Of a stretch of DNA of 64,000 bases, positions 1 through 64,000 are shown piece after piece; positions within the stretch are counted from its first letter, which is position 1, and each line of letters begins with the position of its first letter. Origin of the DNA: Candidatus Peribacteria bacterium (GTDB lineage Bacteria > Patescibacteriota > Gracilibacteria > Peribacterales > Peribacteraceae); contig CALRAD010000004.1 of NCBI GenBank assembly GCA_943350395.1, positions 1 to 64,000 on the forward strand. The letters are read 5' to 3'. Position numbers and translations under genes: made by a program. The notes beneath the pieces are model-generated. The model saw only the letters and a program-made list of their open reading frames with translations, had not been told where the DNA came from and ran no database searches.

Positions 1-1
1 G

Positions 2-370
2 CGAATCGGGCAGCAGCGCATCCACCTCCTCTCGCATGTCGATGATCTTTCTTCATTCTATCGCTCCCTCGATGTATTCGTTCTCCCGTCATCCGATCAC
101 GATCCCTTTGGACTGGTTGCAGCTGAGGCGATGGCATGTGGTATCGCGACGATCGTCACAGACGCTTGTGGCATCTCCGGATCACTCGAAGCTTCGAGAG
201 AGGCACTTGTGGTTCCTGCGGGGCGTGCTTCCGAGCTCTCCGTGGCTCTTCGTAGCCTTTTCGATCCGGAAAGACGCATGGAACTCGGAGAAGCAGGACG
301 GGCGGGGGTGCTTTCGCGGCTCAATGTTGAGACGATGACGAACGCGTACGAGCGAGTGTTGCAGCAGTGA
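2..370 (+). CDS. Glycosyltransferase family 4, C-terminal fragment (5' end outside window)
   Basis: The reading frame is open from base 2 to a TGA at 368-370 and gives about 122 residues. It reads through a GT-B C-terminal domain: VDDLSSFYRSLDVFVLPS, then HDPFGLVAAEAMACG, where E-x7-E and the following G are the usual nucleotide-sugar binding signature of GT4 enzymes, then a C-terminal helix. The enzyme should transfer a sugar from a nucleotide-diphosphate donor to a glycan or lipid acceptor on the cytoplasmic face of the membrane; the acceptor cannot be told. The next gene lies 29 nt downstream on the same strand. Only the last third is visible, so the full length and N-terminal acceptor domain are unknown. 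Confidence 0.9.
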   Translation, partial: RIGQQRIHLLSHVDDLSSFYRSLDVFVLPSSDHDPFGLVAAEAMACGIATIVTDACGISGSLEASREALVVPAGRASELSVALRSLFDPERRMELGEAGRAGVLSRLNVETMTNAYERVLQQ

Positions 371-399
371 CATTTCCGTTCTAGCATGTCCAACCGTCC

Positions 400-732
400 A
401 TGCTCAAAGCATATTCAACCGGCCCCACTCATACGATCGTCCACTCCGATCGACCTCTTGACGACGATGAACTCGATCGCATCGATGCGTTTCTCGGAGA
501 ACTCGGACTTGCACTCGAAAGGCAACGCGGCTCCGGTCGCATGAATTTGAGTGCACTCTTCGGTCCTGCCGCCGAAACGGTTCTGCAGGATTTGAAAAGT
601 AAATTCAACGTCGGCATACGGCAAATTTTTGATGCCGATGATCAAAATTTTTCTCCTGCGATTCGCGAAGAGAATGACTGGTTGCTTCATCGGAATGATT
701 ATCGCAGAGACAGAAGAAACGGAGCGCGGTAG
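400..732 (+). CDS. Hypothetical protein, 110 aa
   Basis: Unrecognised small protein between a glycosyltransferase and the exported amidase. The middle (about residues 20-80) has a soluble alpha/beta look: an acidic stretch DDDELDRIDAFL, then a helix-like AAETVLQDLKSKFNVG. There is no signal peptide, membrane segment or Cys pair. The last 25 residues are rich in Arg, Asn and Asp and look less protein-like. The start lies 29 nt after the glycosyltransferase stop and the stop 11 nt before the next ATG, so it fills the gap neatly. It could still be a chance open frame. Confidence 0.5.
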   Translation: MLKAYSTGPTHTIVHSDRPLDDDELDRIDAFLGELGLALERQRGSGRMNLSALFGPAAETVLQDLKSKFNVGIRQIFDADDQNFSPAIREENDWLLHRNDYRRDRRNGAR

Positions 733-743
733 AATGTGCGTCC

Positions 744-3017
744 ATGACGCACACACGTTTCGCTTCCGCTATGATGTGTATTTTTTTGTGCGGCTCTTTA
801 CCGGGTATGTATCCCGTTTTTGCAGCGAACAATGCCGGCGATTCGAGTGATGCTCTCAACATTCTTACGAGACGAGAATGGGGAGCAGACGAGACCTACC
901 TGTTCGAGTCACCGAGAGAGGACGTCGGTTCGACTCCGGACGTCGATGTTCCCAAAGGGGACAATGGCATACAGGTGATCGCCCCCGGTCAGCCCGATGT
1001 ACGCGTGAGCGATTGCAATGCGGCGGTCAAAAACTACGCGAGTGAATTCAAGATCAAATCGACCATGACGAAAGACCCGAACAGTGGACGAGTCTACCGT
1101 TGGGCTCCGCAGTACAGCTCTTCGGTGAAACTCCTCGTCGTACATCATTCGGCTCTGGTTGTCAGCGGTGATCCCCGTCCTGCAGCAGAGCGTGTGCGTG
1201 CACTCTATAAATATCATGCCGTGAACAAAGGCTGGGGAGACATCGGTTATCACTTCATCGTTGACGAAGACGGTGTTGTCTACGAAGGCCGTATGGGAGG
1301 AGCCTCGGTCGTCGGCGGTCATGCCTACTGTAACAACATCGGAACAATCGGGATTGTCCTGATGGGAAATTTTGAGCTCGAATCGCCGTCGCAGAGACAG
1401 GCGCAGGGGCTTCAGAAACTTCTGAGTATCCTCGCATCGCAGTACGGTCTCGACGCGGGAAAGAGCGTGCAGTTTCACGGAAAAACATTTTCGTCTCCGA
1501 TCGTCGGTCACGGAGATCTCCTCTCGACGTTGTGCCCCGGATATTCTCTTTCTTCCGGAATGTCTCAACTCGTTGCAAATGTGAAGAGTGGTAATCTCAC
1601 AGGCTCGGTTGGGTTTGCCGCTCCGCGCATTGCGTCCTCTGCGTCATCGGTCGCTGCGACCAAGCCAAGTTCCGGCGGACTTGCCGAAGGGTTGTCATTT
1701 GTCGGTCGTACATCGATTGCGATCAACCCCGGCGGGAAGCAGCGTCTCAGTTTCAGTTACACTGCAGGAAAGACCGGCGCGTATGAGGGCAAGAAAATCG
1801 CAGACGTTCGTCTTTCTTCTCCGAAAATACAGCTACTCGTGGACGACGGTATCAACTGGATTCCCGTCACCAAGGGTGTTCTTCTGAGTAGCGATCTCCC
1901 CGCGCATGAGACAGCGAACGTGCAGCTGATCGTCGTTGCACCGGTCGACAGCGGGACTTTCTGGATGGAGATTGGCGGACAGCGTTTCGAGATCAAAGTT
2001 GCCGGTCGCAGAGCGCGTACGGGGGAATACATCAATCCATTCTCAGGGGATCCCGCCCGTATCGTGCGTCCTGCAGTGGAGAAAAAAGACACGAAAATAG
2101 ATTCGAGGATTCGTCCGCAATCAAGACAGCCATCATCTTCTTCCTCTCGCCTCACCCCCGACCCCTCTCCCGCGCAGATGCTTGGGAGAGGGGAGAGAAA
2201 TAGTGAAAATTCCAATTATATTCGTATCCGCCTGAGCGCTTCCGCAAGCCCTGTGCTTACCTTTCCGCAGAGAGGAATCGTAGAGGGCACGAATATTCCT
2301 GCCGGAACCGCACTGACACTACTCAGTAAAAACAATGAATGCATTGCGATGAAGAACGGTGAACGTTTTGCAGCAAACAGTATTCTCAGATTTTCTTCCG
2401 TTGATGCAGAAATCATCAATGTGAACGGCATTGCGGGTAAGAATCGAACGTACAAAGGCACGCTCGAGTGTCGTATCATTGCAGGCGCACTCACGCTGAT
2501 CAACGAATTGCCCCTCGAAGACTATATGGCAGGTCTTGCAGAGGAACCTGATAGCGAGCCCTACGAGAAGCAGCGTGCCTTTGCGATCGCGGCTCGCACC
2601 TATGCGGCGTACTACATGGAGAGCGAACACAGAAAGTTTCCGGGTCTTCCCTACGATGGTTCGGATGATCCTGCCGTCTTCCAGGCATATGCAGGAGTCG
2701 AATTTACGGGGAACAATCCACATTGGCAGAGAGCGGTAAAAAATACCGCAGGTAGCGTTCTTCGTTTCAATGGAGCATTGATCAAGCCACCCTACTTCTC
2801 TGCTGATCCTGGTCGCACGCTAAGCCCTCTGGAAGCAGGATGGAAGAACTTTCCGTTTGCAGAGATCTTCTCGCCAAAAGAAGATCCGTGGTGCAAAGGC
2901 CAGGCACTTCGAGGCCACGGCGTCGGTATGTCGGGGTGTGGAGCAAAGGGACAGGCACTAGAGGGACGGAGTGCGGAACAGATTCTGCAGTACTACTATC
3001 CTGGAGCACGTATCTGA
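744..3017 (+). CDS. Exported PGRP-type amidase fused to a SpoIID domain
   Basis: 757-residue secreted peptidoglycan-processing protein. Residues 1-28 form a signal peptide ending near VFAA. Residues about 125-285 are an N-acetylmuramoyl-L-alanine amidase (Amidase_2/PGRP) domain: zinc ligands are expected at the HH of VVHHSA (134-135), His256 (GHGDL) and Cys264 (TLCPG). Residues about 588-757 are a SpoIID/LytB domain, with LPLEDYMAG, the AIAARTYAAYY helix and a C-terminal GHGVGMSGCGA motif. SpoIID relatives cleave glycan strands after stem peptides are removed, so one chain may carry both steps (inference). A Ser-rich linker at about 465-470 leads into a palindromic-repeat-encoded segment at 469-484. 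A TAGAAT hexamer ends 8 nt before the ATG; there is no Shine-Dalgarno sequence. Confidence 0.92.
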   Translation: MTHTRFASAMMCIFLCGSLPGMYPVFAANNAGDSSDALNILTRREWGADETYLFESPREDVGSTPDVDVPKGDNGIQVIAPGQPDVRVSDCNAAVKNYASEFKIKSTMTKDPNSGRVYRWAPQYSSSVKLLVVHHSALVVSGDPRPAAERVRALYKYHAVNKGWGDIGYHFIVDEDGVVYEGRMGGASVVGGHAYCNNIGTIGIVLMGNFELESPSQRQAQGLQKLLSILASQYGLDAGKSVQFHGKTFSSPIVGHGDLLSTLCPGYSLSSGMSQLVANVKSGNLTGSVGFAAPRIASSASSVAATKPSSGGLAEGLSFVGRTSIAINPGGKQRLSFSYTAGKTGAYEGKKIADVRLSSPKIQLLVDDGINWIPVTKGVLLSSDLPAHETANVQLIVVAPVDSGTFWMEIGGQRFEIKVAGRRARTGEYINPFSGDPARIVRPAVEKKDTKIDSRIRPQSRQPSSSSSRLTPDPSPAQMLGRGERNSENSNYIRIRLSASASPVLTFPQRGIVEGTNIPAGTALTLLSKNNECIAMKNGERFAANSILRFSSVDAEIINVNGIAGKNRTYKGTLECRIIAGALTLINELPLEDYMAGLAEEPDSEPYEKQRAFAIAARTYAAYYMESEHRKFPGLPYDGSDDPAVFQAYAGVEFTGNNPHWQRAVKNTAGSVLRFNGALIKPPYFSADPGRTLSPLEAGWKNFPFAEIFSPKEDPWCKGQALRGHGVGMSGCGAKGQALEGRSAEQILQYYYPGARI
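2150..2196 (+). repeat. Palindromic repeat (family A) inside the amidase gene
   Basis: C-rich arm CCCCTCTCCC and G-rich arm GGGAGAGGGG flank a short CGCAGATGCTT core. The same design (CCTCAYCCCC lead-in, CCCYTCTCCC arm, AGCGC-type core, GGGAGARGGG arm) recurs between genes at 8432-8479 and 52087-52134. Here it is translated in frame as SRLTPDPSPAQMLGRGE in the linker between the two enzymatic domains. Confidence 0.85.
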
Positions 3018-3059
3018 ATTTATGGCGGCAGCAGTCGTGGACACTTCCGTAGACGAGTG

Positions 3060-3321
3060 ACCGGCAGGCGTGCCGTGAGCTGTTTGCTTCTCTGCACCAG
3101 TGTTGCCAGAGCGCTCGCTGATGATTGTGTTTGTCATGGATATAGGCTTCCTCCCGAAGCTCGAGAGCCAGTTTCAATTTCAATTCGATGTCTGCGGCAA
3201 TGAAATCCTCTTCTTGCCAAACTTTGATGTTGAAAAAGCTGCCAAATGAATCAAGAAATGCCGGCTGGAAAAAGCGGTACCGTTGTAAAAATTCATCGGA
3301 CACTTCATACATGTTTCCCAT
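3060..3321 (-). CDS. Possible small protein downstream of the sigma factor, 3' end unclear
   Basis: An open frame starts at ATG 3321, 43 nt after the stop of the ECF sigma gene on the same strand. Its first 85-90 residues look protein-like (MGNMYEVSDEFLQRYRFF, then a helix-rich AADIELKLKLALELREEAYI). The frame stays open to 2782, but that part is antisense to the SpoIID domain of the amidase and is probably not biological. The gene may be frameshifted or truncated; the 3' coordinate given marks where the plausible part ends, not a stop codon. A place directly after an ECF sigma gene would fit a regulator or target, but no anti-sigma motif or membrane helix is seen. Confidence 0.3.
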
Positions 3322-3364
3322 GCATTCACTCTAAAACTTTTTCAGCAAATGCCAAGAAAATCGC

Positions 3365-3973
3365 TTAGGTCGCTTGCTGAGTGAGTGACTGCAGTCGTTC
3401 TTTGAGTAACAATTTGGCTCGGAATAATTGCGATCGTACCGTACCGATTGGAATATGCAGATGATCGGCGCACTCCTGATACGGCATTCCATCGATTTCA
3501 ACATCTTGCACCACGTTTCTGAATTGAGGAGGCAGTGTTTGAATGGCTTCTCGGATCTTTTGAACGGTTTCAGAACCTATCAATTGTTCTTCCGCTTCGG
3601 GTTCACGACCTCTCAGAGAATATTTACGTTCCTCCGCGAGATTTACTTGCCCGGTTATTTTTCCTCGAAATCTGTTCTGTGCTTGATGATACGCAATGGA
3701 ACAGAGCCATGAATCAAATGACGATTCACCACGAAAAGTACTGATTTTCTTATGTGCCAGCTGAAAAACTTCCTGCACGATATCTTCGGCATCGGCGTAT
3801 TGCAGAGTGCGAAATTTTGCTCGAACAAAGCTAAGAAGCAGAGGCTGATAGTGTTCATAGAGCCTGGTAAAGGCTTCATCCTCGACGTCGTTTCCGTCTA
3901 CGCATATTCGGATGTCCTCTGCATAGGTTTCCGCTTCTGTTGCCGTAGATTCTGCTTCGCGAGTTTCAGGCAT
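3365..3973 (-). CDS. ECF-type RNA polymerase sigma factor
   Basis: 202-residue sigma70-family protein of extracytoplasmic-function architecture. Region 2 lies at about residues 35-105 (RLYEHYQPLLLSFVRAKF, then DAEDIVQEVFQLAHKK and SFDSWLCSIAYHQAQNRFR), the core-binding and -10 melting part. Region 4 lies at about 135-195 (IQTLPPQFRNVVQDVEIDGM, then IPIGTVRSQLFRAKLLLKERL), the helix-turn-helix that reads the -35. It has an acidic 25-residue N-terminal extension. A TATTCT hexamer ends 6 nt before the ATG, so the transcript is probably leaderless. No recognisable membrane anti-sigma gene is adjacent, so its signal is unknown; the exported wall and surface genes around it are plausible targets (inference). 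Confidence 0.93.
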   Translation of the reverse strand: MPETREAESTATEAETYAEDIRICVDGNDVEDEAFTRLYEHYQPLLLSFVRAKFRTLQYADAEDIVQEVFQLAHKKISTFRGESSFDSWLCSIAYHQAQNRFRGKITGQVNLAEERKYSLRGREPEAEEQLIGSETVQKIREAIQTLPPQFRNVVQDVEIDGMPYQECADHLHIPIGTVRSQLFRAKLLLKERLQSLTQQAT

Positions 3974-4062
3974 AGACAGAGAATATGCCGGATTCTTTTC
4001 TGTGCCATAAATTACTCATATGTCACATTTTCATCGCAGAAACATGCTGAAAAGTCATTCTG

Positions 4063-4431
4063 TCATCCGTGATACGTTCCTGGGATTTCCCGAAGGATCG
4101 GTAGCCGTCCGCATCGTTCCTTAAATATTTCTAAAGCCAGGAGGCGATTCTGTTCCACCGTTACATCGAAGGATGACGTTTCGACGAGAGTGCGAAAAAT
4201 TTCGTTGAAAACCTCGGTATCATGGATTGTTGTTTCTGCAAGTGACGAGCGGTCTCTTCTGAACAGTAGAGCGGCGACTTCACCATGTTTTTTCTCAACA
4301 ATTTCCGTCGTGAACAGTCCGCTGTCGATGCCTCTTCTTTGCCTTCTTTGTTCCAGCCTTTGCTTTTCTTGCTCAGAATTCGCTTCGAAAGAGATCGTAT
4401 CACGAACGCTCAAAGTGGAAGGCTTATTCAT
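4063..4431 (-). CDS. Hypothetical protein, 122 aa
   Basis: Unrecognised soluble protein, charged and helix-rich: an Arg/Gln/Glu segment (EQEKQRLEQRRQRRG) is followed by a mixed C-terminal half ending GRLPILREIPGTYHG. There is no signal peptide or membrane span. ATG 4431 is preferred over GTG 4437 because a TATCGT -10-like hexamer sits 9 nt upstream. It lies between metK and the sigma gene on the same strand; a terminator separates it from metK, so it probably has its own promoter. Confidence 0.6.
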   Translation of the reverse strand: MNKPSTLSVRDTISFEANSEQEKQRLEQRRQRRGIDSGLFTTEIVEKKHGEVAALLFRRDRSSLAETTIHDTEVFNEIFRTLVETSSFDVTVEQNRLLALEIFKERCGRLPILREIPGTYHG

Positions 4432-4470
4432 TAACACGAAACGATACTCTCACTTTTTTTCTATGCAATC

Positions 4471-4503
4471 AAAAGAAGAGCCCCTGTCATCGGAGCCCTT
4501 CTC
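4471..4503 (-). terminator. Rho-independent terminator of metK
   Basis: On the minus strand GAAGGGCTCC and GGGGCTCTTC form a 10-bp stem with two G-T pairs around a 7-nt loop, followed by TTTTG. It starts about 20 nt after the metK stop. Confidence 0.75.
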
Positions 4504-4524
4504 TCTGCCGAAAGATCGACGTCT

Positions 4525-5688
4525 TTATTTTGCTTTCACTGCGTTCAAAAGCGCATCGAGTCTGTCACACTTCTCCCATCTCACATCAAGATCTTCACGG
4601 CCCATGTGTCCGTATGATGCGACCTGACGGTACTGAGGACGTAGCAGGTCGAGATCCTTGATGATGGCGGCTGGGCGGAGGTCGAAGATCGCAGAAACGG
4701 CTTGCTCAAGGGCTCTGTCACTCACCTTTCCGGTACCGAACGTGTCGACGCGAAGCGAAACAGGAGCGGCGACGCCGATGGCGTAGGCAACTTGTACCTC
4801 ACATTTCTTCGCGAGCCCTGATTTTACAATGTGTTTGGCAACCCAGCGAGCTGCGTACGCTGCGCTGCGGTCGACTTTGCTCGGATCTTTGCCCGAGAAT
4901 GCTCCGCCGCCATGCCTGCTGTAGCCACCGTACGTATCAACGATGATTTTTCTTCCGGTCAGACCGCAGTCGCCGGGAGGGCCTCCGATGACGAAGCGTC
5001 CTGTCGGGTTGATGAAGTACTTCGTCGCAGCATCGAGATACGGTCCGCACACCGGTTCGATGATGTGCTTCTTGATGTCTTTGGTGATCTGCTCATGACT
5101 CACGGAGTCGCTGTGCTGTGTTGAGATCACGACTGTCTGCACTCTCTTTGGCGTGCCGTCATCATTGTATTCGATCGTGACTTGGCTCTTGCCGTCTGGT
5201 CTTAAGTAATTGAGACCTTTCGCCTTGCGCACTTCTGAGAGCTTTCGCGTAAGTTTGTGTGCGAGAGAAATGGGCAGAGGCATCAGCTCCGGTGTTTCGT
5301 CGCACGCAAAGCCAAACATCAGACCCTGGTCCCCTGCTCCCTGTTCTTTCGTTACGGTCTTCTCGGCGGTGACACCTTGGTCGATGTCGCTGCTCTGCTC
5401 ACCGACGCAGACCATCACGGCGCACGCCTTATGGTCGAAGCCAAAGATGCCGTCGTCGTAACCGATCTCTTTAATCACATTTCTCGCAACTTGTGCCATG
5501 GGAATGTACGTGTTCGTTGTAATTTCGCCGGCAACAACAACAAGACCTGTGGTTGCCAAACATTCGCAGGCAACATGAGATTTGGGGTCTTTGCTGAGTG
5601 CGTAGTCGAGCACGGCATCGCTGATTTGGTCGCAGAGTTTATCGGGGTGACCTTCGGTGACGGATTCTGAGGTGAAGAGAGAAGACAT
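4525..5688 (-). CDS. metK: S-adenosylmethionine synthetase
   Basis: 387 residues, the family's normal length. It makes SAM from methionine and ATP in the cytoplasm, releasing phosphate and diphosphate. The N-terminal ATP motif [19 protein letters not shown] follows SESVTE. The signature [12 protein letters not shown] is at about residues 117-128, and the second signature [19 protein letters not shown] holds the conserved Lys. All three MetK domains read through without gaps. The ATG at 5688 begins the conserved SLFTSESV block. There is no Shine-Dalgarno sequence, but a SAM-binding riboswitch and a hairpin platform precede the gene, so expression is probably fed back on by its product. A terminator follows. 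Confidence 0.98.
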
Positions 5689-5743
5689 ACACAGGAGTGG
5701 AAAGTGATAAGTGGAAAGTTGAAAGAAAAATATTGATGATCCA

Positions 5744-5780
5744 GCGCGGGTCTACTGACCCGCATGATTGACCCGCGGTC
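5744..5780 (-). promoter_or_regulatory. Expression platform between riboswitch and metK
   Basis: The minus strand holds GACCGCGGGTC (5780-5770), then GCGGGTC-AGTA-GACCCGC (5763-5746), a perfect 7-bp hairpin; a T-rich run (5730-5721) lies 16 nt further on. The upstream CGCGGGTC can also pair with the downstream GACCCGCG, giving two mutually exclusive structures, as expected of a terminator/antiterminator switch. The T-run is farther from the stem than usual, so the mechanism is uncertain. Confidence 0.55.
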
Positions 5781-5820
5781 AGCATGTACGAACAAAGAGC
5801 TCTCCGTCAGGGAAAGCAGT

Positions 5821-5937
5821 TCATGGTTGCTATCGTCCCCTGATGGGGCTGGATGTACCACCGTTCCCGTCGGGGAGGGTTGGCGGACGCGTCAGTCGAG
5901 CCAGTACTCATTCGCGTCACTCTTGATAGTCGATGAT
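5821..5937 (-). promoter_or_regulatory. SAM-I-clan riboswitch aptamer upstream of metK
   Basis: All parts of the SAM-I core can be laid out on the minus strand. P1 is CTATC (5929-5925) with GATAG (5834-5830), followed by the conserved AAGAG. P2 is GACGCG (5918-5913) with CGCGTC (5891-5886), enclosing kink-turn-like GAATGAG/CTCGACTGA and a GAG-TACTGG-CTC tip. Then come GCCAACC, a P3 hairpin with TCCC-CGAC-GGGA, the junction GGTGGTACATCCAG (compare the family GGTGCTAATTCC), and P4 CCCC-ATCA-GGGG. The tip CTGG can form the pseudoknot with CCAG of the P3/P4 junction. The position upstream of metK supports SAM sensing. Class I versus the I/IV variant cannot be settled by eye. Confidence 0.82.
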
Positions 5938-5996
5938 GTGGCGAGAGTCTACAGACTCAAGAACGGTATAATCAAGAAGATTTCTGTCATTGTCTG

Positions 5997-6389
5997 TCAG
6001 TTCAGCTCCGGATTCTCCGCTTCGTCATTCGTCAATGCTCCGTTGATCAAATCTGTATTATCATCCGCATTATACCGTGAGATGACGAGGAAGGCGTTTC
6101 TCAGGAGGATTCGTATGTTTTCAGTATTCTGGATTGCGATATCGTTCATGACTTCCTCCCGCGCTTGCGAAAGGGTTACCTGTCCGGATCGGATCAGTTT
6201 GTCCAGTATGGCAATCTTGCAGACCGTATCTTTCCGAAGCATTTCGAGATTTGGGTCCCGATTAATGGCTTTCAAGCGATTTTGGTAGATGATCAATTGC
6301 GCACGCAATCGTGGGGCGATGCTTTGGTTCAAGCGAATCTCATCTCTATTCCTCGGTTCGCCACTTTCTTGTTCGGATAGATTCGTCAT
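5997..6389 (-). CDS. Hypothetical protein, 130 aa
   Basis: Unrecognised soluble, mostly helical protein. The start MTNLSEQESGEPRNRDEIRL at 6389 is chosen over an in-frame ATG 45 nt upstream because an extended -10 (TGG-TATAAT, 6404-6396) ends exactly 6 nt before it. The mRNA should therefore begin at or next to the A of the start codon. The body has regularly spaced Ile/Leu in LRAQLIIYQNRLKAI and KIAILDKLIRSGQVTLSQA and an acidic Asn-rich tail. It follows the PrdX-like gene on the same strand and is read towards metK. Confidence 0.65.
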   Translation of the reverse strand: MTNLSEQESGEPRNRDEIRLNQSIAPRLRAQLIIYQNRLKAINRDPNLEMLRKDTVCKIAILDKLIRSGQVTLSQAREEVMNDIAIQNTENIRILLRNAFLVISRYNADDNTDLINGALTNDEAENPELN

Positions 6390-6438
6390 TGATTTATTAT
6401 ACCATAAAAAACAATTAAAGCCAGAAGTAGCCATCTCG

Positions 6439-6924
6439 TTATTGCGGAATCTTCCTCACACTGAAGGCATGCCCTGTATGTTTTAGAAACGTCTCAAAAC
6501 TTGCTTGATCAACCTCAAGCGTTGCCGTATTCACGAGCGGGTGAAAACAAAATTTCCCGACGGACCATGCGTCTTCGTCGACAATGACGTTGATCTTGCG
6601 ATCTTTGTCGAAGATTAATCCAAACGGCGTGACGGAACCCGGTGTCACCCCAAGCATCTCTTTTAGTTTCTCGGGTGACACGAAGCTGAAGCTTTGTGCG
6701 CCGAAGTCTTTGGCAAGCGCTTTCGTGTCGACACGCTTGTCGTGCATGACGATTGCAAGCACGTAGATTTCTTTGTTTTTGGCTTTCATCAGAAGTTGCT
6801 TCGTGTGTGCTCCGTCCATCTTGGGACAGAGCCTTTCGGACTCTTCGCAGCTGAAGACTGCCGGGTGATCGTGGCGGCGATAGGTGATGTTTAGTCGAGC
6901 AAGAAGTTTTAGAAGGTCCTCCAT
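6439..6924 (-). CDS. YbaK/PrdX-type aminoacyl-tRNA deacylase
   Basis: 161-residue single-domain protein of the YbaK/EbsC/PrdX family, which hydrolyses mischarged aminoacyl-tRNA in trans (typically Ala-tRNA-Pro for the PrdX branch). Family blocks seen: HPAVFSCEE near the N terminus, TKQLLMKAKN with the central Lys, a VDTKALAKDFG helix, then GSVTPFGLIFDK and CFHPLVNTATLEV, the last two typical of PrdX/ProXp-ala. The start at 6924 is preferred to an upstream in-frame ATG (6972) because conservation begins there and GATAAT ends 6 nt before it; an AAGGAGA also lies nearby. The substrate is inferred from family only. Confidence 0.9.
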   Translation of the reverse strand: MEDLLKLLARLNITYRRHDHPAVFSCEESERLCPKMDGAHTKQLLMKAKNKEIYVLAIVMHDKRVDTKALAKDFGAQSFSFVSPEKLKEMLGVTPGSVTPFGLIFDKDRKINVIVDEDAWSVGKFCFHPLVNTATLEVDQASFETFLKHTGHAFSVRKIPQ

Positions 6925-6979
6925 ATCGCAATTATCTCCTTCCTCATTCAGAATTCCTACTTCATAATTCACCGTACCT

Positions 6980-8425
6980 ATGCTTCGTGCCGATCACCCT
7001 TTCTCGTTCATCCTCTTCGGTGCCTCCGGTCATCTCGCGCGCATCAAGATTTTTCCTGCTTTGTACTTTCTGGCACTCAAGAAACGTTTTCCCGATACGT
7101 ATAACATCGTCGGTTTTGCACGGACAAAGATGACGGACGCCGAATTCAGAGAACACGTTGCATCGGCCATTCGTGAGCATGTTCTTGAAGTGAATGAAAA
7201 AGTTATCGAAGAGCTTCTGACACATTTCTTCTATCATGCGGGTCAGTACGACAGTGTCGACGATTTCAAGGCTCTTGCAGCCAAGCTTAAAATCCTTGAA
7301 GGATCGGGAGAAAATTTTGTGCGCCTCGCCTATCTCTCGATTCCGCCTTCGGCGTTCGGGGCAACGCTCGACAATATTTGTGCCGGCAATGTTCACGATA
7401 AGGAAATCAGTTTCCGGTGCATTGTCGAAAAGCCTGTTGGAAGTGATTTGCAGTCATTCGAGGAAGTGAATAAAAAACTCTCGTCGTGTTTCAAGCCTGA
7501 GGAAATTTATATTCTTGATCACTATCTTGGCAAAGAGGCCGTACGCAATATCTATTACCTGCGTCATGCGAATCCTGTCATCGAGAGACTGCTTAAAAAT
7601 ACTCTCATCAATTCCGTGCAGATCACGGCATCGGAATCTGCAGGACTGGAGGGACGAGCAGGATACTTCGATGCCGTCGGAACGCTTCGGGACATGTTCC
7701 AGAGTCATTTAATACAAATCGCGGCGCTTCTTATGATGCGCCTCGTCAATAATCCCGACGACATCAAGGCTGCGCGTCTCGATGCAGTGAAGAAATTCTA
7801 TCTTCCTCCCGCGAGCGATCTTTCCGAGATTATCGTGCAGGGGCAGTATGGAGCGGGCGACGTCGGAGGAAAGAAACTTCCTGGATACAGGGATGAAGAG
7901 GGGGTTTCCAAGAAGTCCCGTACGGCAACGTTCGCCGCACTTCGTCTGATGACGAGATCCTCGCGCTGGGAAGGTGTTCCGATTTTCCTGCGCTCGGGCA
8001 AGCGTATGAAGACGAAAGAAACGCGCATTGCGATCGAATTTCAAGAGTCGGCAACGCTCGTCGGGAAGAACGAAACCAAGAACAGGCTCGATATTATTCT
8101 GCAGGGGGAAGCCGGAATGAAGTTGTATCTGCAGACAAAGCTTGGCGGCAGCGAGCCGAAATTCCGACCGCTCGTCATGGAAGACCCTCTCGTGTGCATG
8201 GGCGATTGTCTCGTGGAGCACAGCTTGCTTCTCCTGGAAGCAATTGCTGGGAATCAGCAGTGGTTTTTAGACAGTGAAGAAGTCCGTGCGTGCTGGAGAA
8301 TCATTGATCCGCTCCAGAAGTATCTGGATGATCCGAAAACAAATTTGGCTATGTATGCATCAGGGACATCCGGTCCCAGTGAAGCAGATGCGTTTATTGC
8401 GAAGTTTGGGGAGAGGTGGCTGTAG
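6980..8425 (+). CDS. zwf: Glucose-6-phosphate 1-dehydrogenase
   Basis: 481 residues. It oxidises glucose 6-phosphate to 6-phosphogluconolactone with NAD(P)+ in the cytoplasm, entering the oxidative pentose phosphate path. The N-terminal nucleotide-binding motif reads FGASGHLARIKIFPALYFL, with His where most families have Asp. The substrate and catalytic block DHYLGKEAVRNIYYLR and the EKPVGSDLQSFEEVN segment are present, and the C-terminal half has the GTLRDMFQSHLIQ block and FLRSGKRM. It faces away from the deacylase gene (55 nt between start codons). The lactonase gene lies 190 nt downstream, so the pair works in consecutive steps. Confidence 0.95.
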   Translation: MLRADHPFSFILFGASGHLARIKIFPALYFLALKKRFPDTYNIVGFARTKMTDAEFREHVASAIREHVLEVNEKVIEELLTHFFYHAGQYDSVDDFKALAAKLKILEGSGENFVRLAYLSIPPSAFGATLDNICAGNVHDKEISFRCIVEKPVGSDLQSFEEVNKKLSSCFKPEEIYILDHYLGKEAVRNIYYLRHANPVIERLLKNTLINSVQITASESAGLEGRAGYFDAVGTLRDMFQSHLIQIAALLMMRLVNNPDDIKAARLDAVKKFYLPPASDLSEIIVQGQYGAGDVGGKKLPGYRDEEGVSKKSRTATFAALRLMTRSSRWEGVPIFLRSGKRMKTKETRIAIEFQESATLVGKNETKNRLDIILQGEAGMKLYLQTKLGGSEPKFRPLVMEDPLVCMGDCLVEHSLLLLEAIAGNQQWFLDSEEVRACWRIIDPLQKYLDDPKTNLAMYASGTSGPSEADAFIAKFGERWL

Positions 8426-8431
8426 CCGCCG

Positions 8432-8581
8432 CCTCATCCCCAGCCCTTCTCCCAGCGCTGATGCGCTTGGGGAGAAGGGTGCGCCGTCTTGATGGAAAGG
8501 ACTTTTACTTTCTCATTCCTTGGCTTTCTCTCTCCCATTTTTTAGGGAGAGAGATGTCGCCGCAGCGACAGAGTGAGGTGG
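8432..8581 (+). repeat. Composite palindromic repeat, modules A and B
   Basis: Module A (8432-8479) is CCTCATCCCC, CCCTTCTCCC, an AGCGCTGATGCGCT core and GGGGAGAAGGG. Module B (8528-8581) is CTCTCTCCC-ATTTTTTA-GGGAGAGAG followed by ATGTCGCCGCAGCGACAGAG. A linker of about 48 nt joins them. The whole unit, linker included, is present in the opposite orientation at 51985-52134. It fills most of the 190-bp gap between zwf and pgl. Confidence 0.85.
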
Positions 8582-8615
8582 CAGAGTTGAGTGATGGCCG
8601 TGCTATCATCCCCTC

Positions 8616-9281
8616 ATGGATATCCTCAAAACTTCCTCTGCTGAAGCATTCGTCAGTACCGCAGTGCAGACAATCATCGAAGCAATTATCGAAGCACAGA
8701 ATGGAGGAAAAACCGCAACTGTCGGTCTCTCCGGTGGCTCCACGCCGAAGCCGGTGTACGAAAAACTTTCGCTAGAGAAGACTATCGACTGGAAGCGCGT
8801 CACGTTTTTTCTGCTCGATGAGCGATATGTTCCAACTGGTCACAGTGACAGCAACACGAAGATGATTCGTGAAACACTTCTCAAAAATTCTGCAGCGGAT
8901 GCAGCGTTTCTTTTTCCTGATACAACGTTGCCGCTTGAAGATTGTGTTGCCGATTACGATGCAAAAATTTCCGCTCGGTATCCCGATCTCGTCATTCTCG
9001 GCATGGGTCCTGACGGACACATTGCATCGCTCTTCCCTCCCGTATCGCCTGATGCATTCGGACCTGCGAGTGTCATTCATACAACCACTGATAGTTTTGC
9101 CGTTCGAGACAGAATCAGCGTGACATTTCCCGTGCTCGAAGCCGCAGTGAAGCGCGTGTTTCTGATTACAGGAGCCGAGAAATATGCACTCCTCCAAAAA
9201 ATGCAGGACGGCAATCAGGATGCGAGTTTATTTCCTGCATCAACATTGATGGATGAGAAGACGACGTGGATTATTGGCTAG
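8616..9281 (+). CDS. pgl: 6-phosphogluconolactonase
   Basis: 221-residue NagB/RpiA-fold protein of the DevB/Pgl family, which hydrolyses 6-phosphogluconolactone, the product of the upstream zwf. Motifs: TVGLSGGSTPKPVYEKL near residue 35, FFLLDERYVPTGHSDSN around residue 72, and LVILGMGPDGHIASLFP near residue 130, which holds the catalytic His region. An extended -10 (TGC-TATCAT, 8601-8609) ends 6 nt before the ATG, so a leaderless transcript is likely in spite of the nearby zwf. The 3' end overlaps the convergent metalloprotease gene by 4 nt. Confidence 0.95.
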   Translation: MDILKTSSAEAFVSTAVQTIIEAIIEAQNGGKTATVGLSGGSTPKPVYEKLSLEKTIDWKRVTFFLLDERYVPTGHSDSNTKMIRETLLKNSAADAAFLFPDTTLPLEDCVADYDAKISARYPDLVILGMGPDGHIASLFPPVSPDAFGPASVIHTTTDSFAVRDRISVTFPVLEAAVKRVFLITGAEKYALLQKMQDGNQDASLFPASTLMDEKTTWIIG

Positions 9282-10519
9282 GGGCAGGGAGTCCAGCCGT
9301 ATGGAGAAGGATCGGTATGGAAACAGGCTTTTGTTCCGCCATATTCAAAACAGCGCGTGGCAGTAGCCCATCCTCGACTGAAGTAGGACAAGCAACTTTG
9401 CCCTGGAGCAATCCCCGGTGCACAGGCTCCATCTGGACCGCAATTGCTGGTTTGCCAAAGATCCAAATTTGCACACGATGGCGTGGAATCTGAGGCGCAA
9501 ATTCTAGAGCAGACGTAGGGATACGTTCCGCAATCGCCGCCAGATGGCATGGATCCAGAGGACCCTGCAGAACCGGAAGACCCCGTTGACCCCGTAGAAC
9601 CGGAAGATCCTGTCGAACCCGATGAGCCGCTGCTTGCCGGTGGAGGTGGAAGCTGGCACGTTCCCCCCGTACATGTCAGCGCCGGAGAAGTAATGCAGCA
9701 ATCAGCAGTCGTCGTGCACGCTTCTCCTTCGTTTTTACAGAGTGTCGCTGCCCCGCACACCGTCGGATTTGTTATCTGCACTTCGCTGCAACCCTTGGCA
9801 ATATAACTGGTGCCCGCGCCTGCGACACACGTCGTAAGGTCTACGTTGTCTGTGCAACTGGCACTTGTGCAGCACGCACCATTTGTCGAAATCGTATGTG
9901 TATGTCCGTAGATCGACTGGATACCGGCGAGGTCATCTGCACTCGGCTGCTCATTCATGAGTCCGCCTCTTGTTGCACCGGTCGAATCGTCCGTGTAGTC
10001 CATGCAGCTTCCGAAATTATTATTGGTGAATGCGGTGTCCTGATGATCGAGCCCGAGTGAGTGTCCGATTTCCTGACAAGCCGTGTATTTCTTCGTTGAT
10101 ACATCGCTGATGCTGAGTGTGTTGTCATTGAGAACGACTCTAGCCATGTAGACGTGACTCGTAAGACTGTCTTGGAAAACCTGCGCCATCCCGAGCCATC
10201 CCGTGTTTCCGTAGTCCGCATTGCACACTTCGATCCTTCCGGGGACAGCATTGCACGCAACAGGATCGCCACCACTCGAGACTTTCGTGAGCGTGAGGAC
10301 AGTTGGATCACTCGACCAATCACTGATGGCGGTGTCGAGGTAGGTATCCCAGTCGGGTGTCACATTGGCTCCGACATCGAGCGAGAGCGGTTGCGTGGCA
10401 ATGGGCCAATGGAGACCTGCCCACGTGTGACCAGCCTCCGTCCTTTCGACGGTAGAAGCGAGAAGCACACACAAGAGCAGCAGGGAGAAGAGCCTGTGAC
10501 GAACGAAGAATCTCAACAT
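9278..10519 (-). CDS. Secreted matrixin-like metalloprotease homologue with Cys-rich C-terminal region
   Basis: 413 residues with a signal peptide (hydrophobic 8-22, cleavage near TEAG). The catalytic-type domain is at about 30-210. The zinc motif reads CQEIGHSLGLDHQD: metzincins usually show HExxHxxGxxH, and here the first His is Gln while the other two remain. A downstream FGSCMDYTDD resembles the Met-turn region. Residues 215-290 hold about a dozen Cys. A low-complexity Ser/Gly/Thr linker (about 295-325) leads to a second Cys-rich block of about 80 residues. It overlaps the preceding dockerin/DUF4215-type gene by 7 nt and is the last gene of the ftsQ-led operon. It may be an active or a degenerate extracellular protease. 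Confidence 0.85.
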   Translation of the reverse strand: MLRFFVRHRLFSLLLLCVLLASTVERTEAGHTWAGLHWPIATQPLSLDVGANVTPDWDTYLDTAISDWSSDPTVLTLTKVSSGGDPVACNAVPGRIEVCNADYGNTGWLGMAQVFQDSLTSHVYMARVVLNDNTLSISDVSTKKYTACQEIGHSLGLDHQDTAFTNNNFGSCMDYTDDSTGATRGGLMNEQPSADDLAGIQSIYGHTHTISTNGACCTSASCTDNVDLTTCVAGAGTSYIAKGCSEVQITNPTVCGAATLCKNEGEACTTTADCCITSPALTCTGGTCQLPPPPASSGSSGSTGSSGSTGSTGSSGSAGSSGSMPSGGDCGTYPYVCSRICASDSTPSCANLDLWQTSNCGPDGACAPGIAPGQSCLSYFSRGWATATRCFEYGGTKACFHTDPSPYGWTPCP

Positions 10520-11091
10520 GGATGAGCAGGGTCGGGGTAATGAACATCCGTGATCATCTTCTTGCCGTTCCCGAGATCACGCTCATAAACACAGTGACCG
10601 ATATCAGGATCGTCATCTCCATGATCATCCTCCGCCACGAGCATTCCCCAGTTTTCCCGTTGGTTCAAATCCCCGTAGTCCATCGGTTCGATGCGGCACG
10701 CAGAGCTGCAACCGTCTCCCGGTGCTGTGTTCCCGTCATCGCACTTCTCCCCCGCTTGGATCACGCCGTTGCCGCAGACTGCCGTGAGAAAGCCTCGAAT
10801 GCTTTGGAGAAAGAGCTTCAGATCGAATCGGTCCGTTCCCGAACTTTGGTTCAAATCATAGGCAAGATTATTGCTGAACATTCCCTGAAACACAGCCGAG
10901 ATTCCTCTGCGCATTTCGCCGACAGACAGCGTTCCGTTTTGGTTCCGATCGGTAAGGCTTAAGACTCGGTCATCGAGAACGGAGCCACGAAGGGAACCTC
11001 CGGAGAAGAGAACAACCATCGTGACGATAATGATCCCGACAGCGGCAAACAGAATCCAATGCCGACGCGAGTTCTTGTTCTTGGTGGTCAT
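10513..11091 (-). CDS. Membrane-anchored protein with dockerin-like EF hands and one Cys-rich DUF4215-type repeat
   Basis: 192 residues. Residues about 12-30 form an N-terminal membrane anchor. The next 75 residues carry a paired EF-hand-like module (LTDRNQNGTLSVGEMRRG and YDLNQSSGTDRFDLKLFLQS). One Cys-rich repeat follows (CGNGVIQAGEKCDDGN ending GDGCSSACRIE), then an acidic tail. The GSLRGSVLDDRVLSLTD sequence after the anchor is nearly the same in the large surface proteins at 38728, 42353 and 44741, so this is a short member of that family. It sits between the LysM/M23 gene (26 nt) and the metalloprotease gene (7-nt overlap). Calcium binding is inferred from the Asp/Asn spacing. Confidence 0.82.
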   Translation of the reverse strand: MTTKNKNSRRHWILFAAVGIIIVTMVVLFSGGSLRGSVLDDRVLSLTDRNQNGTLSVGEMRRGISAVFQGMFSNNLAYDLNQSSGTDRFDLKLFLQSIRGFLTAVCGNGVIQAGEKCDDGNTAPGDGCSSACRIEPMDYGDLNQRENWGMLVAEDDHGDDDPDIGHCVYERDLGNGKKMITDVHYPDPAHPC

Positions 11092-11117
11092 AACAATCTA
11101 AGTAAGATTCTGCGCTC

Positions 11118-12137
11118 TTATTGTTGCAAATACATCATCGGATTTTTTTTGACGCCATTCACGTGCACTTCGAGATGGAGGTGGATGCCCGTTGGGCCGT
11201 GCACGCGTCCGGTGTTGCCCATGAAGGAAATCGGTTGTCCTCGCGTGACGCGATCGCCCTTCTGCACGTAGATCTTTTTGTTGTGTGCGTAGAGAGTTTT
11301 CAGTCCGTTGCCATGATCGATCTCGATCACGTTGCCGTAGCCGCCGTTCCATCCGTAGTCTGCTCTGGTGACGGTGCCGGCTTCGGTAGCGAAGATTGGC
11401 GAACCTCCCCGATGTTGCATATCGACACCGAAATGCGTTCGACTGAAGTACTGCGTGTAGAAGCAATCACAAGGGATCTGGAAGATGCCGCCGCTCGGCT
11501 TGATCGCATACTCCTTGAGTTCTGGGAACGATACGGGACCGGAGCCGACCGGAGCTTTGATGGGCGGTTTCTGTGTCTGCACTGGCTTGGCAGCGACGGC
11601 GACAATCGGTTTGCCATCGGGGATGATCAGCTCTTGTCCTGCAAGCAGATAGCCTCCACGGATTTTGTTTTGTGCGGAAATGCGACCTGCATCGATGCCG
11701 TACAGATCGGCGATCATCTTGAGATTCTGGCCTCGTTTTACCGTATGCAGGATGCCATCGACCGGAAGGATCAATAACTGCTGTCCCGGCTTCACTTGAT
11801 CTTTTTCACTCAGACCGTTCACGAATCGGATCGTCTCCGGTTTCAAGAAATTTCTCTTGGCGATGCTTGCGATGCTCTCATTCGGTTCGACGGTGTGCAG
11901 AATACCCTGACTGTACGCACTCCTCGCACCCTGTTCGGTCAGTGCGGACGTCTTCATCAGGAATCCGTCTTCCGCGAGCAGAAATCCGTACGTTTCCTCC
12001 TGCAAATCTTCGGGTGCCGCGATGCTCGTTTCCGGGGAGTAGGTTGGCAGGAACAGAGACACGACGAATACACCGATGCAGAGGATGCGGATGCGGGTAG
12101 CTAGCCAGGAATGGGCTGGAGAACGAGAGAGTCGCAT
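11118..12137 (-). CDS. Exported LysM-M23 peptidoglycan endopeptidase
   Basis: 339 residues: N-terminal membrane or signal segment (17-33), then two LysM peptidoglycan-binding repeats (about 80-125, HTVEPNESIASIAKRN; about 128-173, HTVKRGQNLKMIADLYG), then an M23/LytM domain from about 215. The M23 zinc residues are visible in THFGVDMQHRGG (H-x3-D) and GIHLHLEVHVNG (HLH). It should cut peptide cross-links in the wall outside the membrane; LytM-like proteins can instead activate amidases. It lies 12 nt after dacA and 26 nt before the dockerin-like gene in the same operon, which points to a wall-remodelling job during division. Confidence 0.95.
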   Translation of the reverse strand: MRLSRSPAHSWLATRIRILCIGVFVVSLFLPTYSPETSIAAPEDLQEETYGFLLAEDGFLMKTSALTEQGARSAYSQGILHTVEPNESIASIAKRNFLKPETIRFVNGLSEKDQVKPGQQLLILPVDGILHTVKRGQNLKMIADLYGIDAGRISAQNKIRGGYLLAGQELIIPDGKPIVAVAAKPVQTQKPPIKAPVGSGPVSFPELKEYAIKPSGGIFQIPCDCFYTQYFSRTHFGVDMQHRGGSPIFATEAGTVTRADYGWNGGYGNVIEIDHGNGLKTLYAHNKKIYVQKGDRVTRGQPISFMGNTGRVHGPTGIHLHLEVHVNGVKKNPMMYLQQ

Positions 12138-12149
12138 ACGTGGCTTCTT

Positions 12150-13037
12150 TTACTGCTCCAAGGCGACATTCTCGGAGAGAGCCTTGCGCAGTGCTGTGAG
12201 GAGATAGAGGCTGTCAGTATAGCGGTCATTCGAGCCGATGAGGACCAGTAAGTATGGACGATGCTCCTCTTCAAAGAGGACGATCAGACATTCGCCTGCC
12301 AGGTCCGTGGTTCCCGTTTTCACGCCGAACACATGCGGGTTCTCATGCAGCAATTCATTGGTATTCCTGAGGTCGAACGATTGTCCGGTCGTTGCTTCGA
12401 TTGTGCCTGATTTGGTGCTCACAATTTTCCGGAACACGGGGTGCTTCAAGGCCGCGATCGTGAGCCATGAAAGGTCTCGTACGCTGGAGTATTGCTCTGT
12501 GCTATCGAGCCCCGCAGGATTGGTAAAGTGTGTGTTTTTGAGTCCCAGACTGCTTGCACGTTTGTTCATACGTTCTACGAACCGAGAGACGCTTCCGGCA
12601 TCGTCGATGGCGAGCGCATACGCCGCATCGTTTGCGGAGGGAATGAGCAGAGCCTTGAGGAGGTCGCCGATCCTGAAAAATTCTCCGGCCTTCAAACCGA
12701 CAGCGCTTCCCCTGATGCCATCCGCTAATGTTGGAACCGGTACGATTTCATTGAGGTTATGATTTTCCAAGATCAGCAATGCCGTCATGATTTTTGTGAG
12801 GCTGGCGACTTTCCGTCGTTGGTTCTCATTCCGAGACAGCAGAGTTTCTCCGCTTTGCAAGTCCAGGAGAAGCATGCCCGACGCAGAGAGGCGCTCGGGG
12901 AGAAGAAGTGGTTTTCGTTTCTCCGCGGGTGCGGCAATCGACAGCACCTCGATGCCGGGCAGCGGCCGCAGGACGGGGCCCGCTGCAGGAGGAGAGATTG
13001 CGCCGAGCAGCAGCAGTGATGCGAGAGAGGAGAACAT
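12150..13037 (-). CDS. dacA: D-alanyl-D-alanine carboxypeptidase (peptidase S11)
   Basis: 295 residues with an N-terminal hydrophobic export signal (about 4-18). It trims the terminal D-Ala from peptidoglycan pentapeptides outside the membrane. All three penicillin-binding motifs are intact: SLTK at 79-82 (nucleophile Ser79), SAN at 134-136, and KTGT at 240-243. It lacks the C-terminal amphipathic PBP5-type domain and ends soon after the KTG block, so it is a minimal form. It starts 9 nt after the ftsQ stop and is followed 12 nt later by the LysM/M23 gene. Confidence 0.94.
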   Translation of the reverse strand: MFSSLASLLLLGAISPPAAGPVLRPLPGIEVLSIAAPAEKRKPLLLPERLSASGMLLLDLQSGETLLSRNENQRRKVASLTKIMTALLILENHNLNEIVPVPTLADGIRGSAVGLKAGEFFRIGDLLKALLIPSANDAAYALAIDDAGSVSRFVERMNKRASSLGLKNTHFTNPAGLDSTEQYSSVRDLSWLTIAALKHPVFRKIVSTKSGTIEATTGQSFDLRNTNELLHENPHVFGVKTGTTDLAGECLIVLFEEEHRPYLLVLIGSNDRYTDSLYLLTALRKALSENVALEQ

Positions 13038-13046
13038 GATGTGGTC

Positions 13047-13982
13047 TTATTGGAAAATGATTTTATCTGCGATTCGTAGATCAATATAGATCTTTGCCTG
13101 ATCGAGTGAGAGTGTTTTCAGAAATTGCCTGAAACGCTGGAATTGCTCTTGGAGGGGGCTTTTCAGATCGAACCAAATCGACAGCTTGTTGGTGCGGATG
13201 TGAAATTCCTGCGCACGGACGTAGACGACGATGTCGAGAGTGGAGAGTCCGAAATCCGTGCGAAGGATGTCACGTGCCGTGAAGATGCGCTCGATGAAAT
13301 CGGGAAGAATGACGCGCGTGCGGTTTTGAGGGCGAAACCCCCAGTCCGTGAATCGGAGAATCGGTACCGGAGTCTTTCCGGAGAGCTTGATTGGAGAACT
13401 GACGAAATAGCCGCTTCTCGTGATGTACGCGTAGGACCCCGAGCCGATCATCGCTCCACTCTGCGTGTCTTGCGAGGAGTCATCGCTGTCGACGAGCACC
13501 CGTGCGACGACCGGTTCGAGCGAGAGAAAGACTGACAGGGTGGATGGATATTGCTTTTCAATTTCGATGCGATCGATGTCGGGGTACTGCGTTTCGAGGA
13601 GAGAGGCGATCTGACTTTTGGTGATGAGAATGAGGCGCTGACGGAAGAGTGGTGCGAGGATCTGTTGTACATCGGACGGATCGATGCGCGGGTCTTGTCT
13701 CTGGATCGTGATTTGTCGGACATCGAAGAAAGGAGAGAACAGGAGTGCCAGAAGAATACTCACGGCGATCGTGCCGATGCCGATTGCGATCCATGTGCGG
13801 AACTCGGATGCGACGAGAGAGGAAAGTCTCGAACACTTTTTTGCGAAGCGTACCCAGCGCTCATGCCGCCGCCGCGCTCTCCGATCGACGGTGTGGTAGC
13901 GCGCGCGAGCAATCGAACGAGAGAACAAACTTGTTTCCCTGTTCAGGAAGCGTGGCAATCTGCGGGGGGACCGTAGTGGCAT
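13047..13982 (-). CDS. ftsQ: FtsQ/DivIB-like cell division protein
   Basis: 311 residues with divisome FtsQ architecture. A basic cytoplasmic N terminus rich in Arg (about 1-60) is followed by one membrane span (about 64-83, WIAIGIGTIAVSILLALLF). Next is a POTRA-like domain (FFDVRQITIQ, then a helix-turn region DPSDVQQILAPLF and IASLLETQYPDIDRIEIEKQYPSTL). A beta-rich C-terminal domain ends with STLDIVVYVRAQEFHIRTN and a DLR motif. FtsQ links FtsA/FtsK to FtsL/B/W/I at the septum. The start is set at 13982 because the long upstream extension is antisense to the divergent glycosyltransferase and TATACT ends 7 nt before this ATG. It heads a five-gene wall operon. Confidence 0.88.
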   Translation of the reverse strand: MPLRSPRRLPRFLNRETSLFSRSIARARYHTVDRRARRRHERWVRFAKKCSRLSSLVASEFRTWIAIGIGTIAVSILLALLFSPFFDVRQITIQRQDPRIDPSDVQQILAPLFRQRLILITKSQIASLLETQYPDIDRIEIEKQYPSTLSVFLSLEPVVARVLVDSDDSSQDTQSGAMIGSGSYAYITRSGYFVSSPIKLSGKTPVPILRFTDWGFRPQNRTRVILPDFIERIFTARDILRTDFGLSTLDIVVYVRAQEFHIRTNKLSIWFDLKSPLQEQFQRFRQFLKTLSLDQAKIYIDLRIADKIIFQ

Positions 13983-14003
13983 AGTGTAAAGTATAGAGCA
14001 TCG
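13983..14003. promoter_or_regulatory. Compressed divergent promoter between ftsQ and the glycosyltransferase
   Basis: Only 21 bp separate the two start codons. TATACT read on the minus strand (13995-13990) ends 7 nt before the ftsQ ATG. TATAGA on the plus strand (13992-13997) ends 6 nt before the glycosyltransferase ATG. The two -10 elements share 4 bp, so each -35 region lies inside the other gene and both polymerases compete for one site. Confidence 0.65.
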
Positions 14004-15155
14004 ATGAAACTCGCAATTGTTGCCGACTGGCTGCCGACCTACGGAGGTGCTGAACACGTCATCTCCTCCCTCCATGACGTGTGGCCTTCTGCACCGATTT
14101 TCACAACCATTGCAAGGCACGGTGAGCTTGGACCGCTTCGCAGTGCCGATATTCGCACAGATTCTTGTCTCCAGCGTATCTTTATGCTGATGGGTCGCCA
14201 TCAGTATTTATTGCCATGGATGCCGAAATATTTTGAATCGATCGATCTTACTTCTTACGATGTTGTACTCACCTCTTCCCATGCGATTTCCAAAGGGGTC
14301 ATCCCACACAGTCGAAGCGTGCATATTTGTTACTGCCACACGCCGATGCGTTATGCGTGGGAAATGGAAGACGAATATCTTTCCGATTTTCGCATTCGCG
14401 GTCCACTCAAGTGGTTCGTAAGGCGCGAGCTTAAACGTTTGCGTCGCTACGATCTGTCAACAGCGAAGCGTGTCGATCTCTTCATTGCAAACTCGACGGA
14501 AACACAAGAACGCATCAAGCGTATCTACGGTCGCGAGAGCGTCGTCGTGCATCCTCCCGTCGGCTCACGCTTCTTCGATTTTCCCCTAACCTCCACCTTC
14601 GCCAAGGCTACGGCGGACAGGCCCGCCCCCTATTTTCTCGCCCTCGGTCGTCTTGTTCCCTACAAGCGTTTCGATTTGCTGATCGATCTTGCGAATCGCT
14701 TGAAACTTCCGCTGAAGATTGCGGGAACGGGCAGTGATCTTCCGCGTCTGAAGCGCATGGCCGGTCCGACCATCGAATTTCTTGGTCACGTCTCAGATGA
14801 AGCTCTTCCCTCGCTCTACGCACATGCAGAATGTTTGCTCTTTCCCCAAATCGAAGACGCGGGCATCGTGCCGCTTGAGGCGCAGGCATGCGGCATTCCT
14901 GTGATTGCGTTCGGCAAGGGCGGCGTGCGAGATGTCGTTGTTGATGGCGAAACCGGTTTGCTTGTTACAGAGCAGACGGTCGATGCATTTTGTGATGGCA
15001 TTGCGATATTCAAGAATAGACAGTGGGATCGGCAGAAGATTCGCGAGCATGCGAAGAAGTTTCATGTTGACGTGTTTCAGGACAGGATGAAGCGTGAGGT
15101 GGAGGGTGCGATTTGCAAATACAGAGCAGGCGTTCCCGCCTGCGGAGTACAATAA
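14004..15155 (+). CDS. Glycosyltransferase family 4 (capsule/LPS mannosyltransferase-like)
   Basis: 383-residue GT-B enzyme. The N-terminal domain starts MKLAIVADWLPTYGGAEHV, the usual glycine-rich acceptor-side motif, and contains YCHTPMRYAWE. The C-terminal donor domain shows FLALGRLVPYKRFD, then FPQIEDAGIVPLEAQACG with the E-x7-E-type signature. Close motif relatives are WbaZ/WcaI-like mannosyl or fucosyl transferases, so a surface-polysaccharide role is likely; the sugar is unknown. Residues about 195-206 (STFAKATADRPA) come from a palindromic repeat inserted at the inter-domain junction. The last residues (RAGVPACG) come from another small palindrome at 15126-15143. It is followed 4 nt later by nnrD. 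Confidence 0.93.
   Translation: MKLAIVADWLPTYGGAEHVISSLHDVWPSAPIFTTIARHGELGPLRSADIRTDSCLQRIFMLMGRHQYLLPWMPKYFESIDLTSYDVVLTSSHAISKGVIPHSRSVHICYCHTPMRYAWEMEDEYLSDFRIRGPLKWFVRRELKRLRRYDLSTAKRVDLFIANSTETQERIKRIYGRESVVVHPPVGSRFFDFPLTSTFAKATADRPAPYFLALGRLVPYKRFDLLIDLANRLKLPLKIAGTGSDLPRLKRMAGPTIEFLGHVSDEALPSLYAHAECLLFPQIEDAGIVPLEAQACGIPVIAFGKGGVRDVVVDGETGLLVTEQTVDAFCDGIAIFKNRQWDRQKIREHAKKFHVDVFQDRMKREVEGAICKYRAGVPACGVQ
14590..14621 (+). repeat. Palindromic repeat (family C) inside the glycosyltransferase gene
   Basis: The core TTCGCCAAGGCTACGGCGGA is the reverse complement, with few changes, of the element at 17010-17039 in dgt. Both copies are in frame within coding sequence and in opposite orientations. 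Confidence 0.85.
15126..15143. repeat. Small perfect inverted repeat at the end of the glycosyltransferase gene
   Basis: GCAGGCG-TTCC-CGCCTGC forms a 7-bp stem with a 4-nt loop and encodes the AGVPAC of the C-terminal tail, 10 nt before the stop codon. It could also act as a hairpin in the mRNA between the glycosyltransferase and nnrD. Confidence 0.7.
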
Positions 15156-15159
15156 TTCC

Positions 15160-15954
15160 ATGCGCTCTCCTGTTTCCCACAAAGGCGAAAACGGATCGGT
15201 TGCGATCATCGGTGGATCGACGTTTCAGCACGGTGCGCCGCTTTTTTCGGCGCTTGCAGCTGAGGCTTCGGGTGTGGATTTGGTCTTTATGTTTGTTCCT
15301 GCATGTCACAGAGAGGTCGCAAAAAATACGTCGTTGAATTTTCAAATCCATACGTTTGGCTCTGAAATGAGTGATGAAATTTCTGCGAGTGATCGATCGA
15401 GAATCATCGAAATGCTTGCAACGATGGACAGCGTTGTGATCGGTCCCGGACTTTCGCGAAGCTCCAAGAACCTCGCATCGATCATGGCACTTCTCGAAGA
15501 GTGTCCGTGTCCGCTTGTCGTCGATGCGTCGGCGTTGCAAGCGGCAACGCTTGCGGCATTGAAAGACAAACATGCAGTCGTGACTCCGCATCTTGGGGAA
15601 CTCGAGCGCATGCAGCTCACACCGGAACAAATTTCTACTGCGGCAAAAAAATTCTTCTGCACTTTTCTTCTCAAGGGTCCGGAGGACACGATTGTGAATG
15701 AAAAAGGCAGTGTGAAAAAAATCAGTGGAGGCAATGCAGGCCTCACCGTCGGCGGTACCGGAGATGCGCTTGCAGGGCTGCTGTCTGGGCTCATTGCACA
15801 AGGATATGAGCATATCGAGGCATGCAGTATTGCAAGTACGTGCATCAAGAGAGCGGGAGATATTTTATTTGCGAAGCAGGGGTATGCGTACACGACTCGT
15901 GAGGTGATCGCACAGATTCCGGAGATTCTACGGGATTTGGTTTCCCGCACATGA
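15160..15954 (+). CDS. nnrD: ADP/ATP-dependent NAD(P)H-hydrate dehydratase
   Basis: 264 residues of the ribokinase-like NnrD/YjeF-C family, which repairs hydrated NAD(P)H (NADHX) by ATP- or ADP-dependent dehydration. Diagnostic blocks: GSVAIIGGSTFQHGAPLFSA near the N terminus, VVIGPGLSRS, LVVDASALQA, VVTPHLGELERM and the signature GLTVGGTGDALAGLLSGL. The N-terminal epimerase domain (NnrE) found in bifunctional forms is absent. The ATG at 15160 is chosen because conservation starts there and TACAAT (15148-15153) ends 6 nt upstream, overlapping the stop of the preceding gene. The stop overlaps the pgeF start by 4 nt (ATGA). Confidence 0.92.
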   Translation: MRSPVSHKGENGSVAIIGGSTFQHGAPLFSALAAEASGVDLVFMFVPACHREVAKNTSLNFQIHTFGSEMSDEISASDRSRIIEMLATMDSVVIGPGLSRSSKNLASIMALLEECPCPLVVDASALQAATLAALKDKHAVVTPHLGELERMQLTPEQISTAAKKFFCTFLLKGPEDTIVNEKGSVKKISGGNAGLTVGGTGDALAGLLSGLIAQGYEHIEACSIASTCIKRAGDILFAKQGYAYTTREVIAQIPEILRDLVSRT

Positions 15955-16622
15955 TTACGCATCCTTTCAAAATTTTTGAACCGTATCGCGATGTTCTCGA
16001 TGTTCGCATGCTGACACGCAGCGACGATGTCGCATCGGATGAGGAGACGCAGCGTGCGCTCGGGACGACGAACATCGTTGTGCTTGATCAGGTGCACGGC
16101 AATCGGTGTGTCGTTGTTCGAGAGTCATCGCATCGCATCGAGAAAGCTGATGTTGTTGCAACAGATCAGACAGGTCTCACACTCACAATTCGCTTTGCGG
16201 ATTGTCAGAATTTCATCGTCTTCGATCCGAAGAAAAAAATTCTGTGTCTGATTCACGCAGGCTGGCGCGGTGTGCAATGCGAAGTTCTCGCACAAGCGTT
16301 TCTCTGCATGCAATCCGAATGGGGGGTGCATCCGCAGGACGTGTGTGTCGGTGCAGGTCCGTCACTCTGCCGCACGTGTGCCGAGTTTACGGATCCAGTG
16401 ACCGAAGCTCCAGAGCTCTCTGCGTACGCTCGAGGACGGTGCATCGATTTGAATCGTGCCGCGGATGATCAATTGTTTGCTCTCGGCGTGCTGCGCAATC
16501 ACTTCGAACGCATAGGAGATTGCACGCTCTGCAGTCCGGATTTGTACTGGACGTACAGAGCAGGAAAAGACGAAGTGGTCAAAAAAGGGAAGAGAAATTG
16601 CTTGGCGGCAACACTTCTTTGA
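15951..16622 (+). CDS. pgeF: Multicopper-type laccase-domain protein (YfiH/PgeF family)
   Basis: 223-residue YfiH-fold protein. Members have been described as peptidoglycan editing factors that remove misincorporated Ser from UDP-MurNAc precursors and as purine nucleoside-cleaving enzymes. Signature residues are present: VLDQVHGN, IRFADCQNFIVFD, IHAGWRGVQCE and VGAGPSLCRTC, giving the conserved His-Cys-His zinc site. It is translationally coupled to nnrD (ATGA overlap) and belongs to the glycosyltransferase-led run. A wall-quality role would fit the neighbouring wall genes, but this is inference. Confidence 0.92.
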   Translation: MITHPFKIFEPYRDVLDVRMLTRSDDVASDEETQRALGTTNIVVLDQVHGNRCVVVRESSHRIEKADVVATDQTGLTLTIRFADCQNFIVFDPKKKILCLIHAGWRGVQCEVLAQAFLCMQSEWGVHPQDVCVGAGPSLCRTCAEFTDPVTEAPELSAYARGRCIDLNRAADDQLFALGVLRNHFERIGDCTLCSPDLYWTYRAGKDEVVKKGKRNCLAATLL

Positions 16623-16704
16623 GCTTATCCTTCTCTGTCTCGACGACTCGTGAGTCCGCTCTACGCTTTTTTCCTACTCTTCGTTACGGGAGGCCTGAAT
16701 CTCT

Positions 16705-16750
16705 CCGCCCCGTGGGGCGGGGATGGGGTCACCCACCTAGCACTGCTAGG
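16705..16750. repeat. Twin hairpins in the pgeF-dgt intergenic region
   Basis: CCGCCCC-GT-GGGGCGG (16705-16720) and CCTAGCA-C-TGCTAGG (16736-16750) are perfect inverted repeats about 15 bp apart. There is no T-run, so this is a repeat element and not an obvious terminator. The rest of the 187-bp gap holds the dgt promoter. Confidence 0.75.
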
Positions 16751-16792
16751 GACGAGCCAAAGCGGATAACGGTCGTCTTGATTTGTTTTTTT

Positions 16793-16809
16793 GCTATACT
16801 CATCTATCA
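16793..16809 (+). promoter_or_regulatory. Extended -10 promoter of dgt
   Basis: TGC-TATACT (16792-16800) ends 9 nt before ATG 16810, with no room for a Shine-Dalgarno sequence. Confidence 0.6.
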
Positions 16810-17940
16810 ATGCAATCTCTTTCTGATCGTCTGTTTCAGGCAAACTCTCTCTTCTCCCCCTATGCCGTGCCACACGGAGGCGGACTCGGTCGTGCGTTTC
16901 CGGAGTCCGAAGACAGAACACGTTTTCCGTTTCAGCGTGACAGAGACAGGATCATTCATACGCAGGCTTTTCGGAGACTCAAGCATAAGACGCAGGTATT
17001 CGTTTCGGGCCTGCCAGCCGTAGCCTTGGCGAAGGCTGGACATGGTGATCACTACAGGACACGCATCACCCATACGCTCGAGGTTGCGCAGATCAGTCGT
17101 GATATTGCCCGTACGCTCGGGCTGAATGAGGATCTCGCCGAAGCGATCGCTCTCGCGCATGATCTTGGTCATACTCCGTTCGGTCATGCAGGAGAAGAGG
17201 CGATGAATGCATGTATGCAGTCATGCGGAAGAATGTTCGAACATAACGATCAGTCTCTTCGGATCGTCACATTGCTCGAAGATCGTTCGGCGAATTATCG
17301 AGGTTTGAATCTTTCGAAGGAGATCCTCGAAGGTCTGATGAAGCACCGGCCTTCGCCCCGCGCGGCGGGGCTTCGGTCGGCAAGTCGGGCTCTTTCCCTC
17401 GAAGCACAGCTTGTGAATCTCGCGGACGAGATCGCCTATACGGCACACGATACGGATGATGGTCTACGAGCCGGTCTCTTCACGCTCAAGCAGGTTCGCG
17501 AAACAAAACTTGGGTTCTTGGCTGCGGAAAAATCGATGGAGAGGAAGACGGAACTCCGAGGTGCGATCGTCGATCTGCTCGTTACGGATCTGTATACAGA
17601 GACGGATATGCTTCTGGAAAAACACGCAGTATCTTCCCTTGAAGATGTGTATGCGTCGCAGCATGATCTGGTTTCTTTTTCCGAAACAATGACAAAGGAT
17701 CTCTCCGAACTCCCTACATTCCTCTGGAATCATCTCTATAAAAGTGATGCCGTACAGGTGCAAGCAAAGCAAGGGCAGAGAGTGATCAGAGATTTATTTT
17801 CCGCATACCTCAAAACTCCACCCGAGAAAGTGTTGGAGTTACAGCAAAAAACAGGAGGAGCCCTCGAGGAAGCCATCAAAGACTATATCGCAGGCATGAC
17901 GGATCCGTATGCGCTGCAAATGCATACACTCATTGTCTGA
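16810..17940 (+). CDS. dgt: Deoxyguanosinetriphosphate triphosphohydrolase-like protein with two repeat-derived insertions
   Basis: 376-residue HD-domain protein of the dGTPase family, which hydrolyses dNTPs to nucleoside and triphosphate. The metal motif is H..HD..H: RITHTLEVAQ, then AHDLGHTPFGHAGEEA, plus ADEIAYTAHDTDDGLRAGL. Two departures from the family are visible. Between VFVSG and GDHYRTR, where most homologues are nearly continuous, lie about 11 extra residues (LPAVALAKAG) encoded by a palindromic repeat. At about 179-190 a second palindrome encodes PSPRAAGLRSA before SLEAQLVNLADE. Key residues are intact, so activity is probably kept. The start at 16810 is placed behind an extended -10. 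The 3' end overlaps the convergent M23 gene by 11 nt. Confidence 0.92.
   Translation: MQSLSDRLFQANSLFSPYAVPHGGGLGRAFPESEDRTRFPFQRDRDRIIHTQAFRRLKHKTQVFVSGLPAVALAKAGHGDHYRTRITHTLEVAQISRDIARTLGLNEDLAEAIALAHDLGHTPFGHAGEEAMNACMQSCGRMFEHNDQSLRIVTLLEDRSANYRGLNLSKEILEGLMKHRPSPRAAGLRSASRALSLEAQLVNLADEIAYTAHDTDDGLRAGLFTLKQVRETKLGFLAAEKSMERKTELRGAIVDLLVTDLYTETDMLLEKHAVSSLEDVYASQHDLVSFSETMTKDLSELPTFLWNHLYKSDAVQVQAKQGQRVIRDLFSAYLKTPPEKVLELQQKTGGALEEAIKDYIAGMTDPYALQMHTLIV
17010..17039 (-). repeat. Palindromic repeat (family C) inside dgt
   Basis: CCAGCC and GGCTGG termini flank GTAGCCTTGGCGAA. Reverse complement of the element at 14590-14621. Inserted in frame directly before the conserved GDHYRTR block. 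Confidence 0.85.
17346..17380. repeat. GC-rich palindrome inside dgt
   Basis: CCGGCC-TTC-GCCCCGC-GCG-GCGGGGC-TTC-GGTCGG forms a long imperfect hairpin with a perfect 7-bp GC core, translated in frame. Confidence 0.8.
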
Positions 17941-18802
17941 TCGCACGTTGAGGCAAATACTTCATCGGATCAACAAGTACGCCGTCTTTACGAACCGCGA
18001 AGTGGAGGTGAGGACCCGTGGTCATAAGACCGGCACCCATGGTGCCGGGTTGACCTCCGGTGTGACCGATGACTTCTCCTGCTCTTACCGTTGCCCCCTG
18101 CAGAACGGTCGCATCCGTCACGTGTCCATAGATTGTTTGTAGTCCTCCGTCGTGCTCCAGCACGATGGAGCTGTACCCGAGGCCGTTCATCGAAATTTTT
18201 GTGACGATGCCGCCGGCAGGAGATCTGACTTCTGTGCCCTGTTCCGTTGGAATGTCGATTGCGTGGTGAGGAAATTTGAAGAGCTTTTCATACTCCGCAT
18301 CCTCGAATGTTGCGGAAAGTCCGAGTGTAGGCGATACCGGCCACAAGAGGACACGGTCGCCGATCACGCCTTCGGTGCGATAGGCAGTGCCTTCCGCTTC
18401 CCACAATTGCTCAAGCGAGAGAAGCAGAAGCTTTTCTGACTGATCTCGTTCTTGAATGATCGAGAGAAGGATTGCTCTCGCATCGTTGAGATTCCTGATG
18501 TCTTCCGGCGACTTCGTAATGAGCGCAGCGCGCTCGAGAACACTCAGGTTATACCGGAGAATTTCCTCGCGCTTCAGAAGCACCGCTTGCGTCACTTGCT
18601 CCCGATTGATGTCGCGGCGCGCATCAGTAATGACTGTTGCCGGGTGTTCCCCTCCAAGGGCATCGCCCCGTACTTCGCTTCCCGGCCACTGAATCTTCAC
18701 GATTCCGGTCGCGTAGAGAATGACAGCGACGACAATTCCGATCGTCAGCAGAGGCCTTGGGAGGTGGATGCGTATTTCCATCGGAGAGATGGCTCCAATC
18801 AT
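17930..18802 (-). CDS. Membrane-anchored M23 peptidase
   Basis: 290 residues. One N-terminal membrane span (about 16-35) is followed by a helical stretch of about 100 residues (REEILRYNLSVLERAALI; DRDQS-type charged helices) that may be a short coiled coil, as in NlpD/EnvC-type proteins. The C-terminal M23/LytM domain (about 170-285) shows HHAIDIPTEQGTEVRSPAGG, YGHVTDATVLQGATVRAGEV and the final zinc-site GPHLHFAVRKDG. The first ligand in HHAID and the HLH are both present, so it may be catalytic. It could start at 18802 or 18781; both precede the anchor. It is convergent with dgt and overlaps it by 11 nt. Confidence 0.9.
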   Translation of the reverse strand: MIGAISPMEIRIHLPRPLLTIGIVVAVILYATGIVKIQWPGSEVRGDALGGEHPATVITDARRDINREQVTQAVLLKREEILRYNLSVLERAALITKSPEDIRNLNDARAILLSIIQERDQSEKLLLLSLEQLWEAEGTAYRTEGVIGDRVLLWPVSPTLGLSATFEDAEYEKLFKFPHHAIDIPTEQGTEVRSPAGGIVTKISMNGLGYSSIVLEHDGGLQTIYGHVTDATVLQGATVRAGEVIGHTGGQPGTMGAGLMTTGPHLHFAVRKDGVLVDPMKYLPQRAIRQ

Positions 18803-18865
18803 ACTCCTTTTCGATCTTCTACTATGTAATATTCTTATGAATAGGCAAAGAGTAGATGCGGATTT

Positions 18866-18895
18866 TTTGGCATATTTCTGCTATAATATCAAGAT
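18866..18895 (+). promoter_or_regulatory. Promoter of the first solenoid-family gene
   Basis: GGCATATTTCTGCTATAAT ends at 18887, 8 nt before the TTG start. The same block ATTTCTGCTATAAT followed by an AAGAT stretch recurs upstream of the surface genes at 42353 and 44741. Confidence 0.7.
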
Positions 18896-19876
18896 TTGGC
18901 TGCACAAAAATATCCTCAAAGGCTCAAGCGAACAGGCGCACTGATCCTTGCGCTGATCCTCGCATCAGGTACCCCCGGTGTGCTCGCGAGTTCTTGGAGT
19001 CCAACGCTGCTCGTGAATACCGAATCGTTTCAGATGATTGATCCCGGTAGCGGCAGCACGACAGTGGATATCCAGTTCGGTTCTTCTTCCAATACGCTCA
19101 AGTTACTGACAACCAGTGCTTTTCAATTCAATAAACCTCTTCGTGTCGTCGGCAATATCTCAGGTTCTTCACTCACGGTTGATGGTGTTTCTTCGCACTC
19201 GGGTGCGGCAATGTTCAAAACGACCGTTACGGCGAGGAGCACGGTCTCGGGTGCCAACCTCACATTCATGGGTGCCACAAGCTCCTACATTCTCGGATCC
19301 CTTGGAATCGGCAACGCAAGTCCGAAGGCGAAGCTGGATGTCTCCGGAACGCTTTCGGGAAAGACACTTGTCATCAGCAATAACGGTTCGTTCTCGGGTG
19401 CCCTCACGGTGCTTCGAAATCTCAATATCATGGGAACGCTTACGGGCAATATCATCCATGCTGAAAAATCACTCACAAGCTCCGGGCTATTAATGGTGTC
19501 GCAGAGAAGGCCTCAGGGATCGGGTGCACTCGTTGTCAGACAGTTGACCAACTCAACAGGTGCATACATCTTCGGTTCCGGCGCACACATCACAAGTCCG
19601 CTTTTGGCACTCGACAGTTCCACGGGATCCGTCCATGCCCCGCATATTCTCTTCGGATACAAAGGAAACTTCGATGTGGCGCTCTATCGCACGACCGGTG
19701 CGACCCTCAGAACCAATGCTACGTCCTTCACTGCGAAGAACAACTTATCCGGTGCCACGCTGAACATCGGAGGGAGCGGCATTGTTCCGAACTCCGTTCT
19801 CTGTATGAAGACCAATAGCCGTATCGGTTATTGCTCCGGGGCAGTAGGTGCGGGCGGTACGTGCACATGTAACTGA
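18896..19876 (+). CDS. Exported beta-solenoid-like surface protein
   Basis: 326 residues starting at TTG 18896, which is supported by a TGC-TATAAT promoter 8 nt upstream and by a signal peptide directly after it (RLKRTGALILALILASGTPG). The mature N terminus SSWSPTLLVNTESFQMID is shared with the protein at 20505-22139. The body repeats short strands of the type SGxxLTVxG and GNxSGSSLTVDG (Ser/Gly/Thr-rich with periodic Leu/Val), as in parallel beta-helix or tail-fibre-like adhesins. The C terminus has four Cys (VLCMKTNSRIGYCSG and GTCTCN). No enzymatic motif is seen. A surface adhesin or matrix protein is likely; family unknown. Confidence 0.75.
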   Translation: MAAQKYPQRLKRTGALILALILASGTPGVLASSWSPTLLVNTESFQMIDPGSGSTTVDIQFGSSSNTLKLLTTSAFQFNKPLRVVGNISGSSLTVDGVSSHSGAAMFKTTVTARSTVSGANLTFMGATSSYILGSLGIGNASPKAKLDVSGTLSGKTLVISNNGSFSGALTVLRNLNIMGTLTGNIIHAEKSLTSSGLLMVSQRRPQGSGALVVRQLTNSTGAYIFGSGAHITSPLLALDSSTGSVHAPHILFGYKGNFDVALYRTTGATLRTNATSFTAKNNLSGATLNIGGSGIVPNSVLCMKTNSRIGYCSGAVGAGGTCTCN

Positions 19877-19921
19877 GAAAGGAGCTTGCCTCTTTCTTGC
19901 ACTGTACATTATAATAGCCAT

Positions 19922-20194
19922 ATGAATAAGACCGTCACTGCATCGGAAGCACGGAACGGATTCTTTGCCATGCTGAAGGCAGTCAAGACACCCGGAGTGT
20001 CTATCACGATTACCTACGAAGGTCATCCTGCGGGGGTACTTATGTCTGCTGAAGAATTTGATGGATGGATGGAAACAATGGACATCATGGCTCATCCCGA
20101 AGAAGCAAAGGAAATTTTGGAGAGATTGCACAATATCGATCATGAGGAAACTGTAACTTTTAAGGAATTTAAAAAAAATCTTGGTACGAAATGA
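19922..20194 (+). CDS. Type II antitoxin, Phd/YefM family
   Basis: 90 residues. The N-terminal dimer and DNA-binding part has the usual VTASEARNGFFAMLKAV and VLMSAEEFDGWMETMDIM blocks; the acidic C-terminal half (PEEAKEILERLHNIDHEE) should wrap the toxin. TATAAT (19910-19915) ends exactly 6 nt before ATG 19922, supporting this start over an upstream in-frame one. The stop overlaps the toxin start by 4 nt. Such pairs repress their own promoter; no clear operator palindrome is visible because the -10 abuts the start codon. Confidence 0.92.
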   Translation: MNKTVTASEARNGFFAMLKAVKTPGVSITITYEGHPAGVLMSAEEFDGWMETMDIMAHPEEAKEILERLHNIDHEETVTFKEFKKNLGTK

Positions 20195-20445
20195 TGTACA
20201 GGATCGTCATCCTCAAAGAGGCTCAAAAAGAAGCAAGGAAACTTCCTCAAAAAGATCAGCAACGTATTACCGCAGCTATCGCTTCTTTAGAAACTGATCC
20301 GTTCCGAGGAAAGAAGCTTCGGGATGATTTTCAGGGAACATGGTCTATTCGTGTTTGGCCATACCGCATCGTTTATGTGATCGAGAAGGAAATCGTGACC
20401 GTGATTGTTCTAAAAATCGGTCACCGGAAGGATGTGTACAGATAA
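20191..20445 (+). CDS. RelE/ParE-superfamily toxin
   Basis: 84 residues: MYRIVILKEAQKEARKLP start, a two-helix hairpin, then GTWSIRVWPYRIVYVIEKE and the terminal IGHRKDVYR motif typical of RelE-type mRNA interferases (the last Arg/Tyr residues often contribute to catalysis). It would cleave ribosome-bound mRNA when released from the upstream antitoxin. Translation is coupled through ATGATG. Its stop codon lies inside the T-run of the terminator of the convergent surface gene. Confidence 0.92.
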   Translation: MMYRIVILKEAQKEARKLPQKDQQRITAAIASLETDPFRGKKLRDDFQGTWSIRVWPYRIVYVIEKEIVTVIVLKIGHRKDVYR

Positions 20446-20471
20446 AAATCCCCCTGCACCTGCAGAGGGAA
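20443..20471 (-). terminator. Terminator of the solenoid gene, overlapping the toxin stop codon
   Basis: On the minus strand CCCTCTGCA-GG-TGCAGGGGG then ATTTTTATC: a 9-bp stem with one G-T pair and a T-run, located 34 nt after the stop of the gene at 20505. The hairpin could also stabilise the 3' end of the toxin mRNA on the plus strand. Confidence 0.8.
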
Positions 20472-20504
20472 GTCTCGTCTGAAGATAATGTCAGCGACTT
20501 ACGA

Positions 20505-22139
20505 TTACGGTGTCGTCGTTTCGAAGTTGAAGTTGATGAATCCGACTTCGGCGAACTTTCCGGTAAGTGCCGCGAGTTTGATGTAGACCGTGAAGTAGCT
20601 TTTGGCAGTAAACGTTCCCGAGGTCGCAGGTGCTGTCAGGTACGATGTCTTGAAGGAGGGGCTAAGCATCGAACCGGTGAGTGCCGCAAGATAATTGTTG
20701 TTCGTGTCTTTCATGAGGACTTTGATGTAGTTATTGGCGGCGACTCCGTCAGCTGTTTTATAGCGGATCTCAACCGGCTTTACCGGATCCCAGCTTGAGA
20801 AGTTGTCGGGCACGCGCACGCGGATTGCGATCCAGTAATCCTGCAGCGTCGCACGCGTTGTCGTCCAGTGATAGAAGTTTTCATTGAGAGCGGATGATCC
20901 GGATGCCGAGAGCTGGCCTACAAGACTTGAACCGCTCGAGAAGTAAATTGCATTCGGATACTCCGGATGCAGCGAGAGAATGCCTCCGCTGCCGTTGCCG
21001 ACTGCCGCAGATCCCCATGTGAGGTTTCCTGCACCGTCGTTTTTGAGGAACGTGTTTGCGGCTCCCTGGCTCACAGGTGCGCTGTAGGTGATGCCATGCA
21101 GCGTCATGTTTCCGTCGACCGTAAGGGTTGCGCCGGACAAGTTTCCTTTTGTGCGGATCGCACCTGTTGCCGTGAGAGAGCCTCCGATGGTTGCATTTCT
21201 GTCAACGTTGAGAGACGAACCGGAGAGCGTTCCGAGAATGCTCAAGGACTTGGTGAATTGGAACTTCTGCGTTGTATTCAAGAATTTGAGCGTTTGGTTT
21301 CCCGAAGAGTTGCCGAACGTAAAGACTGCGTCACTTGCTTCCGCATCATCGTTGATAGATAAGTTGCCATCGGCATGGACGGCTCCCGTAATGGACAGTA
21401 TTCCAAGCACATCGGCATTGCCGGTGATTCTCAGTGTCTGACCCGAGAGTGTTCCTTTGACGGTGGCGTTTCCGACTGCCGTCACCGCACCTGTTACTGT
21501 TAACGTTCCTCCAACTGTTGCATTCCGATCAATGTTGAGAGACGAACCGGAGAGCGTCCCGAGAATACTCAAGGACTTGGTGAACTGAAATTTCTGCGTT
21601 GTATTCAGGAATTTAAGCGTTTGGTTTCCCGAAGCGTTGCCGAACGTAAAGACTGCATCCACGGCTCCGGCGTCATCATTGATTGTAAGATCACTGTCCG
21701 TTTTCACGGCGCCGGAAGCGTTGAGCGCTCCTTGCACGTCTGCTCCTCCACTGCCGATTCGAAGCGTCGCACCCGAGAATGTTCCCTTCGTGCTGATCGC
21801 ACCGGTTGCGGTGAGCGTTCCTCCGACGGTCGCATTACGATCAACGTTGAGAGACGAACCGGATAACGTTCCGAGAACACTGAGTGCCTTGCTGAACTGG
21901 AATTTCTGAGCCGTGTTCAGATACTTGATCGTGACGGTGGACGTGCCGAATCGTAGTTCGATATCGGTCGAGCCGTCACCTGCATCGATTGTTTGGAATG
22001 CTTCCGTATTCACGAGCAGTGTCGGACTCCACGACGATGCGGCATGTGCTGATCCAAATGTGAACGAGTTCACGATGAGCAGTACTGCGAGTGTCAGCGA
22101 TAATGTTTGTGACAGCCGTCGAGTGTTTTGAGAGTGCAT
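20505..22139 (-). CDS. Exported repeat-containing solenoid-like surface protein
   Basis: 544 residues. Start 22139 gives a clean signal peptide (SLTLAVLLIVNSFTFGSAHA); an upstream in-frame extension is rejected. The mature N terminus SSWSPTLLVNTEAFQTID matches the protein at 18896. Three tandem units of about 105 residues follow, each with FGNxSGNQTLKFLNTTQ, KFQFTKSLSILGTLSG and SSLNVDRNATVGG. The C-terminal 150 residues (from about LHPEYPNAIYF) form a separate domain with YHWTTTRATLQDYW, closely like the C terminus of the next gene product. Predicted as an extracellular fibre with a jelly-roll-like tip; no named family recognised. TGT-TATAGT (22164-22159) is the likely -10. Confidence 0.78.
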   Translation of the reverse strand: MHSQNTRRLSQTLSLTLAVLLIVNSFTFGSAHAASSWSPTLLVNTEAFQTIDAGDGSTDIELRFGTSTVTIKYLNTAQKFQFSKALSVLGTLSGSSLNVDRNATVGGTLTATGAISTKGTFSGATLRIGSGGADVQGALNASGAVKTDSDLTINDDAGAVDAVFTFGNASGNQTLKFLNTTQKFQFTKSLSILGTLSGSSLNIDRNATVGGTLTVTGAVTAVGNATVKGTLSGQTLRITGNADVLGILSITGAVHADGNLSINDDAEASDAVFTFGNSSGNQTLKFLNTTQKFQFTKSLSILGTLSGSSLNVDRNATIGGSLTATGAIRTKGNLSGATLTVDGNMTLHGITYSAPVSQGAANTFLKNDGAGNLTWGSAAVGNGSGGILSLHPEYPNAIYFSSGSSLVGQLSASGSSALNENFYHWTTTRATLQDYWIAIRVRVPDNFSSWDPVKPVEIRYKTADGVAANNYIKVLMKDTNNNYLAALTGSMLSPSFKTSYLTAPATSGTFTAKSYFTVYIKLAALTGKFAEVGFINFNFETTTP

Positions 22140-22272
22140 ATTTTTTTGTGTTCCGATCACTATAACATTTTTTGTATTTTTTTGCACGTGTCTAGAATTG
22201 ATCTTCTGTAAAAAGATTATATAATAATAAATCACTGCAAAGCACTTCGTGATGCAGAGCAAAACACTCTTC

Positions 22273-24624
22273 TTACTGTCCGAGCAGTTCAATGCCCGTC
22301 AGTTTCAGTTCTCCTATGTGCACAGCGAAGCTGTCTTTTGCGGAAGGCTTCAGTTTAATGATCATGCTCTGTCCGGCCGTCCACGCAGGGCTCCCTGTGA
22401 ATTCAATCTGTGTTGTTGCCCACGCAGTTCCGGAAAGCCCAGTGACCGATCCGGAGAGCGTGACTGCCGATCCCGCGGTGTCGTAGACCGCAATATCGAG
22501 TTTATTATTCAATGTACTGCCGGTGAGTGAACGATAGGACAGCGTGAGGGGGTTGGTGCCGCCCGTCGTCTTCCATCGTACGAACTCTTGCGTGACAGGG
22601 ACGCGAAGCACAATGTCATAATCTTGGAGGCTCGTTCTTGTACTGGTCCAGTTGTAGTAGTTTTTAAGACTGCCCGAGTCGTAGAGCACCGAGAGTTGGC
22701 CGACGTTGCTCGTTCCATCTGCATTGAAGCTCGCTTTCTCATACGACGGACTGAACGTTTGGACGACGGTGTGCTCGCGATTGTCACTCGAGAGTGCACG
22801 TCGATCGAGAACGGAGGTGACCGATCCCGCCGATGTCACGGCGATTGCTACCGGGATAAAACTTTCATCCGTGGGGAAGCCCGTACTATTTTTTAGCAGT
22901 CCGCCTGATCCGAAGAAAACGTAGTTTGTGCTGCTTGAGTGCAATGCAATGCTGCCTCCGCTGTAGACGCTGAGTGTACCGTTGAGGCGATACGTGCCAT
23001 TACTGACGTTTAAATTTAGTCCTCCTCCCGATGCTGCTTTCAGCGCACCCGTGGAACTCTGGAGCTGGGTGAGGTTCAACCCGTTCACGAGTCCGGTGAC
23101 GGTCAGGTTTCCTTCCACTCGGAGATTCGTGTTGAATTTGAAGGTGCTGTTTGTGATGTCATAGGTCAGTCGCTTCGCGAGCGTCGTTCCGAATTGCAGA
23201 TTGATCTCGGAGCTTTCGGTATTGTCGGCATCGAGCACGAAACTGCCGCTATTGGTGCCGCCCGGCACGACACTCTTTTGGAATTGACCGTTCGGTCCGA
23301 GGACGGCGATCGAACCGCTGCCTGTGCCGATCTCCCGCTGATCGATCGTATCGGCGTTCGCTGCAAACGGTACCGAAAGCACGCCGGAGCGATCGATCGT
23401 ACTGTCGGTACTGTCGATGTCCAGTATCTCGTATGCAGTGTTTGCGTCGGCTGATGCCTTCACTTCGACCTGCAGGAAGAGACCGAGGAGCGTGGCAGTT
23501 TCAAGATTTTGGTAGGTCGGTAGAGCTGTGACGCTTCCGAGTTTCACGGAGAAGTATCCTTGCGCATTCGGCGTCACGGTATGGACTTCCTGCCACGACG
23601 CAAAGTTTGTCGCTCCGGTGTTGATCGAGCCCGTACCGGTGATGTCACCTGAGACGGCATCTGCACTCTTCCAGTAACTGAAGCGCACCGAGTGCGCGGT
23701 CGTGATCGCCGTTCCTGCACTCGTGAGGAGCCTGCCGTTGTAGACGTGCGTGAGCGGAACCGATTGTGCTGCCGATGCCGATGTTGCGAAGAGCACTCCA
23801 CCGATGCCGAGCACTGTGAGTAAGATTGCAAGGAATAGATGTTTCGAAACACTATTCTTCTCTCTTGTTTTTGTACCCATCATTTTCAGCGACGTGAACG
23901 GCGCGAACAGACGCCATGCAATAAGCAGATAGATCACAATGAAGAGCAGTGTCTGCATCCGCATGGACAGACCTGCATCGCTGTCTTCCGTGATCGGATC
24001 GATGCCCTCGAAACGGTGCAGAGTTTCCGTGGTCTTCGTGCCCTGCCGTTGATACTCGCGATCCCTTGGGATCGTGTCCTCGGCTTTTTTGTTGAAGGAA
24101 ATAGTCGGGAATGAAAGTGCCGGGATGCCCTCGATGATTGGCGCAAATGATGATGTTGCTTCATCAGCTCCGGAGGTTTCTACATGGTCGGTCGGAGCGG
24201 CATGCAAGGTTTTTCTTGAAGAAGATGACGAGGAAGAAGATGAAGGAGCGAGTACGAATGCACCGGCGATATCAACGCGCGGTCTGCGGCTGCCGCTTGT
24301 TCTACCGTTGCCTCCGGAAGAGGCGGTCGTAACGGTGGAGCTTGATGAGCTGTTTTCGGAACTCGCAGCATTCTCCGCGTTCATCGCCGGCACGATTTGG
24401 AAGTTGCCGCTCGCAGCCGGGATTTGATACCAAGTGATCCCCGATTCATGCAGCGAGTAGGACGTCGAATTTCCGGATTGCTGCGTAACCACATTGAGGG
24501 AATCACTCTGCAGAATGTACGAACTGCTCTCTGCGGCAAATCCGGATGCTGTGGAAAAAAACATCGCACACAGAGATGCAGCAATTGATGCGATGCGTCC
24601 GATGTTGGAGTGACAGGTGATCAC
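22273..24624 (-). CDS. Large exported surface protein with internal signal-like segment
   Basis: 783 residues. A first signal peptide (1-30, ending SGFAAESS) is followed by a Ser-rich, partly disordered region (to about 200), a membrane span (about 224-242, LLFIVIYLLIAWRLFAPF), then a second signal-like stretch HLFLAILLTVLGIGGVLFA ending SASAAQS at about 290. The second half holds a Leu/Thr-rich domain with LTHVYNGRLLTSAGTAI, the solenoid motif LQFGTTLAKRLTYDI, and a C-terminal domain (YYNWTSTRTSLQDYDI) shared with the gene at 20505. It may be two fused exported proteins or a protein with an internal membrane hairpin. The promoter TTGTAA-17-TATAAT lies at 24691-24663. Confidence 0.75.
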   Translation of the reverse strand: MITCHSNIGRIASIAASLCAMFFSTASGFAAESSSYILQSDSLNVVTQQSGNSTSYSLHESGITWYQIPAASGNFQIVPAMNAENAASSENSSSSSTVTTASSGGNGRTSGSRRPRVDIAGAFVLAPSSSSSSSSSRKTLHAAPTDHVETSGADEATSSFAPIIEGIPALSFPTISFNKKAEDTIPRDREYQRQGTKTTETLHRFEGIDPITEDSDAGLSMRMQTLLFIVIYLLIAWRLFAPFTSLKMMGTKTREKNSVSKHLFLAILLTVLGIGGVLFATSASAAQSVPLTHVYNGRLLTSAGTAITTAHSVRFSYWKSADAVSGDITGTGSINTGATNFASWQEVHTVTPNAQGYFSVKLGSVTALPTYQNLETATLLGLFLQVEVKASADANTAYEILDIDSTDSTIDRSGVLSVPFAANADTIDQREIGTGSGSIAVLGPNGQFQKSVVPGGTNSGSFVLDADNTESSEINLQFGTTLAKRLTYDITNSTFKFNTNLRVEGNLTVTGLVNGLNLTQLQSSTGALKAASGGGLNLNVSNGTYRLNGTLSVYSGGSIALHSSSTNYVFFGSGGLLKNSTGFPTDESFIPVAIAVTSAGSVTSVLDRRALSSDNREHTVVQTFSPSYEKASFNADGTSNVGQLSVLYDSGSLKNYYNWTSTRTSLQDYDIVLRVPVTQEFVRWKTTGGTNPLTLSYRSLTGSTLNNKLDIAVYDTAGSAVTLSGSVTGLSGTAWATTQIEFTGSPAWTAGQSMIIKLKPSAKDSFAVHIGELKLTGIELLGQ

Positions 24625-24662
24625 AGAATTGATTTTTGTATTAAATGAATTTTAATATAACT

Positions 24663-24691
24663 ATTATACAATATATTTATATATTTTACAA
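24663..24691 (-). promoter_or_regulatory. Sigma70 promoter of the 783-residue surface protein
   Basis: Minus strand TTGTAA (24691-24686), 17-nt spacer, TATAAT (24668-24663) in a very AT-rich stretch; the start codon is about 38 nt downstream of the -10. Confidence 0.7.
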
Positions 24692-24754
24692 TATACCTCG
24701 CAGACTGGTTTTTTGCGCTACTCAGCCGTGAAATCGCATGGTACGATAGGGCAC

Positions 24755-25765
24755 ATGAATCGTTTCTTCTGGCGACCATTGCTCGCATCTGCATTGCTCG
24801 GTTTTTCGGTGACACTGCATGCCCAGACTCCGATGTTCACGGATCTCCCGAAGGACAGTCCGATTCTTCCTGCGGTTCTGTACTTGCAGGAGAAGGGCAT
24901 TGTGCAGGCGGCTCCGTTATTCAATCCGAACGGAAAACTCACGCGAGCGCAGGCAGCCAAGATCATCGTTGCTCCCCTGGTCTCATCCGAAGAACTGAGG
25001 AAAATTGTGTCGTCGCAGTTCAGTGATGTGCCTGCGGACCAGTGGTACATGCCGTATGCCGAAGCAGCGCGCTCGCTCGGGATTGTTGACAGCGCTCCGG
25101 CGTTCAAGCCGAGCGCGAACGTAACGAAGGCAGCATTCATCAAGATGCTTTTATCTTCAAAGAAGATCAGTGCGTCCTCAACATATTCTGAATTTATGCT
25201 CCCGCTCAGCGCCGACATCGCCGACGCAAAGGCATGGTTTTACCCTGTGATGCGTTATGCGCTCTCGGCTTCGTTAACCGCTGTCGGTCAGGACGGGATG
25301 CTCACCCCCAACAAAGAAATTACACGCGGTGAGATGGCACTTTTGACCTATCGTCTTGCGATGTACAAAGAAGGTCGAAGAACTCAGGCACTACTTTCTC
25401 AGACCGAGACGGAGATCGCGAATGTCCTCAAAATGCTGGATGCAAAAAGTATCGAGCAGGCCGAATGGGCTTCCGCACGATCGATCATCACGGTACGTGG
25501 CGCTCTTGCTTCTCGCCCCACAGAGCCTCTTGTGAAAGGTGCGGTAAAGATTGCGGAAGGATTTCAATCGCTTGTGAAGGGATACAAAGCCGGTGTCACA
25601 GGAGATCTCGATCTTGTCCTCGTGCTTGCAAAGGAAGCGTACGCCTACGGTGACAAGGCGATCGCATTCGCACCCGGGCTCCAGACGATTGCCACGCAGA
25701 TGCAGGCAATCGCCAAGAACATGGCGGATCAGGCGAGGGAGACGAAGGCATCGCCAGCGCAGTAA
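24755..25765 (+). CDS. Exported SLH-domain protein
   Basis: 336 residues, start at 24755 giving signal peptide RPLLASALLGFSVTLHAQ. Three S-layer-homology repeats span about residues 25-205: FTDLPKDSPILPAVLYLQEK with LTRAQAAKIIV, FSDVPADQWYMPYAEAARSL with VTKAAFIKMLL, and DAKAWFYPVMRYALSA with ITRGEMALLTYRL. SLH domains bind pyruvylated secondary wall polymer in characterised bacteria. The last 130 residues are helical (TETEIANVLKMLDAKSIEQ; KGYKAGVTGDLDLVLVLA) with no known fold. It may help anchor the S-layer encoded at 55833. TACGAT ends 7 nt before the ATG. Confidence 0.9.
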   Translation: MNRFFWRPLLASALLGFSVTLHAQTPMFTDLPKDSPILPAVLYLQEKGIVQAAPLFNPNGKLTRAQAAKIIVAPLVSSEELRKIVSSQFSDVPADQWYMPYAEAARSLGIVDSAPAFKPSANVTKAAFIKMLLSSKKISASSTYSEFMLPLSADIADAKAWFYPVMRYALSASLTAVGQDGMLTPNKEITRGEMALLTYRLAMYKEGRRTQALLSQTETEIANVLKMLDAKSIEQAEWASARSIITVRGALASRPTEPLVKGAVKIAEGFQSLVKGYKAGVTGDLDLVLVLAKEAYAYGDKAIAFAPGLQTIATQMQAIAKNMADQARETKASPAQ

Positions 25766-26599
25766 TCACACGGAGATGTACCGTGCGTACTCCGTTTCCA
25801 GATACGCATCGAAATGTTTCATGAGCTCTTTCAGTGTGTCCGGAATTTTGATCACCGTGTTGTCGATACGATGAATCGGCAGAATTTTATTGGAGGTGCT
25901 CGTGAGGAAAAATCCGTCGTACTTGGAAATATTGCTCAGAGGAATCGGCTCTTCCTGAATGTCATAGCCGTTCTTCTTTGCAATTTTCAAAACATTGCTG
26001 CGCATCACACCCTCAAGAATGGCTTCTTTTGGCGGAGAAATGATCGTGCGATTCTTCATCGCAAGAAGATTCGTGCCGGTTCCTTCCGTGATATTTCCGC
26101 TTCGGTCGATCAGGAGCGCATCATGGCATCCGGCTTCTTTTGCTTTTTTGTAGAAGAGGTAACTCGGGAGCATATTCAGCGTCTTTGCATTCGGCAGCAG
26201 CCTTTCGTACTCTGTGGTGATCACCGCCACACCGTCGCGGAAAAGTTTTTTGTCCGGGAATTTTGGTGTGAGGGGAAGAATGAACAGGAGTGCTTCTTCG
26301 GCAGTTTTTGCCCCGATCAGAAGAATTTTGAGGTTGCACGTGTCAGCAGAAATTTTTGTGAGCAGGGCAGTCATCCATTCTCCGATCATTACTTCATTGA
26401 GTGCATGTTTGAGCTCTATGGCTGCAGCCGATGTCATCAATCGCTTGAGATGCTCAGGAAGAAACACCGGCTTCCCGTGCACGACGCGAATTGTTTCGTA
26501 GACACCGAAACCATACGCGTACTCGATATTGGAAACGGGGATGACGGCGTCTGTCATCGGCAGAACAGAGCCGTTTTTCGAGAAAAAGTCGAAAGGCAT
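25766..26599 (-). CDS. Class IV (branched-chain/D-amino acid type) aminotransferase
   Basis: 277 residues, fold-type IV PLP enzyme. N-terminal block IEYAYGFGVYETIRVVHGKP; the PLP Lys is expected in the PNAKTLNMLPSYLFYKKAKE stretch; then GCHDALLIDRSGNITEGTGTN with the family's E-x-G signature and LEGVMRSNVLKIAKK. Relatives are BCAT (IlvE), D-alanine aminotransferase and 4-amino-4-deoxychorismate lyase, which cannot be separated safely by eye. In a wall-rich neighbourhood a D-amino acid route is possible but speculative. It converges with the SLH gene with no gap. Confidence 0.88.
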   Translation of the reverse strand: MPFDFFSKNGSVLPMTDAVIPVSNIEYAYGFGVYETIRVVHGKPVFLPEHLKRLMTSAAAIELKHALNEVMIGEWMTALLTKISADTCNLKILLIGAKTAEEALLFILPLTPKFPDKKLFRDGVAVITTEYERLLPNAKTLNMLPSYLFYKKAKEAGCHDALLIDRSGNITEGTGTNLLAMKNRTIISPPKEAILEGVMRSNVLKIAKKNGYDIQEEPIPLSNISKYDGFFLTSTSNKILPIHRIDNTVIKIPDTLKELMKHFDAYLETEYARYISV

Positions 26600-26646
26600 A
26601 ACGACATTGTGTCATGAGTATTCTACAAATGATACAAGGGCGATGT

Positions 26647-26907
26647 CTACGAGGCAGGAGTCGGGGGTTGATTGTGCTCGAGTGATTTCTGAGTCCGCAT
26701 TCTTACGGCGGCAGCAAGGTAGACAGGCCTTGTGAACAGTTGTTCAGCTTCCCGATTTGCCACAACGCTCGATTGTCTGCTTTCGATATAGGCAATGCAT
26801 GCTTGGATTCTTTCTTCGGGCAAAGGTACATCCTGCAGTTTTTCTTTTGCCGGCTCAGGTTGTTCCGCCAAGTCTTCTAGACGCAGAAATTGTTCATCGA
26901 CGCTCAT
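26647..26907 (-). CDS. Hypothetical protein, 86 aa
   Basis: Small acidic, soluble, helix-rich protein without recognised domain: MSVDEQFLRLEDLAEQPEPA, then IQACIAYIESRQSSVVANRE and a C-terminal AAAVRMRTQKSLEHNQ. A convincing promoter precedes it on the minus strand: TTGACG, 16-nt spacer, GATACT ending 8 nt before ATG 26907. This supports a real gene and this start over one 9 nt upstream. No operon partner. Confidence 0.55.
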   Translation of the reverse strand: MSVDEQFLRLEDLAEQPEPAKEKLQDVPLPEERIQACIAYIESRQSSVVANREAEQLFTRPVYLAAAVRMRTQKSLEHNQPPTPAS

Positions 26908-27083
26908 AGGATACAAGTATCACCTTTTTGGACTCTTCGTCAAAGTGACGGCATTCTTCCATCGGTTTTTTGATTCTGTCATTGGTTATTCCATCGCCTT
27001 GTGAAGTGCTGCGATAACGGCGATTTCCTTGTTGCATATTTTTTTAACCGTGTACACTGAAAGGAATTCTCCCTCCTCTTCCC

Positions 27084-27683
27084 ATGAACATCCGTCCTTA
27101 CGCCGCAGAACTTCTCGGCACATTTCTTCTAGCACTTCTTGTGCACCTCTCGATCGGTGCAGGTTTCCCTGTTCCGACACCCGTCATCGCAGGTCTCACG
27201 CTCGGCCTTCTCGTCTACATGCTTGGTGGTATCAGCGGTGCGCACGTCAATCCTGCAGTGACGATCGGACTGCTCAGCATCGGAAAAATTTCGTGGTCCG
27301 AGGCGGTTCGGTACATTGCCGCTCAACTTCTTGGTGGCTCACTCGCTCTCATGTTTGGCAAGGCTCTTCTCGGTGCTCCTCTGGCTCTCACGGCAGGGAA
27401 TTCAATCATGATTCTTGTTGCCGAGGCACTTGGTGCAGCGATTCTCGTCCTTGGTGTTTCCTCCGTGGTGCATGGAAAAGCTCCGCACGATGCGTCCGGT
27501 CTCACGATCGGTACATCGCTCGCACTCGGTGCCATGGCGGCATCGGTGCAGGCAAATGGTGTCGTAAATCCGGCCGTCGCCCTTGGCATCGGCTCTCTTT
27601 CTGCCGCCTATATCATCGGTCCGATTGTTGGCGGCGTGATCGCTGCACAGCTGTATCAGGCTCTCTCGAAGCACGCAGCGTAG
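27084..27683 (+). CDS. Aquaporin/glycerol facilitator family (MIP) channel
   Basis: 199-residue polytopic inner-membrane channel with six predicted spans and both half-helix motifs: HVNPAVTIG (near residue 54) and VVNPAVALG (near residue 156). The N-terminal ELLGTFLLALLVHLSIGAG and the VAEALGAAILVLGVSSVVHG repeat show the internal duplication of MIP proteins. The second motif has Val after NPA where selectivity-filter Arg is usual, and the protein is shorter than typical (about 230), so it may pass solutes other than pure water. It is preceded by TACACT and a leader of about 30 nt. Confidence 0.9.
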   Translation: MNIRPYAAELLGTFLLALLVHLSIGAGFPVPTPVIAGLTLGLLVYMLGGISGAHVNPAVTIGLLSIGKISWSEAVRYIAAQLLGGSLALMFGKALLGAPLALTAGNSIMILVAEALGAAILVLGVSSVVHGKAPHDASGLTIGTSLALGAMAASVQANGVVNPAVALGIGSLSAAYIIGPIVGGVIAAQLYQALSKHAA

Positions 27684-27697
27684 AGAGGTGTTCGATG

Positions 27698-27773
27698 TGG
27701 CAGGCGCTGTAGGGATCGAACCTACGACCTTCGGTTTTGGAGACCGACGCTCTACCGACTGAGCTAAGCGCCT
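27698..27773 (-). tRNA. trnW: tRNA-Trp (anticodon CCA)
   Basis: 76 nt on the minus strand including an encoded 3' CCA. Acceptor stem AGGCGCT/AGCGCCT, D arm with AGCTCAGTCGGTAGAGC, anticodon loop CTCCAAA (anticodon CCA) on a CGGT/ACCG stem, and T arm GTAGGTTCGATCCCTAC. It sits between the aquaporin gene and topA. Confidence 0.96.
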
Positions 27774-27826
27774 AGGTGAAATGATTGTATCGGATTTAGA
27801 GCTTGCAGACAGAGTAAATGCAAACC

Positions 27827-30250
27827 CTAACCCTTTTTCTTTCCCCACCCTCCTCTTCCTTTCCATTTACTTGGAGGAGCCTCGCGCTTTTTCTTGAGGA
27901 TCTCAGCAGCGTCTTCGTTCGTAAGTGTTGCGGCATCATATTTCTTGCCGACGGAAGCGTTCGTCGTGCCGTCCGTGATATAGGGGCCGAAGCGACCTTC
28001 TTTCAGAAACATTTCCGACTTTGTGACCGGATCGATGCCAAGTGATCGTGCGGCTGCCGCTTTCTGTGCTTTGTTTGCGATCATCTCCAGAGCCATTGGA
28101 AGATCCACGCCGAGCGGGGAAAGATCTTTCGGGAGTGAGACGCTTCCGGTCGGTGTCTTGATGTACGGACCGAAGCGACCGAGGTGCAATTCTACTACGC
28201 CGCCCGTCGCGTCTTTGCCGAGTGTCCTCGGGAATGACAGAAGGCCTTTTGCTTCCTCAAGCGTGACGGTGTCCACGGACATTCCTTTGAAGAGTGACGC
28301 GGCTTTCAATTTCCCTTTTTGCTCTTCTTTGTCTTTCTTGCTCTTCTTCTCTTTGTCCCAGAGCCCAAGTTGCACGTATGCTCCGAATCTTCCCGTACGT
28401 ACGACGATCGGAAGACCGGTGGATTCATCGATTCCGAGATGTCTGTCCTTCATGACGTCTTCCTTCTTGATGTCTTTCGTTTTCTCGGCAACCAGTTTTT
28501 GAAACGGCTGAAAGAAGCTCTTGATGAACGGCACCCATTTCTCCGTGCCTTCCGCGATGTCATCGAGACGATTCTCCATGTGCGCGGTGAACTTGAGATC
28601 AACGATATCCGGGAAATGCGCGACGAGGAGATCCGTGACGGTGAAGGCGATGTCTTCGGGGATGAGTTGCTTTCCTTCTTTGCGGACATAGCCGCGTTGT
28701 TGAATCGTTGAGATGGTCGGTGCGTAGGTGCTTGGCCTGCCGATGCCTTCCTCTTCAAGTTTCTTGACGAGACTTGCTTCCGTGTACCGCGCGGGCGGCT
28801 TGGTGAAGTGTTGTTCGGGTTTCACTTCGTTGCACGAGAGTGACTCCCCTTCTTTCAATTCTGGCAGGAACTTCTCGCCGTCACCTGCTTCTCCTTCCTG
28901 CTTCTCCTTTTCGATCTGGTCTTCGTCTTTGTCTTCGAAGTAGACGCGGAGGAATCCATCGAAGAGCACCGTCTGACCTGTGGCACGGAAAATATACGCA
29001 TTACCTCCTCCACTTACCGAAATATCCGCGCCGATGCGCTTCAGCTCTGCCCCTGCCATCTGCGTTGCCATCGTGCGGTTCCAGATCAAGCTGTAGAGCT
29101 TCATTTGCTGCTCGTCGAGCACGCCTTTCAGCGACTCGGGCGTACGGCTCACTTCAGTCGGACGAATCGCTTCGTGCGCTTCTTGTGCGCCTTTACTTTT
29201 GGTTTTATAGATTCTCGGACTTGCTAGCACGTATTCGCGACCATACAATTTTTGCACGGTCTCTTTCGTGTCGGCGAGCGCTTTCTCGCTTAAGTTTACC
29301 GAGTCTGTTCGCATGTAGGTGATGAGACCCGAAGACCCAGCCCCTTTGCCGAGGCTTACTCCTTCGTAGAGTTGTTGTGCGACGACCATTGTTTGCTTCA
29401 GCGAGAAGCCGAGTTTCCGCCCTGCTTCTTGTTGTAGCGTGGAAGTTGTAAACGGTGCAGGCGGAGTTTTCTTCAGTTCTTTCGTATCAATTTTTGTGAC
29501 GGAGAATGCTTGCCCCGTGATGTCTTTTACGACTGCGGAAGATTCTGCTTCCGAGTGAGGAACAAATCCTTCACCATTTTTTTCTTTCAGGCTTGCCGTA
29601 AATTCCTCTTGCCCTGAACCGGAGCCATCAGGCGACTGGTGCGGGGTTCCCTTCCTTAGATCGACCTCAATGCTCCAGTACTCCTCTGCATTAAATGCTT
29701 TGATCTCGCGCTCCCGGTCGACGATCACGCGAACGGCGACGGATTGCACGCGACCTGCGGAGAGTCCGCGGTACACTTTTTTCCACAGAAAAGGAGAGAG
29801 CGTGTAACCGACGAGGCGATCCAGCACTCTTCGTGCCTGTTGCGCATGGATAAGTTTGAAATCAAGTGTTCTTGGGTGTTCGATTGCAGCCTTGATCGCA
29901 CTCTCGGTGATTTCATGGAACACAATGCGATTGATCGTCTCCGGATTCTTGACTTTCAGTGCTTCCAGTAAATGCCAGCCGATGGCTTCCCCTTCGCGGT
30001 CTTCATCAGTTGCGATCCAGAGAGTTTCGGCTTCTTTCAGGGCTTTCCTCAGGTTTTTGACCGTCGTCTCTTTCTCCTTCGGGATCACGTACGTCGGCTC
30101 GAAGTCGTGCTCGGTGTCGATGCCGATTTCGGAGGTCGGAAGATCTCGGATGTGTCCCATGCTCGATTCCACAACATAGTCTTTTCCCAAAAATTTCTTG
30201 ATGGTTTTCGCCTTGGTCGGGCTTTCGACGATAACTAAGTTCTTGGTCAT
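27827..30250 (-). CDS. topA: DNA topoisomerase I
   Basis: 807-residue type IA topoisomerase, which relaxes negative supercoils. The Toprim domain is at the N terminus (LVIVESPTKAKTI; ATDEDREGEAIGWH with the acidic triad). The central region has RRVLDRLVGYTLSP and GLSAGRVQSVAVR, and the active-site Tyr is in GLITYMRTDSVNLS. C-terminal zinc fingers are replaced by three GRFGAYVQLG / GRFGPYIKTP / GRFGPYITDG repeats and a basic tail ending WGKKKG, a pattern known from many Gram-positive and CPR TopA proteins. It is divergent from HU across a 298-bp gap, a sensible pairing of nucleoid and supercoiling genes. Confidence 0.97.
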   Translation of the reverse strand: MTKNLVIVESPTKAKTIKKFLGKDYVVESSMGHIRDLPTSEIGIDTEHDFEPTYVIPKEKETTVKNLRKALKEAETLWIATDEDREGEAIGWHLLEALKVKNPETINRIVFHEITESAIKAAIEHPRTLDFKLIHAQQARRVLDRLVGYTLSPFLWKKVYRGLSAGRVQSVAVRVIVDREREIKAFNAEEYWSIEVDLRKGTPHQSPDGSGSGQEEFTASLKEKNGEGFVPHSEAESSAVVKDITGQAFSVTKIDTKELKKTPPAPFTTSTLQQEAGRKLGFSLKQTMVVAQQLYEGVSLGKGAGSSGLITYMRTDSVNLSEKALADTKETVQKLYGREYVLASPRIYKTKSKGAQEAHEAIRPTEVSRTPESLKGVLDEQQMKLYSLIWNRTMATQMAGAELKRIGADISVSGGGNAYIFRATGQTVLFDGFLRVYFEDKDEDQIEKEKQEGEAGDGEKFLPELKEGESLSCNEVKPEQHFTKPPARYTEASLVKKLEEEGIGRPSTYAPTISTIQQRGYVRKEGKQLIPEDIAFTVTDLLVAHFPDIVDLKFTAHMENRLDDIAEGTEKWVPFIKSFFQPFQKLVAEKTKDIKKEDVMKDRHLGIDESTGLPIVVRTGRFGAYVQLGLWDKEKKSKKDKEEQKGKLKAASLFKGMSVDTVTLEEAKGLLSFPRTLGKDATGGVVELHLGRFGPYIKTPTGSVSLPKDLSPLGVDLPMALEMIANKAQKAAAARSLGIDPVTKSEMFLKEGRFGPYITDGTTNASVGKKYDAATLTNEDAAEILKKKREAPPSKWKGRGGWGKKKG

Positions 30251-30548
30251 GGTTGGCAGAGAGGATCGTTGATGAATGATTCTTTGTCAAAGGGTGCGGT
30301 GCGTTTGCGAATATTTTTGCGCAGAATGCACAGCGGAAGATAATCATTGACCAATCAGTCATTTAGTCTTTTATATTAAGATTATTTTTGTGAAATGTTC
30401 TCACACTGTACTCAGAAATTTTGGCTTCCTATAGCCATTTTCACGATCGCATGCGGAAATCAAGGGATTCTCTTATGAATTTTGGCTTGCGGCTGCGATT
30501 TTCATCGGTACAATTTGAACCATCTTATTTCCTACTCCCCCCTTAGCT
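30251..30548. promoter_or_regulatory. topA-HU divergent intergenic region
   Basis: Towards topA the minus strand has TTGACA (30284-30279) about 17 nt from a weak GATCCT. Towards HU there are two candidates: TTGACC (30347-30352) with TTTATATT, and TTGCGG (30487-30492), 16-nt spacer, TACAAT (30509-30514), the last about 34 nt before the HU start. An imperfect direct repeat beginning AATTTTGGCTT occurs at 30418 and 30479 and overlaps the second promoter. A hairpin-forming GTGCGTTTGCG/TGCGCAGAATGCAC pair lies at about 30299-30332. Confidence 0.5.
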
Positions 30549-30824
30549 ATGTCTAAGCAAGAATTGATCGCCGCGATCGCAGACGCCGCCGGCATCACCA
30601 AGCGCGCCGCTTCCGACGCCCTCGAGGCTCTGATCGGTACGATCACCAAGGAACTGAAGAAAGGCCACAACGTCACGATCACGGGCTTCGGCACGTATAG
30701 AGTCTCCAAGCGTCAGGCTCGCATGGGTGTGAACCCACGCAATCCGACCCAGAAGATCTCCATCCCTGCGATGAAGGTTCCTTCGTTCAAGGCTGGAAAG
30801 ACACTCAAGGACGCTGTCCGCTAA
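30549..30824 (+). CDS. hup: HU-family DNA-binding protein
   Basis: 91 residues, full HU length. It starts MSKQELIAAIADAAGITKRA, with the conserved helix pair and NVTITGFGTYRVSKRQAR. The flexible-arm region is GVNPRNPTQKISIPA, where the Pro intercalates into bent DNA, followed by the terminal PSFKAGKTLKDAVR. It is a nucleoid protein acting as a dimer. Codons are strongly biased to C-ending forms, as expected for high expression. Own promoter and terminator; monocistronic. Confidence 0.98.
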   Translation: MSKQELIAAIADAAGITKRAASDALEALIGTITKELKKGHNVTITGFGTYRVSKRQARMGVNPRNPTQKISIPAMKVPSFKAGKTLKDAVR

Positions 30825-30848
30825 TTGAGTTCGCCATTTTGACATTCA

Positions 30849-30877
30849 AAAGAGACCCCCGTAAGGGGGTCTTTTTT
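30849..30877 (+). terminator. Terminator of HU gene
   Basis: AGACCCCC-GTAA-GGGGGTCT followed by TTTTTT: an 8-bp stem with perfect T-run, about 25 nt after the stop codon. Confidence 0.93.
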
Positions 30878-30884
30878 TGTGCGG

Positions 30885-30998
30885 TCCTCACCTCCCCCAC
30901 TCCCTAACCCTCTCCCCCGAGGGGGGAGAGGGAAATGTATGCTTTACTAAAAACAGAGCTTCCTTCCCCGTCGGGGGAAGGACTGAGGATGGGGGAGC
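30885..30998 (+). repeat. Palindromic repeat pair between HU and RhuM-Fic
   Basis: Two hairpins: CCCTCTCCCCC-GA-GGGGGGAGAGGG (with a CTCACCTCCCCC lead-in) and CTTCCTTCCCCGTCGGGGGAAG followed by GATGGGGGAG. The lead-in and core match the element at 60690-60732. Together they fill most of the 215-bp gap. Confidence 0.8.
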
Positions 30999-31039
30999 GG
31001 ATGAGAATTATATTATTTTCTCTGTGCTAGTATTCCCTC

Positions 31040-32044
31040 ATGCCCACAAATACTTCCGAAACAGAACTCATTATCTACGAATCCAAAGACGGAAAAATGA
31101 AGCTGAGCGTGAATGTCGACGGTGACACTATTTGGTTGCCGCAGCAGGACATTGCCTCTCTTTTTGACGTGAATGTTCCGGCGGTTTCGAAACACATCAA
31201 GCATATCTACGAAGACGGTGAGCTGAAAGAAAAAGGAACTCTTTCCAAAATGGAAACAGTTCGCAAAGAGGGGAAGAGAGAGGTGAAACGCACGGTCGAA
31301 AGTTACAGCCTCGATATGATTCTCAGCATCGGGTACCGCGTGAATTCGAAGCGTGCAACACAGTTCCGTATCTGGGCATCGCAGGTCTTGAAGCAGCATC
31401 TTCTCAAGGGATATACGATCAACAGGAGTCGCCTCGAGAGTGCCAGGCATGACGAGCTCAAGGCTGCGGTGCATCTCATCAAGCAGACGATCGAACGGAA
31501 GCAATTAACGGGTTCCGAATCGGAAGGACTCCTCAAGGTGATTACGGACTACGCACACACGTGGTCGATGCTCGACCAGTTTGATAAGGAGGAACTCACT
31601 GCTCCGAAGAGTCAGCGTGGCAGTCGTTTTCAATTTGGCTACGATGACGTGCAATCGATCGTGCGTGCGCTCAAGAAAAATCTGATGCGTCGTCGCGAAG
31701 CGAGTGATCTGTTCGGACGGGAGAAAGGCGACGCTGTACAGCGTATTCTCGGGGCGCTTGAACAGACGTTTGATCAGCAGGAATTGTACGATTCGATCGA
31801 GACGAAAGCCGCGCATCTTCTCTACTTCATGATCAAGGATCATCCGTTCGTGGACGGCAATAAGCGTATCGCTGCGTTCCTCTTCGTCGTATACCTCACG
31901 CGTACGAAATACTTGAGTGACTACGATGGCGAAAGAAAGTTCAATGATAATGCACTCGTGGCTCTTGTCCTGCTCGTTGCCGAGAGCAATCCGAAGCATA
32001 AAGATTTGATGATCAAGCTCATCATGAATTTCGTGCACGGTTAG
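31040..32044 (+). CDS. RhuM-Fic/DOC fusion protein
   Basis: 334 residues. The N-terminal half (about 1-190) is a RhuM-type domain: ELIIYESKDGKMKLSVNVDG, TIWLPQQDIASLFDVNVPAV and a helix-turn-helix-like SKHIKHIYEDGEL, then SYSLDMILSIGYRVNSKRAT. The C-terminal Fic/DOC domain (about 215-330) has HPFVDGNKRIAAF, the AMP/phospho-transfer motif with the loop GNK instead of GNGR, as in Doc-like kinases that phosphorylate EF-Tu. The pair occurs widely as a putative toxin or effector with no separate antitoxin. An extended -10 TGC-TAGTAT ends 6 nt before the ATG. The stop codon merges with the inverted-repeat element at 32043. Confidence 0.92.
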   Translation: MPTNTSETELIIYESKDGKMKLSVNVDGDTIWLPQQDIASLFDVNVPAVSKHIKHIYEDGELKEKGTLSKMETVRKEGKREVKRTVESYSLDMILSIGYRVNSKRATQFRIWASQVLKQHLLKGYTINRSRLESARHDELKAAVHLIKQTIERKQLTGSESEGLLKVITDYAHTWSMLDQFDKEELTAPKSQRGSRFQFGYDDVQSIVRALKKNLMRRREASDLFGREKGDAVQRILGALEQTFDQQELYDSIETKAAHLLYFMIKDHPFVDGNKRIAAFLFVVYLTRTKYLSDYDGERKFNDNALVALVLLVAESNPKHKDLMIKLIMNFVHG

Positions 32045-32165
32045 GAACCTCTGAAAAATGCATGCTGCTTCGTCAACAGCGCTGAAATTTTTCTCAACGT
32101 ATACGAATACGCCTTGAAAAATTTCAGCTTGTTTCCTCGCATCCTGCAATTTTTGAGAGGTTCCT
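32043..32165. repeat. MITE-like inverted-repeat element
   Basis: Terminal arms AGGAACCTCTGAAAAATGCA (32043-32062) and its near-perfect complement at 32145-32165; nested inner arms GCTGAAATTTTTCTCAA and TTGAAAAATTTCAGC. The whole 123-bp unit can fold into one long hairpin. No coding capacity. Confidence 0.82.
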
Positions 32166-32225
32166 TTGGCTCGTGGTCACTAATCACTAGCCACTAGCCA
32201 CTCTTTTCTCTATCCTCTCCCGCAC

Positions 32226-32762
32226 ATGGACAAGGTCATTATTGACACCCTCGGCCAGCTTCTTACGTTCTTGCAGATCCCGTTCACGGCGATTACGGTC
32301 AAGCAGGAAGGGGACATTCAGCGCGTCGATGTCGTGTCGCCCGAGGCGAGCCGCCTGATCGGCTGGCACGGCGAGACGCTGAATTCCGTGCAGCATCTCC
32401 TCAAGTCGCTCATCCGCTCGATTCAGAAGACAGAGCGTGCACCGTTTTTGGTGGTCGATGTCGACGGCTACAGACTCATGCAGGAAGACAAAGTGAAGAA
32501 GATCGCAGAAGCAAAGGCGGATTTTGTGCGTCGCACAGGTAGCCGCGTGACGCTCTCGCCGATGAGTCCCTACTTCCGCCGCATTGTGCATATGCATATT
32601 GCAAGCAACCCTGCACTTTCTGATCTCGCGACCGAAAGTATGGGAGAAGGGGACTACCGTCAGGTAGTGATTCGCCTCAAAGAAGAGACACAGGGAGACG
32701 AAACGGTGAGCGAAGAGCTTTCACCGGTGATGTCCGATGGGCTTGAGAATTTGGATGTGTAA
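32226..32762 (+). CDS. khpB: KhpB/Jag-type RNA-binding protein (KH + R3H)
   Basis: 178 residues. The KH domain (about 1-80) has the GXXG-like loop in ASRLIGWHGETLNSVQHLL, and the C-terminal R3H domain (about 95-160) has SPMSPYFRRIVHMHIAS, with the Arg/His pair that contacts single-stranded nucleic acid. An acidic tail follows. The N-terminal Jag-N domain found in many Firmicutes is missing. Jag/KhpB is usually encoded next to yidC and rnpA; here those genes lie 18 kb away. It acts with KhpA in RNA regulation of cell division and wall growth in Gram-positives; the same role here is inference. Convergent with dnaJ, 8 nt apart. Confidence 0.9.
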   Translation: MDKVIIDTLGQLLTFLQIPFTAITVKQEGDIQRVDVVSPEASRLIGWHGETLNSVQHLLKSLIRSIQKTERAPFLVVDVDGYRLMQEDKVKKIAEAKADFVRRTGSRVTLSPMSPYFRRIVHMHIASNPALSDLATESMGEGDYRQVVIRLKEETQGDETVSEELSPVMSDGLENLDV

Positions 32763-32770
32763 TCGATGGT

Positions 32771-33853
32771 TCATACCTTCCGCAGCTCCTCCCAGAGCCT
32801 CTTTTCCTCACGGCTTAGTTTCGTCGGCACAACAATATCAACAGTCACGTAATGATCACCCGTTCGTGAACTGTTCACGACTGGCATGCCTTTGCCTTTG
32901 ATGCGGAGAATCTGTCCCGGCTGTGTGCCCGCGGGGATCGTCATCGTGACGGGACCATGAACGGTTTCCACGCTTACATCTGCACCGAGTACCGCATCGA
33001 TCAGCTTGAGAGAAAGCGTTCCCCTTATGTCATCGCCATCACGCTCGAATCTCCTGTCGGGTTGCACACGCACACGAACCAGCAGATCGCCGCTTGCACT
33101 CCCGCGCTGTCCTGCTTCACCCTCTCCTTTAATGCGCAGTGTCTGACCGTCGTCGATGCCTGCGGGAATATGCACGCTTACAGTCTTCTTCTCAAGAACT
33201 CGTCCCTCTCCGTCACATTTCCTGCATGGCTTCTCGGGGATTTTCCCGGTTCCTTTGCATCGAGAGCACTGAACGCTTTGGCGTATCTGTCCGAAGAGCG
33301 AATTAGTCGTGCGTTGCACCGCTCCCGTTCCGCCGCACTCGGAACACGTGACGAGCTTGCTCCCCGATTCATTCCCGGAGCCTTCGCACTCGGAACACGC
33401 AACCTGTGCTTTCATCGAAATCATTTGCTCTTTCCCCGTCACTGCTTCCGTAAAATCGATGACAACTTCTGCCTGAACGTCTCGTCCGCGAGGATCGGCA
33501 GTTCGTTGTCTCCTGCCTCCTCCTCCCCCAAAAAAGCTTTCAAACAAGTCAGAGAAATCACCTCCATTAAACTGAGACGGATCAAATCCTTGTCCGGAAA
33601 ATCCTCCGAAACCTCCGCCGCCGAACGGACTGCTGCCGTCGGTTGATCCGAATTGGTCGTAGGCTTGTTTTTTCTTCGGATCGCTTAAGACTTCGTATGC
33701 TTCATTCACTTCTTTAAATTTGTCTTCTTTGCTTTTATCTCCCTTATGTTTGTCGGGATGCAATTCTTTCGAGAGTTTTCGATATGCCTGCTTGATCTCC
33801 GATTCGGAGGAGGATTTCGAAACGCCGAGGATCGCGTAGTAGTCCTTCGCCAT
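32771..33853 (-). CDS. dnaJ: Chaperone protein DnaJ
   Basis: 360 residues with full type I architecture: J domain (1-70, HPD in SKELHPDKHKGDK), Gly/Phe-rich linker (SPFGGGGFGGFSGQGFDPS), four CxxCxGxG zinc motifs (CSECEGSG, CSECGGTG, CSRCKGTG, CRKCDGEG) and the beta-rich substrate-binding C-terminal domain. It stimulates DnaK ATPase and delivers unfolded clients. The start MAKDYYAILGV at 33853 is preferred over an in-frame ATG 9 nt upstream. No dnaK or grpE is adjacent, and no CIRCE element is visible in the 82-bp gap to the next gene. Confidence 0.97.
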   Translation of the reverse strand: MAKDYYAILGVSKSSSESEIKQAYRKLSKELHPDKHKGDKSKEDKFKEVNEAYEVLSDPKKKQAYDQFGSTDGSSPFGGGGFGGFSGQGFDPSQFNGGDFSDLFESFFGGGGGRRQRTADPRGRDVQAEVVIDFTEAVTGKEQMISMKAQVACSECEGSGNESGSKLVTCSECGGTGAVQRTTNSLFGQIRQSVQCSRCKGTGKIPEKPCRKCDGEGRVLEKKTVSVHIPAGIDDGQTLRIKGEGEAGQRGSASGDLLVRVRVQPDRRFERDGDDIRGTLSLKLIDAVLGADVSVETVHGPVTMTIPAGTQPGQILRIKGKGMPVVNSSRTGDHYVTVDIVVPTKLSREEKRLWEELRKV

Positions 33854-33935
33854 AGTGTGCATAGTTTAGTGATTTTTTGAGATCACTGACAGCCCTCACT
33901 TTCCGTTCGCTCTCTTTTATGTATACAATGAATCG

Positions 33936-35030
33936 ATGCGTCACTACATCGTTCACGCGCTCAAGTATGCAACACTCACGCTTGCTGCTGCAGTGTTGGT
34001 GATTGCCGCTGCCGCCCTTCTGAAGGGAACGCAGACGTCGTCTCTGTCCGGACGTCTTGTAGCGCCTCAGCAGGATACAGAAACCCAAACGATGCATTTT
34101 TCAGCCGATCGCGCGGTGGACGGTTTTTCAATTCCTGCTGACGTTAACGTTGTCTTCACCGTGCCGAATAATGTGCGTATCCCGCGCATCACGTTCCTTG
34201 GGGGGACTGACAAAGATCAGACCATTCGTTACTGGGGATACTGTTATTCGGGAAACGAGGCCGCCAATCGTACGGCAGGCAAGATAGGGAATGCCATCTA
34301 TGACGGGCAGTTTTTCTACTCGCTGGCCGAGCGGAAAGCGCAAGAAGAGAGGCCTCAGCCGACGGATTCCGGTCTACTTGGCATCCTGAACAGCAGAGAT
34401 CAGGCTTCGCCGCAGGCACGCGCTTCCATTGCAGAAATTTTCCACAGCGGCCGGACTTGCTACGTTATGAGTTCTGCCGAACTTCCGGCGGCCGTCGATA
34501 CCGACGGCGATGATCTCAATAACAAACGAGAGCAGCTCGTCGGTACCGATCGCAATAACCCAGACAGCGATCGTGATGGGATCACCGATGGCAGTGAAAT
34601 TTTTGTCACGAAGACCAATCCGCTTGCTTCCGATACCGACAATGACGGCTTGGATGATCGTTGCGAAGACAAGAACACGAACGGCAACACCGAGCAGAGC
34701 GAGACGAGCGCTCTTGTTGCCGACACGGATAGGGATGGACTCTGCGACGGTAACGGTTCTGGTTCCGGCTGCCCCGAGGAGAAAGAGAATGTTTGTTTCC
34801 TCGACCAACTTCTCGGTCAACGCGTGTGCGAGAGCAAGCTGACGACACCGGTTTTTGGCGAAGACATGAACGAGGATTGTGAAGTGGGTGACGGAGAAAC
34901 CGATCCCAGAAAGTTCAACACATTCGGAGGAATCAACGATTGGGATTACAAGTGGAGGCTCCTCGGAGGCCTGCCGAATCCGGGTAAAGTTGCGCCTCTC
35001 TTTCCGATTCCCGATATGCCTGCTCGCTAA
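33936..35030 (+). CDS. Exported protein with calcium-binding type 3 repeats (first gene of the surface cluster)
   Basis: 364 residues with an N-terminal anchor (9-29, YATLTLAAAVLVIAAAALL). Residues about 35-165 form an unnamed domain (RYWGYCYSGNEAANRT, then IYDGQFFYSLAERKAQ) that resembles parts of the proteins at 35619 and 37369. Residues about 185-290 are thrombospondin type 3/EF-hand-like repeats with DTDGDDLNNKREQLVGTD, DSDRDGITDGSEIF and DTDNDGLDD, expected to bind Ca2+ and form a stiff rod. Six Cys in the C-terminal third. TACAAT ends 6 nt before ATG 33936, suggesting a leaderless start and a promoter for the cluster. Confidence 0.8.
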   Translation: MRHYIVHALKYATLTLAAAVLVIAAAALLKGTQTSSLSGRLVAPQQDTETQTMHFSADRAVDGFSIPADVNVVFTVPNNVRIPRITFLGGTDKDQTIRYWGYCYSGNEAANRTAGKIGNAIYDGQFFYSLAERKAQEERPQPTDSGLLGILNSRDQASPQARASIAEIFHSGRTCYVMSSAELPAAVDTDGDDLNNKREQLVGTDRNNPDSDRDGITDGSEIFVTKTNPLASDTDNDGLDDRCEDKNTNGNTEQSETSALVADTDRDGLCDGNGSGSGCPEEKENVCFLDQLLGQRVCESKLTTPVFGEDMNEDCEVGDGETDPRKFNTFGGINDWDYKWRLLGGLPNPGKVAPLFPIPDMPAR

Positions 35031-35093
35031 GGCACTTGTCTAAAAATCAATAATCAGGTACAATGGTGTCAAATACAAATAACCATCTTCTCT

Positions 35094-35603
35094 ATGCGTA
35101 CTTTTTCCGCAGTCGGTCTGAGTGTTGCGTTCGGTGCATCACTCCTGATGCCCCTCACGACGTTTGCGTATCTTACGCCGGATCAGGTCTTCGGCGGATC
35201 CAGTACCATCACTGCTCCTCCTGCGCCTCCGACACAGCGCGAAGGTGATGCGGTCGTGCAGCAACAGCAACAGCAGGCGGCAGAGAGAAGGGAAGCAGTG
35301 CAGCACCAGCTCGTGCCGAACTATGCCGTTCCCGTCGACACCTACGTTCCTCCGCAGACTGCGAGCAGCAAGGGATTGTTTGATCAGAATGCACAATATG
35401 AACTTCGTCAGGATCGCATCGCAGACGAGAAGGCATCCACGCCAACGATTATCATCGGCGACAGCGTGCTCCATAGCGGTGCACCACGCGTTTCAGACAC
35501 GGGACCCGCAACGGTGCTCGGCGGAATCGCCATGATGCTTGCCGCAGGATCCACATTTGCATTTGCTCAGCTCCGCACAAAAAGACTTTCTGCTCTTGTC
35601 TAA
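35094..35603 (+). CDS. Exported protein with C-terminal sorting-like signal
   Basis: 169 residues. Signal peptide 1-24 (VAFGASLLMPLTTFAY). The middle is Pro/Gln-rich and probably disordered (VVQQQQQQAAERREAVQH). The C terminus is SDTGPATVLGGIAMMLAAGS, then a short hydrophobic run and RTKR, i.e. a TGP motif, hydrophobic span and basic tail, laid out like a sortase (LPxTG) signal but without the Leu-Pro. It could be wall-linked or simply a C-terminally anchored membrane protein. TACAAT lies about 29 nt upstream of the ATG. Confidence 0.7.
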   Translation: MRTFSAVGLSVAFGASLLMPLTTFAYLTPDQVFGGSSTITAPPAPPTQREGDAVVQQQQQQAAERREAVQHQLVPNYAVPVDTYVPPQTASSKGLFDQNAQYELRQDRIADEKASTPTIIIGDSVLHSGAPRVSDTGPATVLGGIAMMLAAGSTFAFAQLRTKRLSALV

Positions 35604-35618
35604 GTCCCCATTTTTTCT

Positions 35619-37340
35619 ATGAATACATTTTCCACATTGCAGAAAGGATGGCAGCGGGCCGTCTACGCAGCGGTTGCGATCAGCGTTGTCCTGCTCTCAT
35701 TCGTTCTCCTGCATTCTCCCAAGCAGTCAGATACTCTCATGCTTGGAGATATTCCCATTCCGTTCGGGATGAACAACTCGTCACTGAAGGGTTCCATTAC
35801 GCTCTTCGGACAAAGAAATGGCATCAGCGTGTTCGAAGTGGAATTCAATCACGGAGAAGCATCTGAACATTTGACTCCGAATAAAATTTATCTCGTGCGT
35901 GTTCCGAATGCCACGGGAGTGTCCGATGTGCCGCTCGATCTGGCGCTCACGCTGACCGGCACCGGAGGCCATCTCGTCGATTACTACGGTTACCGTTACA
36001 CGGATGCCGCAGCGACGATGGAGCGCAGAGACATTCAGGCATTCTTGTTTAAGGATCGTTTCCCAGGTCAGTTCTTCGCGTCAAAAACGGCCAGGGACGG
36101 TGATATCGCACACGGTCGTTCGATCGCCGCATTCGAGGCTGCAAACAGAGTCACATTCCTTCCGACCGACGGTAGTACCGGAAGCGTGCGTCTCGATCCG
36201 GCAGGAGCCCTCTACGTCTTCATCGTGAACTCTCCGGCAGGTGCCGATCTTGCGATCCGGAATCTCGTCGGTTGTGGCAATCATATTCTGGAATCTGCCG
36301 AACAGTGTGATGACGGAAATTCCATCGATACTGACAATTGCAAAAACAACTGCACGATCGGTTTCCCGATTCCTTTTGACGGCGGTCCGAACGGGAACGG
36401 TGCCAGTCTGACGCTCACGCAGTTCTCGGGAAGCACCGGTTCCGCTCTTGCGGGTGCAGTGTCTATTCCTCTCGTGCGCTTTACGGCGATCGCAAGCGAC
36501 CTCACCACGATCAAGCATCTTGCATTCGCTGCAGAAGAAGGCTCATTCACAACTCTTGAGCGCTATCGGCTCTGGCAGGATACGAATAATGACGGTGTCA
36601 CGGATCTTCCGATCACGCTTGCCGCCGTGCCAGTGGGTAATAATATTACGTTCGATTCTCCGAGCAACTGGAGCGGCGCATTGGCGCTCTCTCATTCCGG
36701 AACGATCTTTGAACTGAAGGCGGATGTGCCGGCAGGTTTGCAGGGTGTATCTTCCATTCGCGTTGGATTTGCTCATACACTCCAAGACTTTGTCGGAGGG
36801 CAGAGAGTAGCAGGCACATTCCCTCTCTTCGGCATCAAGAAGAATGGCGTGTGCACGACCGAGATCTGCCAGATCTTCGTGACGACCGCAGTATCGCCTC
36901 TCTGGAATCTCTCGGGTGCAACCGCATCGTCAGAGTCTTCAGCCGCAAGCACAACTTCCGCTGGATCTTCAACGTCTTCAGCTGCAAGCACAACTTCCGG
37001 CGGATCTTCAGCATCGTCGACGGCAAGTACAACTTCTGCTGGATCCTCAACGTCTTCAACTGCAAGCGCAACCTCCTCAGCTTCATCTCCCACGTCACTC
37101 TGCGGTAACAGCGTGATCAATGCGGGCGAGGAATGTGACGATGGCAATTCGGTGAACACCGATGACTGCGACAATTCCTGTCAGCTGAGCACTCCAACTC
37201 CCGGATTCAATGGTGGTGCACCTTCTCTCTGTGGCAACGGTGTACCGAATTCCGGCGAGGAATGCGACGATGGCAATTCGGTGAACACCGATGACTGCGA
37301 CAACACGTGTCATCTTACTACCCCAACTCCCGCGCTATAA
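35619..37340 (+). CDS. Membrane-anchored surface protein with Cys-rich repeats and Ser/Thr minisatellite
   Basis: 573 residues. N-terminal anchor (14-32). Residues about 45-210 carry the unnamed domain seen also at 33936 and 37369 ([35 protein letters not shown]). One Cys-rich repeat ([16 protein letters not shown]) follows. Residues about 255-410 form an Ig-like module with [16 protein letters not shown], like one in the S-layer protein. A low-complexity Ser/Ala/Thr tract of 13-residue units at about 443-487 is encoded by tandem 39-bp repeats. Two almost identical Cys-rich repeats ([16 protein letters not shown]) close the protein. It starts 15 nt after the previous stop. Probably a surface stalk or adhesin. 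Confidence 0.78.
36948..37080 (+). repeat. 39-bp tandem repeat coding for a Ser/Thr linker
   Basis: About three and a half units of a 39-bp sequence of the type GCAAGCACAACTTCC-GCTGGATCTTC-AACGTCTTCAGCT, with a few substitutions, encoding [13 protein letters not shown]-like units in frame. Confidence 0.8.
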
Positions 37341-37368
37341 TTTTCGATATTTTTTTCTCTCTCCCGTT

Positions 37369-38346
37369 ATGCAACACTCCACTTCCCTCCGCTTGGCAAT
37401 CTGTGGGTCTACGGCGCTCGTCGTCATAGCAGCAGCCAGCATTCATCAGTATCTCACGGGAATGAACGATATTCCTCTTCCCTTCGCTCAGAATGCAAGT
37501 TCTTCACTGACGGGAGATCTCACCAAAATTGGTCGTCGTGTTGCCGATGTATACAAAGTCACGTTTCCGACCGGAGTGAATACGGAGACGTTGACCGAGG
37601 ACAGGATTTATCTTGTCTATATTCCGGATGAAACGGGCATCGAAAACAAGCCGTTCAGCGACGTGCTGACGCTTGACGTTGATGGCAGTCACGATGTGGA
37701 TTTCTTCGGATACAAATACGTGACGGCAGATGCATCCATCGAGAAGCAGAACAAAAACGAACTGCTACTCGCCGATCGTTTCCCAGGTCAGTTCTTCGCT
37801 TCGCCCAAGGCGCGTGCAGGCGATGCGCAGTACGGAAATTTCCTCGCAAATTTCGAAGCCAATAACGACATTGTAATGGATCCGACGAATTCACCGACGG
37901 GAGCACTCTTTCGAAAAGGATCTCTCTATTTCTTGATTGTGAATGAAACAGGAAACGTTACGATCACAGTGCGTACGCCTGCGGCTGTTGCCTGCGGCAA
38001 TGGCATCAAAGAAGGCACCGAGGCCTGTGACGATGGAGACACGACCGGCGGCGACGGTTGCAGTGCGACGTGCACAGTCGAGTCGAACTTCAGCTGCAAC
38101 AGGGCTACTCCAAATGTGTGTATCACCTATAACCAGTTCGTCAAAAACCTTGCCGATACCGCTCCGACAAACGGCACCGTGTCCCAAAACGAGGCGCTTC
38201 TTGTGACACTCAGGATCGGCGATGCAATCAGTAATCAGCAGTACGATGCAGGACTCGACATCAACGGTGATGGCGTTTTCAACAGCATCGATTCGAGTGC
38301 CATCTTCACGGAGCTCGATATTCTTGCTCCTACTCCCCAAGAGTAA
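37369..38346 (+). CDS. Membrane-anchored surface protein: shared domain + Cys-rich repeat + EF-hand pair
   Basis: 325 residues. Start 37369 follows TATAAT (37336-37341), which overlaps the previous gene's stop. N-terminal anchor (7-26). Residues about 40-200 are the unnamed domain ([47 protein letters not shown]), about 40% like the same region of the protein at 35619. Next is one Cys-rich repeat (CGNGIKEGTEACDDGD ending GDGCSATC). A dockerin-like pair closes the protein (APTNGTVSQNEALLVTLRIG and LDINGDGVFNSIDSSAI). The following gene encodes a stand-alone copy of this last module. Confidence 0.78.
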   Translation: MQHSTSLRLAICGSTALVVIAAASIHQYLTGMNDIPLPFAQNASSSLTGDLTKIGRRVADVYKVTFPTGVNTETLTEDRIYLVYIPDETGIENKPFSDVLTLDVDGSHDVDFFGYKYVTADASIEKQNKNELLLADRFPGQFFASPKARAGDAQYGNFLANFEANNDIVMDPTNSPTGALFRKGSLYFLIVNETGNVTITVRTPAAVACGNGIKEGTEACDDGDTTGGDGCSATCTVESNFSCNRATPNVCITYNQFVKNLADTAPTNGTVSQNEALLVTLRIGDAISNQQYDAGLDINGDGVFNSIDSSAIFTELDILAPTPQE

Positions 38347-38349
38347 TCT

Positions 38350-38721
38350 ATGGAACACACTCAGAACATTCATGCCAGAGTTCTTGTGATCGCATTTGCG
38401 CTCACGATGTCTGCTGCCCTTCTCTTCTTTTTCCTGCGCGTGCCGGCAGTATCGCAGAGGCAAGAGAGCCTCTCTGTGTCTGATACTGAGGTGCAAGATC
38501 ATGCAGCAGCGCCGGATAGTTCCGGTGTTCAGGCACTCGCCGACATAAATCAGGACGGCAACGTCAGTGAGAACGAAGCGCTTCTCCTGACGCTCGGCGT
38601 CGCGGAGGCTTTCGGTCAGCCGTACGAATCCATCCGGAAGTACGACATGAATGCAGATGGAACAGTGGATAGCGCGGACACGACAATCATCTTCTCTGCA
38701 CTTGATGTTCTTGCTCCCTAA
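38350..38721 (+). CDS. Small membrane-anchored dockerin-like protein
   Basis: 123 residues: N-terminal anchor (about 10-30, LVIAFALTMSAALLFFFL), spacer, then a paired EF-hand-like module, DINQDGNVSENEALLLTLGV and YDMNADGTVDSADTTIIFSA, ending LDVLAP. The module resembles the C terminus of the preceding protein, so the two arose by duplication. It is 3 nt after the previous stop and 6 nt before the next start, clearly co-transcribed. Dockerin-type pairs bind cohesin domains in cellulosomes; no cohesin is recognisable nearby, so the partner is unknown. Confidence 0.75.
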   Translation: MEHTQNIHARVLVIAFALTMSAALLFFFLRVPAVSQRQESLSVSDTEVQDHAAAPDSSGVQALADINQDGNVSENEALLLTLGVAEAFGQPYESIRKYDMNADGTVDSADTTIIFSALDVLAP

Positions 38722-38727
38722 TCGCAC

Positions 38728-41700
38728 ATGTTGCCGAAGCCCAGTATCCATCGATACCGATTGCTGGGGGTCTCTGCGGTGCTTGCTGTTTTTATCATTG
38801 CGGTGCCTACGGCATCCCGTTTTCTAAAGGGTTCCCTCATCGATGATCGAGTCGTTGCAGTCTCCGACACCAATCATGACGGCGTGTTTTCGATCAGAGA
38901 AATGCGCAGAGCACTCACGAATATGATTCGTGCCTTTGCAACGAACGATCTTGCGTACGATCTCGACCGCAGCGGCACGGTCGATCGCGTGGATTTAGGA
39001 TTGCTGATCGCGAGCATTCGACTCGCACTTGCCCAGAATGCTCCGCATGCGTACATCGTCAATGCCGGAAGCGAGACGCTGCAGATCTATGACACCACGA
39101 ATCCGCTTGTGCCGGTGAGTGTCGGCACTGTCAGAACGGGATCGGAGCCGACTGGTGTAGCGGTCCGAGGTTTCTACGCGTACGTCGTGAATCACCGAAG
39201 CAATACTCTTGAGATCTTCAATATTCTCGATCCGCGTACTCCCGTGAGCATTGGGACGGTTCCGACGGGCTCCTATCCGACGTCCGTTGCGATTCGCGGT
39301 CTTTTTGCGTACGTGACGAATATGGGAGACAGGACGCTCAAGACATACAGTCTTTCAAATCTCCGTACGCCGACGCTTCTCAGCACGGTGGCAACGGTTG
39401 CCCCTCCCGCACGCATTTCGATTCGGGGTCGCTATGCATACGTTCTGGAAGACACTCCCGGAACGACCGGGGTTCTTCAGATTTTCGATCTCGCAAATCC
39501 ACAGTCCCCCGTTGCTTTGGGTTCCGCACTGACTTTTCATTCTCCCCACGTTTCGATTTCGGGTGACTATGCTTACGTCGCAGCAGGTGCGTATTTCGAC
39601 GTCTACGATCTTAGGAATCCGCAGGCGCCCGTCGACGTGAAACAAGTGGCGACCTTGATGTCCGATCTGCAGGGGCTCGCCGTGCATGATCAGTACGCAT
39701 ACATCGTCGGCAGTGACGGACCCAGACATACGCTTCAGGTTTTTAGTCTCACCGATCCCGCTGCTCCCGTCAGCGTTTCTTCCGTCTCGATGATCGCATC
39801 ATCCTCCGATATTGCGATTGAAGGATCGACGCTCTATGTGCTTCACGGTGACGCAAAAACGCTTGAAAGTTTTGATCTGACGGATCCTGCTGCTCCCGTG
39901 AGCAGGGGAACCGTCGCGACGGGAATTTCTCCTTTTGCTTTGCTGACGCAGTCTGTCTTCATGCCTTCCCCCGAGTGCGGGGACGGCGCGAAGGAAGGCT
40001 CGGAGCAATGTGATGATGGAAATTTTATCGACACCGACGACTGTACCAACAGCTGCAAAAATCCCGTGTGCGGTGATCATGCAGTCTGGTCCGGTCATGA
40101 AGAGTGTGATGACCAAAGTAGCGCCGATGGCGACGGCTGCAGCGCCTTGTGTACGGTCGAGGAGACCTACGCGTGCACAGGCAGCCCCAGTGTGTGTTTG
40201 CCTCCTTCGACGCTTGCAAACGGGCTCGATGCATACTGGAAACTCGATGAGACCGGTCGTGACTATGATCCGTCGCGTTTTTCTTTCGTGGATCGTCATC
40301 CACTCTACGTCAATAACGGACCGACACTTTTCTCGGCACCGGGTAAGATTGGCAATGCGTTGTTGCTCTCGCCCAATCCTCAGATTTTTCAGGGGTGGTC
40401 CACACTCACAAATATCGGCACGATCAATCGTCTTGCCAATGCCAATCGCACGTTCACGATCGGCGCATGGATCAACTTGGGTCACTTGGGAGGCTCGCGC
40501 TTATTGCATGCAAAAACCTACGACGGAACGGTAAGTAGCGGTCCGACATGGACGCTCCGACACCGAGGAGGAGTCATCAATCGTTTTTCTTTTACGATTC
40601 AGACCGCGGACGGTGTCGATCACGAAGTGAGAGCAGATTCTTTCGGTGCTCCAGAGATTTCGACGTGGTACTTTGTAACGGGGACATTCGATCCCGTCAG
40701 TAAAGAGCTTTCTCTTCGCATCAATGCAGGCAAACCTGATAGCGTCACGGTTTCCGGAACGGCACGTGGAGGGAACCTGAACAGTTACTACCCTCAGGGT
40801 TCCGATGATATTACGGTTGGTCCCGGCAAAGGCCACAAGATCGACGAGTTTGGCATTTGGTCGCGTGTACTGACTCCACAGGAGATTTCTGCGCTCTATC
40901 GCAGTGGCGAAGGTCAGACTCCGCGTTTTTACCCCGTCCTCTGCGGCAACGCATCACCGGATGCGGGTGAGCAGTGTGACGATGGGAATCAGGAGGAGAC
41001 CGATGATTGCACGACCAGTTGTAAGTTTCCTCTCTGCGGCGACGGATATTTGAATCAACTGTCCGAGGTGTGTGATGATGGAAATCTTTCTGGTGATGAC
41101 GCCTGCACAAACAGTTGTGAGTATGTGCCATGCGGCAATGGACAGGTCGATGCGGGCGAACAGTGCGATGACGGCAATCGAAACGACAGCGATTTTTGTA
41201 CCAATGCCTGCGTTACGATCACGCCTGTGTGTAGAGATGGCATCAAACAGGGTGATGAACAATGCGACGACGGCAATCAGATTGAGACGGATGCCTGCAC
41301 CAACAATTGTCGCGTACCTGTCTGCGGTGACGCGATTCTGAAGACAGGCGAACAGTGTGACGACGGCAATGATATCGAGACGGATGCGTGTACGAGCTTA
41401 TGCAAAGCTCCCTTCTGCGGGGATGGCTTCTTGCAGGGCTCGGAAGAGTGTGATGACGGTAATGGAACAGACACTGATCTCTGCAAATCCTGCAGAAATC
41501 CGGTGTGCGGCGACGGTTTTAAGCAGGGTGGCGAAGGTTGTGACGATGGCAATACAGTCAATGGTGATGTGTGCAGTTCAACATGCATGGTCGAACAGAG
41601 CGGCCTCACGGCGTTCGCAGGAAACATGTACGTCCAGCTGACCGGAGTGACAGGGCCGAACGGGATGTACGGTCTCACTGTGCAAAGAGCTCTGTCCGCA

Positions 41701-42261
41701 GCGGGTCCATGGTCGACGGTCAGTCTGACGACTGCCGCCATCGACTCCAATGTCAGTGGCGGAGTGACGTACTACTACGATGCCGGAGGTGGAAAGCGCA
41801 CCCTCGTGACGACACCTTTTTGTGGCGATGGCAGAGCGTTTGGAGAAGCGTGTGATGATGGCAACAGAGTGAATAACGACGCATGTTCGAATCTTTGCAC
41901 GCCTGCACGATGCGGTGATGGCGTCAGGCAGACGAGCGAAGAGTGCGACGACGGCAACCTGACCGATATCGACGCATGCGACAATTCTTGTTATGCGAAC
42001 TCGTTGGGTTCATGGGTTCCAAACGGTTCATTCATCGGCAAGTTTCAGAGAGTCAACTATTCGTACGGCGTGATCGGGACGTTTCAGCTCGATCTTGGCG
42101 ACGGCACGATTGTCGTACTGCGTCCGAGCACATCGGGAATGCAGCTCGAGAATTACAATAATTTCATCGTTCAAGTCAGAGGCTCAGTAAAAATTTCGCC
42201 TGACGGCAGTTCTACGGTGATGAGCGTGACGGAGGTCACTATTCTCGATCCGGGACTGTAA
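38728..42261 (+). CDS. Giant surface protein: dockerin-like module, beta-propeller, LamG, 11 Cys-rich repeats
   Basis: 1177 residues. Order: anchor (about 11-29), dockerin-like module (about 35-105, VSDTNHDGVFSIREMRRALT and YDLDRSGTVDRVDLGLLIAS), LVIVD-type beta-propeller (about 107-410, blades with YAYVVNHRSNTLEIFNILDP), two Cys-rich repeats, and a LamG/concanavalin-like domain (about 490-735, LDAYWKLDETGRDYDPS; FTIGAWINLGH; IDEFGIWSRVLTPQEISALY). Nine further repeats of the CGDGFxQGxEQCDDGN type and a beta-rich tail follow. LamG and propeller folds commonly bind glycans or proteins, so host or matrix attachment is plausible. Cysteines in regular six-per-repeat spacing imply disulfides outside the cell. 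Confidence 0.85.
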   Translation: MLPKPSIHRYRLLGVSAVLAVFIIAVPTASRFLKGSLIDDRVVAVSDTNHDGVFSIREMRRALTNMIRAFATNDLAYDLDRSGTVDRVDLGLLIASIRLALAQNAPHAYIVNAGSETLQIYDTTNPLVPVSVGTVRTGSEPTGVAVRGFYAYVVNHRSNTLEIFNILDPRTPVSIGTVPTGSYPTSVAIRGLFAYVTNMGDRTLKTYSLSNLRTPTLLSTVATVAPPARISIRGRYAYVLEDTPGTTGVLQIFDLANPQSPVALGSALTFHSPHVSISGDYAYVAAGAYFDVYDLRNPQAPVDVKQVATLMSDLQGLAVHDQYAYIVGSDGPRHTLQVFSLTDPAAPVSVSSVSMIASSSDIAIEGSTLYVLHGDAKTLESFDLTDPAAPVSRGTVATGISPFALLTQSVFMPSPECGDGAKEGSEQCDDGNFIDTDDCTNSCKNPVCGDHAVWSGHEECDDQSSADGDGCSALCTVEETYACTGSPSVCLPPSTLANGLDAYWKLDETGRDYDPSRFSFVDRHPLYVNNGPTLFSAPGKIGNALLLSPNPQIFQGWSTLTNIGTINRLANANRTFTIGAWINLGHLGGSRLLHAKTYDGTVSSGPTWTLRHRGGVINRFSFTIQTADGVDHEVRADSFGAPEISTWYFVTGTFDPVSKELSLRINAGKPDSVTVSGTARGGNLNSYYPQGSDDITVGPGKGHKIDEFGIWSRVLTPQEISALYRSGEGQTPRFYPVLCGNASPDAGEQCDDGNQEETDDCTTSCKFPLCGDGYLNQLSEVCDDGNLSGDDACTNSCEYVPCGNGQVDAGEQCDDGNRNDSDFCTNACVTITPVCRDGIKQGDEQCDDGNQIETDACTNNCRVPVCGDAILKTGEQCDDGNDIETDACTSLCKAPFCGDGFLQGSEECDDGNGTDTDLCKSCRNPVCGDGFKQGGEGCDDGNTVNGDVCSSTCMVEQSGLTAFAGNMYVQLTGVTGPNGMYGLTVQRALSAAGPWSTVSLTTAAIDSNVSGGVTYYYDAGGGKRTLVTTPFCGDGRAFGEACDDGNRVNNDACSNLCTPARCGDGVRQTSEECDDGNLTDIDACDNSCYANSLGSWVPNGSFIGKFQRVNYSYGVIGTFQLDLGDGTIVVLRPSTSGMQLENYNNFIVQVRGSVKISPDGSSTVMSVTEVTILDPGL

Positions 42262-42283
42262 GCGTCCTGAGAGGGTCTTTTCG

Positions 42284-42352
42284 TTGTTTTTTCCGCTTAT
42301 TTCTGCTATAATAAGAAGATTATTTCTCGTGCAAAACACACAAGAATATTCC
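42284..42352 (+). promoter_or_regulatory. Promoter and leader of the 758-residue surface protein
   Basis: ATTTCTGCTATAAT places -10 TATAAT at 42307-42312. A leader with AAGATTATTTCTCGTG and ACACACAAGAA precedes the ATG. Almost the same block (promoter, leader and first codons) is present at 44682-44740. Confidence 0.75.
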
Positions 42353-44629
42353 ATGACGGTTCCCGCACTCCTTCGCTCGCGGCACGTGCTAATCTCAATC
42401 GCTTTCGCTGCGGTACTGGCGCTGATGTTCACGTTCGGTTCAACGACAAAATTTTTGCGTGGCTCACTCCTCGACGATCGTGTGCTGACGCTCTCCGATA
42501 CCAATGACGACGGCGTGTTTTCCCTGCGTGAAATGCGCAGAGCGCTCACGAACATGCTCCGTGCGTTTGCTACGAACGATCTCGCGTACGATCTCAATAT
42601 CAGCGGCACGGTCGAGCGTGAAGATTTGAGGCTCCTTGTCAGGAGCATTCGTGCCTTCCTCAGCGCCGTATGTCCCAATGCAACGATTGAGCCGGGCGAA
42701 CAGTGTGATGACGGCAATGCGACGGACAACGATTCCTGCACGAATCTCTGCAAAATTTCTGTTGCAACGAATGCAGACAGTACCTGCAAGAAACAAGATG
42801 AACAGTTTAGGTCCGAACACGGAGGTTGCTTGAACGTCGCAACAAATATCACATGGAGCAGCCTCCAAACAAACATGCCAAACCAACAGAGTGCGCTGAA
42901 TCTCTGTGACAACTTGATCTCAAATGGCTTCGACGACTGGTCACTGCCGACAGCGATCCAAATTACGGATGTCGCGCTTCGCTACGCACCTGAGTACTTC
43001 GATTTTAAGACGAATCAGCTGTTCTGGTCATCGAGTCTGAGCAGTGGCAGCGGCGTGATTGCGAATCTTTCCAATACATCGCAATTTATTGGCAACCGCA
43101 ATGTTTCCTACCCCGTCGTCTGTATCCGAAGCGGCATCTGCGGCAACGGAGTGAGGGAAGGCACCGAGCAGTGTGACGACGGCAATGAAGACAACACCGA
43201 TGACTGCATCGACTCTTGTAAGTCATCTGTCTGCGGCGATGGTTTTGTAGCGACGGATGTCGAGCAGTGTGATGATAAAAATTCAGTGAATACCGATGCA
43301 TGCACAACGCTCTGCAAGATCCCTGTCTGCGGTGACGGTTTCAAGCAGGCGGAAGAACAGTGCGATGACGGGGATTCTGACGAAACGAATACGTGTACTA
43401 CTCTCTGCAAGAACCCAGTGTGCGGCGACGGCTTCAAACAGGGCTCGGAACAGTGTGACAGCGGCCTTCAAAATGGGGCGCAGTGTACGACCGAGTCCGC
43501 AAATATTGCGTGCCAGTACTGTTCTTCCGCTTGCATCCTCACGATGTACAGTCCGCCTCCGGTGTGTGGCAACGGCATCGTGGAATACGGAGAGAGCTGC
43601 GACGATCACAATAATGTTTCACAGGACGACTGTTCTGCGACCTGCAATGCAGAGTCGCACTACGCATGTGTGGATTACGCTTGCACTCAGGTTGAAGGAT
43701 TCGGACCGAATACATGCGGCGAAGTGGCCGATAGTTGTCTTCCGTCGCCGAATGACGGCATCCAGGCGACGATGACGTTCTCAAAAAATCCGATCATCAC
43801 GTACGAGCCTGCCGTCACGACGATCGTCATTCATCCGGACAAAATTCGTACGGGAGTGGCTGCTGATATCATCTTGAATGTTTTGAACAGGGATATCGAC
43901 GATTCATTCCGCGATCCGCGGTGCACGAGAGTGAACGATACGGGGACTTACCCACTCTTCCATCTATCGTGCGCACTCGGAACGATCAATCCGGCGACCG
44001 ACATCACGATCGTCATTCCGTTCACGACGTACCGATGTCAAGGAGTCACGTCCGCACCTTCTGGGATCTTCGATCTTTGGGGGTCGCTTCTTCTAAGGGA
44101 TTCTGCCGCGCGTCCGGCCGACGCTCCTCCTCTTACGCCCCTCAAGGTCAAGTTCCCGTACAAATGCAAACCGATGCCGGCAACGATGGGTCGCAGAGAT
44201 GCATCGTGCACGGCAGGATTTTACGGGTTCTCATCGAACGATCTGTACATCGAAGGTACGAGCACCGAGAATCCCGTGACGCACGAAACGTATATTTTCG
44301 GACAACGAACGAATACCATCGCATGGTTTCGCTACACTCCGGGAAACAATGTGATCACATCCGAGTCGATGATACCGCTGCCTGGTCTTGGTTTCGTGAG
44401 CGACGCCCGTTTCGATAATTTGCATTCCGTCGTGTCGTTCATGTTTAGGTCCTACGATATTCTACGGGGGCAGCTAGGTAATCCGGCACCGCTGTGTCTA
44501 GATCCTGCCACAAGCCAAATCAATGGCGGGGCTTGTTTGAGCGCTTTTACCCCTCATGCCGCACTACCTGTTTCCGTCACGGCGATTCGTGATCCAAACC
44601 CTTGGAAACGGTGTTTTTATAGGCCGTAA
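42353..44629 (+). CDS. Surface protein: dockerin-like module, DUF1566-type domain, six Cys-rich repeats
   Basis: 758 residues. The N-terminal 120 residues (MTVPALLRSRHVLISIAFAA anchor, then FLRGSLLDDRVLTLSD and the EF-hand-like pair) are nearly identical to the protein at 44741. After the first Cys-rich repeat comes a DUF1566-like domain (NGFDDWSLPTAIQ; LFWSSSLSSGSG; YPVVCIRSG), a fold related to phage-tail and fimbrial tip proteins. Five more Cys-rich repeats follow, one of them irregular (residues about 375-400 with extra Cys). A C-terminal region of about 290 residues of unknown fold contains Cys pairs (DPRCTRVND; YKCKPMP). Probably surface-exposed and disulfide-bonded. Confidence 0.82.
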   Translation: MTVPALLRSRHVLISIAFAAVLALMFTFGSTTKFLRGSLLDDRVLTLSDTNDDGVFSLREMRRALTNMLRAFATNDLAYDLNISGTVEREDLRLLVRSIRAFLSAVCPNATIEPGEQCDDGNATDNDSCTNLCKISVATNADSTCKKQDEQFRSEHGGCLNVATNITWSSLQTNMPNQQSALNLCDNLISNGFDDWSLPTAIQITDVALRYAPEYFDFKTNQLFWSSSLSSGSGVIANLSNTSQFIGNRNVSYPVVCIRSGICGNGVREGTEQCDDGNEDNTDDCIDSCKSSVCGDGFVATDVEQCDDKNSVNTDACTTLCKIPVCGDGFKQAEEQCDDGDSDETNTCTTLCKNPVCGDGFKQGSEQCDSGLQNGAQCTTESANIACQYCSSACILTMYSPPPVCGNGIVEYGESCDDHNNVSQDDCSATCNAESHYACVDYACTQVEGFGPNTCGEVADSCLPSPNDGIQATMTFSKNPIITYEPAVTTIVIHPDKIRTGVAADIILNVLNRDIDDSFRDPRCTRVNDTGTYPLFHLSCALGTINPATDITIVIPFTTYRCQGVTSAPSGIFDLWGSLLLRDSAARPADAPPLTPLKVKFPYKCKPMPATMGRRDASCTAGFYGFSSNDLYIEGTSTENPVTHETYIFGQRTNTIAWFRYTPGNNVITSESMIPLPGLGFVSDARFDNLHSVVSFMFRSYDILRGQLGNPAPLCLDPATSQINGGACLSAFTPHAALPVSVTAIRDPNPWKRCFYRP

Positions 44630-44681
44630 ACCCATCGGTCATCGGTTTCTTGAGTGATCCTGAAGAGTGATAGATTTTTCG

Positions 44682-44740
44682 GCTTATTTCTGCTATAATA
44701 AAAAGATTATTTCTCGTGAAAAAACACACAAGAAAATTCC
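44682..44740 (+). promoter_or_regulatory. Promoter and leader of the 1234-residue surface protein
   Basis: Near-copy of the 42284-42352 block: ATTTCTGCTATAAT (-10 at 44694-44699), AAGATTATTTCTCGTG leader, ATG at 44741. Confidence 0.75.
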
Positions 44741-47700
44741 ATGACGGTCCCCGCAATTCTTCGCTCGCGGCACGCTCTGATCTCAATCGCTTTCGCTGCG
44801 GTACTGGCGCTGATGTTCACGTTCGGTTTCTCGACGAGGTTCCTGCGCGGGTCACTTCTCGACGATCAGGTGTTGACGCTTGCGGATGGCAATCTCGATG
44901 GCGTGCTTTCCATCGGAGAAATGCGCAGAGCAGTGACGGACATGATTGGTGCAACAGAGACAAACGATCTTGCGTACGACCTGAGCGGCAACGGCACGAC
45001 TGATCGTACGGATCTCACGCTCCTTTTGCAGAGCATTCGTGCGCATCTCAGCGCCGTGTGCGGAAACGGCATCGTCGAGCCGGGCGAGCAATGCGACGAC
45101 GGAAATCAGAGCAATACCGACGCCTGTTTGAATACGTGCAAACTGCCGGTCTGTGGTAATCAGGTTCTCGAGGGCACCGAGCAGTGCGATAACGGACCCC
45201 AAAACAGCAATACCAGTTCCTGTACGCTTGGTTGCCGCCTTGCAGCGTGTGTCGACGGATTTAAGCAGGGCGCAGAAGAGTGTGACGATGGTGATCAGCT
45301 CAACACAAATTCATGCACAAATATTTGCAAAAATGCAGCGTGCGTCGATGGATTCAAACAGGGCACCGAAGAGTGTGACGACGGAAATCAGGTGAATACG
45401 GATTCCTGTACCAGTCTCTGCAAACTTGCGAAGTGCGTAGATGGATTCAAGCAGGGTACCGAAGAGTGTGACGACGGAGACCAGGACAATACGAATTTTT
45501 GCACGAATAGTTGTAAGAATGCGAGGTGTGGCGACGGATTTAAGCAGGGTGCCGAAGCATGCGATGACGGAAATACGGTGGATACGGACGATTGCAGGAA
45601 TACGTGCATTCTCCCGCGCTGCGGCGACAGTATCGTGCAGGGAACGGAGCAGTGTGACGACGGCAATACCGTTCAAACGGATCTGTGCATGAATACCTGC
45701 ATTCTTCCGATCTCCGATACAAGTATCGAACAATTCTGCGCAAACAATTCGGTCTACGGTGATCTCACCGGCATTTTCGAATCGGCATTCACGTATCCTT
45801 CGACGATCACGCATGCAGGCGAAGCGTACGCGGGTGTCGGTGTCATCACGACGAGGACAACGGGGACGATCTATCGTTCTGTTCGTCAGGGCAACACCAA
45901 AAGATGGCTCAAAGAAGCACAGTTCCCGTCGATCAATTCTCCAAACTATGCGAATATCAGGTTCTTCTCAACCGCGAATAACTTGGTTGCAACGTTGGAA
46001 GCAAGCAACACCGGATCGATGATCTTGAAACGCGAACAGAACGGAAAGTGGGCGAATATCAGTTTCCCGGTACCGACGGCTCTTGGCATCGGTTCTCTGA
46101 TCGAACATGACGGAAAGATCTATTTCAATTCAAGAAATAACGGCATTGTCTATCGGCATGATGGCGGAAGAATCTGGACACCGATTGCGACTGTCATCAC
46201 CGGCTTGAAAGGTATTGCATCACTGAATAACACGCTCTACGCGATTTCGATCAGCAATCTCTATCGCTTCGACGGAGTGTCATGGGTGAACGTGCCGATT
46301 CAAGGCGTTCCTTTTGCAAACAGCACATCATTTGTTTCCTTCAGAGATTCTCTCTTCGTCAATGGCTTCGACGGAACACTGAACAAATCGATGGTCTACA
46401 AATTCAATCCCACGTCACTCTTTACTCCTGCGGAGCGTATGCAGGTGGGCAATCCGCCAACGGGTATGTCTCAACTCAGTCTGCAGGTTGCAGGCAGTCA
46501 TCTTATTGCAGGGGCGTACGCTTCTACGACAACATTCGGTCTCTTCCGGTACGTTTCCGATTCGAATACTTGGGTGAGTGCCGGCATCAACTATTCAAAT
46601 GGTCAGAGTATCAACAGCGCTCTCGTTACTTTGCAGTCCGCTTCTCCTCCGGGCTCCTGGTATGTCAACTGTGCGAAAACTTCCATCTGTGGAGACAGTG
46701 TCAGGGAGGGTAGCGAACAGTGCGACGATGGGAATGCGATTGAGACTGATTCCTGTTTGAGTACTTGCACCTTTCGCTGTGGAGATGGGGTGAGGCAGGG
46801 GGCAGAACAATGTGATGACGGAAACACGGTCGAGACCGACGAGTGTTCAAACCTTTGCAGGCTTCCGGCATGTGGGAACGGGGTCGTGGAAGGATCAGAG
46901 CAATGCGACGATCAGAACACCACACTTGGAGATGGCTGCAATGCAACATGTGTCGTGGAAACGAATTACACATGTTCCGGATCACCGAGTCGTTGTGAGC
47001 GGGTTGCCGCTTCGTGCGTGAATAGCCAAGTTGTCTGCAATAACGGCGTTTCTCCACTCTGCAATTCCGCTTCTCCGAACGCAACCTGCGTTGGTTATCG
47101 ATTCAATGCTTCGGATCCATGGCAGTATGCTCCCTATTGTTGTACGACTGATTCCGGTGATTGCCGAGGAGGTACGCCGAGCTGCAATGGGGTTATTCCT
47201 GCTCCACCTCCCACTCCGGTCTGCGGCGATTCCATCGTACAGATCGCTTCACCGTACAATGAGCAGTGCGATGACGGGAACAGAACCTCAAACGATGGCT
47301 GCTCGGCGGCGTGCAGGAATGAAATCTGCGGAGACGGCGTGAAACAACCGAGTGAGAGCTGTGATGATGGCAATACGATCAACACGGACAGTTGCACCAA
47401 CGCGTGCGCTCTCCCTGTCTGCGGCGATGGATTCACGCAGACCGGCGAACAGTGTGACGATGGGAATGCTCTTGTCAGTGACGGATGCACACCGATATGC
47501 ACAACGTCCCCCGTTGTTCCTTCGCTCTGTGGAGTCGGCAGCTTCAAGGCTGTGACATTACCTTCGCCGACCGCAACGCAACGATATCAGTCGATTTCAT
47601 TCTTCTATCCGACGACGAATCTTCTCTTCCTCGCTGACGATGCGCAGGTTTCCTACTTCAATAACGTCTCATGGAGATCTGCCGGAGTAAAAGAAAATAT

Positions 47701-48445
47701 CATCGATCCTAGCGGTTATAGTACCAACATACGGGAGATTACGACGCAGACGGCATTGTATTTGGATGAAGAAACGCAGACGTTGTATTTGGGAACCTAT
47801 AGCGGCGATACGTGGAAGCAGCAGGTGCAGGGAAGCAACATGGAAGGGGTGTGGCACTTCCTCGGAAGATTACCGGCAAGCATCGCTTCTCTGAGCAAGA
47901 AGAATGGGAAGATACACGCATTCAGTGGCAGAGGAGTCTATGAATTGTCGACGTCGTGGGATTTCACTCGCGGGTATTGGACAGGAAAAGCCGCTTTTCC
48001 GGTCGCTTCCCCGGGGGCGAAAGCATTCTTCGCCGATCACGATACTCTGCTTTTTGGAGGAGCGATCTACGCATGGAACGGCACGACTTGGGATTACTAC
48101 AATACGTACCCAAGCGTGGCAGAACCCTTTGGAGCCACACTGAAACACGGTGTCGTTTTCATCAATATTCTTGGCATCACCACTGCGACTCCGGCGAATG
48201 TCGGTGGCAATCCTATCACGTTCGTTCCGTATGGAGGACTCAATAAGGGTATGTATCGTGCGCACAATGTGACCGGAGAGGGAGTGTTCTCTTCGCCTCT
48301 TTGGCAAAAAATCCAAGGTATTGAGCCTTGCTCTGGTGGAACAAGCACACTTGCCTGTATCTCCAGTGATGACTTCACCGATTGGAAGGGTGAGTACTGG
48401 AAATTCAATGCCGATGCGGGTCTTGGCTGTATGAAAATGCCGTAA
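44741..48445 (+). CDS. Giant surface protein: dockerin-like module, two propeller-like domains, 13 Cys-rich repeats
   Basis: 1234 residues and the last gene of the cluster. It shares anchor and dockerin-like module with the previous protein (LADGNLDGVLSIGEMRRAVT; YDLSGNGTTDRTDLTLLLQS). Seven Cys-rich repeats follow, three of them CVDGFKQGTEECDDGN-type copies that are nearly identical at DNA level. Then a beta-rich domain of about 300 residues with blade-like repeats (GIVYRHDGGRIWTPIA; LYRFDGVSWVNVP; FVNGFDGTLNKSMVYKFN), six more Cys-rich repeats broken by a Cys-containing insert, and a second blade-like domain (VYELSTSWDFTRGYW; IYAWNGTTWDYYNTY). The C terminus has the last Cys near LGCMKMP. 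Function unknown; adhesion or scaffold is the best guess. Confidence 0.83.
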   Translation: MTVPAILRSRHALISIAFAAVLALMFTFGFSTRFLRGSLLDDQVLTLADGNLDGVLSIGEMRRAVTDMIGATETNDLAYDLSGNGTTDRTDLTLLLQSIRAHLSAVCGNGIVEPGEQCDDGNQSNTDACLNTCKLPVCGNQVLEGTEQCDNGPQNSNTSSCTLGCRLAACVDGFKQGAEECDDGDQLNTNSCTNICKNAACVDGFKQGTEECDDGNQVNTDSCTSLCKLAKCVDGFKQGTEECDDGDQDNTNFCTNSCKNARCGDGFKQGAEACDDGNTVDTDDCRNTCILPRCGDSIVQGTEQCDDGNTVQTDLCMNTCILPISDTSIEQFCANNSVYGDLTGIFESAFTYPSTITHAGEAYAGVGVITTRTTGTIYRSVRQGNTKRWLKEAQFPSINSPNYANIRFFSTANNLVATLEASNTGSMILKREQNGKWANISFPVPTALGIGSLIEHDGKIYFNSRNNGIVYRHDGGRIWTPIATVITGLKGIASLNNTLYAISISNLYRFDGVSWVNVPIQGVPFANSTSFVSFRDSLFVNGFDGTLNKSMVYKFNPTSLFTPAERMQVGNPPTGMSQLSLQVAGSHLIAGAYASTTTFGLFRYVSDSNTWVSAGINYSNGQSINSALVTLQSASPPGSWYVNCAKTSICGDSVREGSEQCDDGNAIETDSCLSTCTFRCGDGVRQGAEQCDDGNTVETDECSNLCRLPACGNGVVEGSEQCDDQNTTLGDGCNATCVVETNYTCSGSPSRCERVAASCVNSQVVCNNGVSPLCNSASPNATCVGYRFNASDPWQYAPYCCTTDSGDCRGGTPSCNGVIPAPPPTPVCGDSIVQIASPYNEQCDDGNRTSNDGCSAACRNEICGDGVKQPSESCDDGNTINTDSCTNACALPVCGDGFTQTGEQCDDGNALVSDGCTPICTTSPVVPSLCGVGSFKAVTLPSPTATQRYQSISFFYPTTNLLFLADDAQVSYFNNVSWRSAGVKENIIDPSGYSTNIREITTQTALYLDEETQTLYLGTYSGDTWKQQVQGSNMEGVWHFLGRLPASIASLSKKNGKIHAFSGRGVYELSTSWDFTRGYWTGKAAFPVASPGAKAFFADHDTLLFGGAIYAWNGTTWDYYNTYPSVAEPFGATLKHGVVFINILGITTATPANVGGNPITFVPYGGLNKGMYRAHNVTGEGVFSSPLWQKIQGIEPCSGGTSTLACISSDDFTDWKGEYWKFNADAGLGCMKMP

Positions 48446-48459
48446 TTATTTCTCAGTTG

Positions 48460-49914
48460 CTACAGAGCCGGCTTCTTCGTGTGCCACTCTGTTGCTTGTT
48501 CGTACGCATACGCAGCACTCAGTAGTCCTGCTTCTCCCCACTGCGGTCCCATCATCTGGAGCCCTATGGGAAGCCCTTCTTTGCTTATGCCACAAGGCAC
48601 GGAAAGTGCGGGGATCCCGGCCATCACTGCGCCGTCCATGAAGACATCTTCCAGATACATTGCGACAGGATCATTGACGTGAGCACCGACTTTGAATGCG
48701 GGAGACGGTGCAACCGGTGAGATGATCAGATCAAAATTTTTGAAAGCATTCGTAAAATCTTCACAAATCAAAGTTCTCACTTTCTGCGCTTTCAGATAGT
48801 ACGCATCGTAGTAACCGGCCGAGAGCGCGTACGTCCCGATCATGATTCTGCGTTTCACTTCCGTACCGAATCCTTCACTTCTGGCACGCTGATAGTAATC
48901 GAGAAGATCTTTCGGTTTGCTCACGCCATGCCCGTATCGAATGCCGTCGTAGCGTGCCATATTGGAACTCACTTCGCAGGGGCAAAGCACGTAGTAGGTT
49001 GCAAGCGCGTACTTCGTATGCGGCAGACTCATCTCGGTGACAGTTGCTCCAAGTGACGCAAGAATTTTTGCAGCCTCACGGATTGCGTGTTCGGTGTCGC
49101 TATTGAGCCCTTCGATGAAGTACTCTTTCGGCAGTCCCACTCGTACCCCTTTCAGGTCTTTTTTTAGGGCTCCCGAGTATTTTGGTACAGGACGATCGGA
49201 CGTCGTTCCATCCATTGGGTCGTGTCCTGCAATTGCCTCAAGAACGATTGCAAGATCTTCGACTGTCTTGCATATCGGTCCGATGGTATCGAGTGAGCTT
49301 GCCATGCTCATCACTCCATACCTGCTTGTTCTTCCGTATGTAGGACGAATGCCTGCAATGCCGCAGAAACTTGCAGGCTGGCGGATCGATCCTCCTGTAT
49401 CGGTACCGAGTGCGAATAATGCTTCATCCGATGCAATGCCCGCCGCCGATCCTCCGGACGATCCACCTGCAACACGGTTCGTATCCCACGGGTTTCTCGT
49501 GACGCCGTAGCAGGATGTTTCTGTGGATCCTCCCATCGTAAATTCGTCGGTATTTGTCTTCCCGATGCTGATGGCACCTGCTGCGCTGAGTCGCTTCGTA
49601 GTCGTAGAGTCGTAGGGTGGGATGTAATCTTTACTTCGCAGCATGTTGGAGCAACCCGTCGTTTTTACCCCCGCTTCGCAGTACACATCCTTTGCAAGGT
49701 AGGGGATACCGGTCAGCGCGGAATTCCATTCCGCGGAATCATCAACTTTTTTGGCTTCCTCAAGGGCTCGATCGAAATTGCGATGCACGACGGCATTCAA
49801 TTTCTTATCGATCGATTCAATGCGATCGATGCATGACTGCGTGAGTTCGACAGAAGTAATTTCCCGCTTCTTCAGTTTTTCATGCGCCTGCGAAATCGTC
49901 AGAGAGGAGAGCAT
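48460..49914 (-). CDS. gatA: Glutamyl-tRNA(Gln)/Asp-tRNA(Asn) amidotransferase subunit A
   Basis: 484 residues, normal length. An amidase-signature enzyme that releases ammonia from glutamine for transamidation of Glu-tRNA-Gln or Asp-tRNA-Asn by GatB. The catalytic Ser-cisSer-Lys triad is visible in PYLAKDVYCEAG (Lys), GGSSGGSAAGIAS and TDTGGSIRQPASFCG. The start at 49914 is set 1 nt after the gatC stop; an upstream in-frame ATG lies inside gatC. gatB is not in this window, so the complex is encoded at two loci. Confidence 0.97.
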   Translation of the reverse strand: MLSSLTISQAHEKLKKREITSVELTQSCIDRIESIDKKLNAVVHRNFDRALEEAKKVDDSAEWNSALTGIPYLAKDVYCEAGVKTTGCSNMLRSKDYIPPYDSTTTKRLSAAGAISIGKTNTDEFTMGGSTETSCYGVTRNPWDTNRVAGGSSGGSAAGIASDEALFALGTDTGGSIRQPASFCGIAGIRPTYGRTSRYGVMSMASSLDTIGPICKTVEDLAIVLEAIAGHDPMDGTTSDRPVPKYSGALKKDLKGVRVGLPKEYFIEGLNSDTEHAIREAAKILASLGATVTEMSLPHTKYALATYYVLCPCEVSSNMARYDGIRYGHGVSKPKDLLDYYQRARSEGFGTEVKRRIMIGTYALSAGYYDAYYLKAQKVRTLICEDFTNAFKNFDLIISPVAPSPAFKVGAHVNDPVAMYLEDVFMDGAVMAGIPALSVPCGISKEGLPIGLQMMGPQWGEAGLLSAAYAYEQATEWHTKKPAL

Positions 49915-49915
49915 A

Positions 49916-50212
49916 TTATCCGTGTGCATGTGGAGCTTGTATCTGGTGTTCGGTGATTGGGAGAGGGGAAGCTCCGAGAAGATCGTCGGGTTTTGCTTCA
50001 CTTGGCTTCACAGCATCTTCACGAAGTGCGTTCGTGATGCCTGTGACTTGTGCAGTCGGTTCCACACTCGTTGTATCCACTTCATTCAGGATTTCTATAT
50101 AGTTCAAAATCGAGGAAAGTTCTTTTGTCATTTTGTCCACTTCTTCTGGCGTCAGTGTCAGCCGGGCAAGCTTTGCGATGTGCAGAACCTGATCTTTGGT
50201 GAGCGTGGTCAT
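49916..50212 (-). CDS. gatC: Amidotransferase subunit C
   Basis: 98 residues: LTKDQVLHIAKLARLTLTPE N terminus, the belt-like helix EELSSILNYIEILNEVDTT and the C-terminal REDAVKPSEAKPDDLLGASP motif of GatC, which wraps around GatA and GatB. The start is set at 50212 rather than 50224 because TATGCT, overlapping the upstream ATG, ends 7 nt before it. It is followed directly by gatA and divergent from rnpA. Confidence 0.95.
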   Translation of the reverse strand: MTTLTKDQVLHIAKLARLTLTPEEVDKMTKELSSILNYIEILNEVDTTSVEPTAQVTGITNALREDAVKPSEAKPDDLLGASPLPITEHQIQAPHAHG

Positions 50213-50248
50213 CGTTCTGAGCATACTGCAGCACGTTCTTTCTCGCCA

Positions 50249-50304
50249 GATCAGCGCGCCCCGCCGTGCGGGGCGCGCCGCCGCCAGGATGGCCGCGCTG
50301 GATC
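50249..50304. repeat. GC-rich palindrome between gatC and rnpA
   Basis: Outer arms GATCAGCGCG and CGCGCTGGATC enclose a perfect CGCCCCGC-CGT-GCGGGGCG hairpin and a GCC-rich spacer. It takes up almost half of the 131-bp divergent intergenic region. Confidence 0.75.
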
Positions 50305-50343
50305 AAATCAAAAGTTTGCTCGAAACTCTGTTATCCTCTTTCC

Positions 50344-50721
50344 ATGCTTCTCTCTCGTCTTTCCGGCCGCAAAGTCTGCGAGCGTGTCAAAACAAAAGGC
50401 ATTCTCTGGAAAGGCAAGCATATGCAAGCGAGGATCATGCACGGTCTTCCGAGGAATTTTCCTGTCACGACTCCGCCAAGTATTCTTGTTGGCATTCTTA
50501 CATCGACGAGGCTGCACAAATCAGCGGTGAAACGCAATCGCATGCGCAGGCGTTGCAAGGAAGCACTGCGAGTAACGTTAAAAAACCAAATTCCAAATAC
50601 CAAATTCCAGGGATCATCTCAGTTGCTCCTTTTGCCCCGCTCCTCTAGCCTGTCTGCGCCTTACGGCGAGATTCTTGCCGACGCAGTGTCTCTCATTTCC
50701 TTCCTCTCACCCCGTGGCTGA
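50344..50721 (+). CDS. rnpA: Ribonuclease P protein component
   Basis: 125 residues. The first part is MLLSRLSGRKVCERVKTKGI, then the beta strand SILVGILTSTRLHKSAVKRN and the RNR-type signature KRNRMRRRCKEALR, which binds the RNase P RNA for tRNA 5' maturation. The family core is short of conservation at both ends, with a basic, Leu-rich C-terminal tail. TATCCT (50332-50337) ends 6 nt before the ATG. No rpmH precedes it, unlike the common rpmH-rnpA order. The last 8 nt overlap the yidC start. Confidence 0.9.
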   Translation: MLLSRLSGRKVCERVKTKGILWKGKHMQARIMHGLPRNFPVTTPPSILVGILTSTRLHKSAVKRNRMRRRCKEALRVTLKNQIPNTKFQGSSQLLLLPRSSSLSAPYGEILADAVSLISFLSPRG

Positions 50722-51967
50722 ACAGAAGTCCAAACTGTCGATTCTCGAGTTCATCGTGACTTTCATCGTGCTGTTTTTCGTGACGAACACGATTCTCAAG
50801 TATCTCTTTCCTCAGCAATTTGGGAACAAGAGTCTGGAAAAGCCGAATGTCATTCTTTCCGTTGAGAAAGCGACGGTGAGAGTGGGGAACGATCCGATCG
50901 TTCTCATTCGCAACGATCTGGATAAAGATCTTCCTCTTCCAAAGCGGTGCCCACAGCCCCCGGTCGATATTGCCTACATCGAACACAGGTCAGATGGTAC
51001 GGAGCAGCGCTCCGACCTCGTAGCAAATGATTCAGTGGTGCCGTGTACAGAACTTCTTGTCATCAAAGCTCATTCGACCGAGAAGGTGAATCTTGCGGGG
51101 TGGAAGTACTCACTCTTCGAGCGCGTCGGTTCATACGAGGCGAGTCTCGGTTTGCCAGATAATTTTGTCTCCGAGGGAACGGGAGCCAGATTGACGGCAA
51201 CACTTCGCATTGCCGAGCCCGGTTTCATCACCAAAGTGTTTCGAACATTTGTGACAAAGCCTCTCTTCAACGGGCTCCTCTTCATCGCCTCCTTCACACC
51301 CGGTCACAATCTCGGTCTTGCGATCATCGTGCTCACGATTCTCGTGAAACTCATTCTCCTCGTCCCGAACCAGCATGCGCTCGAAGGGCAGAAGAAAATT
51401 CAGGACATCCAGCCGCGCATGGAGGAGATCAAGAAAAAGTTTCCGGGAGACACGAAGCGAGTGCAGGAGGAAACCATGAAGCTCTGGAAAGAGATGAAAA
51501 TCAATCCGCTCCAGTCGTGCTTGCCGACACTTCTTCAGTTCCCGATTCTCATCGGGCTCTTCTACGTCATCAGCAACGGCGTGACGATCGAGACGTCGAG
51601 GCACCTCCTTTACTCTTTCTATAGCGATCTGCCTCTTCAATATCTTGGCAATACGCTTCTTGGTTTTGATTTATTGAAACCGAGTCGCATTGTCTTTCCG
51701 ATCGGTCTCGTACTGTTGCAGTTTTTGCAGATGAAAATGATGATGAAGAAGAAGCGTCTGACGAATGAAATCGTCGTGAAACCTGCTGCAAAAAAATCAT
51801 GGATGCCGACAATCGAGCTCGATCAGCAAACAGTGATGACGTACATTCTTCCTCTGATGATCGGGTTCTTTGCTCTGCAATTTCCCGTAGCGGTGTCTCT
51901 GTACTGGGGAGTGTCAACACTCTTCGGCATTGGACAGCAGTGGTTTGTCATGAGGAAGAAGGTGTAA
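50714..51967 (+). CDS. yidC: Membrane protein insertase YidC/Oxa1
   Basis: About 417 residues from GTG 50714, which overlaps the rnpA stop. The N terminus is one membrane span (LSILEFIVTFIVLFFVTNTI). A periplasmic-side beta-rich region follows (about 45-175), smaller than in Gram-negatives. The conserved five-span core starts near PLFNGLLFIASFTPGHNLGLAI. The cytoplasmic hairpin has ILTILVKLILLVPNQHALEG and the charged KKIQDIQPRMEEIKKKFPGD coiled coil. Downstream are NPLQSCLPTLLQFPILIGLF and the last spans ending ALQFPVAVSLYWGVSTLFG. It inserts and folds membrane proteins with or without SecYEG. Confidence 0.95.
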   Translation: MAEQKSKLSILEFIVTFIVLFFVTNTILKYLFPQQFGNKSLEKPNVILSVEKATVRVGNDPIVLIRNDLDKDLPLPKRCPQPPVDIAYIEHRSDGTEQRSDLVANDSVVPCTELLVIKAHSTEKVNLAGWKYSLFERVGSYEASLGLPDNFVSEGTGARLTATLRIAEPGFITKVFRTFVTKPLFNGLLFIASFTPGHNLGLAIIVLTILVKLILLVPNQHALEGQKKIQDIQPRMEEIKKKFPGDTKRVQEETMKLWKEMKINPLQSCLPTLLQFPILIGLFYVISNGVTIETSRHLLYSFYSDLPLQYLGNTLLGFDLLKPSRIVFPIGLVLLQFLQMKMMMKKKRLTNEIVVKPAAKKSWMPTIELDQQTVMTYILPLMIGFFALQFPVAVSLYWGVSTLFGIGQQWFVMRKKV

Positions 51968-51984
51968 GCGCCTCATCCCGTCCT

Positions 51985-52134
51985 CCGCCTCACTCTGTCG
52001 CTGAGGCGACATCTCTCTCCCTCAAAAATGGGAGAGAGAAAACTTAGGAATGATATAAAAAGTTATGTGTTTATCAAAGCAGTGCACCCCTCTCCCCAAG
52101 CGCATTAGCGCTGGGAGAGGGGCTGGGGGTGAGG
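51985..52134 (-). repeat. Composite palindromic repeat, inverted copy of the zwf-pgl element
   Basis: Module B (51985-52039, TCTGTCGCTGAGGCGACATC and CTCTCTCCC/GGGAGAGAG) then a linker, then module A (52087-52134, CCCCTCTCCCCAAGCGC and GCGCTGGGAGAGGGG). Order and orientation are the exact reverse of 8432-8581. The linker shares TAGGAATGA-like and ATCAA stretches with its counterpart. It lies in the yidC-fba gap, upstream of the TATACT promoter at 52143-52150. Confidence 0.85.
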
Positions 52135-52172
52135 TGCATGTGTTATACTCACTGCAACCTCCCCCGTCTTCA

Positions 52173-53246
52173 ATGCTCTCCTTCTCCGACATCCAATCCA
52201 TTCTCGCCGATCAAGCCGAATCTCTGCTCGGCTTCTCTTCGCCAAAGATCGCCCGTGATCGTTTGCATGTACCTCGTCCGACATTCGTAAAAGACATTTT
52301 CAGTCAGTCGGATCGCAGCATCGCAGTGCAGAAAAATCTTCAGCAGATGATGGATACGGGCAATCTGCAGGGTACGGGATATCTGTCGATTCTTCCGGTG
52401 GATCAGGGTATCGAGCATTCGGCAGGAGCCTCATTTGCGAAGAATCCGGACTATTTTGATCCCGAGAATATCGTGAAGCTCGCAATCGACGGCGGCTGCA
52501 ATGCAGTCGCTTCGACATTCGGTGTGCTCGGCATGGTGTCGAAGAAGTACGCGGACAAGATTCCTTTCATCGTGAAGATCAACCATAACGAACTAATGAC
52601 CTGTCCCAACAAATTCGACCAGATCATGTTCGGTACCGTGGAGGAGGCGAAGAACATGGGTGCACTCGGCGTCGGTGCGACGATCTATTTCGGTTCCCCT
52701 GAGAGCGGCAGGCAGATCGTCGAAGTGGCGAAGGCTTTTGAAGAAGCTCATAAGCTTGGCATGTTTACGGTGCTCTGGTGTTATCTTCGAAACAGTGGAT
52801 TTAAAGCAGATGGAAAGGACTATCATGCTGCAGCCGATCTCACCGGACAGGCGAATCATCTCGGGGTCACGATTCAGGCCGACATCGTGAAGCAGAAATT
52901 GCCGACGACGAACGGCGGGTTTAAGGCTCTCAATATGGGTGGCAGTTCCTACGGGAAGCTCGACGAACGTATGTACACGGATCTCTGTTCCGATCACCCG
53001 ATCGATCTCTGTCGTTATCAGGTGGCAAACGGCTACATGGGTCGCATCGGTCTCATTAATTCCGGCGGCGAGTCCGGGAAGAACGATTTGCAGTCAGCGG
53101 TAGCGACAGCCGTCATCAACAAGCGCGCAGGCGGCACAGGACTGATCTCCGGTCGCAAAGCCTTCCAGAAGCCAAAGAAGGACGGTATCGAGATTCTGAA
53201 TGCGATACAGTCGGTGTATTTGTGTGAGGAGGTGACGGTAGCATAA
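52173..53246 (+). CDS. fbaB: Class I fructose-bisphosphate aldolase (DhnA/FbaB type)
   Basis: 357 residues of the DhnA/FbaB family, which uses a Schiff-base Lys rather than zinc. It cleaves fructose 1,6-bisphosphate to two triose phosphates. Family landmarks: [48 protein letters not shown] with the Lys of a VKxN-type block, and [18 protein letters not shown]. The C-terminal phosphate-binding region has [14 protein letters not shown]. The start at 52173 is chosen because the upstream in-frame extension is made of repeat DNA. TATACT lies 23 nt upstream. It is followed 7 nt later by cysS. Confidence 0.93.
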
Positions 53247-53253
53247 TTCATCT

Positions 53254-54720
53254 ATGGGTCTAAAGCTCTACAACACCTTCAGCAAACATGAAGAGGATTT
53301 CGTGCCTCTCAAGGAAGGTGTCGTTTCGATGTATACCTGTGGTCCGACTGTGTACGGTCGCCCGCACATCGGGAACTATTCGTCGTTTCTGATGGCCGAT
53401 CTTCTTCGAAGATGGCTCGAGACGGGGCATGGATACGCAGTGACACACGTGAAGAATATTACAGATGTGGGGCACCTGATCGCCGATGCGGATACGGGCG
53501 AAGACAAAGTGGAGAAACAAGCGAAGACGGAAAAAACCGATCCTCTTGCTATCGCCAAACGCTATACGGAGCAGTATCTGGAAGACGAGAAAGCACTCAA
53601 TATGCGTGAGCCGCAGGAGCGTCCCCGTGCGACGCAGTACGTAAAAGACATGGTTGCGATCATCCGAACGCTTCTTGCGAAGGGCAACGCGTATGAAACT
53701 GAGGACGGATTTTATTTCTCCGTTGAAACATTTCCGGCGTACGGGAAATTGTCCGGCAATACGCTCGACAAGCTCGATGCGGGTGCACGCGTTGCGATCG
53801 ACGAAGCGAAGAAACATCCTGCCGATTTTGCGCTCTGGAAAAAGTGTGTCGCTCGTAACAGCCATCATCTTCTTCGCTGGTCATTCGAATCAGGAGAGAG
53901 AAGTAAAACAGAAGGGGAAGATGCTTCTTCCGGTTTTCCGGGATGGCATATCGAATGTTCGGCGATGAGTGCTCGCATTCTTGGAACCGAGATCGATATT
54001 CATACCGGAGGTGAGGACAATATCTTCCCGCATCACGAATGCGAGATCGCGCAGAGCGAGTCGGCGAACGGTCACCGGTTTGTTCGCTTTTGGCTCCATA
54101 AGCGTCGAATCGACCTTGCAGGCGAGAAAATGTCAAAGAGTCTTGGCAATGTGTTAAGTGTTCCTACAGTAGTCGAGAAGGGTTATTCGCCTCAGGATCT
54201 TCGGTATTATCTTCTTTCAGTGCATTACAGAACGAATCTAAAATTCTCATGGAAGGGGATGGATGATGCACGCGATTCGAGACGTTCGATCTGCGAATGG
54301 ATGGAGAGAGGAGGAGAACCGGCATCAGAAGGGACGAAAAAATTACCATCGGTTTTCTCTGCAGATATTCAAAAATTTGATGCTGATTTTTCTTTGGCAA
54401 TGGATACGGATTTGAATGTTTCGGGTGCACTCGCAGCGATTCACAATTGCATGCACAAAACAAATGCATCAACGATGGCGGATTCGAAAGCATCGATGGC
54501 ACTGCAGAAGTTTATCGAGAAGATCCGAAATACGTTCGGTTGTTTCGATGCTGCTTCAGAGGGAGAGATTCCCGCAGCAGTGCAGGAGCTTGTCGATGTG
54601 CGTGCCGTCGCGCGTGAGCAGAAAGATTTTAAAGAGTCGGATAGGCTGAGGGATGAAATAAAAAAAATGGGATACGAAGTGAGGGATGAGATGAAGGAAC
54701 AGAAAATAAAAAAGCTGTAG
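53254..54720 (+). CDS. cysS: Cysteinyl-tRNA synthetase
   Basis: 488 residues, class I synthetase charging tRNA-Cys. The zinc and Cys site begins MYTCGPTVYG (Cys29), the HIGH-type motif is RPHIGNYSSF, and further zinc ligands are GWHIECSAMS and HHECEIA. The catalytic-fold block is IDIHTGGEDNIFPHHE, and the KMSKS loop is GEKMSKSLGN. The C-terminal anticodon-binding helices end REQKDFKESDRLRDEIKKMG. CATAAT ends 6 nt before the ATG, so it may be expressed both from the fba promoter and from a leaderless start. Confidence 0.97.
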   Translation: MGLKLYNTFSKHEEDFVPLKEGVVSMYTCGPTVYGRPHIGNYSSFLMADLLRRWLETGHGYAVTHVKNITDVGHLIADADTGEDKVEKQAKTEKTDPLAIAKRYTEQYLEDEKALNMREPQERPRATQYVKDMVAIIRTLLAKGNAYETEDGFYFSVETFPAYGKLSGNTLDKLDAGARVAIDEAKKHPADFALWKKCVARNSHHLLRWSFESGERSKTEGEDASSGFPGWHIECSAMSARILGTEIDIHTGGEDNIFPHHECEIAQSESANGHRFVRFWLHKRRIDLAGEKMSKSLGNVLSVPTVVEKGYSPQDLRYYLLSVHYRTNLKFSWKGMDDARDSRRSICEWMERGGEPASEGTKKLPSVFSADIQKFDADFSLAMDTDLNVSGALAAIHNCMHKTNASTMADSKASMALQKFIEKIRNTFGCFDAASEGEIPAAVQELVDVRAVAREQKDFKESDRLRDEIKKMGYEVRDEMKEQKIKKL

Positions 54721-55389
54721 TTTTTCTATGAAAGAATTTGTTTAGTATTTTCTTTCTGATTTTCTCTTGAAGGAACAGGGAACCTTGTTCGGTTCCCTAG
54801 TTCCCTCAAACTCCCATTACCCTCCTAACGGTACTTTTCTCATTCGTACACAAACATTCATCTATGTGGATACCGAATCAGAGCATGCGGTAAGTTTTTA
54901 TTGTAACGATATCCAAAGGGATGGCGTGCGCCACCGGTGGGGGTCTACTGGCGGGCATTGGCGCACGCGTTTTCTTTCGCCCTTTCTTTTGCGCGCCAAA
55001 AGAAAGGGCAGGACATGTTTCTCTGACATTTGCTCACTTTCGCATTCTTTTCGCGTATACGCGGTCGAGCAAAGTAAACGATGTCTTCTCCGAAGTGAAC
55101 TCTCCTCGACGCTCCAGCGCTCTAAAAGAGGCCTTGTTTCCGGACTTCACCTATGGTGATTATATTTTTGGCTAAGGTTAGCCAAAATACGGCAAATTAG
55201 TTTATAAAAATTGTCAAGAAGTGAATAGTTCTAGACATTTCAGATCGTTCTTTGCACGTAACAATTTTTTTCATTGAGTGATCACAATATAAAAACAACA
55301 TGAACACTATCTTTGATCAACCCAATTCACTATTTTAAGAGTGTGAAATTTTGACGTATTTTTATCGTTTTCTCCGCAGACTACTGCGG
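54721..55389. other. Gene-poor stretch with nested inverted repeats
   Basis: After cysS there is AGGAACAGGGAACC/GGTTCCCTAGTTCCCT (54771-54806). A perfect 13-bp-arm hairpin GCCCTTTCTTTTG-CGCGC-CAAAAGAAAGGGC follows at 54979-55009. Next is a nested structure at 55025-55085 (GACAT and GCTC arms around CGCGTATACGCG), then TTTTGGCTAA-GG-TTAGCCAAAA (55166-55187). From 55190 to 55389 the DNA is AT-rich with no gene seen. No T-run follows these stems, so they are not ordinary terminators. It could be a repeat cluster or a structured RNA. Confidence 0.6.
54921..55175 (+). CDS. Doubtful 84-aa open frame overlapping hairpins
   Basis: The frame reads MACATGGGLLAGIGARVFFR, then VSLTFAHFRILFAYTRSS and KVNDVFSEVNSPRRSSALKE. 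The second half looks protein-like, but it is exactly the part that can fold into the nested inverted repeats described for this region, and no promoter or start signal is evident. It may be a chance translation of a repeat element. Confidence 0.2.
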   Translation: MACATGGGLLAGIGARVFFRPFFCAPKERAGHVSLTFAHFRILFAYTRSSKVNDVFSEVNSPRRSSALKEALFPDFTYGDYIFG

Positions 55390-55614
55390 TTATTTGGCAT
55401 CTGAAAGCCCTGTCTCGCCCCAAAGAATGTTGTAACAATCGATCATGTTTGCCGTTTCCATAGATACACGCAGGAGAGCCTCTAGGTCTTGCCTCTCAGG
55501 GGTAAACGCCAGTAGGATCTTCCCGATCAGGCTCCGAAAGGACGTGATCCGTGCACGCTCATTCACGTATCGGCCACCCCATCTCCCGTTTGACGGGAAT
55601 ATCCGGGGTTTCAC
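55390..55614 (-). CDS. Hypothetical protein, 74 aa
   Basis: Small protein with a helix-rich, plausible composition: MKPRIFPSNGRWGGRYVNER, ARITSFRSLIGKILLAFTPE and DLEALLRVSMETANMIDCYN, ending ILWGETGLSDAK. No membrane span, no known motif, isolated on the minus strand in front of the S-layer gene. No promoter found. Could be a remnant of a larger gene. Confidence 0.4.
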   Translation of the reverse strand: MKPRIFPSNGRWGGRYVNERARITSFRSLIGKILLAFTPERQDLEALLRVSMETANMIDCYNILWGETGLSDAK

Positions 55615-55779
55615 AGACGCTTCTCCTTAAGAGGAGGGCGGATCGTGCTACGTCATCACCAACAGTGTTGTCGGTTCGTATGTCCTCTTTATACCTAATG
55701 AGATGTCTTCCGCTCCCTTTAAACGGACCGGGAAGACCCTTAATACGTCGACAACCGCACGTTCAGGAAAGCGTGCTCC

Positions 55780-55832
55780 TTGACAATTCATTTTGTCTTT
55801 TTATTTATCTTTCCTTTCTACACCTTATTTCT
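55780..55832 (+). promoter_or_regulatory. S-layer gene promoter
   Basis: Consensus -35 TTGACA (55780-55785), 16-nt spacer, TATTTA (55802-55807), then about 25 nt of T/C-rich leader to ATG 55833. This is the only perfect -35 hexamer noted in front of a surface gene here, fitting very high expression. Confidence 0.75.
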
Positions 55833-58800
55833 ATGAACATTTCTCGTTTGAAGAAAGCGTTCGCAGGAGTATCGGCTGCAGCCATCATGTTGTCGCAAGT
55901 TGCGACGGCTATTGCTGCTTACTCCGATGTTCCGGCTGGCGTTTGGTACGAGGGTGCTGTCAGCGCATTCGTTGATGCTGGCTACCTCGATGCCGCACAG
56001 ACACGTTTCCGCGGTACGGATAACGCAAACCGCGCAGAGTTCGTCAAGCTCGTCGTCGAGCTGAACGGAGGTGTCATCAACACGGCTCCGGCTACGCCGA
56101 GCTTCGATGACGTTTCCACCGGCGCCTGGTACTACAAGTACTTCGAGGAGGCCGGTAAAGAGGGTTGGGTTCGTGGTGACGGTTCTTGCTACGGCAAGCA
56201 CCCTTGCTACTCCCGCCCAAGCGCAAACATCAATCGCGCTGAGGCTGCAGCGATCATCGTTCGCGCCTTCGGTCTCGATTCTTCCGGTTCGGCTGCACAG
56301 TTTGCAGACAACCCAACCGGACAGTGGTACACGTCTGACATCCAGACTGCTGCCGATCACTGCGTACTTCAGGGTGACGATTCCACGGGACGCGTCCGCC
56401 CAAGCGACAACATGAACCGCGCCGAAATGGTCGTCATGTTGCACCGCGTCGATCAGGGTCTCACGTACGGCAAGGACTGCGGCACAACCGCTTCCACGAT
56501 GCCAAGCGTGAAGACTGCGATGGCTATCTCCGCCACGGTTCTTGAACTCACGTTCAACGTATCGTTGGATGAGACGGCTGCAAAAGACAAGAGTCACTAC
56601 ACGGTCACCGGTTCCCCGGAGATCCCTGTTGACTCCGTCAGTATGACCAGCAAAGACACGGTCGAAGTCACATTGGCTTCCGCCATGGACGCAGGTCACA
56701 CGTACACCGCTACCGTTGTTGACATGCTCACGACGGACGGCAAGAAATTCTCTGATTCCACGACATTCACCGGTTACACATCCCTCGTTCTCGGAAACGG
56801 AAACCTCGAGGCAACGCTTTCCGCAAAGAACCCTGTCGGCGACACGATCCCGAAGGGTGCTCAGGGTGTAGTCTTCTTGAGCGTCGATCTCACCGCCACA
56901 AGCGATGACGTCGTTCTCGAGAACCTCACCATGTTGCACGAAGGTTTTGGTGACAGTGCTGATTTCTCCGGCGTATACGCCGTTGTTGACGGTGCTCGCG
57001 TTACACGCAAGCGCACGATCGACTCTCAGAGTTACACAGCAACGCTTCGCTTCACGAAGCCGCTCGTCATCATGGCCGGCAAGACTGTGACGCTTCAACT
57101 CGCTGGTGATCTCAAGACCACCGCTACGGTTTCAAGCGAGCACGCTTTCACGCTCGAGCTTCCGACGGATTTCGCAAGCAACGCCAAGGCTGTGACCGGT
57201 AACTTCCCTCTCAAGGGCAAGTCCTTCCGCGTCGCTGCTGTTGCTTCCGGAATTGTCACGATCTCGTACCGCTCTGTCACCCCGTCCAGCATCAAAGTTG
57301 GCGACAAGGGTGCAAGCATCGGTAAGTGGGAGGTTTCTCTCGACTCTACCGAAGACCAGACAGTCTACTCCATGACCATCCAGAACAACGGTACGGCTGG
57401 TGATGGCGACTTCGGCAACATTCAGATCCGCCGCTCCGACGGCACCGTGCTCACCAAGTCCGTCGACGCGACGATCGGTGACTACGCAACGCTTGTGTTC
57501 GATCCTCCTTTCACGATTCTTGAAGGCGACAGGATCACGATGAGCGTTGTTGCAGACATCACAGGTGGTGCTGCAAAGAACATTCAAGTCACCTTTGATG
57601 AGACCGGAGACATCTTCTCCGTTGGTTCTCTCTACGGATACGGTGTGAACGGCCAGCTCTATGGCTCTTCCATCGTTCTCTCCACGACGACCACGGCTTC
57701 GACCGTTACGATCGACGCCGGACAATTCACGATCTCTATCGACGGACCTGTGACCCAGCAGTTCACCCGCAAGGACAAGAACGCTGTGCTCGCAAACCTT
57801 TGGTTCGAGACAGGTGGTGAGGACGTCGATGTCGAAGAACTCTACATCCTCGTTCAGGGTACGACTTCTACGGGTGCTGCTTTCGTTGTAGGTCGCGGTG
57901 GCGTTGCTGCCACAGTCGATGACGTAAGTGAGGCAATCGAGAAAGTCGAAATCCGTAACACGATCTCCGGTCGCACGATCTCCGGCGTCAAGCAGGGGAC
58001 TGCCTCCACGAGCGCCGTAACATCGGGTAACACCACTCTCACTTCCACCAAGTCCACGAATGGAACGGGAACGGGTTCATACGCTGTCTACCGCTTCGAC
58101 GATTTCATCGTGAAGGGTAAGGAGAAATACGAATTCCGCGTGAACTTCATCGATAACAGCGGTACCAGCTCTGTTGCTGCTCCTGCAAACGGTGACAGAT
58201 TCCGCATCCACGTTTGTGGTGAGGCAACGCATAACTTGAGCACTGCAAACGTTCTTCAGACCAACGGAACAGGTTGTTCCGCAGGCGGCTTCTTTGTCGC
58301 TACATCCACGCTTGGAAAGTCCATCCAGATGCAGATCAAGGGCGTCTCCACGAATGACCGTATCGGCGACTACCGCCCAGGCGGCACGGTCACCGGTAAC
58401 GTTCAGGAAATCAAGACCGCAGGCTTGACCATCACTGGTAAGGCTACGGCCACGACTGACACGACTGTCTCGAATGCTAAGAACGTGAACCTCTTCCGTT
58501 TTGAGGGTCGCGCTACCGAGGCTGCAGACATTCTTGTCACGAACTTCATCTTTACAGCCGCCAATGGCGTTTCTGGTGTCACTTATCCGGCACAGAACGG
58601 CCAGAACTACGTACTCTGGGCAGATACGAACGACGACGGTGTCGTCGACACGATCCTCCAGAAAGGCGTCTCTTCGCAGGCTGGACAAGTGACCTTCGAC
58701 AAGCTCGCAGGTGGTGGTTACATCATCCCGAAGCAGAAGTCGATCGTCTTCGAAGTTCACTCCGACATTTCCGCTTCTCTCTCCGGTGCTACTCCGGTTC

Positions 58801-60200
58801 TCTCTCTCCGCTTCGACACTGGTGCAGTGTTCGTACAGGCAGAGCAGGTGACGGATGGAAGCTCGCTCTCCGGTATTCAGTCAAAGAACTCGGCCGGTTT
58901 GACACAGGCTCCAGGTCAGACAGGAAACGTGAACACAGGCGGCGTTACAGCCGATATTCAGGTGGTGACCCAGTACGCTACGGCCTACACGCTCAGGACT
59001 CAGGGTGATCTCTATATCACCAAGTCTTCGACGCCTGTCAGGTCTCGCCAGCTTCTTGGCGGCACACTCGCCGATGAAATCCTCCGCTTGCAGTTCCATG
59101 CTGAGTACGAGGATATCGACGTGACAGACCTCGTTCTCACCGCTTCCGGTTCGAACGCTGCGTCCCACGCTTCGAACATCGATCGTCTTGAGCTCTACAA
59201 AATTGGCGCAACGACTCCGTTTGCTACTGCCACCGTTGCCGGTTGCGGAAGCGATGGCGTTCCTGCCAACTCTGTTTGTGCCAAGATGAAGAATCAGGAG
59301 TTCATCGTTCCGAAAGGATCGAACACGAACATCTTGGTTCGCCCGAGAATGCGCACGGACGTCGATGGTGCTACGACCAACCATGTGGTTGCGTACAAGA
59401 TCGACATGTTCCCAAGCAGCTCGACTGGTGCAGTCCGCGCTCGCGGTTTGCTCTCCAGCAACAACCTCGGTTCCAACGATGACGACCAGACCGCAGAAGG
59501 TGAGGTCTTTATCGGAACGAGCATTGTCACGTCGTCGGGTACGGTTATCCGCACGAATGACAACCGTGTTGTTCTCTCGAAGATCACGTCCATCACGAAC
59601 GCTGATCCGAACGCGAACGGCACCGCTATCCCGACTGGCACACAGCGCCAGATCGCTCAGTTCAAGTTCTCCACGGCTGCTGCAAGCAACCTGAAGAACG
59701 GAACGAACAAGTTCACGCTCTCCGGCATTATCTTCAACGTCAATGCCACGAACGTAAAACTTGGTAGCGCTAGCAACACGTCCACTGCGACTTCCACCTT
59801 CAAGCTTTACAACAAAGCTGATCAGACGGTGAAAGCCACATGTACGGGTTCCGGTGGAGTGGTTTCCGGCACGCCGGTTGTCGCTTCTCCAGGAGCACAG
59901 TCTGGATCTCTCACTGTTACCTGTCGCTTGAGCACGACTTCGGTGAACATCGAAATCGACCCAGGCAGCGACGCAACCTTCGTCCTTGAGGCCGAGATTG
60001 CAAACGCTAAGATCAGCAACAGTTCGACCTCCACGCTGCAAGTCTCTCTTCAGGGTTACACAGATATCGGTGCTACGACCTTCCACCAGAACGACTCTCA
60101 CGTCTCCTGGATGGATAAGGACAATGCAGCAGCTCCGACTGTCTTCCGCTGGATTGAGTACCCAGACACGAGCATCAACGGAACTAGCTATAACGGCTAA
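55833..60200 (+). CDS. S-layer protein with three SLH domains
   Basis: 1455 residues. Signal peptide 1-28 (AFAGVSAAAIMLSQVATAIA). Three SLH domains span about 29-215 (YSDVPAGVWYEGAVSAFVDA; FDDVSTGAWYYKYFEEAGKE; FADNPTGQWYTSDIQTAADH), with ITRGE-like ends NRAEFVKLV, NRAEAAAIIV and NRAEMVVML. The rest is beta-rich: a Big-like domain (about 222-305), then a series of Ig-like modules with LxxDLVLTASGS-type strands and stretches such as NYVLWADTNDDGVVDTILQK. Few Cys. Codons are strongly C-ending (AAC, CGC, TTC, AAG), unlike most neighbours, as expected for an abundant protein. It has its own strong promoter and terminator. It forms the outer coat, anchored through SLH to wall polymer. Confidence 0.93.
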   Translation: MNISRLKKAFAGVSAAAIMLSQVATAIAAYSDVPAGVWYEGAVSAFVDAGYLDAAQTRFRGTDNANRAEFVKLVVELNGGVINTAPATPSFDDVSTGAWYYKYFEEAGKEGWVRGDGSCYGKHPCYSRPSANINRAEAAAIIVRAFGLDSSGSAAQFADNPTGQWYTSDIQTAADHCVLQGDDSTGRVRPSDNMNRAEMVVMLHRVDQGLTYGKDCGTTASTMPSVKTAMAISATVLELTFNVSLDETAAKDKSHYTVTGSPEIPVDSVSMTSKDTVEVTLASAMDAGHTYTATVVDMLTTDGKKFSDSTTFTGYTSLVLGNGNLEATLSAKNPVGDTIPKGAQGVVFLSVDLTATSDDVVLENLTMLHEGFGDSADFSGVYAVVDGARVTRKRTIDSQSYTATLRFTKPLVIMAGKTVTLQLAGDLKTTATVSSEHAFTLELPTDFASNAKAVTGNFPLKGKSFRVAAVASGIVTISYRSVTPSSIKVGDKGASIGKWEVSLDSTEDQTVYSMTIQNNGTAGDGDFGNIQIRRSDGTVLTKSVDATIGDYATLVFDPPFTILEGDRITMSVVADITGGAAKNIQVTFDETGDIFSVGSLYGYGVNGQLYGSSIVLSTTTTASTVTIDAGQFTISIDGPVTQQFTRKDKNAVLANLWFETGGEDVDVEELYILVQGTTSTGAAFVVGRGGVAATVDDVSEAIEKVEIRNTISGRTISGVKQGTASTSAVTSGNTTLTSTKSTNGTGTGSYAVYRFDDFIVKGKEKYEFRVNFIDNSGTSSVAAPANGDRFRIHVCGEATHNLSTANVLQTNGTGCSAGGFFVATSTLGKSIQMQIKGVSTNDRIGDYRPGGTVTGNVQEIKTAGLTITGKATATTDTTVSNAKNVNLFRFEGRATEAADILVTNFIFTAANGVSGVTYPAQNGQNYVLWADTNDDGVVDTILQKGVSSQAGQVTFDKLAGGGYIIPKQKSIVFEVHSDISASLSGATPVLSLRFDTGAVFVQAEQVTDGSSLSGIQSKNSAGLTQAPGQTGNVNTGGVTADIQVVTQYATAYTLRTQGDLYITKSSTPVRSRQLLGGTLADEILRLQFHAEYEDIDVTDLVLTASGSNAASHASNIDRLELYKIGATTPFATATVAGCGSDGVPANSVCAKMKNQEFIVPKGSNTNILVRPRMRTDVDGATTNHVVAYKIDMFPSSSTGAVRARGLLSSNNLGSNDDDQTAEGEVFIGTSIVTSSGTVIRTNDNRVVLSKITSITNADPNANGTAIPTGTQRQIAQFKFSTAAASNLKNGTNKFTLSGIIFNVNATNVKLGSASNTSTATSTFKLYNKADQTVKATCTGSGGVVSGTPVVASPGAQSGSLTVTCRLSTTSVNIEIDPGSDATFVLEAEIANAKISNSSTSTLQVSLQGYTDIGATTFHQNDSHVSWMDKDNAAAPTVFRWIEYPDTSINGTSYNG

Positions 60201-60240
60201 TTTCGTCTGAACTCTTCTATCGGCCGCGTCCGATACGCCA

Positions 60241-60273
60241 AAAGACCTCCCAGAAATGGGAGGTCTTTTTGGT
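60241..60273 (+). terminator. Terminator of the S-layer gene
   Basis: AAAAGACCTCCC-AGAAAT-GGGAGGTCTTTTT: an 11-bp stem with U-run 40 nt after the stop codon. Symmetric A/T flanks make it bidirectional, but no leftward gene uses it directly. Confidence 0.93.
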
Positions 60274-60283
60274 ATGTGGCGTT

Positions 60284-60391
60284 CTCGATACGCGTCCTCG
60301 AAGGACGCTACTCGAACTGACACGGTGACCCATGTGCGGATCTATGTATGTGTCACTTCGAGTAGCCACGCCGCAGCGGGGCGTATCGAGA
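60284..60391. repeat. Long inverted-repeat element downstream of the S-layer gene
   Basis: 40-bp left arm starting TCTCGATACGC and ending TACTCGAACTGACAC; 42-bp right arm GTGTCACTTCGAGTAGCC to GCGTATCGAGA. Each arm carries its own small hairpin (GTCC-TCGA-GGAC; CCGC-AGC-GGGG). A 26-bp centre separates them. MITE-like, no coding capacity. Confidence 0.83.
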
Positions 60392-60393
60392 AG

Positions 60394-61422
60394 CTACCCA
60401 ACAACCCTCCTCTTCCACTCCAGCATCTTCTTTACGATCGGCTGTAGAACAATCATCTGTTCCGGCGGATACGAAACGACTGTCCCCCCGAATTTTCGCT
60501 TAAAATCACTGATACCGGCCCACGGGTCATCTGTTCCTGCGTTCTCTGGAGCAATGCCCAGCAGGTCATAGCGCATGCATCCTGCATTCTTGCACTGTCG
60601 TATTGCTTCCCACTGCAGGAGGTAGGGTGCCATCAGATGTCGATGCTCATACGACGATGCGCCATAGTAGTAGATGCCGGTACGGGAAAAGTTCCCCTCC
60701 CCCCTCGGGGGAGGGGTTAGGGGTGGGGGCCAGAGCACCCCTATCAAGCCTGCAACGGGCTTCCCTTGATAGTTTGCCATCAGAATAAAGCTATCTCTCA
60801 AGTGAGAGAGAAAACGCGTGTAGTGCGATTTTTGAGAGATTTTAAAGCCATCCCTGCTGCCTGTGCCTTTCAGAAGCTCATAGAATGCTTCGATGTCGCC
60901 TGAGGAGCCTTCTGAGACTTCGATGCTGTGCTTCTTTGCAACGCCGATGTTGTATCGACCTTTCGGATGCATCTGCGCAAGAATTTCGTCTTCTGTTTTC
61001 GTGAGATCGACGATGCGTGTGGCTTCGGGATAAACATGGCGAGATGCAGTAGTGAATGCGTCGTGGTGAGCGGGTAGGACAGTTGCTGGAGAAAAATATA
61101 CGGCGATACATCGATCATCTTTTGCATCATTGATTATCTTTTCAAGTAGAGCAGTCACCAACTGATTACTCTTCGTCCAGAGCGGTCCTCTCGCTATTTC
61201 CCACGTAGATAATCCTCCGGTTGTCTTGTCGATCGAAATGAGAGCCGAAGCGAGAATGTGTCCTGGATCATCTTCTGCAACATAAATGCGCACGCTGTTG
61301 CCGCAGGCTTCGAGATAGTGCTTCCGCTCCAGTGATTGCCAGAGGCTGCCTTCCGGATTGGTAAGAATCCATTCGTTATATCGTCGTAGATCTGTGCCGT
61401 TCGTTAGGATTCTTATTTCCAT
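60394..61422 (-). CDS. FemAB-like peptidoglycan interpeptide-bridge aminoacyltransferase
   Basis: 342 residues with the twin GNAT folds of the Fem/MurM family, which add amino acids from aminoacyl-tRNA to lipid II or the stem peptide. Landmarks: GSLWQSLERKHYLEACG, a RGPLW-type strand pair, QMHPKGRYNIGVAKKHSIEV (the typical K-RYNI-A-K block), YYYGASSYEHRHLMAPYLLQ and the terminal GISDFKRKFGG. Residues about 230-244 (PPPLTPPPRGEGNFS) lie where homologues run straight from GLIG into the YYYGAS strand; they are encoded by a palindromic repeat. The start ATG has CATAAT 11 nt upstream. Confidence 0.9.
   Translation of the reverse strand: MEIRILTNGTDLRRYNEWILTNPEGSLWQSLERKHYLEACGNSVRIYVAEDDPGHILASALISIDKTTGGLSTWEIARGPLWTKSNQLVTALLEKIINDAKDDRCIAVYFSPATVLPAHHDAFTTASRHVYPEATRIVDLTKTEDEILAQMHPKGRYNIGVAKKHSIEVSEGSSGDIEAFYELLKGTGSRDGFKISQKSHYTRFLSHLRDSFILMANYQGKPVAGLIGVLWPPPLTPPPRGEGNFSRTGIYYYGASSYEHRHLMAPYLLQWEAIRQCKNAGCMRYDLLGIAPENAGTDDPWAGISDFKRKFGGTVVSYPPEQMIVLQPIVKKMLEWKRRVVG
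60690..60732 (-). repeat. Palindromic repeat (family A type) inside the FemAB-like gene
   Basis: GTTCCCCTCCCCCC-TC-GGGGGAGGGG followed by TTAGGGGTGGGGGC on the plus strand, matching the HU downstream element in core and lead-in. In frame within the coding region. Confidence 0.85.
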
Positions 61423-61544
61423 AGCAGAATTGAATTATGAATGAAGAAGTATGAATGAAGAAGGGCAGAGAACCATAATTCATAATTCATACTTCGTAAT
61501 TCGATTCTCGTGAGTATACTGCATCCACTTACCCCTTGATTCGC
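61423..61544. promoter_or_regulatory. Divergent region between FemAB-like gene and sod
   Basis: AT-rich imperfect inverted repeat: GAATTATGAATGAAGAAG at about 61433 and CATAATTCATAATTCATAC at about 61476-61500. A similar GAATTATGAAGT/GAATTC stretch occurs between the deacylase and zwf genes near 6945-6970. TATACT (61513-61518) is a candidate sod -10, about 26 nt before its ATG. Confidence 0.5.
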
Positions 61545-62156
61545 ATGTCTCACACCCTTCCGAGTCTCCCCTACGCTTTCACTGCATTGGAGCCGCATAT
61601 TGATGCAAAAACGATGGAGATTCATTTCACGAAGCATCATCAAGCGTACGTCGACAATCTGAACAAAGCCTTGGACAAGCACCCCGAACTTCATGATAAG
61701 TCTGTCGAGGAACTTGTTGCCGATCTCGAGATGGTCCCCGAGGATATTCGCGGTGCCGTGCGAAATCATGGAGGCGGACATTTGAATCATTCATTCTTCT
61801 GGCAGATTCTCTCCCCAGCGACGGGAGCAGAGCCTCAGGGAGCCTTACTGGAAGCCATCAAAAAGTCTTTCGGAAGTCTCGAGGGATTGAAAGAACAATT
61901 CGCCGCTAGCGCAGCCTCGCGCTTCGGTTCGGGTTGGGCGTGGCTTACAGTGGACGGTAAAGATCTTGTGATTGTGAGTACGGCAAATCAGGATAATCCC
62001 ATCACAGAGGGCAAAACACCGATTTTAGGGCTTGATGTGTGGGAGCATGCGTACTATCTGCACTACCAGAACAGACGACCAGATTACGTGAAGGCGTTCT
62101 GGAATATTGTGAATTGGAAAGAGGTGGAGCAGCGATTTCAGGATGCGTCTGCCTAA
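61545..62156 (+). CDS. sodA: Superoxide dismutase (Fe/Mn type)
   Basis: 203 residues. Metal ligands in place: His in [16 protein letters not shown], His in [14 protein letters not shown], and Asp and His in [18 protein letters not shown]. It starts [17 protein letters not shown], the usual N terminus of the family, and ends [12 protein letters not shown]. It dismutates superoxide to oxygen and peroxide in the cytoplasm. Fe or Mn preference cannot be read from sequence alone. The start at 61545 is preferred over an ATG-like codon 9 nt upstream. Its presence implies at least some oxygen exposure. Confidence 0.96.
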
Positions 62157-62168
62157 GGTCAAATTGCG

Positions 62169-62324
62169 TTGACGCATTCTCACTTCCCGCTACAATTTCC
62201 CAGTCACAGCGGCTTCCGATTGTGTTCTGAGAGCTGGGCAATGGTTCCTTTCATTGAAAGGGAATCCTTGCGCAGCGCTTTGTTGTGTCCTAACCCCAGT
62301 CCCTAGCCTTATTCCCCCATCCGT
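62169..62324 (+). promoter_or_regulatory. rpoB promoter and structured leader
   Basis: TTGACG (62169-62174), 16-nt spacer, TACAAT (62191-62196) give a strong sigma70 promoter. The leader of about 125 nt contains GGTTCCTTTC-ATT-GAAAGGGAATCC (62245-62269), a 10-bp stem. This contrasts with the leaderless genes and suggests leader-based control of the RNA polymerase operon. Confidence 0.65.
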
Positions 62325-64000
62325 ATGGCCAAGAAGTCCGCTCCCAAGAAAAAAGTGAAGAAGCCGATCCAAAAGAAGAAACCTGTCGTCAAGAAAGCTC
62401 CTCAGAAGAAAGCAGTGGTAAAGAAAGTCGTTCATGCACCGAAGAAAGTAGTTGCGAAACCGAAGCCTATTGAAAATAAAACGCAAAACGTTCAAAGGAA
62501 AGCAATCATCAAGACAGCGAAAACGAAGATTGCATCGAAGATGCTCGTGGCCGAGGAGAGGAAGCCGGTGCTGTCGAAGAAGGCGCCTGCGAGGAAGCGC
62601 GAGTACAAGTACGACGTGGAAGAGGCGATTTTGGCGCAACACACGTCTTTTAAGCTTACGAGTTCCGAGCGCATTCCAGCGTCTCTTAAAGACGTTTCTC
62701 CAGAGCTCACGCCGAAGATGACGATCAGCGGACGTGCGTTTCTCACGAAGGATGACTCGATCGAGATGATGCGCTCACTGATCGACGTGCAGATCCAGAG
62801 TTATCGATGGTTTTTGACCGAAGGACTCTCGGAACTTTTGAAGGAAGTCAGCCCGATCACCGATTTTTCGAGCAAGAAAATGGAACTCAACTTCCTTGGG
62901 CACACCTTCGACAGACCCAAGTACGATCCCGCAACCTGCAAGCGCAGGAACCTAAGCTACGAGGCGGCAATGAAGGCACAGGTGCAGCTCATCAACAAAG
63001 AGACCGGAGAAATCAAAGAGCAGGATGTATTCCTCGGAAGCATCCCCCTCATGACCGATAACGGTACGTTCGTGGTTGGTGGTATTGAGCGTGTGGTGGT
63101 CAGTCAGCTCGTCCGTAGCCCCGGCGTGTTCTTCTCCGCCATGACCGATTTCCCGAAACATCACGCGGCGAAGATCATCCCGAAGCGCGGAGTCTGGATG
63201 GAAATCGAAACTGACAGACGCGGCATCATTACGTGCAAGATCGATCGCAAGCGAAAAATTCCGATCACGCAGCTCCTCAGAGTTTTCGGTTATCAGAACG
63301 ATAGCCAGATCATCGATCTCTTCAAAGATGTCGTGAAGACCGAGAAGGATTACATCCTGGCCACTCTTGAAAAAGACACCGTGCGGACGGTCGACGAGGC
63401 ATACCAAAGCATCTATCGAAAAATCCGCCCGGGTGATCTTGCGACAGCGGAGAATGCAAAGTCTCTGATCGACGCGCTCTTCTTCGATTTCAAGAAGTAC
63501 GACATGGGCAATATCGCACGCTATAAACTGAACCGCCGCTTCGGATTCACGACGCCGAATGACGAAGCGCACCGCGTGTTTCAGGTCACCGATTTCGTGG
63601 AAATTCTCAAAGAACTCGTGAGGCTCAATAACGGAGAAGGCTCACCCGATGACATCGATCACCTCTCGAACAGACGCGTGAGATCCGTCGGAGAGCTTGT
63701 CCAGAACAAGTACCGCGTCGGTCTTATGCGCACCGAGCGCATCATGAAAGACCGTATGACCGTCATGGATCTTGAGACGGTCACGCCAACCCAGCTCATC
63801 AACTGCCGTCCGATTACGGCAGCTCTTCGCGAGTTTTTTGCATCGTCGCAGCTCTCGCAGTTTATGGACCAGACGAACCCGCTTTCCGAGCTCGCGCACA
63901 AGCGTCGTCTATCGGCGATGGGTCCCGGTGGACTCAGCAGAGAGCGCGCAAGCTTCGATGTTCGTGACGTTCACCCCAGTCACTATGGTCGTATCTGTCC
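62325..64000 (+). CDS. rpoB: RNA polymerase beta subunit, N-terminal part (runs off window), with lysine-rich N-terminal extension
   Basis: 558 codons are visible, open to the window edge. The conserved beta-subunit core begins near residue 152 (LIDVQIQSYRWFLTEGL) and continues with FLGHTFDRPKYDP, VFLGSIPLMTDNGTFVVGG, RVVVSQLVRSPGVFFS, and the rifampicin-region block SSQLSQFMDQTNPLSELAHK with RRLSAMGPGGLSRERA at the end. In most bacteria the equivalent of LIDVQIQSY lies at about residue 25-40. Here about 110 residues precede it, the first 50 being Lys/Pro/Val/Ala-rich (AKKSAPKKKVKKPIQKKKP; VVKKAPQKKAVVKK), like a histone H1 tail. The frame is unbroken, so the tail is part of the protein unless an internal start is used. 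Confidence 0.95.
   Translation, partial: MAKKSAPKKKVKKPIQKKKPVVKKAPQKKAVVKKVVHAPKKVVAKPKPIENKTQNVQRKAIIKTAKTKIASKMLVAEERKPVLSKKAPARKREYKYDVEEAILAQHTSFKLTSSERIPASLKDVSPELTPKMTISGRAFLTKDDSIEMMRSLIDVQIQSYRWFLTEGLSELLKEVSPITDFSSKKMELNFLGHTFDRPKYDPATCKRRNLSYEAAMKAQVQLINKETGEIKEQDVFLGSIPLMTDNGTFVVGGIERVVVSQLVRSPGVFFSAMTDFPKHHAAKIIPKRGVWMEIETDRRGIITCKIDRKRKIPITQLLRVFGYQNDSQIIDLFKDVVKTEKDYILATLEKDTVRTVDEAYQSIYRKIRPGDLATAENAKSLIDALFFDFKKYDMGNIARYKLNRRFGFTTPNDEAHRVFQVTDFVEILKELVRLNNGEGSPDDIDHLSNRRVRSVGELVQNKYRVGLMRTERIMKDRMTVMDLETVTPTQLINCRPITAALREFFASSQLSQFMDQTNPLSELAHKRRLSAMGPGGLSRERASFDVRDVHPSHYGRIC

Follow-up and report, generated by a model that had tools for sequence, protein, structure and literature searches.

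A 21-bp gap between divergent ftsQ and glycosyltransferase genes in a Candidatus Peribacteria bacterium: a predicted leaderless ftsQ promoter and a possible class of very short two-way promoters

The stretch of DNA analysed here (64,000 nucleotides, hereafter the window) comes from the draft genome of a Candidatus Peribacteria bacterium, which amounts to 1.25 Mb in 27 contigs. Within it, two genes point away from each other across a gap of 21 bp (13983-14003). The first, ftsQ (13047-13982, minus strand), codes for a protein with an FtsQ-type POTRA domain (Pfam POTRA_1, E = 1.2e-6) and starts with the ATG at 13982-13980. The second codes for a GT4-type glycosyltransferase (hereafter GT; 14004-15155, plus strand; Pfam Glycos_transf_1, E = 2e-29) and starts with the ATG at 14004-14006. 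Both start codons are supported, given that the FtsQ and GT proteins of the relatives align from residue 1 or within approximately three residues of it, and the distance of 21 bp that the initial annotation had reported is therefore backed by homology.

Behind ftsQ, on the same strand, lie the genes for a D-Ala-D-Ala carboxypeptidase of family S11 (12150-13037; Pfam Peptidase_S11, E = 4.1e-51) and for a LysM/M23 peptidase (11118-12137; Pfam Peptidase_M23, E = 5.5e-28, and LysM, E = 5.2e-18), which makes the name of wall operon a fair one. On the other side, GT is followed by the genes for a NAD(P)H-hydrate dehydratase (15160-15954, plus strand; Pfam Carb_kinase, E = 5.8e-44; NCBIfam yjeF_cterm above cut-off), a PgeF-like protein and a dGTPase. 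The first of these has a -10 hexamer of its own, TACAAT (15148-15153, plus strand), placed 6 nt from its ATG at 15160 and within the 3' end of the GT gene, and the series does not amount to the surface-glycan run that had been suggested. A 24-mer in GT that codes for FAKATAD (14598-14621, plus strand) is repeated with two mismatches at approximately 17010 on the minus strand, inside the dGTPase gene; only three copies with at most three mismatches are found in 664 kb.

The manner in which genes start in this genome was studied in a sample of 400 kb plus the window, and a -10 matrix was learned on the starts of 310 genes of this sample, the window being part of the training set. Hexamers that match TATAAT in at least five of six positions are most frequent 6 nt upstream of the ATG, where they reach 42.8 per 1000 versus 1.9 for control codons. 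The matrix obtained reads T, A, C/T, A, A/C, T, with the last T conserved at 98%, and its sites occur mostly at 6-9 nt. With starts chosen on coding evidence only, a -10 of at least 4 bits is present at 6-9 nt in 92 of the 310 genes and at a control offset in 9 of 310, and Shine-Dalgarno (SD)-like 5-mers are not enriched (3 of 310 genes, control 6 of 310). The excess over a shifted offset is also found in a second sample of the same genome (47 versus 8 of 150) and in the genomes G029 (64 versus 23 of 282), G002 (97 versus 15 of 304), G031 (86 versus 7 of 296) and G030 (91 versus 13 of 266). In 100 kb of E. coli, used as a control with the same method, leaderless-spaced -10s appear in 3 of 83 versus 3 of 83 and the SD signal is clear (20 of 83 versus 1 of 83). 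When the leaderless sites are aligned, a weak preference for T is seen approximately 22-23 bp ahead of the -10. The 3' end of the 16S rRNA of the window's genome (G000) is altered and reads GGAACATCTCCTTACC; for the 16S of this genome (L110, minus strand) the 3' end is also given as GGATGGAACATCTCCTTACC, in place of the usual form, GGATCACCTCCTT. In the available part of PMC10783764, Candidatus Peribacter riflensis is listed among the SD-scarce organisms without CCUCC. From these sequence patterns we infer leaderless expression for many genes of this lineage.

On the ftsQ side of the gap, the minus-strand hexamer TATACT (13990-13995) is located 7 nt from the ATG, inside the range expected for a leaderless gene (a -10 ending approximately 6-9 nt before the start codon), and reaches 8.7 bits with the genome matrix. 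This minus-strand score is reached by 2.9% of the shuffles of the 21 bp. Moreover, a -10 of at least 4 bits at leaderless spacing precedes ftsQ in 34 of 39 relatives, versus a fraction of 0.111 for shuffled upstream stretches. A predicted leaderless start and promoter for ftsQ within the 21 bp is thus supported. A second strong hexamer, TACACT (8.8 bits; 13983-13988, minus strand), abuts the ftsQ ATG at 0 nt, and a start driven by it would fall within the ftsQ gene.

For GT, the initial annotation had pointed to the plus-strand hexamer TATAGA (13992-13997), and had proposed that this hexamer and TATACT are two leaderless -10s. The geometry is as described, given that the two hexamers lie 6 and 7 nt from their respective ATGs and overlap by 4 bp in the palindromic TATA. 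Nonetheless, only the ftsQ half of the proposal is supported. With a score of -2.1 bits and without the final T that is conserved at 98%, TATAGA was rejected as a normal -10. The best hexamer between 4 and 13 nt from the GT ATG is TAAAGT (13987-13992, plus strand), which reaches 2.5 bits, falls at 11 nt, outside leaderless spacing, and would give a leader of approximately 4 nt. Another weak candidate, CATAGT (13980-13985, plus strand; 1.8 bits, 18 nt from the GT ATG), overlaps the ftsQ start codon. No plus-strand hexamer of at least 5 bits is found from 13700 to the GT ATG (13700-14003), and a standard sigma-70 scan of 13500-14500, which requires a -35 and is therefore uninformative here, returned nothing. 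It may be that GT has a separate weak promoter, be it TAAAGT, CATAGT or an element inside ftsQ, followed by a short leader, in which case the overlap with TATAGA would be meaningless; the presence of both hexamers, and of CATAGT also ahead of GT in two relatives (L003 and L006), fits with this, but CATAGT scores weakly there too, both hexamers are weak in the window, and the lack of any plus-strand hexamer of at least 5 bits over 13700-14003 makes such a promoter rather unlikely.

The loose pattern of at least four of six matches on both strands at 6-7 nt is met by 6.1% of the shuffles of the 21 bp, and 0.9% reach both observed scores. In the alignment of the genus, the positions that make up TATAGA correspond by homology to the -10 of ftsQ, together with its flank, in G002 and G001, and the window's AAAGTATAGAGC aligns with the AAATCTTAGAGC that adjoins ftsQ in G002. 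TATAGA is therefore likely to be a by-product of the TATA palindrome together with flanking bases shared with the sister species. Across the family, the GT side has a -10 of at least 4 bits in 23 of 39 loci (null 0.108). Given that GT would so often be leaderless in the family, it is expected to keep a proper -10, and none was found in the window, a point that speaks against the reading favoured below.

Of 35 genomes of the family, 34 have the two genes side by side and divergent, and in the remaining one each of them lies at the end of a contig; the arrangement is absent from all 18 genomes with an ftsQ match in the rest of the class. The gap measures 21-208 bp over the 39 loci in which both starts were assigned by alignment, a set that leaves out L073, where the GT start codon was not found, and in which the family genomes G006, G015 and G017 have no fetched or intact locus. 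Within the genus it is 21 bp in the window, 76 bp in G002 and 139 bp in the sister, G001, so conservation of the 21-bp gap was rejected; a longer and unconserved gap in the relatives is what the initial annotation had named as evidence against its own proposal. Both sides have a -10 of at least 4 bits in 22 of the 39 loci, with shuffled upstream stretches giving approximately 11% per side. Gaps of 27-29 bp occur in four other loci, and in two of these (L026 and L031) the strong -10s overlap by 2 bp. In the tree of the ftsQ|GT pair the genus is ordered as (G002,(G000,G001)), with SH-aLRT values of 100 and 97, and gap size must have switched between short and long two or more times, a count that cannot separate gain from loss; it follows that, on this tree, the window's short gap does not have a common origin with the other four. 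The gene order and the predicted leaderless ftsQ promoter are common across the family, and tight gaps are found in scattered members of it.

A draft assembly in 27 contigs, together with the longer gaps of both siblings, might suggest that the short gap is an assembly error. This is hardly credible, however, considering that both reading frames are intact up to their start codons, that the ftsQ -10 sits at its usual distance, and that four other members of the family have gaps of 27-29 bp at the same place.

In G001 (L004/L062), FtsQ is 90% identical to that of the window and GT just 75%, and many repeats surround the start of GT. Inverted repeats beyond those of 95% of shuffles are present in 17 of 28 ftsQ|GT gaps of at least 60 bp (L003-L086), and in 10 of 90 divergent gaps in general, for which a slightly different criterion was used. 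The sequences of these repeats look unrelated between species and, because both promoters face outward, they should not be terminators of either gene.

The reading that we favour, and hold to be probable, is that the 21 bp function as the promoter from which ftsQ is transcribed without a leader, that a deletion in this species placed the GT ATG behind the ftsQ -10, and that reverse use of this element is weak. The ftsQ mRNA would begin at or beside the A of the ATG, given the position of TATACT 7 nt away, and its translation would initiate without a Shine-Dalgarno site, as is predicted for many genes of the lineage. In a recent ancestor, GT would have had a start region of its own at least 50 bp away, and a deletion in the window's species would have removed the stretch upstream of GT and left its ATG directly behind the ftsQ -10. 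A recent deletion of this kind is probable because the gaps of the siblings G001 and G002, the two genomes on which the argument is built, are longer. Since TATA is self-complementary, the polymerase could in principle open the same element in reverse, and its distance to the GT ATG would suit a leaderless start. Nonetheless, the reverse hexamer is poor, and expression of GT from the reversed element should therefore be weak.

The arrangement at ftsQ is not isolated. In a first sample, four divergent pairs with gaps of 19-24 bp were found, the window's pair included. In a survey of 2,264 kb, drawn as six samples from five genomes, gaps of 19-29 bp were found in 23 of 282 divergent pairs, a number that is inflated by motif-aware choice of starts, includes three gaps from the training sample of the matrix and leaves out the window's own pair, for which the survey caller picked another start. 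A strong -10 (at least 4 bits) is present on both strands in 12 of these 23 gaps, versus 0.016 per shuffled gap, and the other 11 fall below 4 bits on at least one strand. The survey counts are 2, 0, 23, 4, 11 and 11 pairs for gaps of 0-9, 10-18, 19-29, 30-39, 40-49 and 50-59 bp, respectively, with the starts chosen partly by motif, which favours the short peak, and with bins set after the data had been seen. Starts chosen on coding evidence only give a weaker short peak, with 7 pairs at 18-23 bp, 5 at 24-29, 1 at 30-35, 5 at 36-41 and 6 at 42-47. When starts are assigned by alignment, short and long gaps are cleanly separated by a valley, and the 39 ftsQ|GT loci comprise 5 gaps of 21-29 bp, none of 30-49 bp and 34 of at least 50 bp, the relatives being non-independent draws. 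It should be noted that the overlap of the hexamers is no evidence by itself, because it is forced at gaps of 19-24 bp with both -10s at 6-8 nt; the evidence for sharing lies in strong scores on both strands.

Two gene pairs, traced through homology, illustrate this. The gene truB and its divergent neighbour are separated by 22 bp with a CAGTGTACACT core in all three members of the genus, where the bases between the core and the ATGs vary and where, by score, -10s are present on both strands in 3 of 3. This divergent neighbour of truB is present in 13 of the 30 loci that contain truB, and the ten outside the genus have gaps of 77-550 bp. A cca-type nucleotidyltransferase gene and an AP-endonuclease-like gene are paired in 22 of 32 loci; with alignment-based starts, six gaps of differing sequence measure 20-22 bp, none fall at 23-39 bp, and the remaining 16 are of at least 40 bp (40-575 bp). 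All six short gaps have at least 4 bits on both sides (shuffled 0.022). Another pair with a short gap is found in L101, where two asparagine-synthase-like genes (15352-17340 and 17360-19183), the left one assigned by Pfam Asn_synthase and the right one judged by eye from its sequence, stand head to head 19 bp apart with a common TACTATA. In the annotation of 100 kb of E. coli, a small control, the closest of 16 divergent protein-coding pairs are at least 92 bp apart.

On sequence grounds, membership of truB, cca and similar short gaps among the bidirectional promoters is plausible. We propose, as a tentative view that falls somewhat short of probable, that Peribacteria have a class of elements in which a palindromic -10 core of approximately 10 bp would serve two leaderless genes with ATGs 19-29 bp apart, all of the intervening DNA being promoter. 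Pairs would flip between this shared state and a separate one (at least 40 bp) with few intermediates, and ftsQ|GT would be a very young entry, created by the deletion that set GT behind the symmetric -10 of ftsQ. This short two-way class is of greater interest than the window's pair, which is a weak or nascent case. The general idea behind the initial annotation, of one short -10 serving two leaderless genes, is supported, and other pairs of the genome and family illustrate it better than ftsQ|GT.

In the available parts of the reports on bidirectional promoters, divergent starts lie 7-25 bp apart, most commonly 18 and also commonly 10 and 23, and one near-symmetric -10 is read both ways (Warman et al. 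2026, PMC12825309; Middlemiss et al. 2023, PMC10268837). The elements described here would be similar in this respect, and the predicted starts at 13982 and 14004, 22 bp apart, and those of the truB pair, 23 bp apart, are within that range. If both directions were used in the window, it would qualify as a bidirectional promoter as defined by Warman et al., to which two polymerases could not bind together. In contrast to those promoters, the two RNAs in Peribacteria would both be leaderless and the entire intergenic stretch would be promoter, as predicted from the sequence, and the second hexamer of the window is weak (plus strand, TATAGA -2.1 and TAAAGT 2.5 bits; minus strand, 8.7 bits).

The spacing of the predicted starts, and the other pairs of the genome and family that are laid out alike and have strong hexamers on each strand, would agree with the model of the initial annotation, in which both overlapping leaderless -10s are functional and their mutually exclusive use links the wall genes to GT. 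We consider this improbable, given the score of TATAGA, the gap sizes in the siblings (76 and 139 bp) and in the family (21-208 bp), and the separate -10 of the gene that follows GT. Furthermore, according to the available part of PMC12825309, none of the five bidirectional promoters tested in E. coli showed competition between polymerases at basal activity, and it arose only upon substantial activation of one direction. Two polymerases could not occupy the site together, but a regulatory coupling that would arise from exclusive binding at ordinary activity is unsupported.

Other known systems share some of these features. In Deinococcus-Thermus, the available part of Zhong et al. 2025 (PMC12340547) describes a -10 placed within a few bp of the start codon and leaderless mRNA, as is predicted here, but this is another lineage, and the words "divergent" and "bidirectional" are absent from the main text of that report. 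The SD-scarce organisms of PMC10783764 have, as this genome, lost SD use and altered their 16S 3' end; that report, in its available text, concerns the interaction between 16S and mRNA and does not treat Peribacter promoters. Among the accessible portions of the open-licence literature on leaderless genes, SD and anti-SD in the Candidate Phyla Radiation, Patescibacteria and Peregrinibacteria (including PMC12641178, PMC6851277 and PMC10783764), no paper on the promoters of this lineage was found, and none that joins leaderless genes with bidirectional promoters looked relevant. The Peribacteria elements would be a leaderless form of the bidirectional promoter already known, combined with an ORF-adjacent -10 of the Deinococcus-Thermus kind, a combination that this literature did not show for Peribacteria.

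The lesson of the window itself is modest, in that the promoter of ftsQ is clear and its sharing with GT is not. If the class is true, this SD-less lineage would come near the shortest possible divergent gene pair, in which the orientation of the polymerase alone decides the gene that is read. These pairs would then provide natural, replicated and very short systems in which to test how polymerases compete at symmetric promoters, and pairs with orthologues in both states, such as the cca pair, would allow expression noise and balance to be compared between them.

Follow-up and report, generated by a model that had tools for sequence, protein, structure and literature searches.

A Probable EF-Hand-Like Module Beside the Membrane Anchor of Cys-Rich Stalk Proteins, and a Side-by-Side Anchored Dockerin–Cohesin Gene Pair, in Candidatus Peribacteria

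Four anchored proteins encoded in a Candidatus Peribacteria genome carry, directly after the N-terminal hydrophobic anchor, a near-identical block, some 69 residues long, that is probably an EF-hand-like pair and a remote relative of dockerins. A second result, which is the more interesting of the two, is family-wide: an anchored dockerin gene and a cohesin gene, lying side by side, form what the sequences indicate is a near-universal single-copy trait of one Peribacteria family. Surface assembly and variation in tiny, probably host-dependent bacteria are largely unknown. The block-bearing proteins suggest a modular design (constant anchor, predicted constant calcium collar, Cys-rich stalk, variable tip) combined with tandem copying, and the dockerin–cohesin pair offers a concrete, testable protein–protein link at the surface in a lineage of the Candidate Phyla Radiation.

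Results

The window analyzed, a stretch of 64,000 nt, is part of a 1.25-Mb genome (27 contigs, 98% complete). Profile searches for the block covered 242 genomes of the class and 74 of the family; the genus was represented by three genomes: the source genome, a sister species that also has the block (G062, Candidatus Peribacteria bacterium nzgw386), and G188.

All four of the anchored proteins to which the first-pass annotation had assigned a near-identical block are present, and in each the anchor is followed by the block within a few residues. P0001 (38728..42261, + strand) has an N-terminal anchor, an EF-hand-like pair, an LVIVD-type propeller, 11 DUF4215 repeats and a Laminin_G_3 domain; a hydropathy scan of its sequence places the hydrophobic membrane anchor at approximately 38758..38814 (+), and the membrane-proximal pair occupies 38830..39036 (+), with loop 1 from 38866 and loop 2 from 38959. 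P0002 (42353..44629, +) combines an anchor, the pair (42461..42667, +; loops from 42497 and 42590), DUF4215 repeats and a weak Lcl_C-like region; P0003 (44741..48445, +) has an anchor, the pair (44849..45055, +; loop 1 from 44885) and 12 DUF4215 repeats. The shorter P0004, on the opposite strand (10513..11091, −), consists of an anchor, the pair (10780..10986, −; loop 1 from 10950) and one DUF4215 repeat. The tips differ: by Pfam, that of P0001 is an LVIVD-type propeller plus laminin-G, and those of the rest have weak assignments or none. A genome profile search recovered the block far above chance (E 1e-34 to 1e-37).

Outside the window, the source genome has three further copies: two on contig C12, in tandem genes where the block immediately follows the anchor, and one on contig C7, where it lies near the C terminus. 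Across the surveyed class and family genomes, strong copies are confined to the source species (seven) and its sister species (four), and the profile search found none in G188. G254, a genome from another genus of the same family, has two copies of a weaker, though clear, version in the same order of anchor, loop pair and DUF4215-type repeat as in the source species; one of these two proteins also has a part that, judged by eye, resembles an FG-GAP-type propeller. The block adjoins the membrane anchor in 9 of 11 copies and a DUF4215 repeat, likewise, in 9 of 11; in the C7 protein and its sister-species counterpart it is distant from the anchor yet abuts a DUF4215 repeat, suggesting a role tied to the stalk and not to the membrane alone. 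Codon comparison gave dN/dS values of 0.05–0.34, with synonymous sites near saturation; the block is under purifying selection.

The tandem copies share the anchor and upstream DNA. A TATAAT-like element (CTTATTTCTGCTATAATAAGAAGATTATTTCT) occurs in the upstream DNA co-duplicated with anchor and block (window positions 42265-42353 and 44650-44741, and L086 upstream of a 544-residue protein). There is also a juxtamembrane motif, [LF][RKQ]G[STAN], a few residues past the N-terminal anchor (window positions 38830, 42461, 44849 and 10986; L012, L013 and L086), which is found in many surface proteins of the lineage, with or without a calcium-loop pair.

Each block contains two 12-residue loops (in P0001, DTNHDGVFSIRE and DLDRSGTVDRVD). 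Their first residues are 31 apart, not about 40 as the first-pass annotation had estimated; its broader claim, that paired calcium loops lie beside the anchor, is supported by the sequence. Ligand positions conserved in the 11 copies are D1, G6 and E12 in loop 1 and D1 and D12 in loop 2, no copy departing from Glu12 in loop 1, and the EF-hand loop pattern (D1, D/N3, D/N5, G6, E12) is present in loop 1 of most of them. Two species keep these positions, and G254 does so less strictly. Loop 2 of P0004 (DLNQSSGTDRFD) is irregular in being without the usual Gly at position 6, and in some copies loop position 8 is not hydrophobic.

The dockerin label originally attached to the membrane-proximal block is not supported by comparison with known families. 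In type I dockerins, Asp occupies position 12 of both loops, and the dockerin fold consists of loop–helix pairs without full incoming helices. The blocks of P0001–P0004 have no match to Pfam Dockerin_1 even at E ≤ 1 and are not among its genome-wide matches; Glu12 of loop 1 is invariant; and a search of the PDB with the block profile leads to classical EF-hand pairs such as GCAP1, hippocalcin, NCS-1 and calcineurin B (whole-sequence E-values of 1.6e-8 and 2.5e-8); none of the best 60 matches is a dockerin. With profiles built from true local dockerins, the top matches are solved dockerins. Both Pfam cut-offs were missed, the best Pfam hint being EF-hand, where P0001 reaches 18 bits (cut-off 25).

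The whole-sequence E-values are sums over several stretches and are discounted for that reason, a single stretch reaching only about 20 bits. Best single-stretch scores against the block are 19–20 bits for PDB EF-hand pairs, 18.0 for calmodulin, 21.4 for the neighboring protein P0006 and 18.4 for the best cohesin-linked dockerin, so that sequence does not separate EF-hand from dockerin cleanly. In profile–profile comparison (hhalign), the block aligns at full length with the P0005/P0006 type (93.6%, 21 bits) and with cohesin-linked dockerins through one loop only (62.6%). Its closest relatives within the genus are P0006 and the sister species' C-terminal dockerin; since P0006 is a dockerin, distant kinship is likely. 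AlphaFold models of the block (pLDDT 51, pTM 0.32, with a helix only after each loop) and of P0006 (pLDDT 44) are of low confidence because the sequences are insufficiently diverse, and a Foldseek fold search from these models returned nothing.

Both of the related pairs that had been noted just upstream of P0001 exist, but they are of unequal quality. P0006 (38350..38721, +) is recognized as an anchored stand-alone dockerin: its dockerin stretch, about 38524-38706, scores 32.5 bits against Dockerin_1 (curated cut-off 22.9), and its loop 1 has Glu12, as in the block. P0005 (37369..38346, +) has an anchor, a domain common to P0007, one DUF4215 repeat and a C-terminal dockerin-like pair (about 38170-38304) that reaches only 15.1 bits against Dockerin_1 and has a damaged loop 1. 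The pair is intact in the sister-species counterpart; that of P0005 is classed as a decayed dockerin. Loop spacing in the local dockerins is 33–34, vs. 31 in the block. The adjacent P0007 (35619..37340, +) has the N-terminal domain common to P0005 and DUF4215 repeats, and no calcium-loop pair was found in it.

Two short sequence features recur in this neighborhood. The motif [IF]P[LI]PF[GAD] is found in P0007, P0005, a sister-species protein and a cupredoxin-like protein downstream of the cohesin gene (window 35619-38346; L013:2676-3815; L086:8812-10362). A further possible sorting signal, a GAP...TGPA stretch with a hydrophobic segment after it, lies at the C terminus of both the protein at window 35094-35603 and that at L013:2676-3815.

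The source genome has exactly one cohesin, on contig C19 (PF00963, 33.1 bits against a cut-off of 24.1; lineage profile E 1.8e-47); a second was not found with the lineage-specific cohesin profile down to E 5. Among solved structures, the lineage profile finds the cohesins 1g1k and 2vn5 (E about 2e-4). The C19 protein combines cohesin and FN3 domains with a hydrophobic segment at its C terminus, and directly upstream of its gene is that of a 112-residue anchored dockerin (pair at L002:957-2589; homologous loci L028-L056). Cohesins are present in 65 of 74 family genomes, and in 43 of these 65 a Pfam dockerin match lies 141–945 bases upstream of the cohesin on the same strand. A lineage dockerin profile adds ten genomes, making the pair adjacent in at least 53 of the 65 cohesin-bearing and at least 53 of all 74 family genomes, and motif inspection of upstream frames suggests it in five more. 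Of the 44 family genomes in the class sample, 42 have the small anchored dockerin, about 110 residues long. At the C terminus of most of the cohesin proteins, a GETG-type motif is followed by a hydrophobic segment and then by an SRRQ-like tail, which recalls a sorting signal.

In another family of the class, two genomes (L090:137-2426 and L091:189-4851) encode a protein with a C-terminal dockerin-like pair, the gene immediately after it appearing cohesin-like by eye.

Discussion

The reading favored here, with some reserve, is that the block is an EF-hand-like calcium-loop pair forming a compact, calcium-stabilized collar at the foot of surface stalks, just beyond the membrane. The N-terminal transmembrane helix would hold the stalk protein in the membrane; the collar would take up extracellular calcium while the chain emerges, ordering the juxtamembrane segment, and would cap a disulfide-rich DUF4215 stalk carrying variable tip domains (propeller, laminin-G-like). 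This design would have been copied by tandem duplication of the 5' part of the gene, upstream DNA included. The sequence module itself, its conservation, position, neighbors and purifying selection are directly established; calcium binding, fold, extracellular topology and mechanical role we infer. A collar is consistent with the conserved ligand positions, the EF-hand pairs retrieved from the PDB, the EF-hand as top (if sub-cut-off) Pfam hint, the frequent adjacency to DUF4215, the order of parts kept in G254, the copies that abut DUF4215 far from any anchor, and the low dN/dS. It is less easily squared with the failure to reach either the EF-hand or the Dockerin cut-off in Pfam, with single-stretch scores that are alike for EF-hand pairs, P0006 and the best cohesin-linked dockerin, with the non-hydrophobic loop position 8 of some copies, or with the AlphaFold model, poor as it is, in which a helix only after each loop would fit a dockerin.

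In an alternative that we regard as unlikely, the block is a diverged docking module, an offshoot of dockerins that binds a non-cohesin partner and gathers proteins at the membrane. Its nearest genus relatives (P0006 and the sister species' C-terminal dockerin) suggest such an origin, as do the Glu12 that P0006 also has in loop 1 and a loop spacing nearer to that of local dockerins than to that of EF-hand pairs, whose alignments require a 5-residue gap; but no partner family was identified, Dockerin_1 does not match, and in the C7 protein and its sister-species counterpart the module sits close to the C-terminal end. The first-pass annotation had gone further, proposing that a membrane-proximal dockerin could recruit cohesin-bearing partners to the cell surface. 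Anchored dockerins and a cohesin do exist in this genome, the latter well supported by Pfam, by the lineage profile and by the match of that profile to solved cohesins, so that the lack of a cohesin, named in the first-pass annotation as grounds for refutation, does not apply; recruitment by the block is the part that finds no support. The C19 cohesin has its own anchored dockerin next to it, an arrangement found family-wide; cohesin number is constant in the three genomes of the genus (1, 1, 1 in the source genome, G062 and G188) while block number varies (7, 4, 0); and the dockerins of the pair have Asp12 in both loops, unlike the block. Docking of cohesin by the block is therefore unlikely, and with it the reading of the block as a working dockerin that recruits the C19 protein. 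We also consider improbable a composite scheme in which the anchored dockerin and the cohesin, with its sorting-signal-like C terminus, both encoded side by side, would form a clamp at membrane level within a calcium-dependent surface assembly; a diverged docking module, set in this genus at the base of Cys-rich stalk proteins, would then let many different tips attach to that one clamp. Finally, the block might be a decaying relic that no longer binds calcium and travels with duplications of the 5' region of the gene. The anchor and upstream DNA common to the tandem copies would fit, as would the irregular loop 2 of P0004 and loop 1 of P0005, but the purifying selection on the block, with synonymous sites near saturation, and the retention of ligand positions in two species and, less strictly, another genus make this highly improbable.

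With classical EF-hand pairs (PF00036, PF13405, PF13499) the block shares 12-residue loops with D1, D/N3, D/N5, usually G6, and E12 of loop 1, as well as a hydrophobic stretch ahead of loop 1 and a helix-prone stretch behind each loop; it differs in its loop spacing and the gap needed in the alignments, in a loop 2 ending in Asp, in scoring below Pfam cut-offs, and in its predicted extracellular setting, next to an anchor and to a Cys-rich stalk. With type I dockerins (PF00404) it has in common two calcium loops about 31–34 residues apart, each followed by a helix-prone stretch, and a neighbor (P0006) that is a dockerin; absence of a Pfam match, Glu12 in loop 1, N-terminal placement and the lack of a cohesin of its own set it apart.

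The paper on the first Peribacteria genomes (PMC4736985) describes large extracellular Cys-rich proteins that may serve in attachment, some of them with weak similarity to Myxococcus Cys-rich repeats, and the stalk repeats of P0001–P0004 are like these Candidatus Peribacter proteins and the Myxococcus repeat (TIGR02232, DUF4215). The words cohesin, EF-hand and calcium are absent from the main text of that paper, which gave no match in a literature search for dockerin with Peribacteria. The open-access literature yielded no description of the anchored dockerin–cohesin pair in Peribacteria: for Peribacteria and dockerin only a general treatment of huge proteins was found, and for Candidate Phyla Radiation or Patescibacteria and cohesin or dockerin, titles on other lineages or on rumen, biogas and seagrass communities. 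Elsewhere, non-cellulosomal cohesins and dockerins, of unknown role, are discussed in an ANME archaea genome paper (PMC9012536), and a giant protein of Omnitrophota has nine dockerins (PMC10066038). The C19 pair and P0006 are likewise without cellulosome context, no many-cohesin scaffoldin having been found; the Peribacteria pair differs from such systems in that both partners are predicted membrane proteins, encoded by side-by-side genes and near-universal in single copy in the family.

Many weak, single-loop matches to the dockerin profile also fall in giant open reading frames, 4108 to 4793 residues long (G000:C8, about 47000-49500; G062:C5, about 12800-13300 and 108000-128300).
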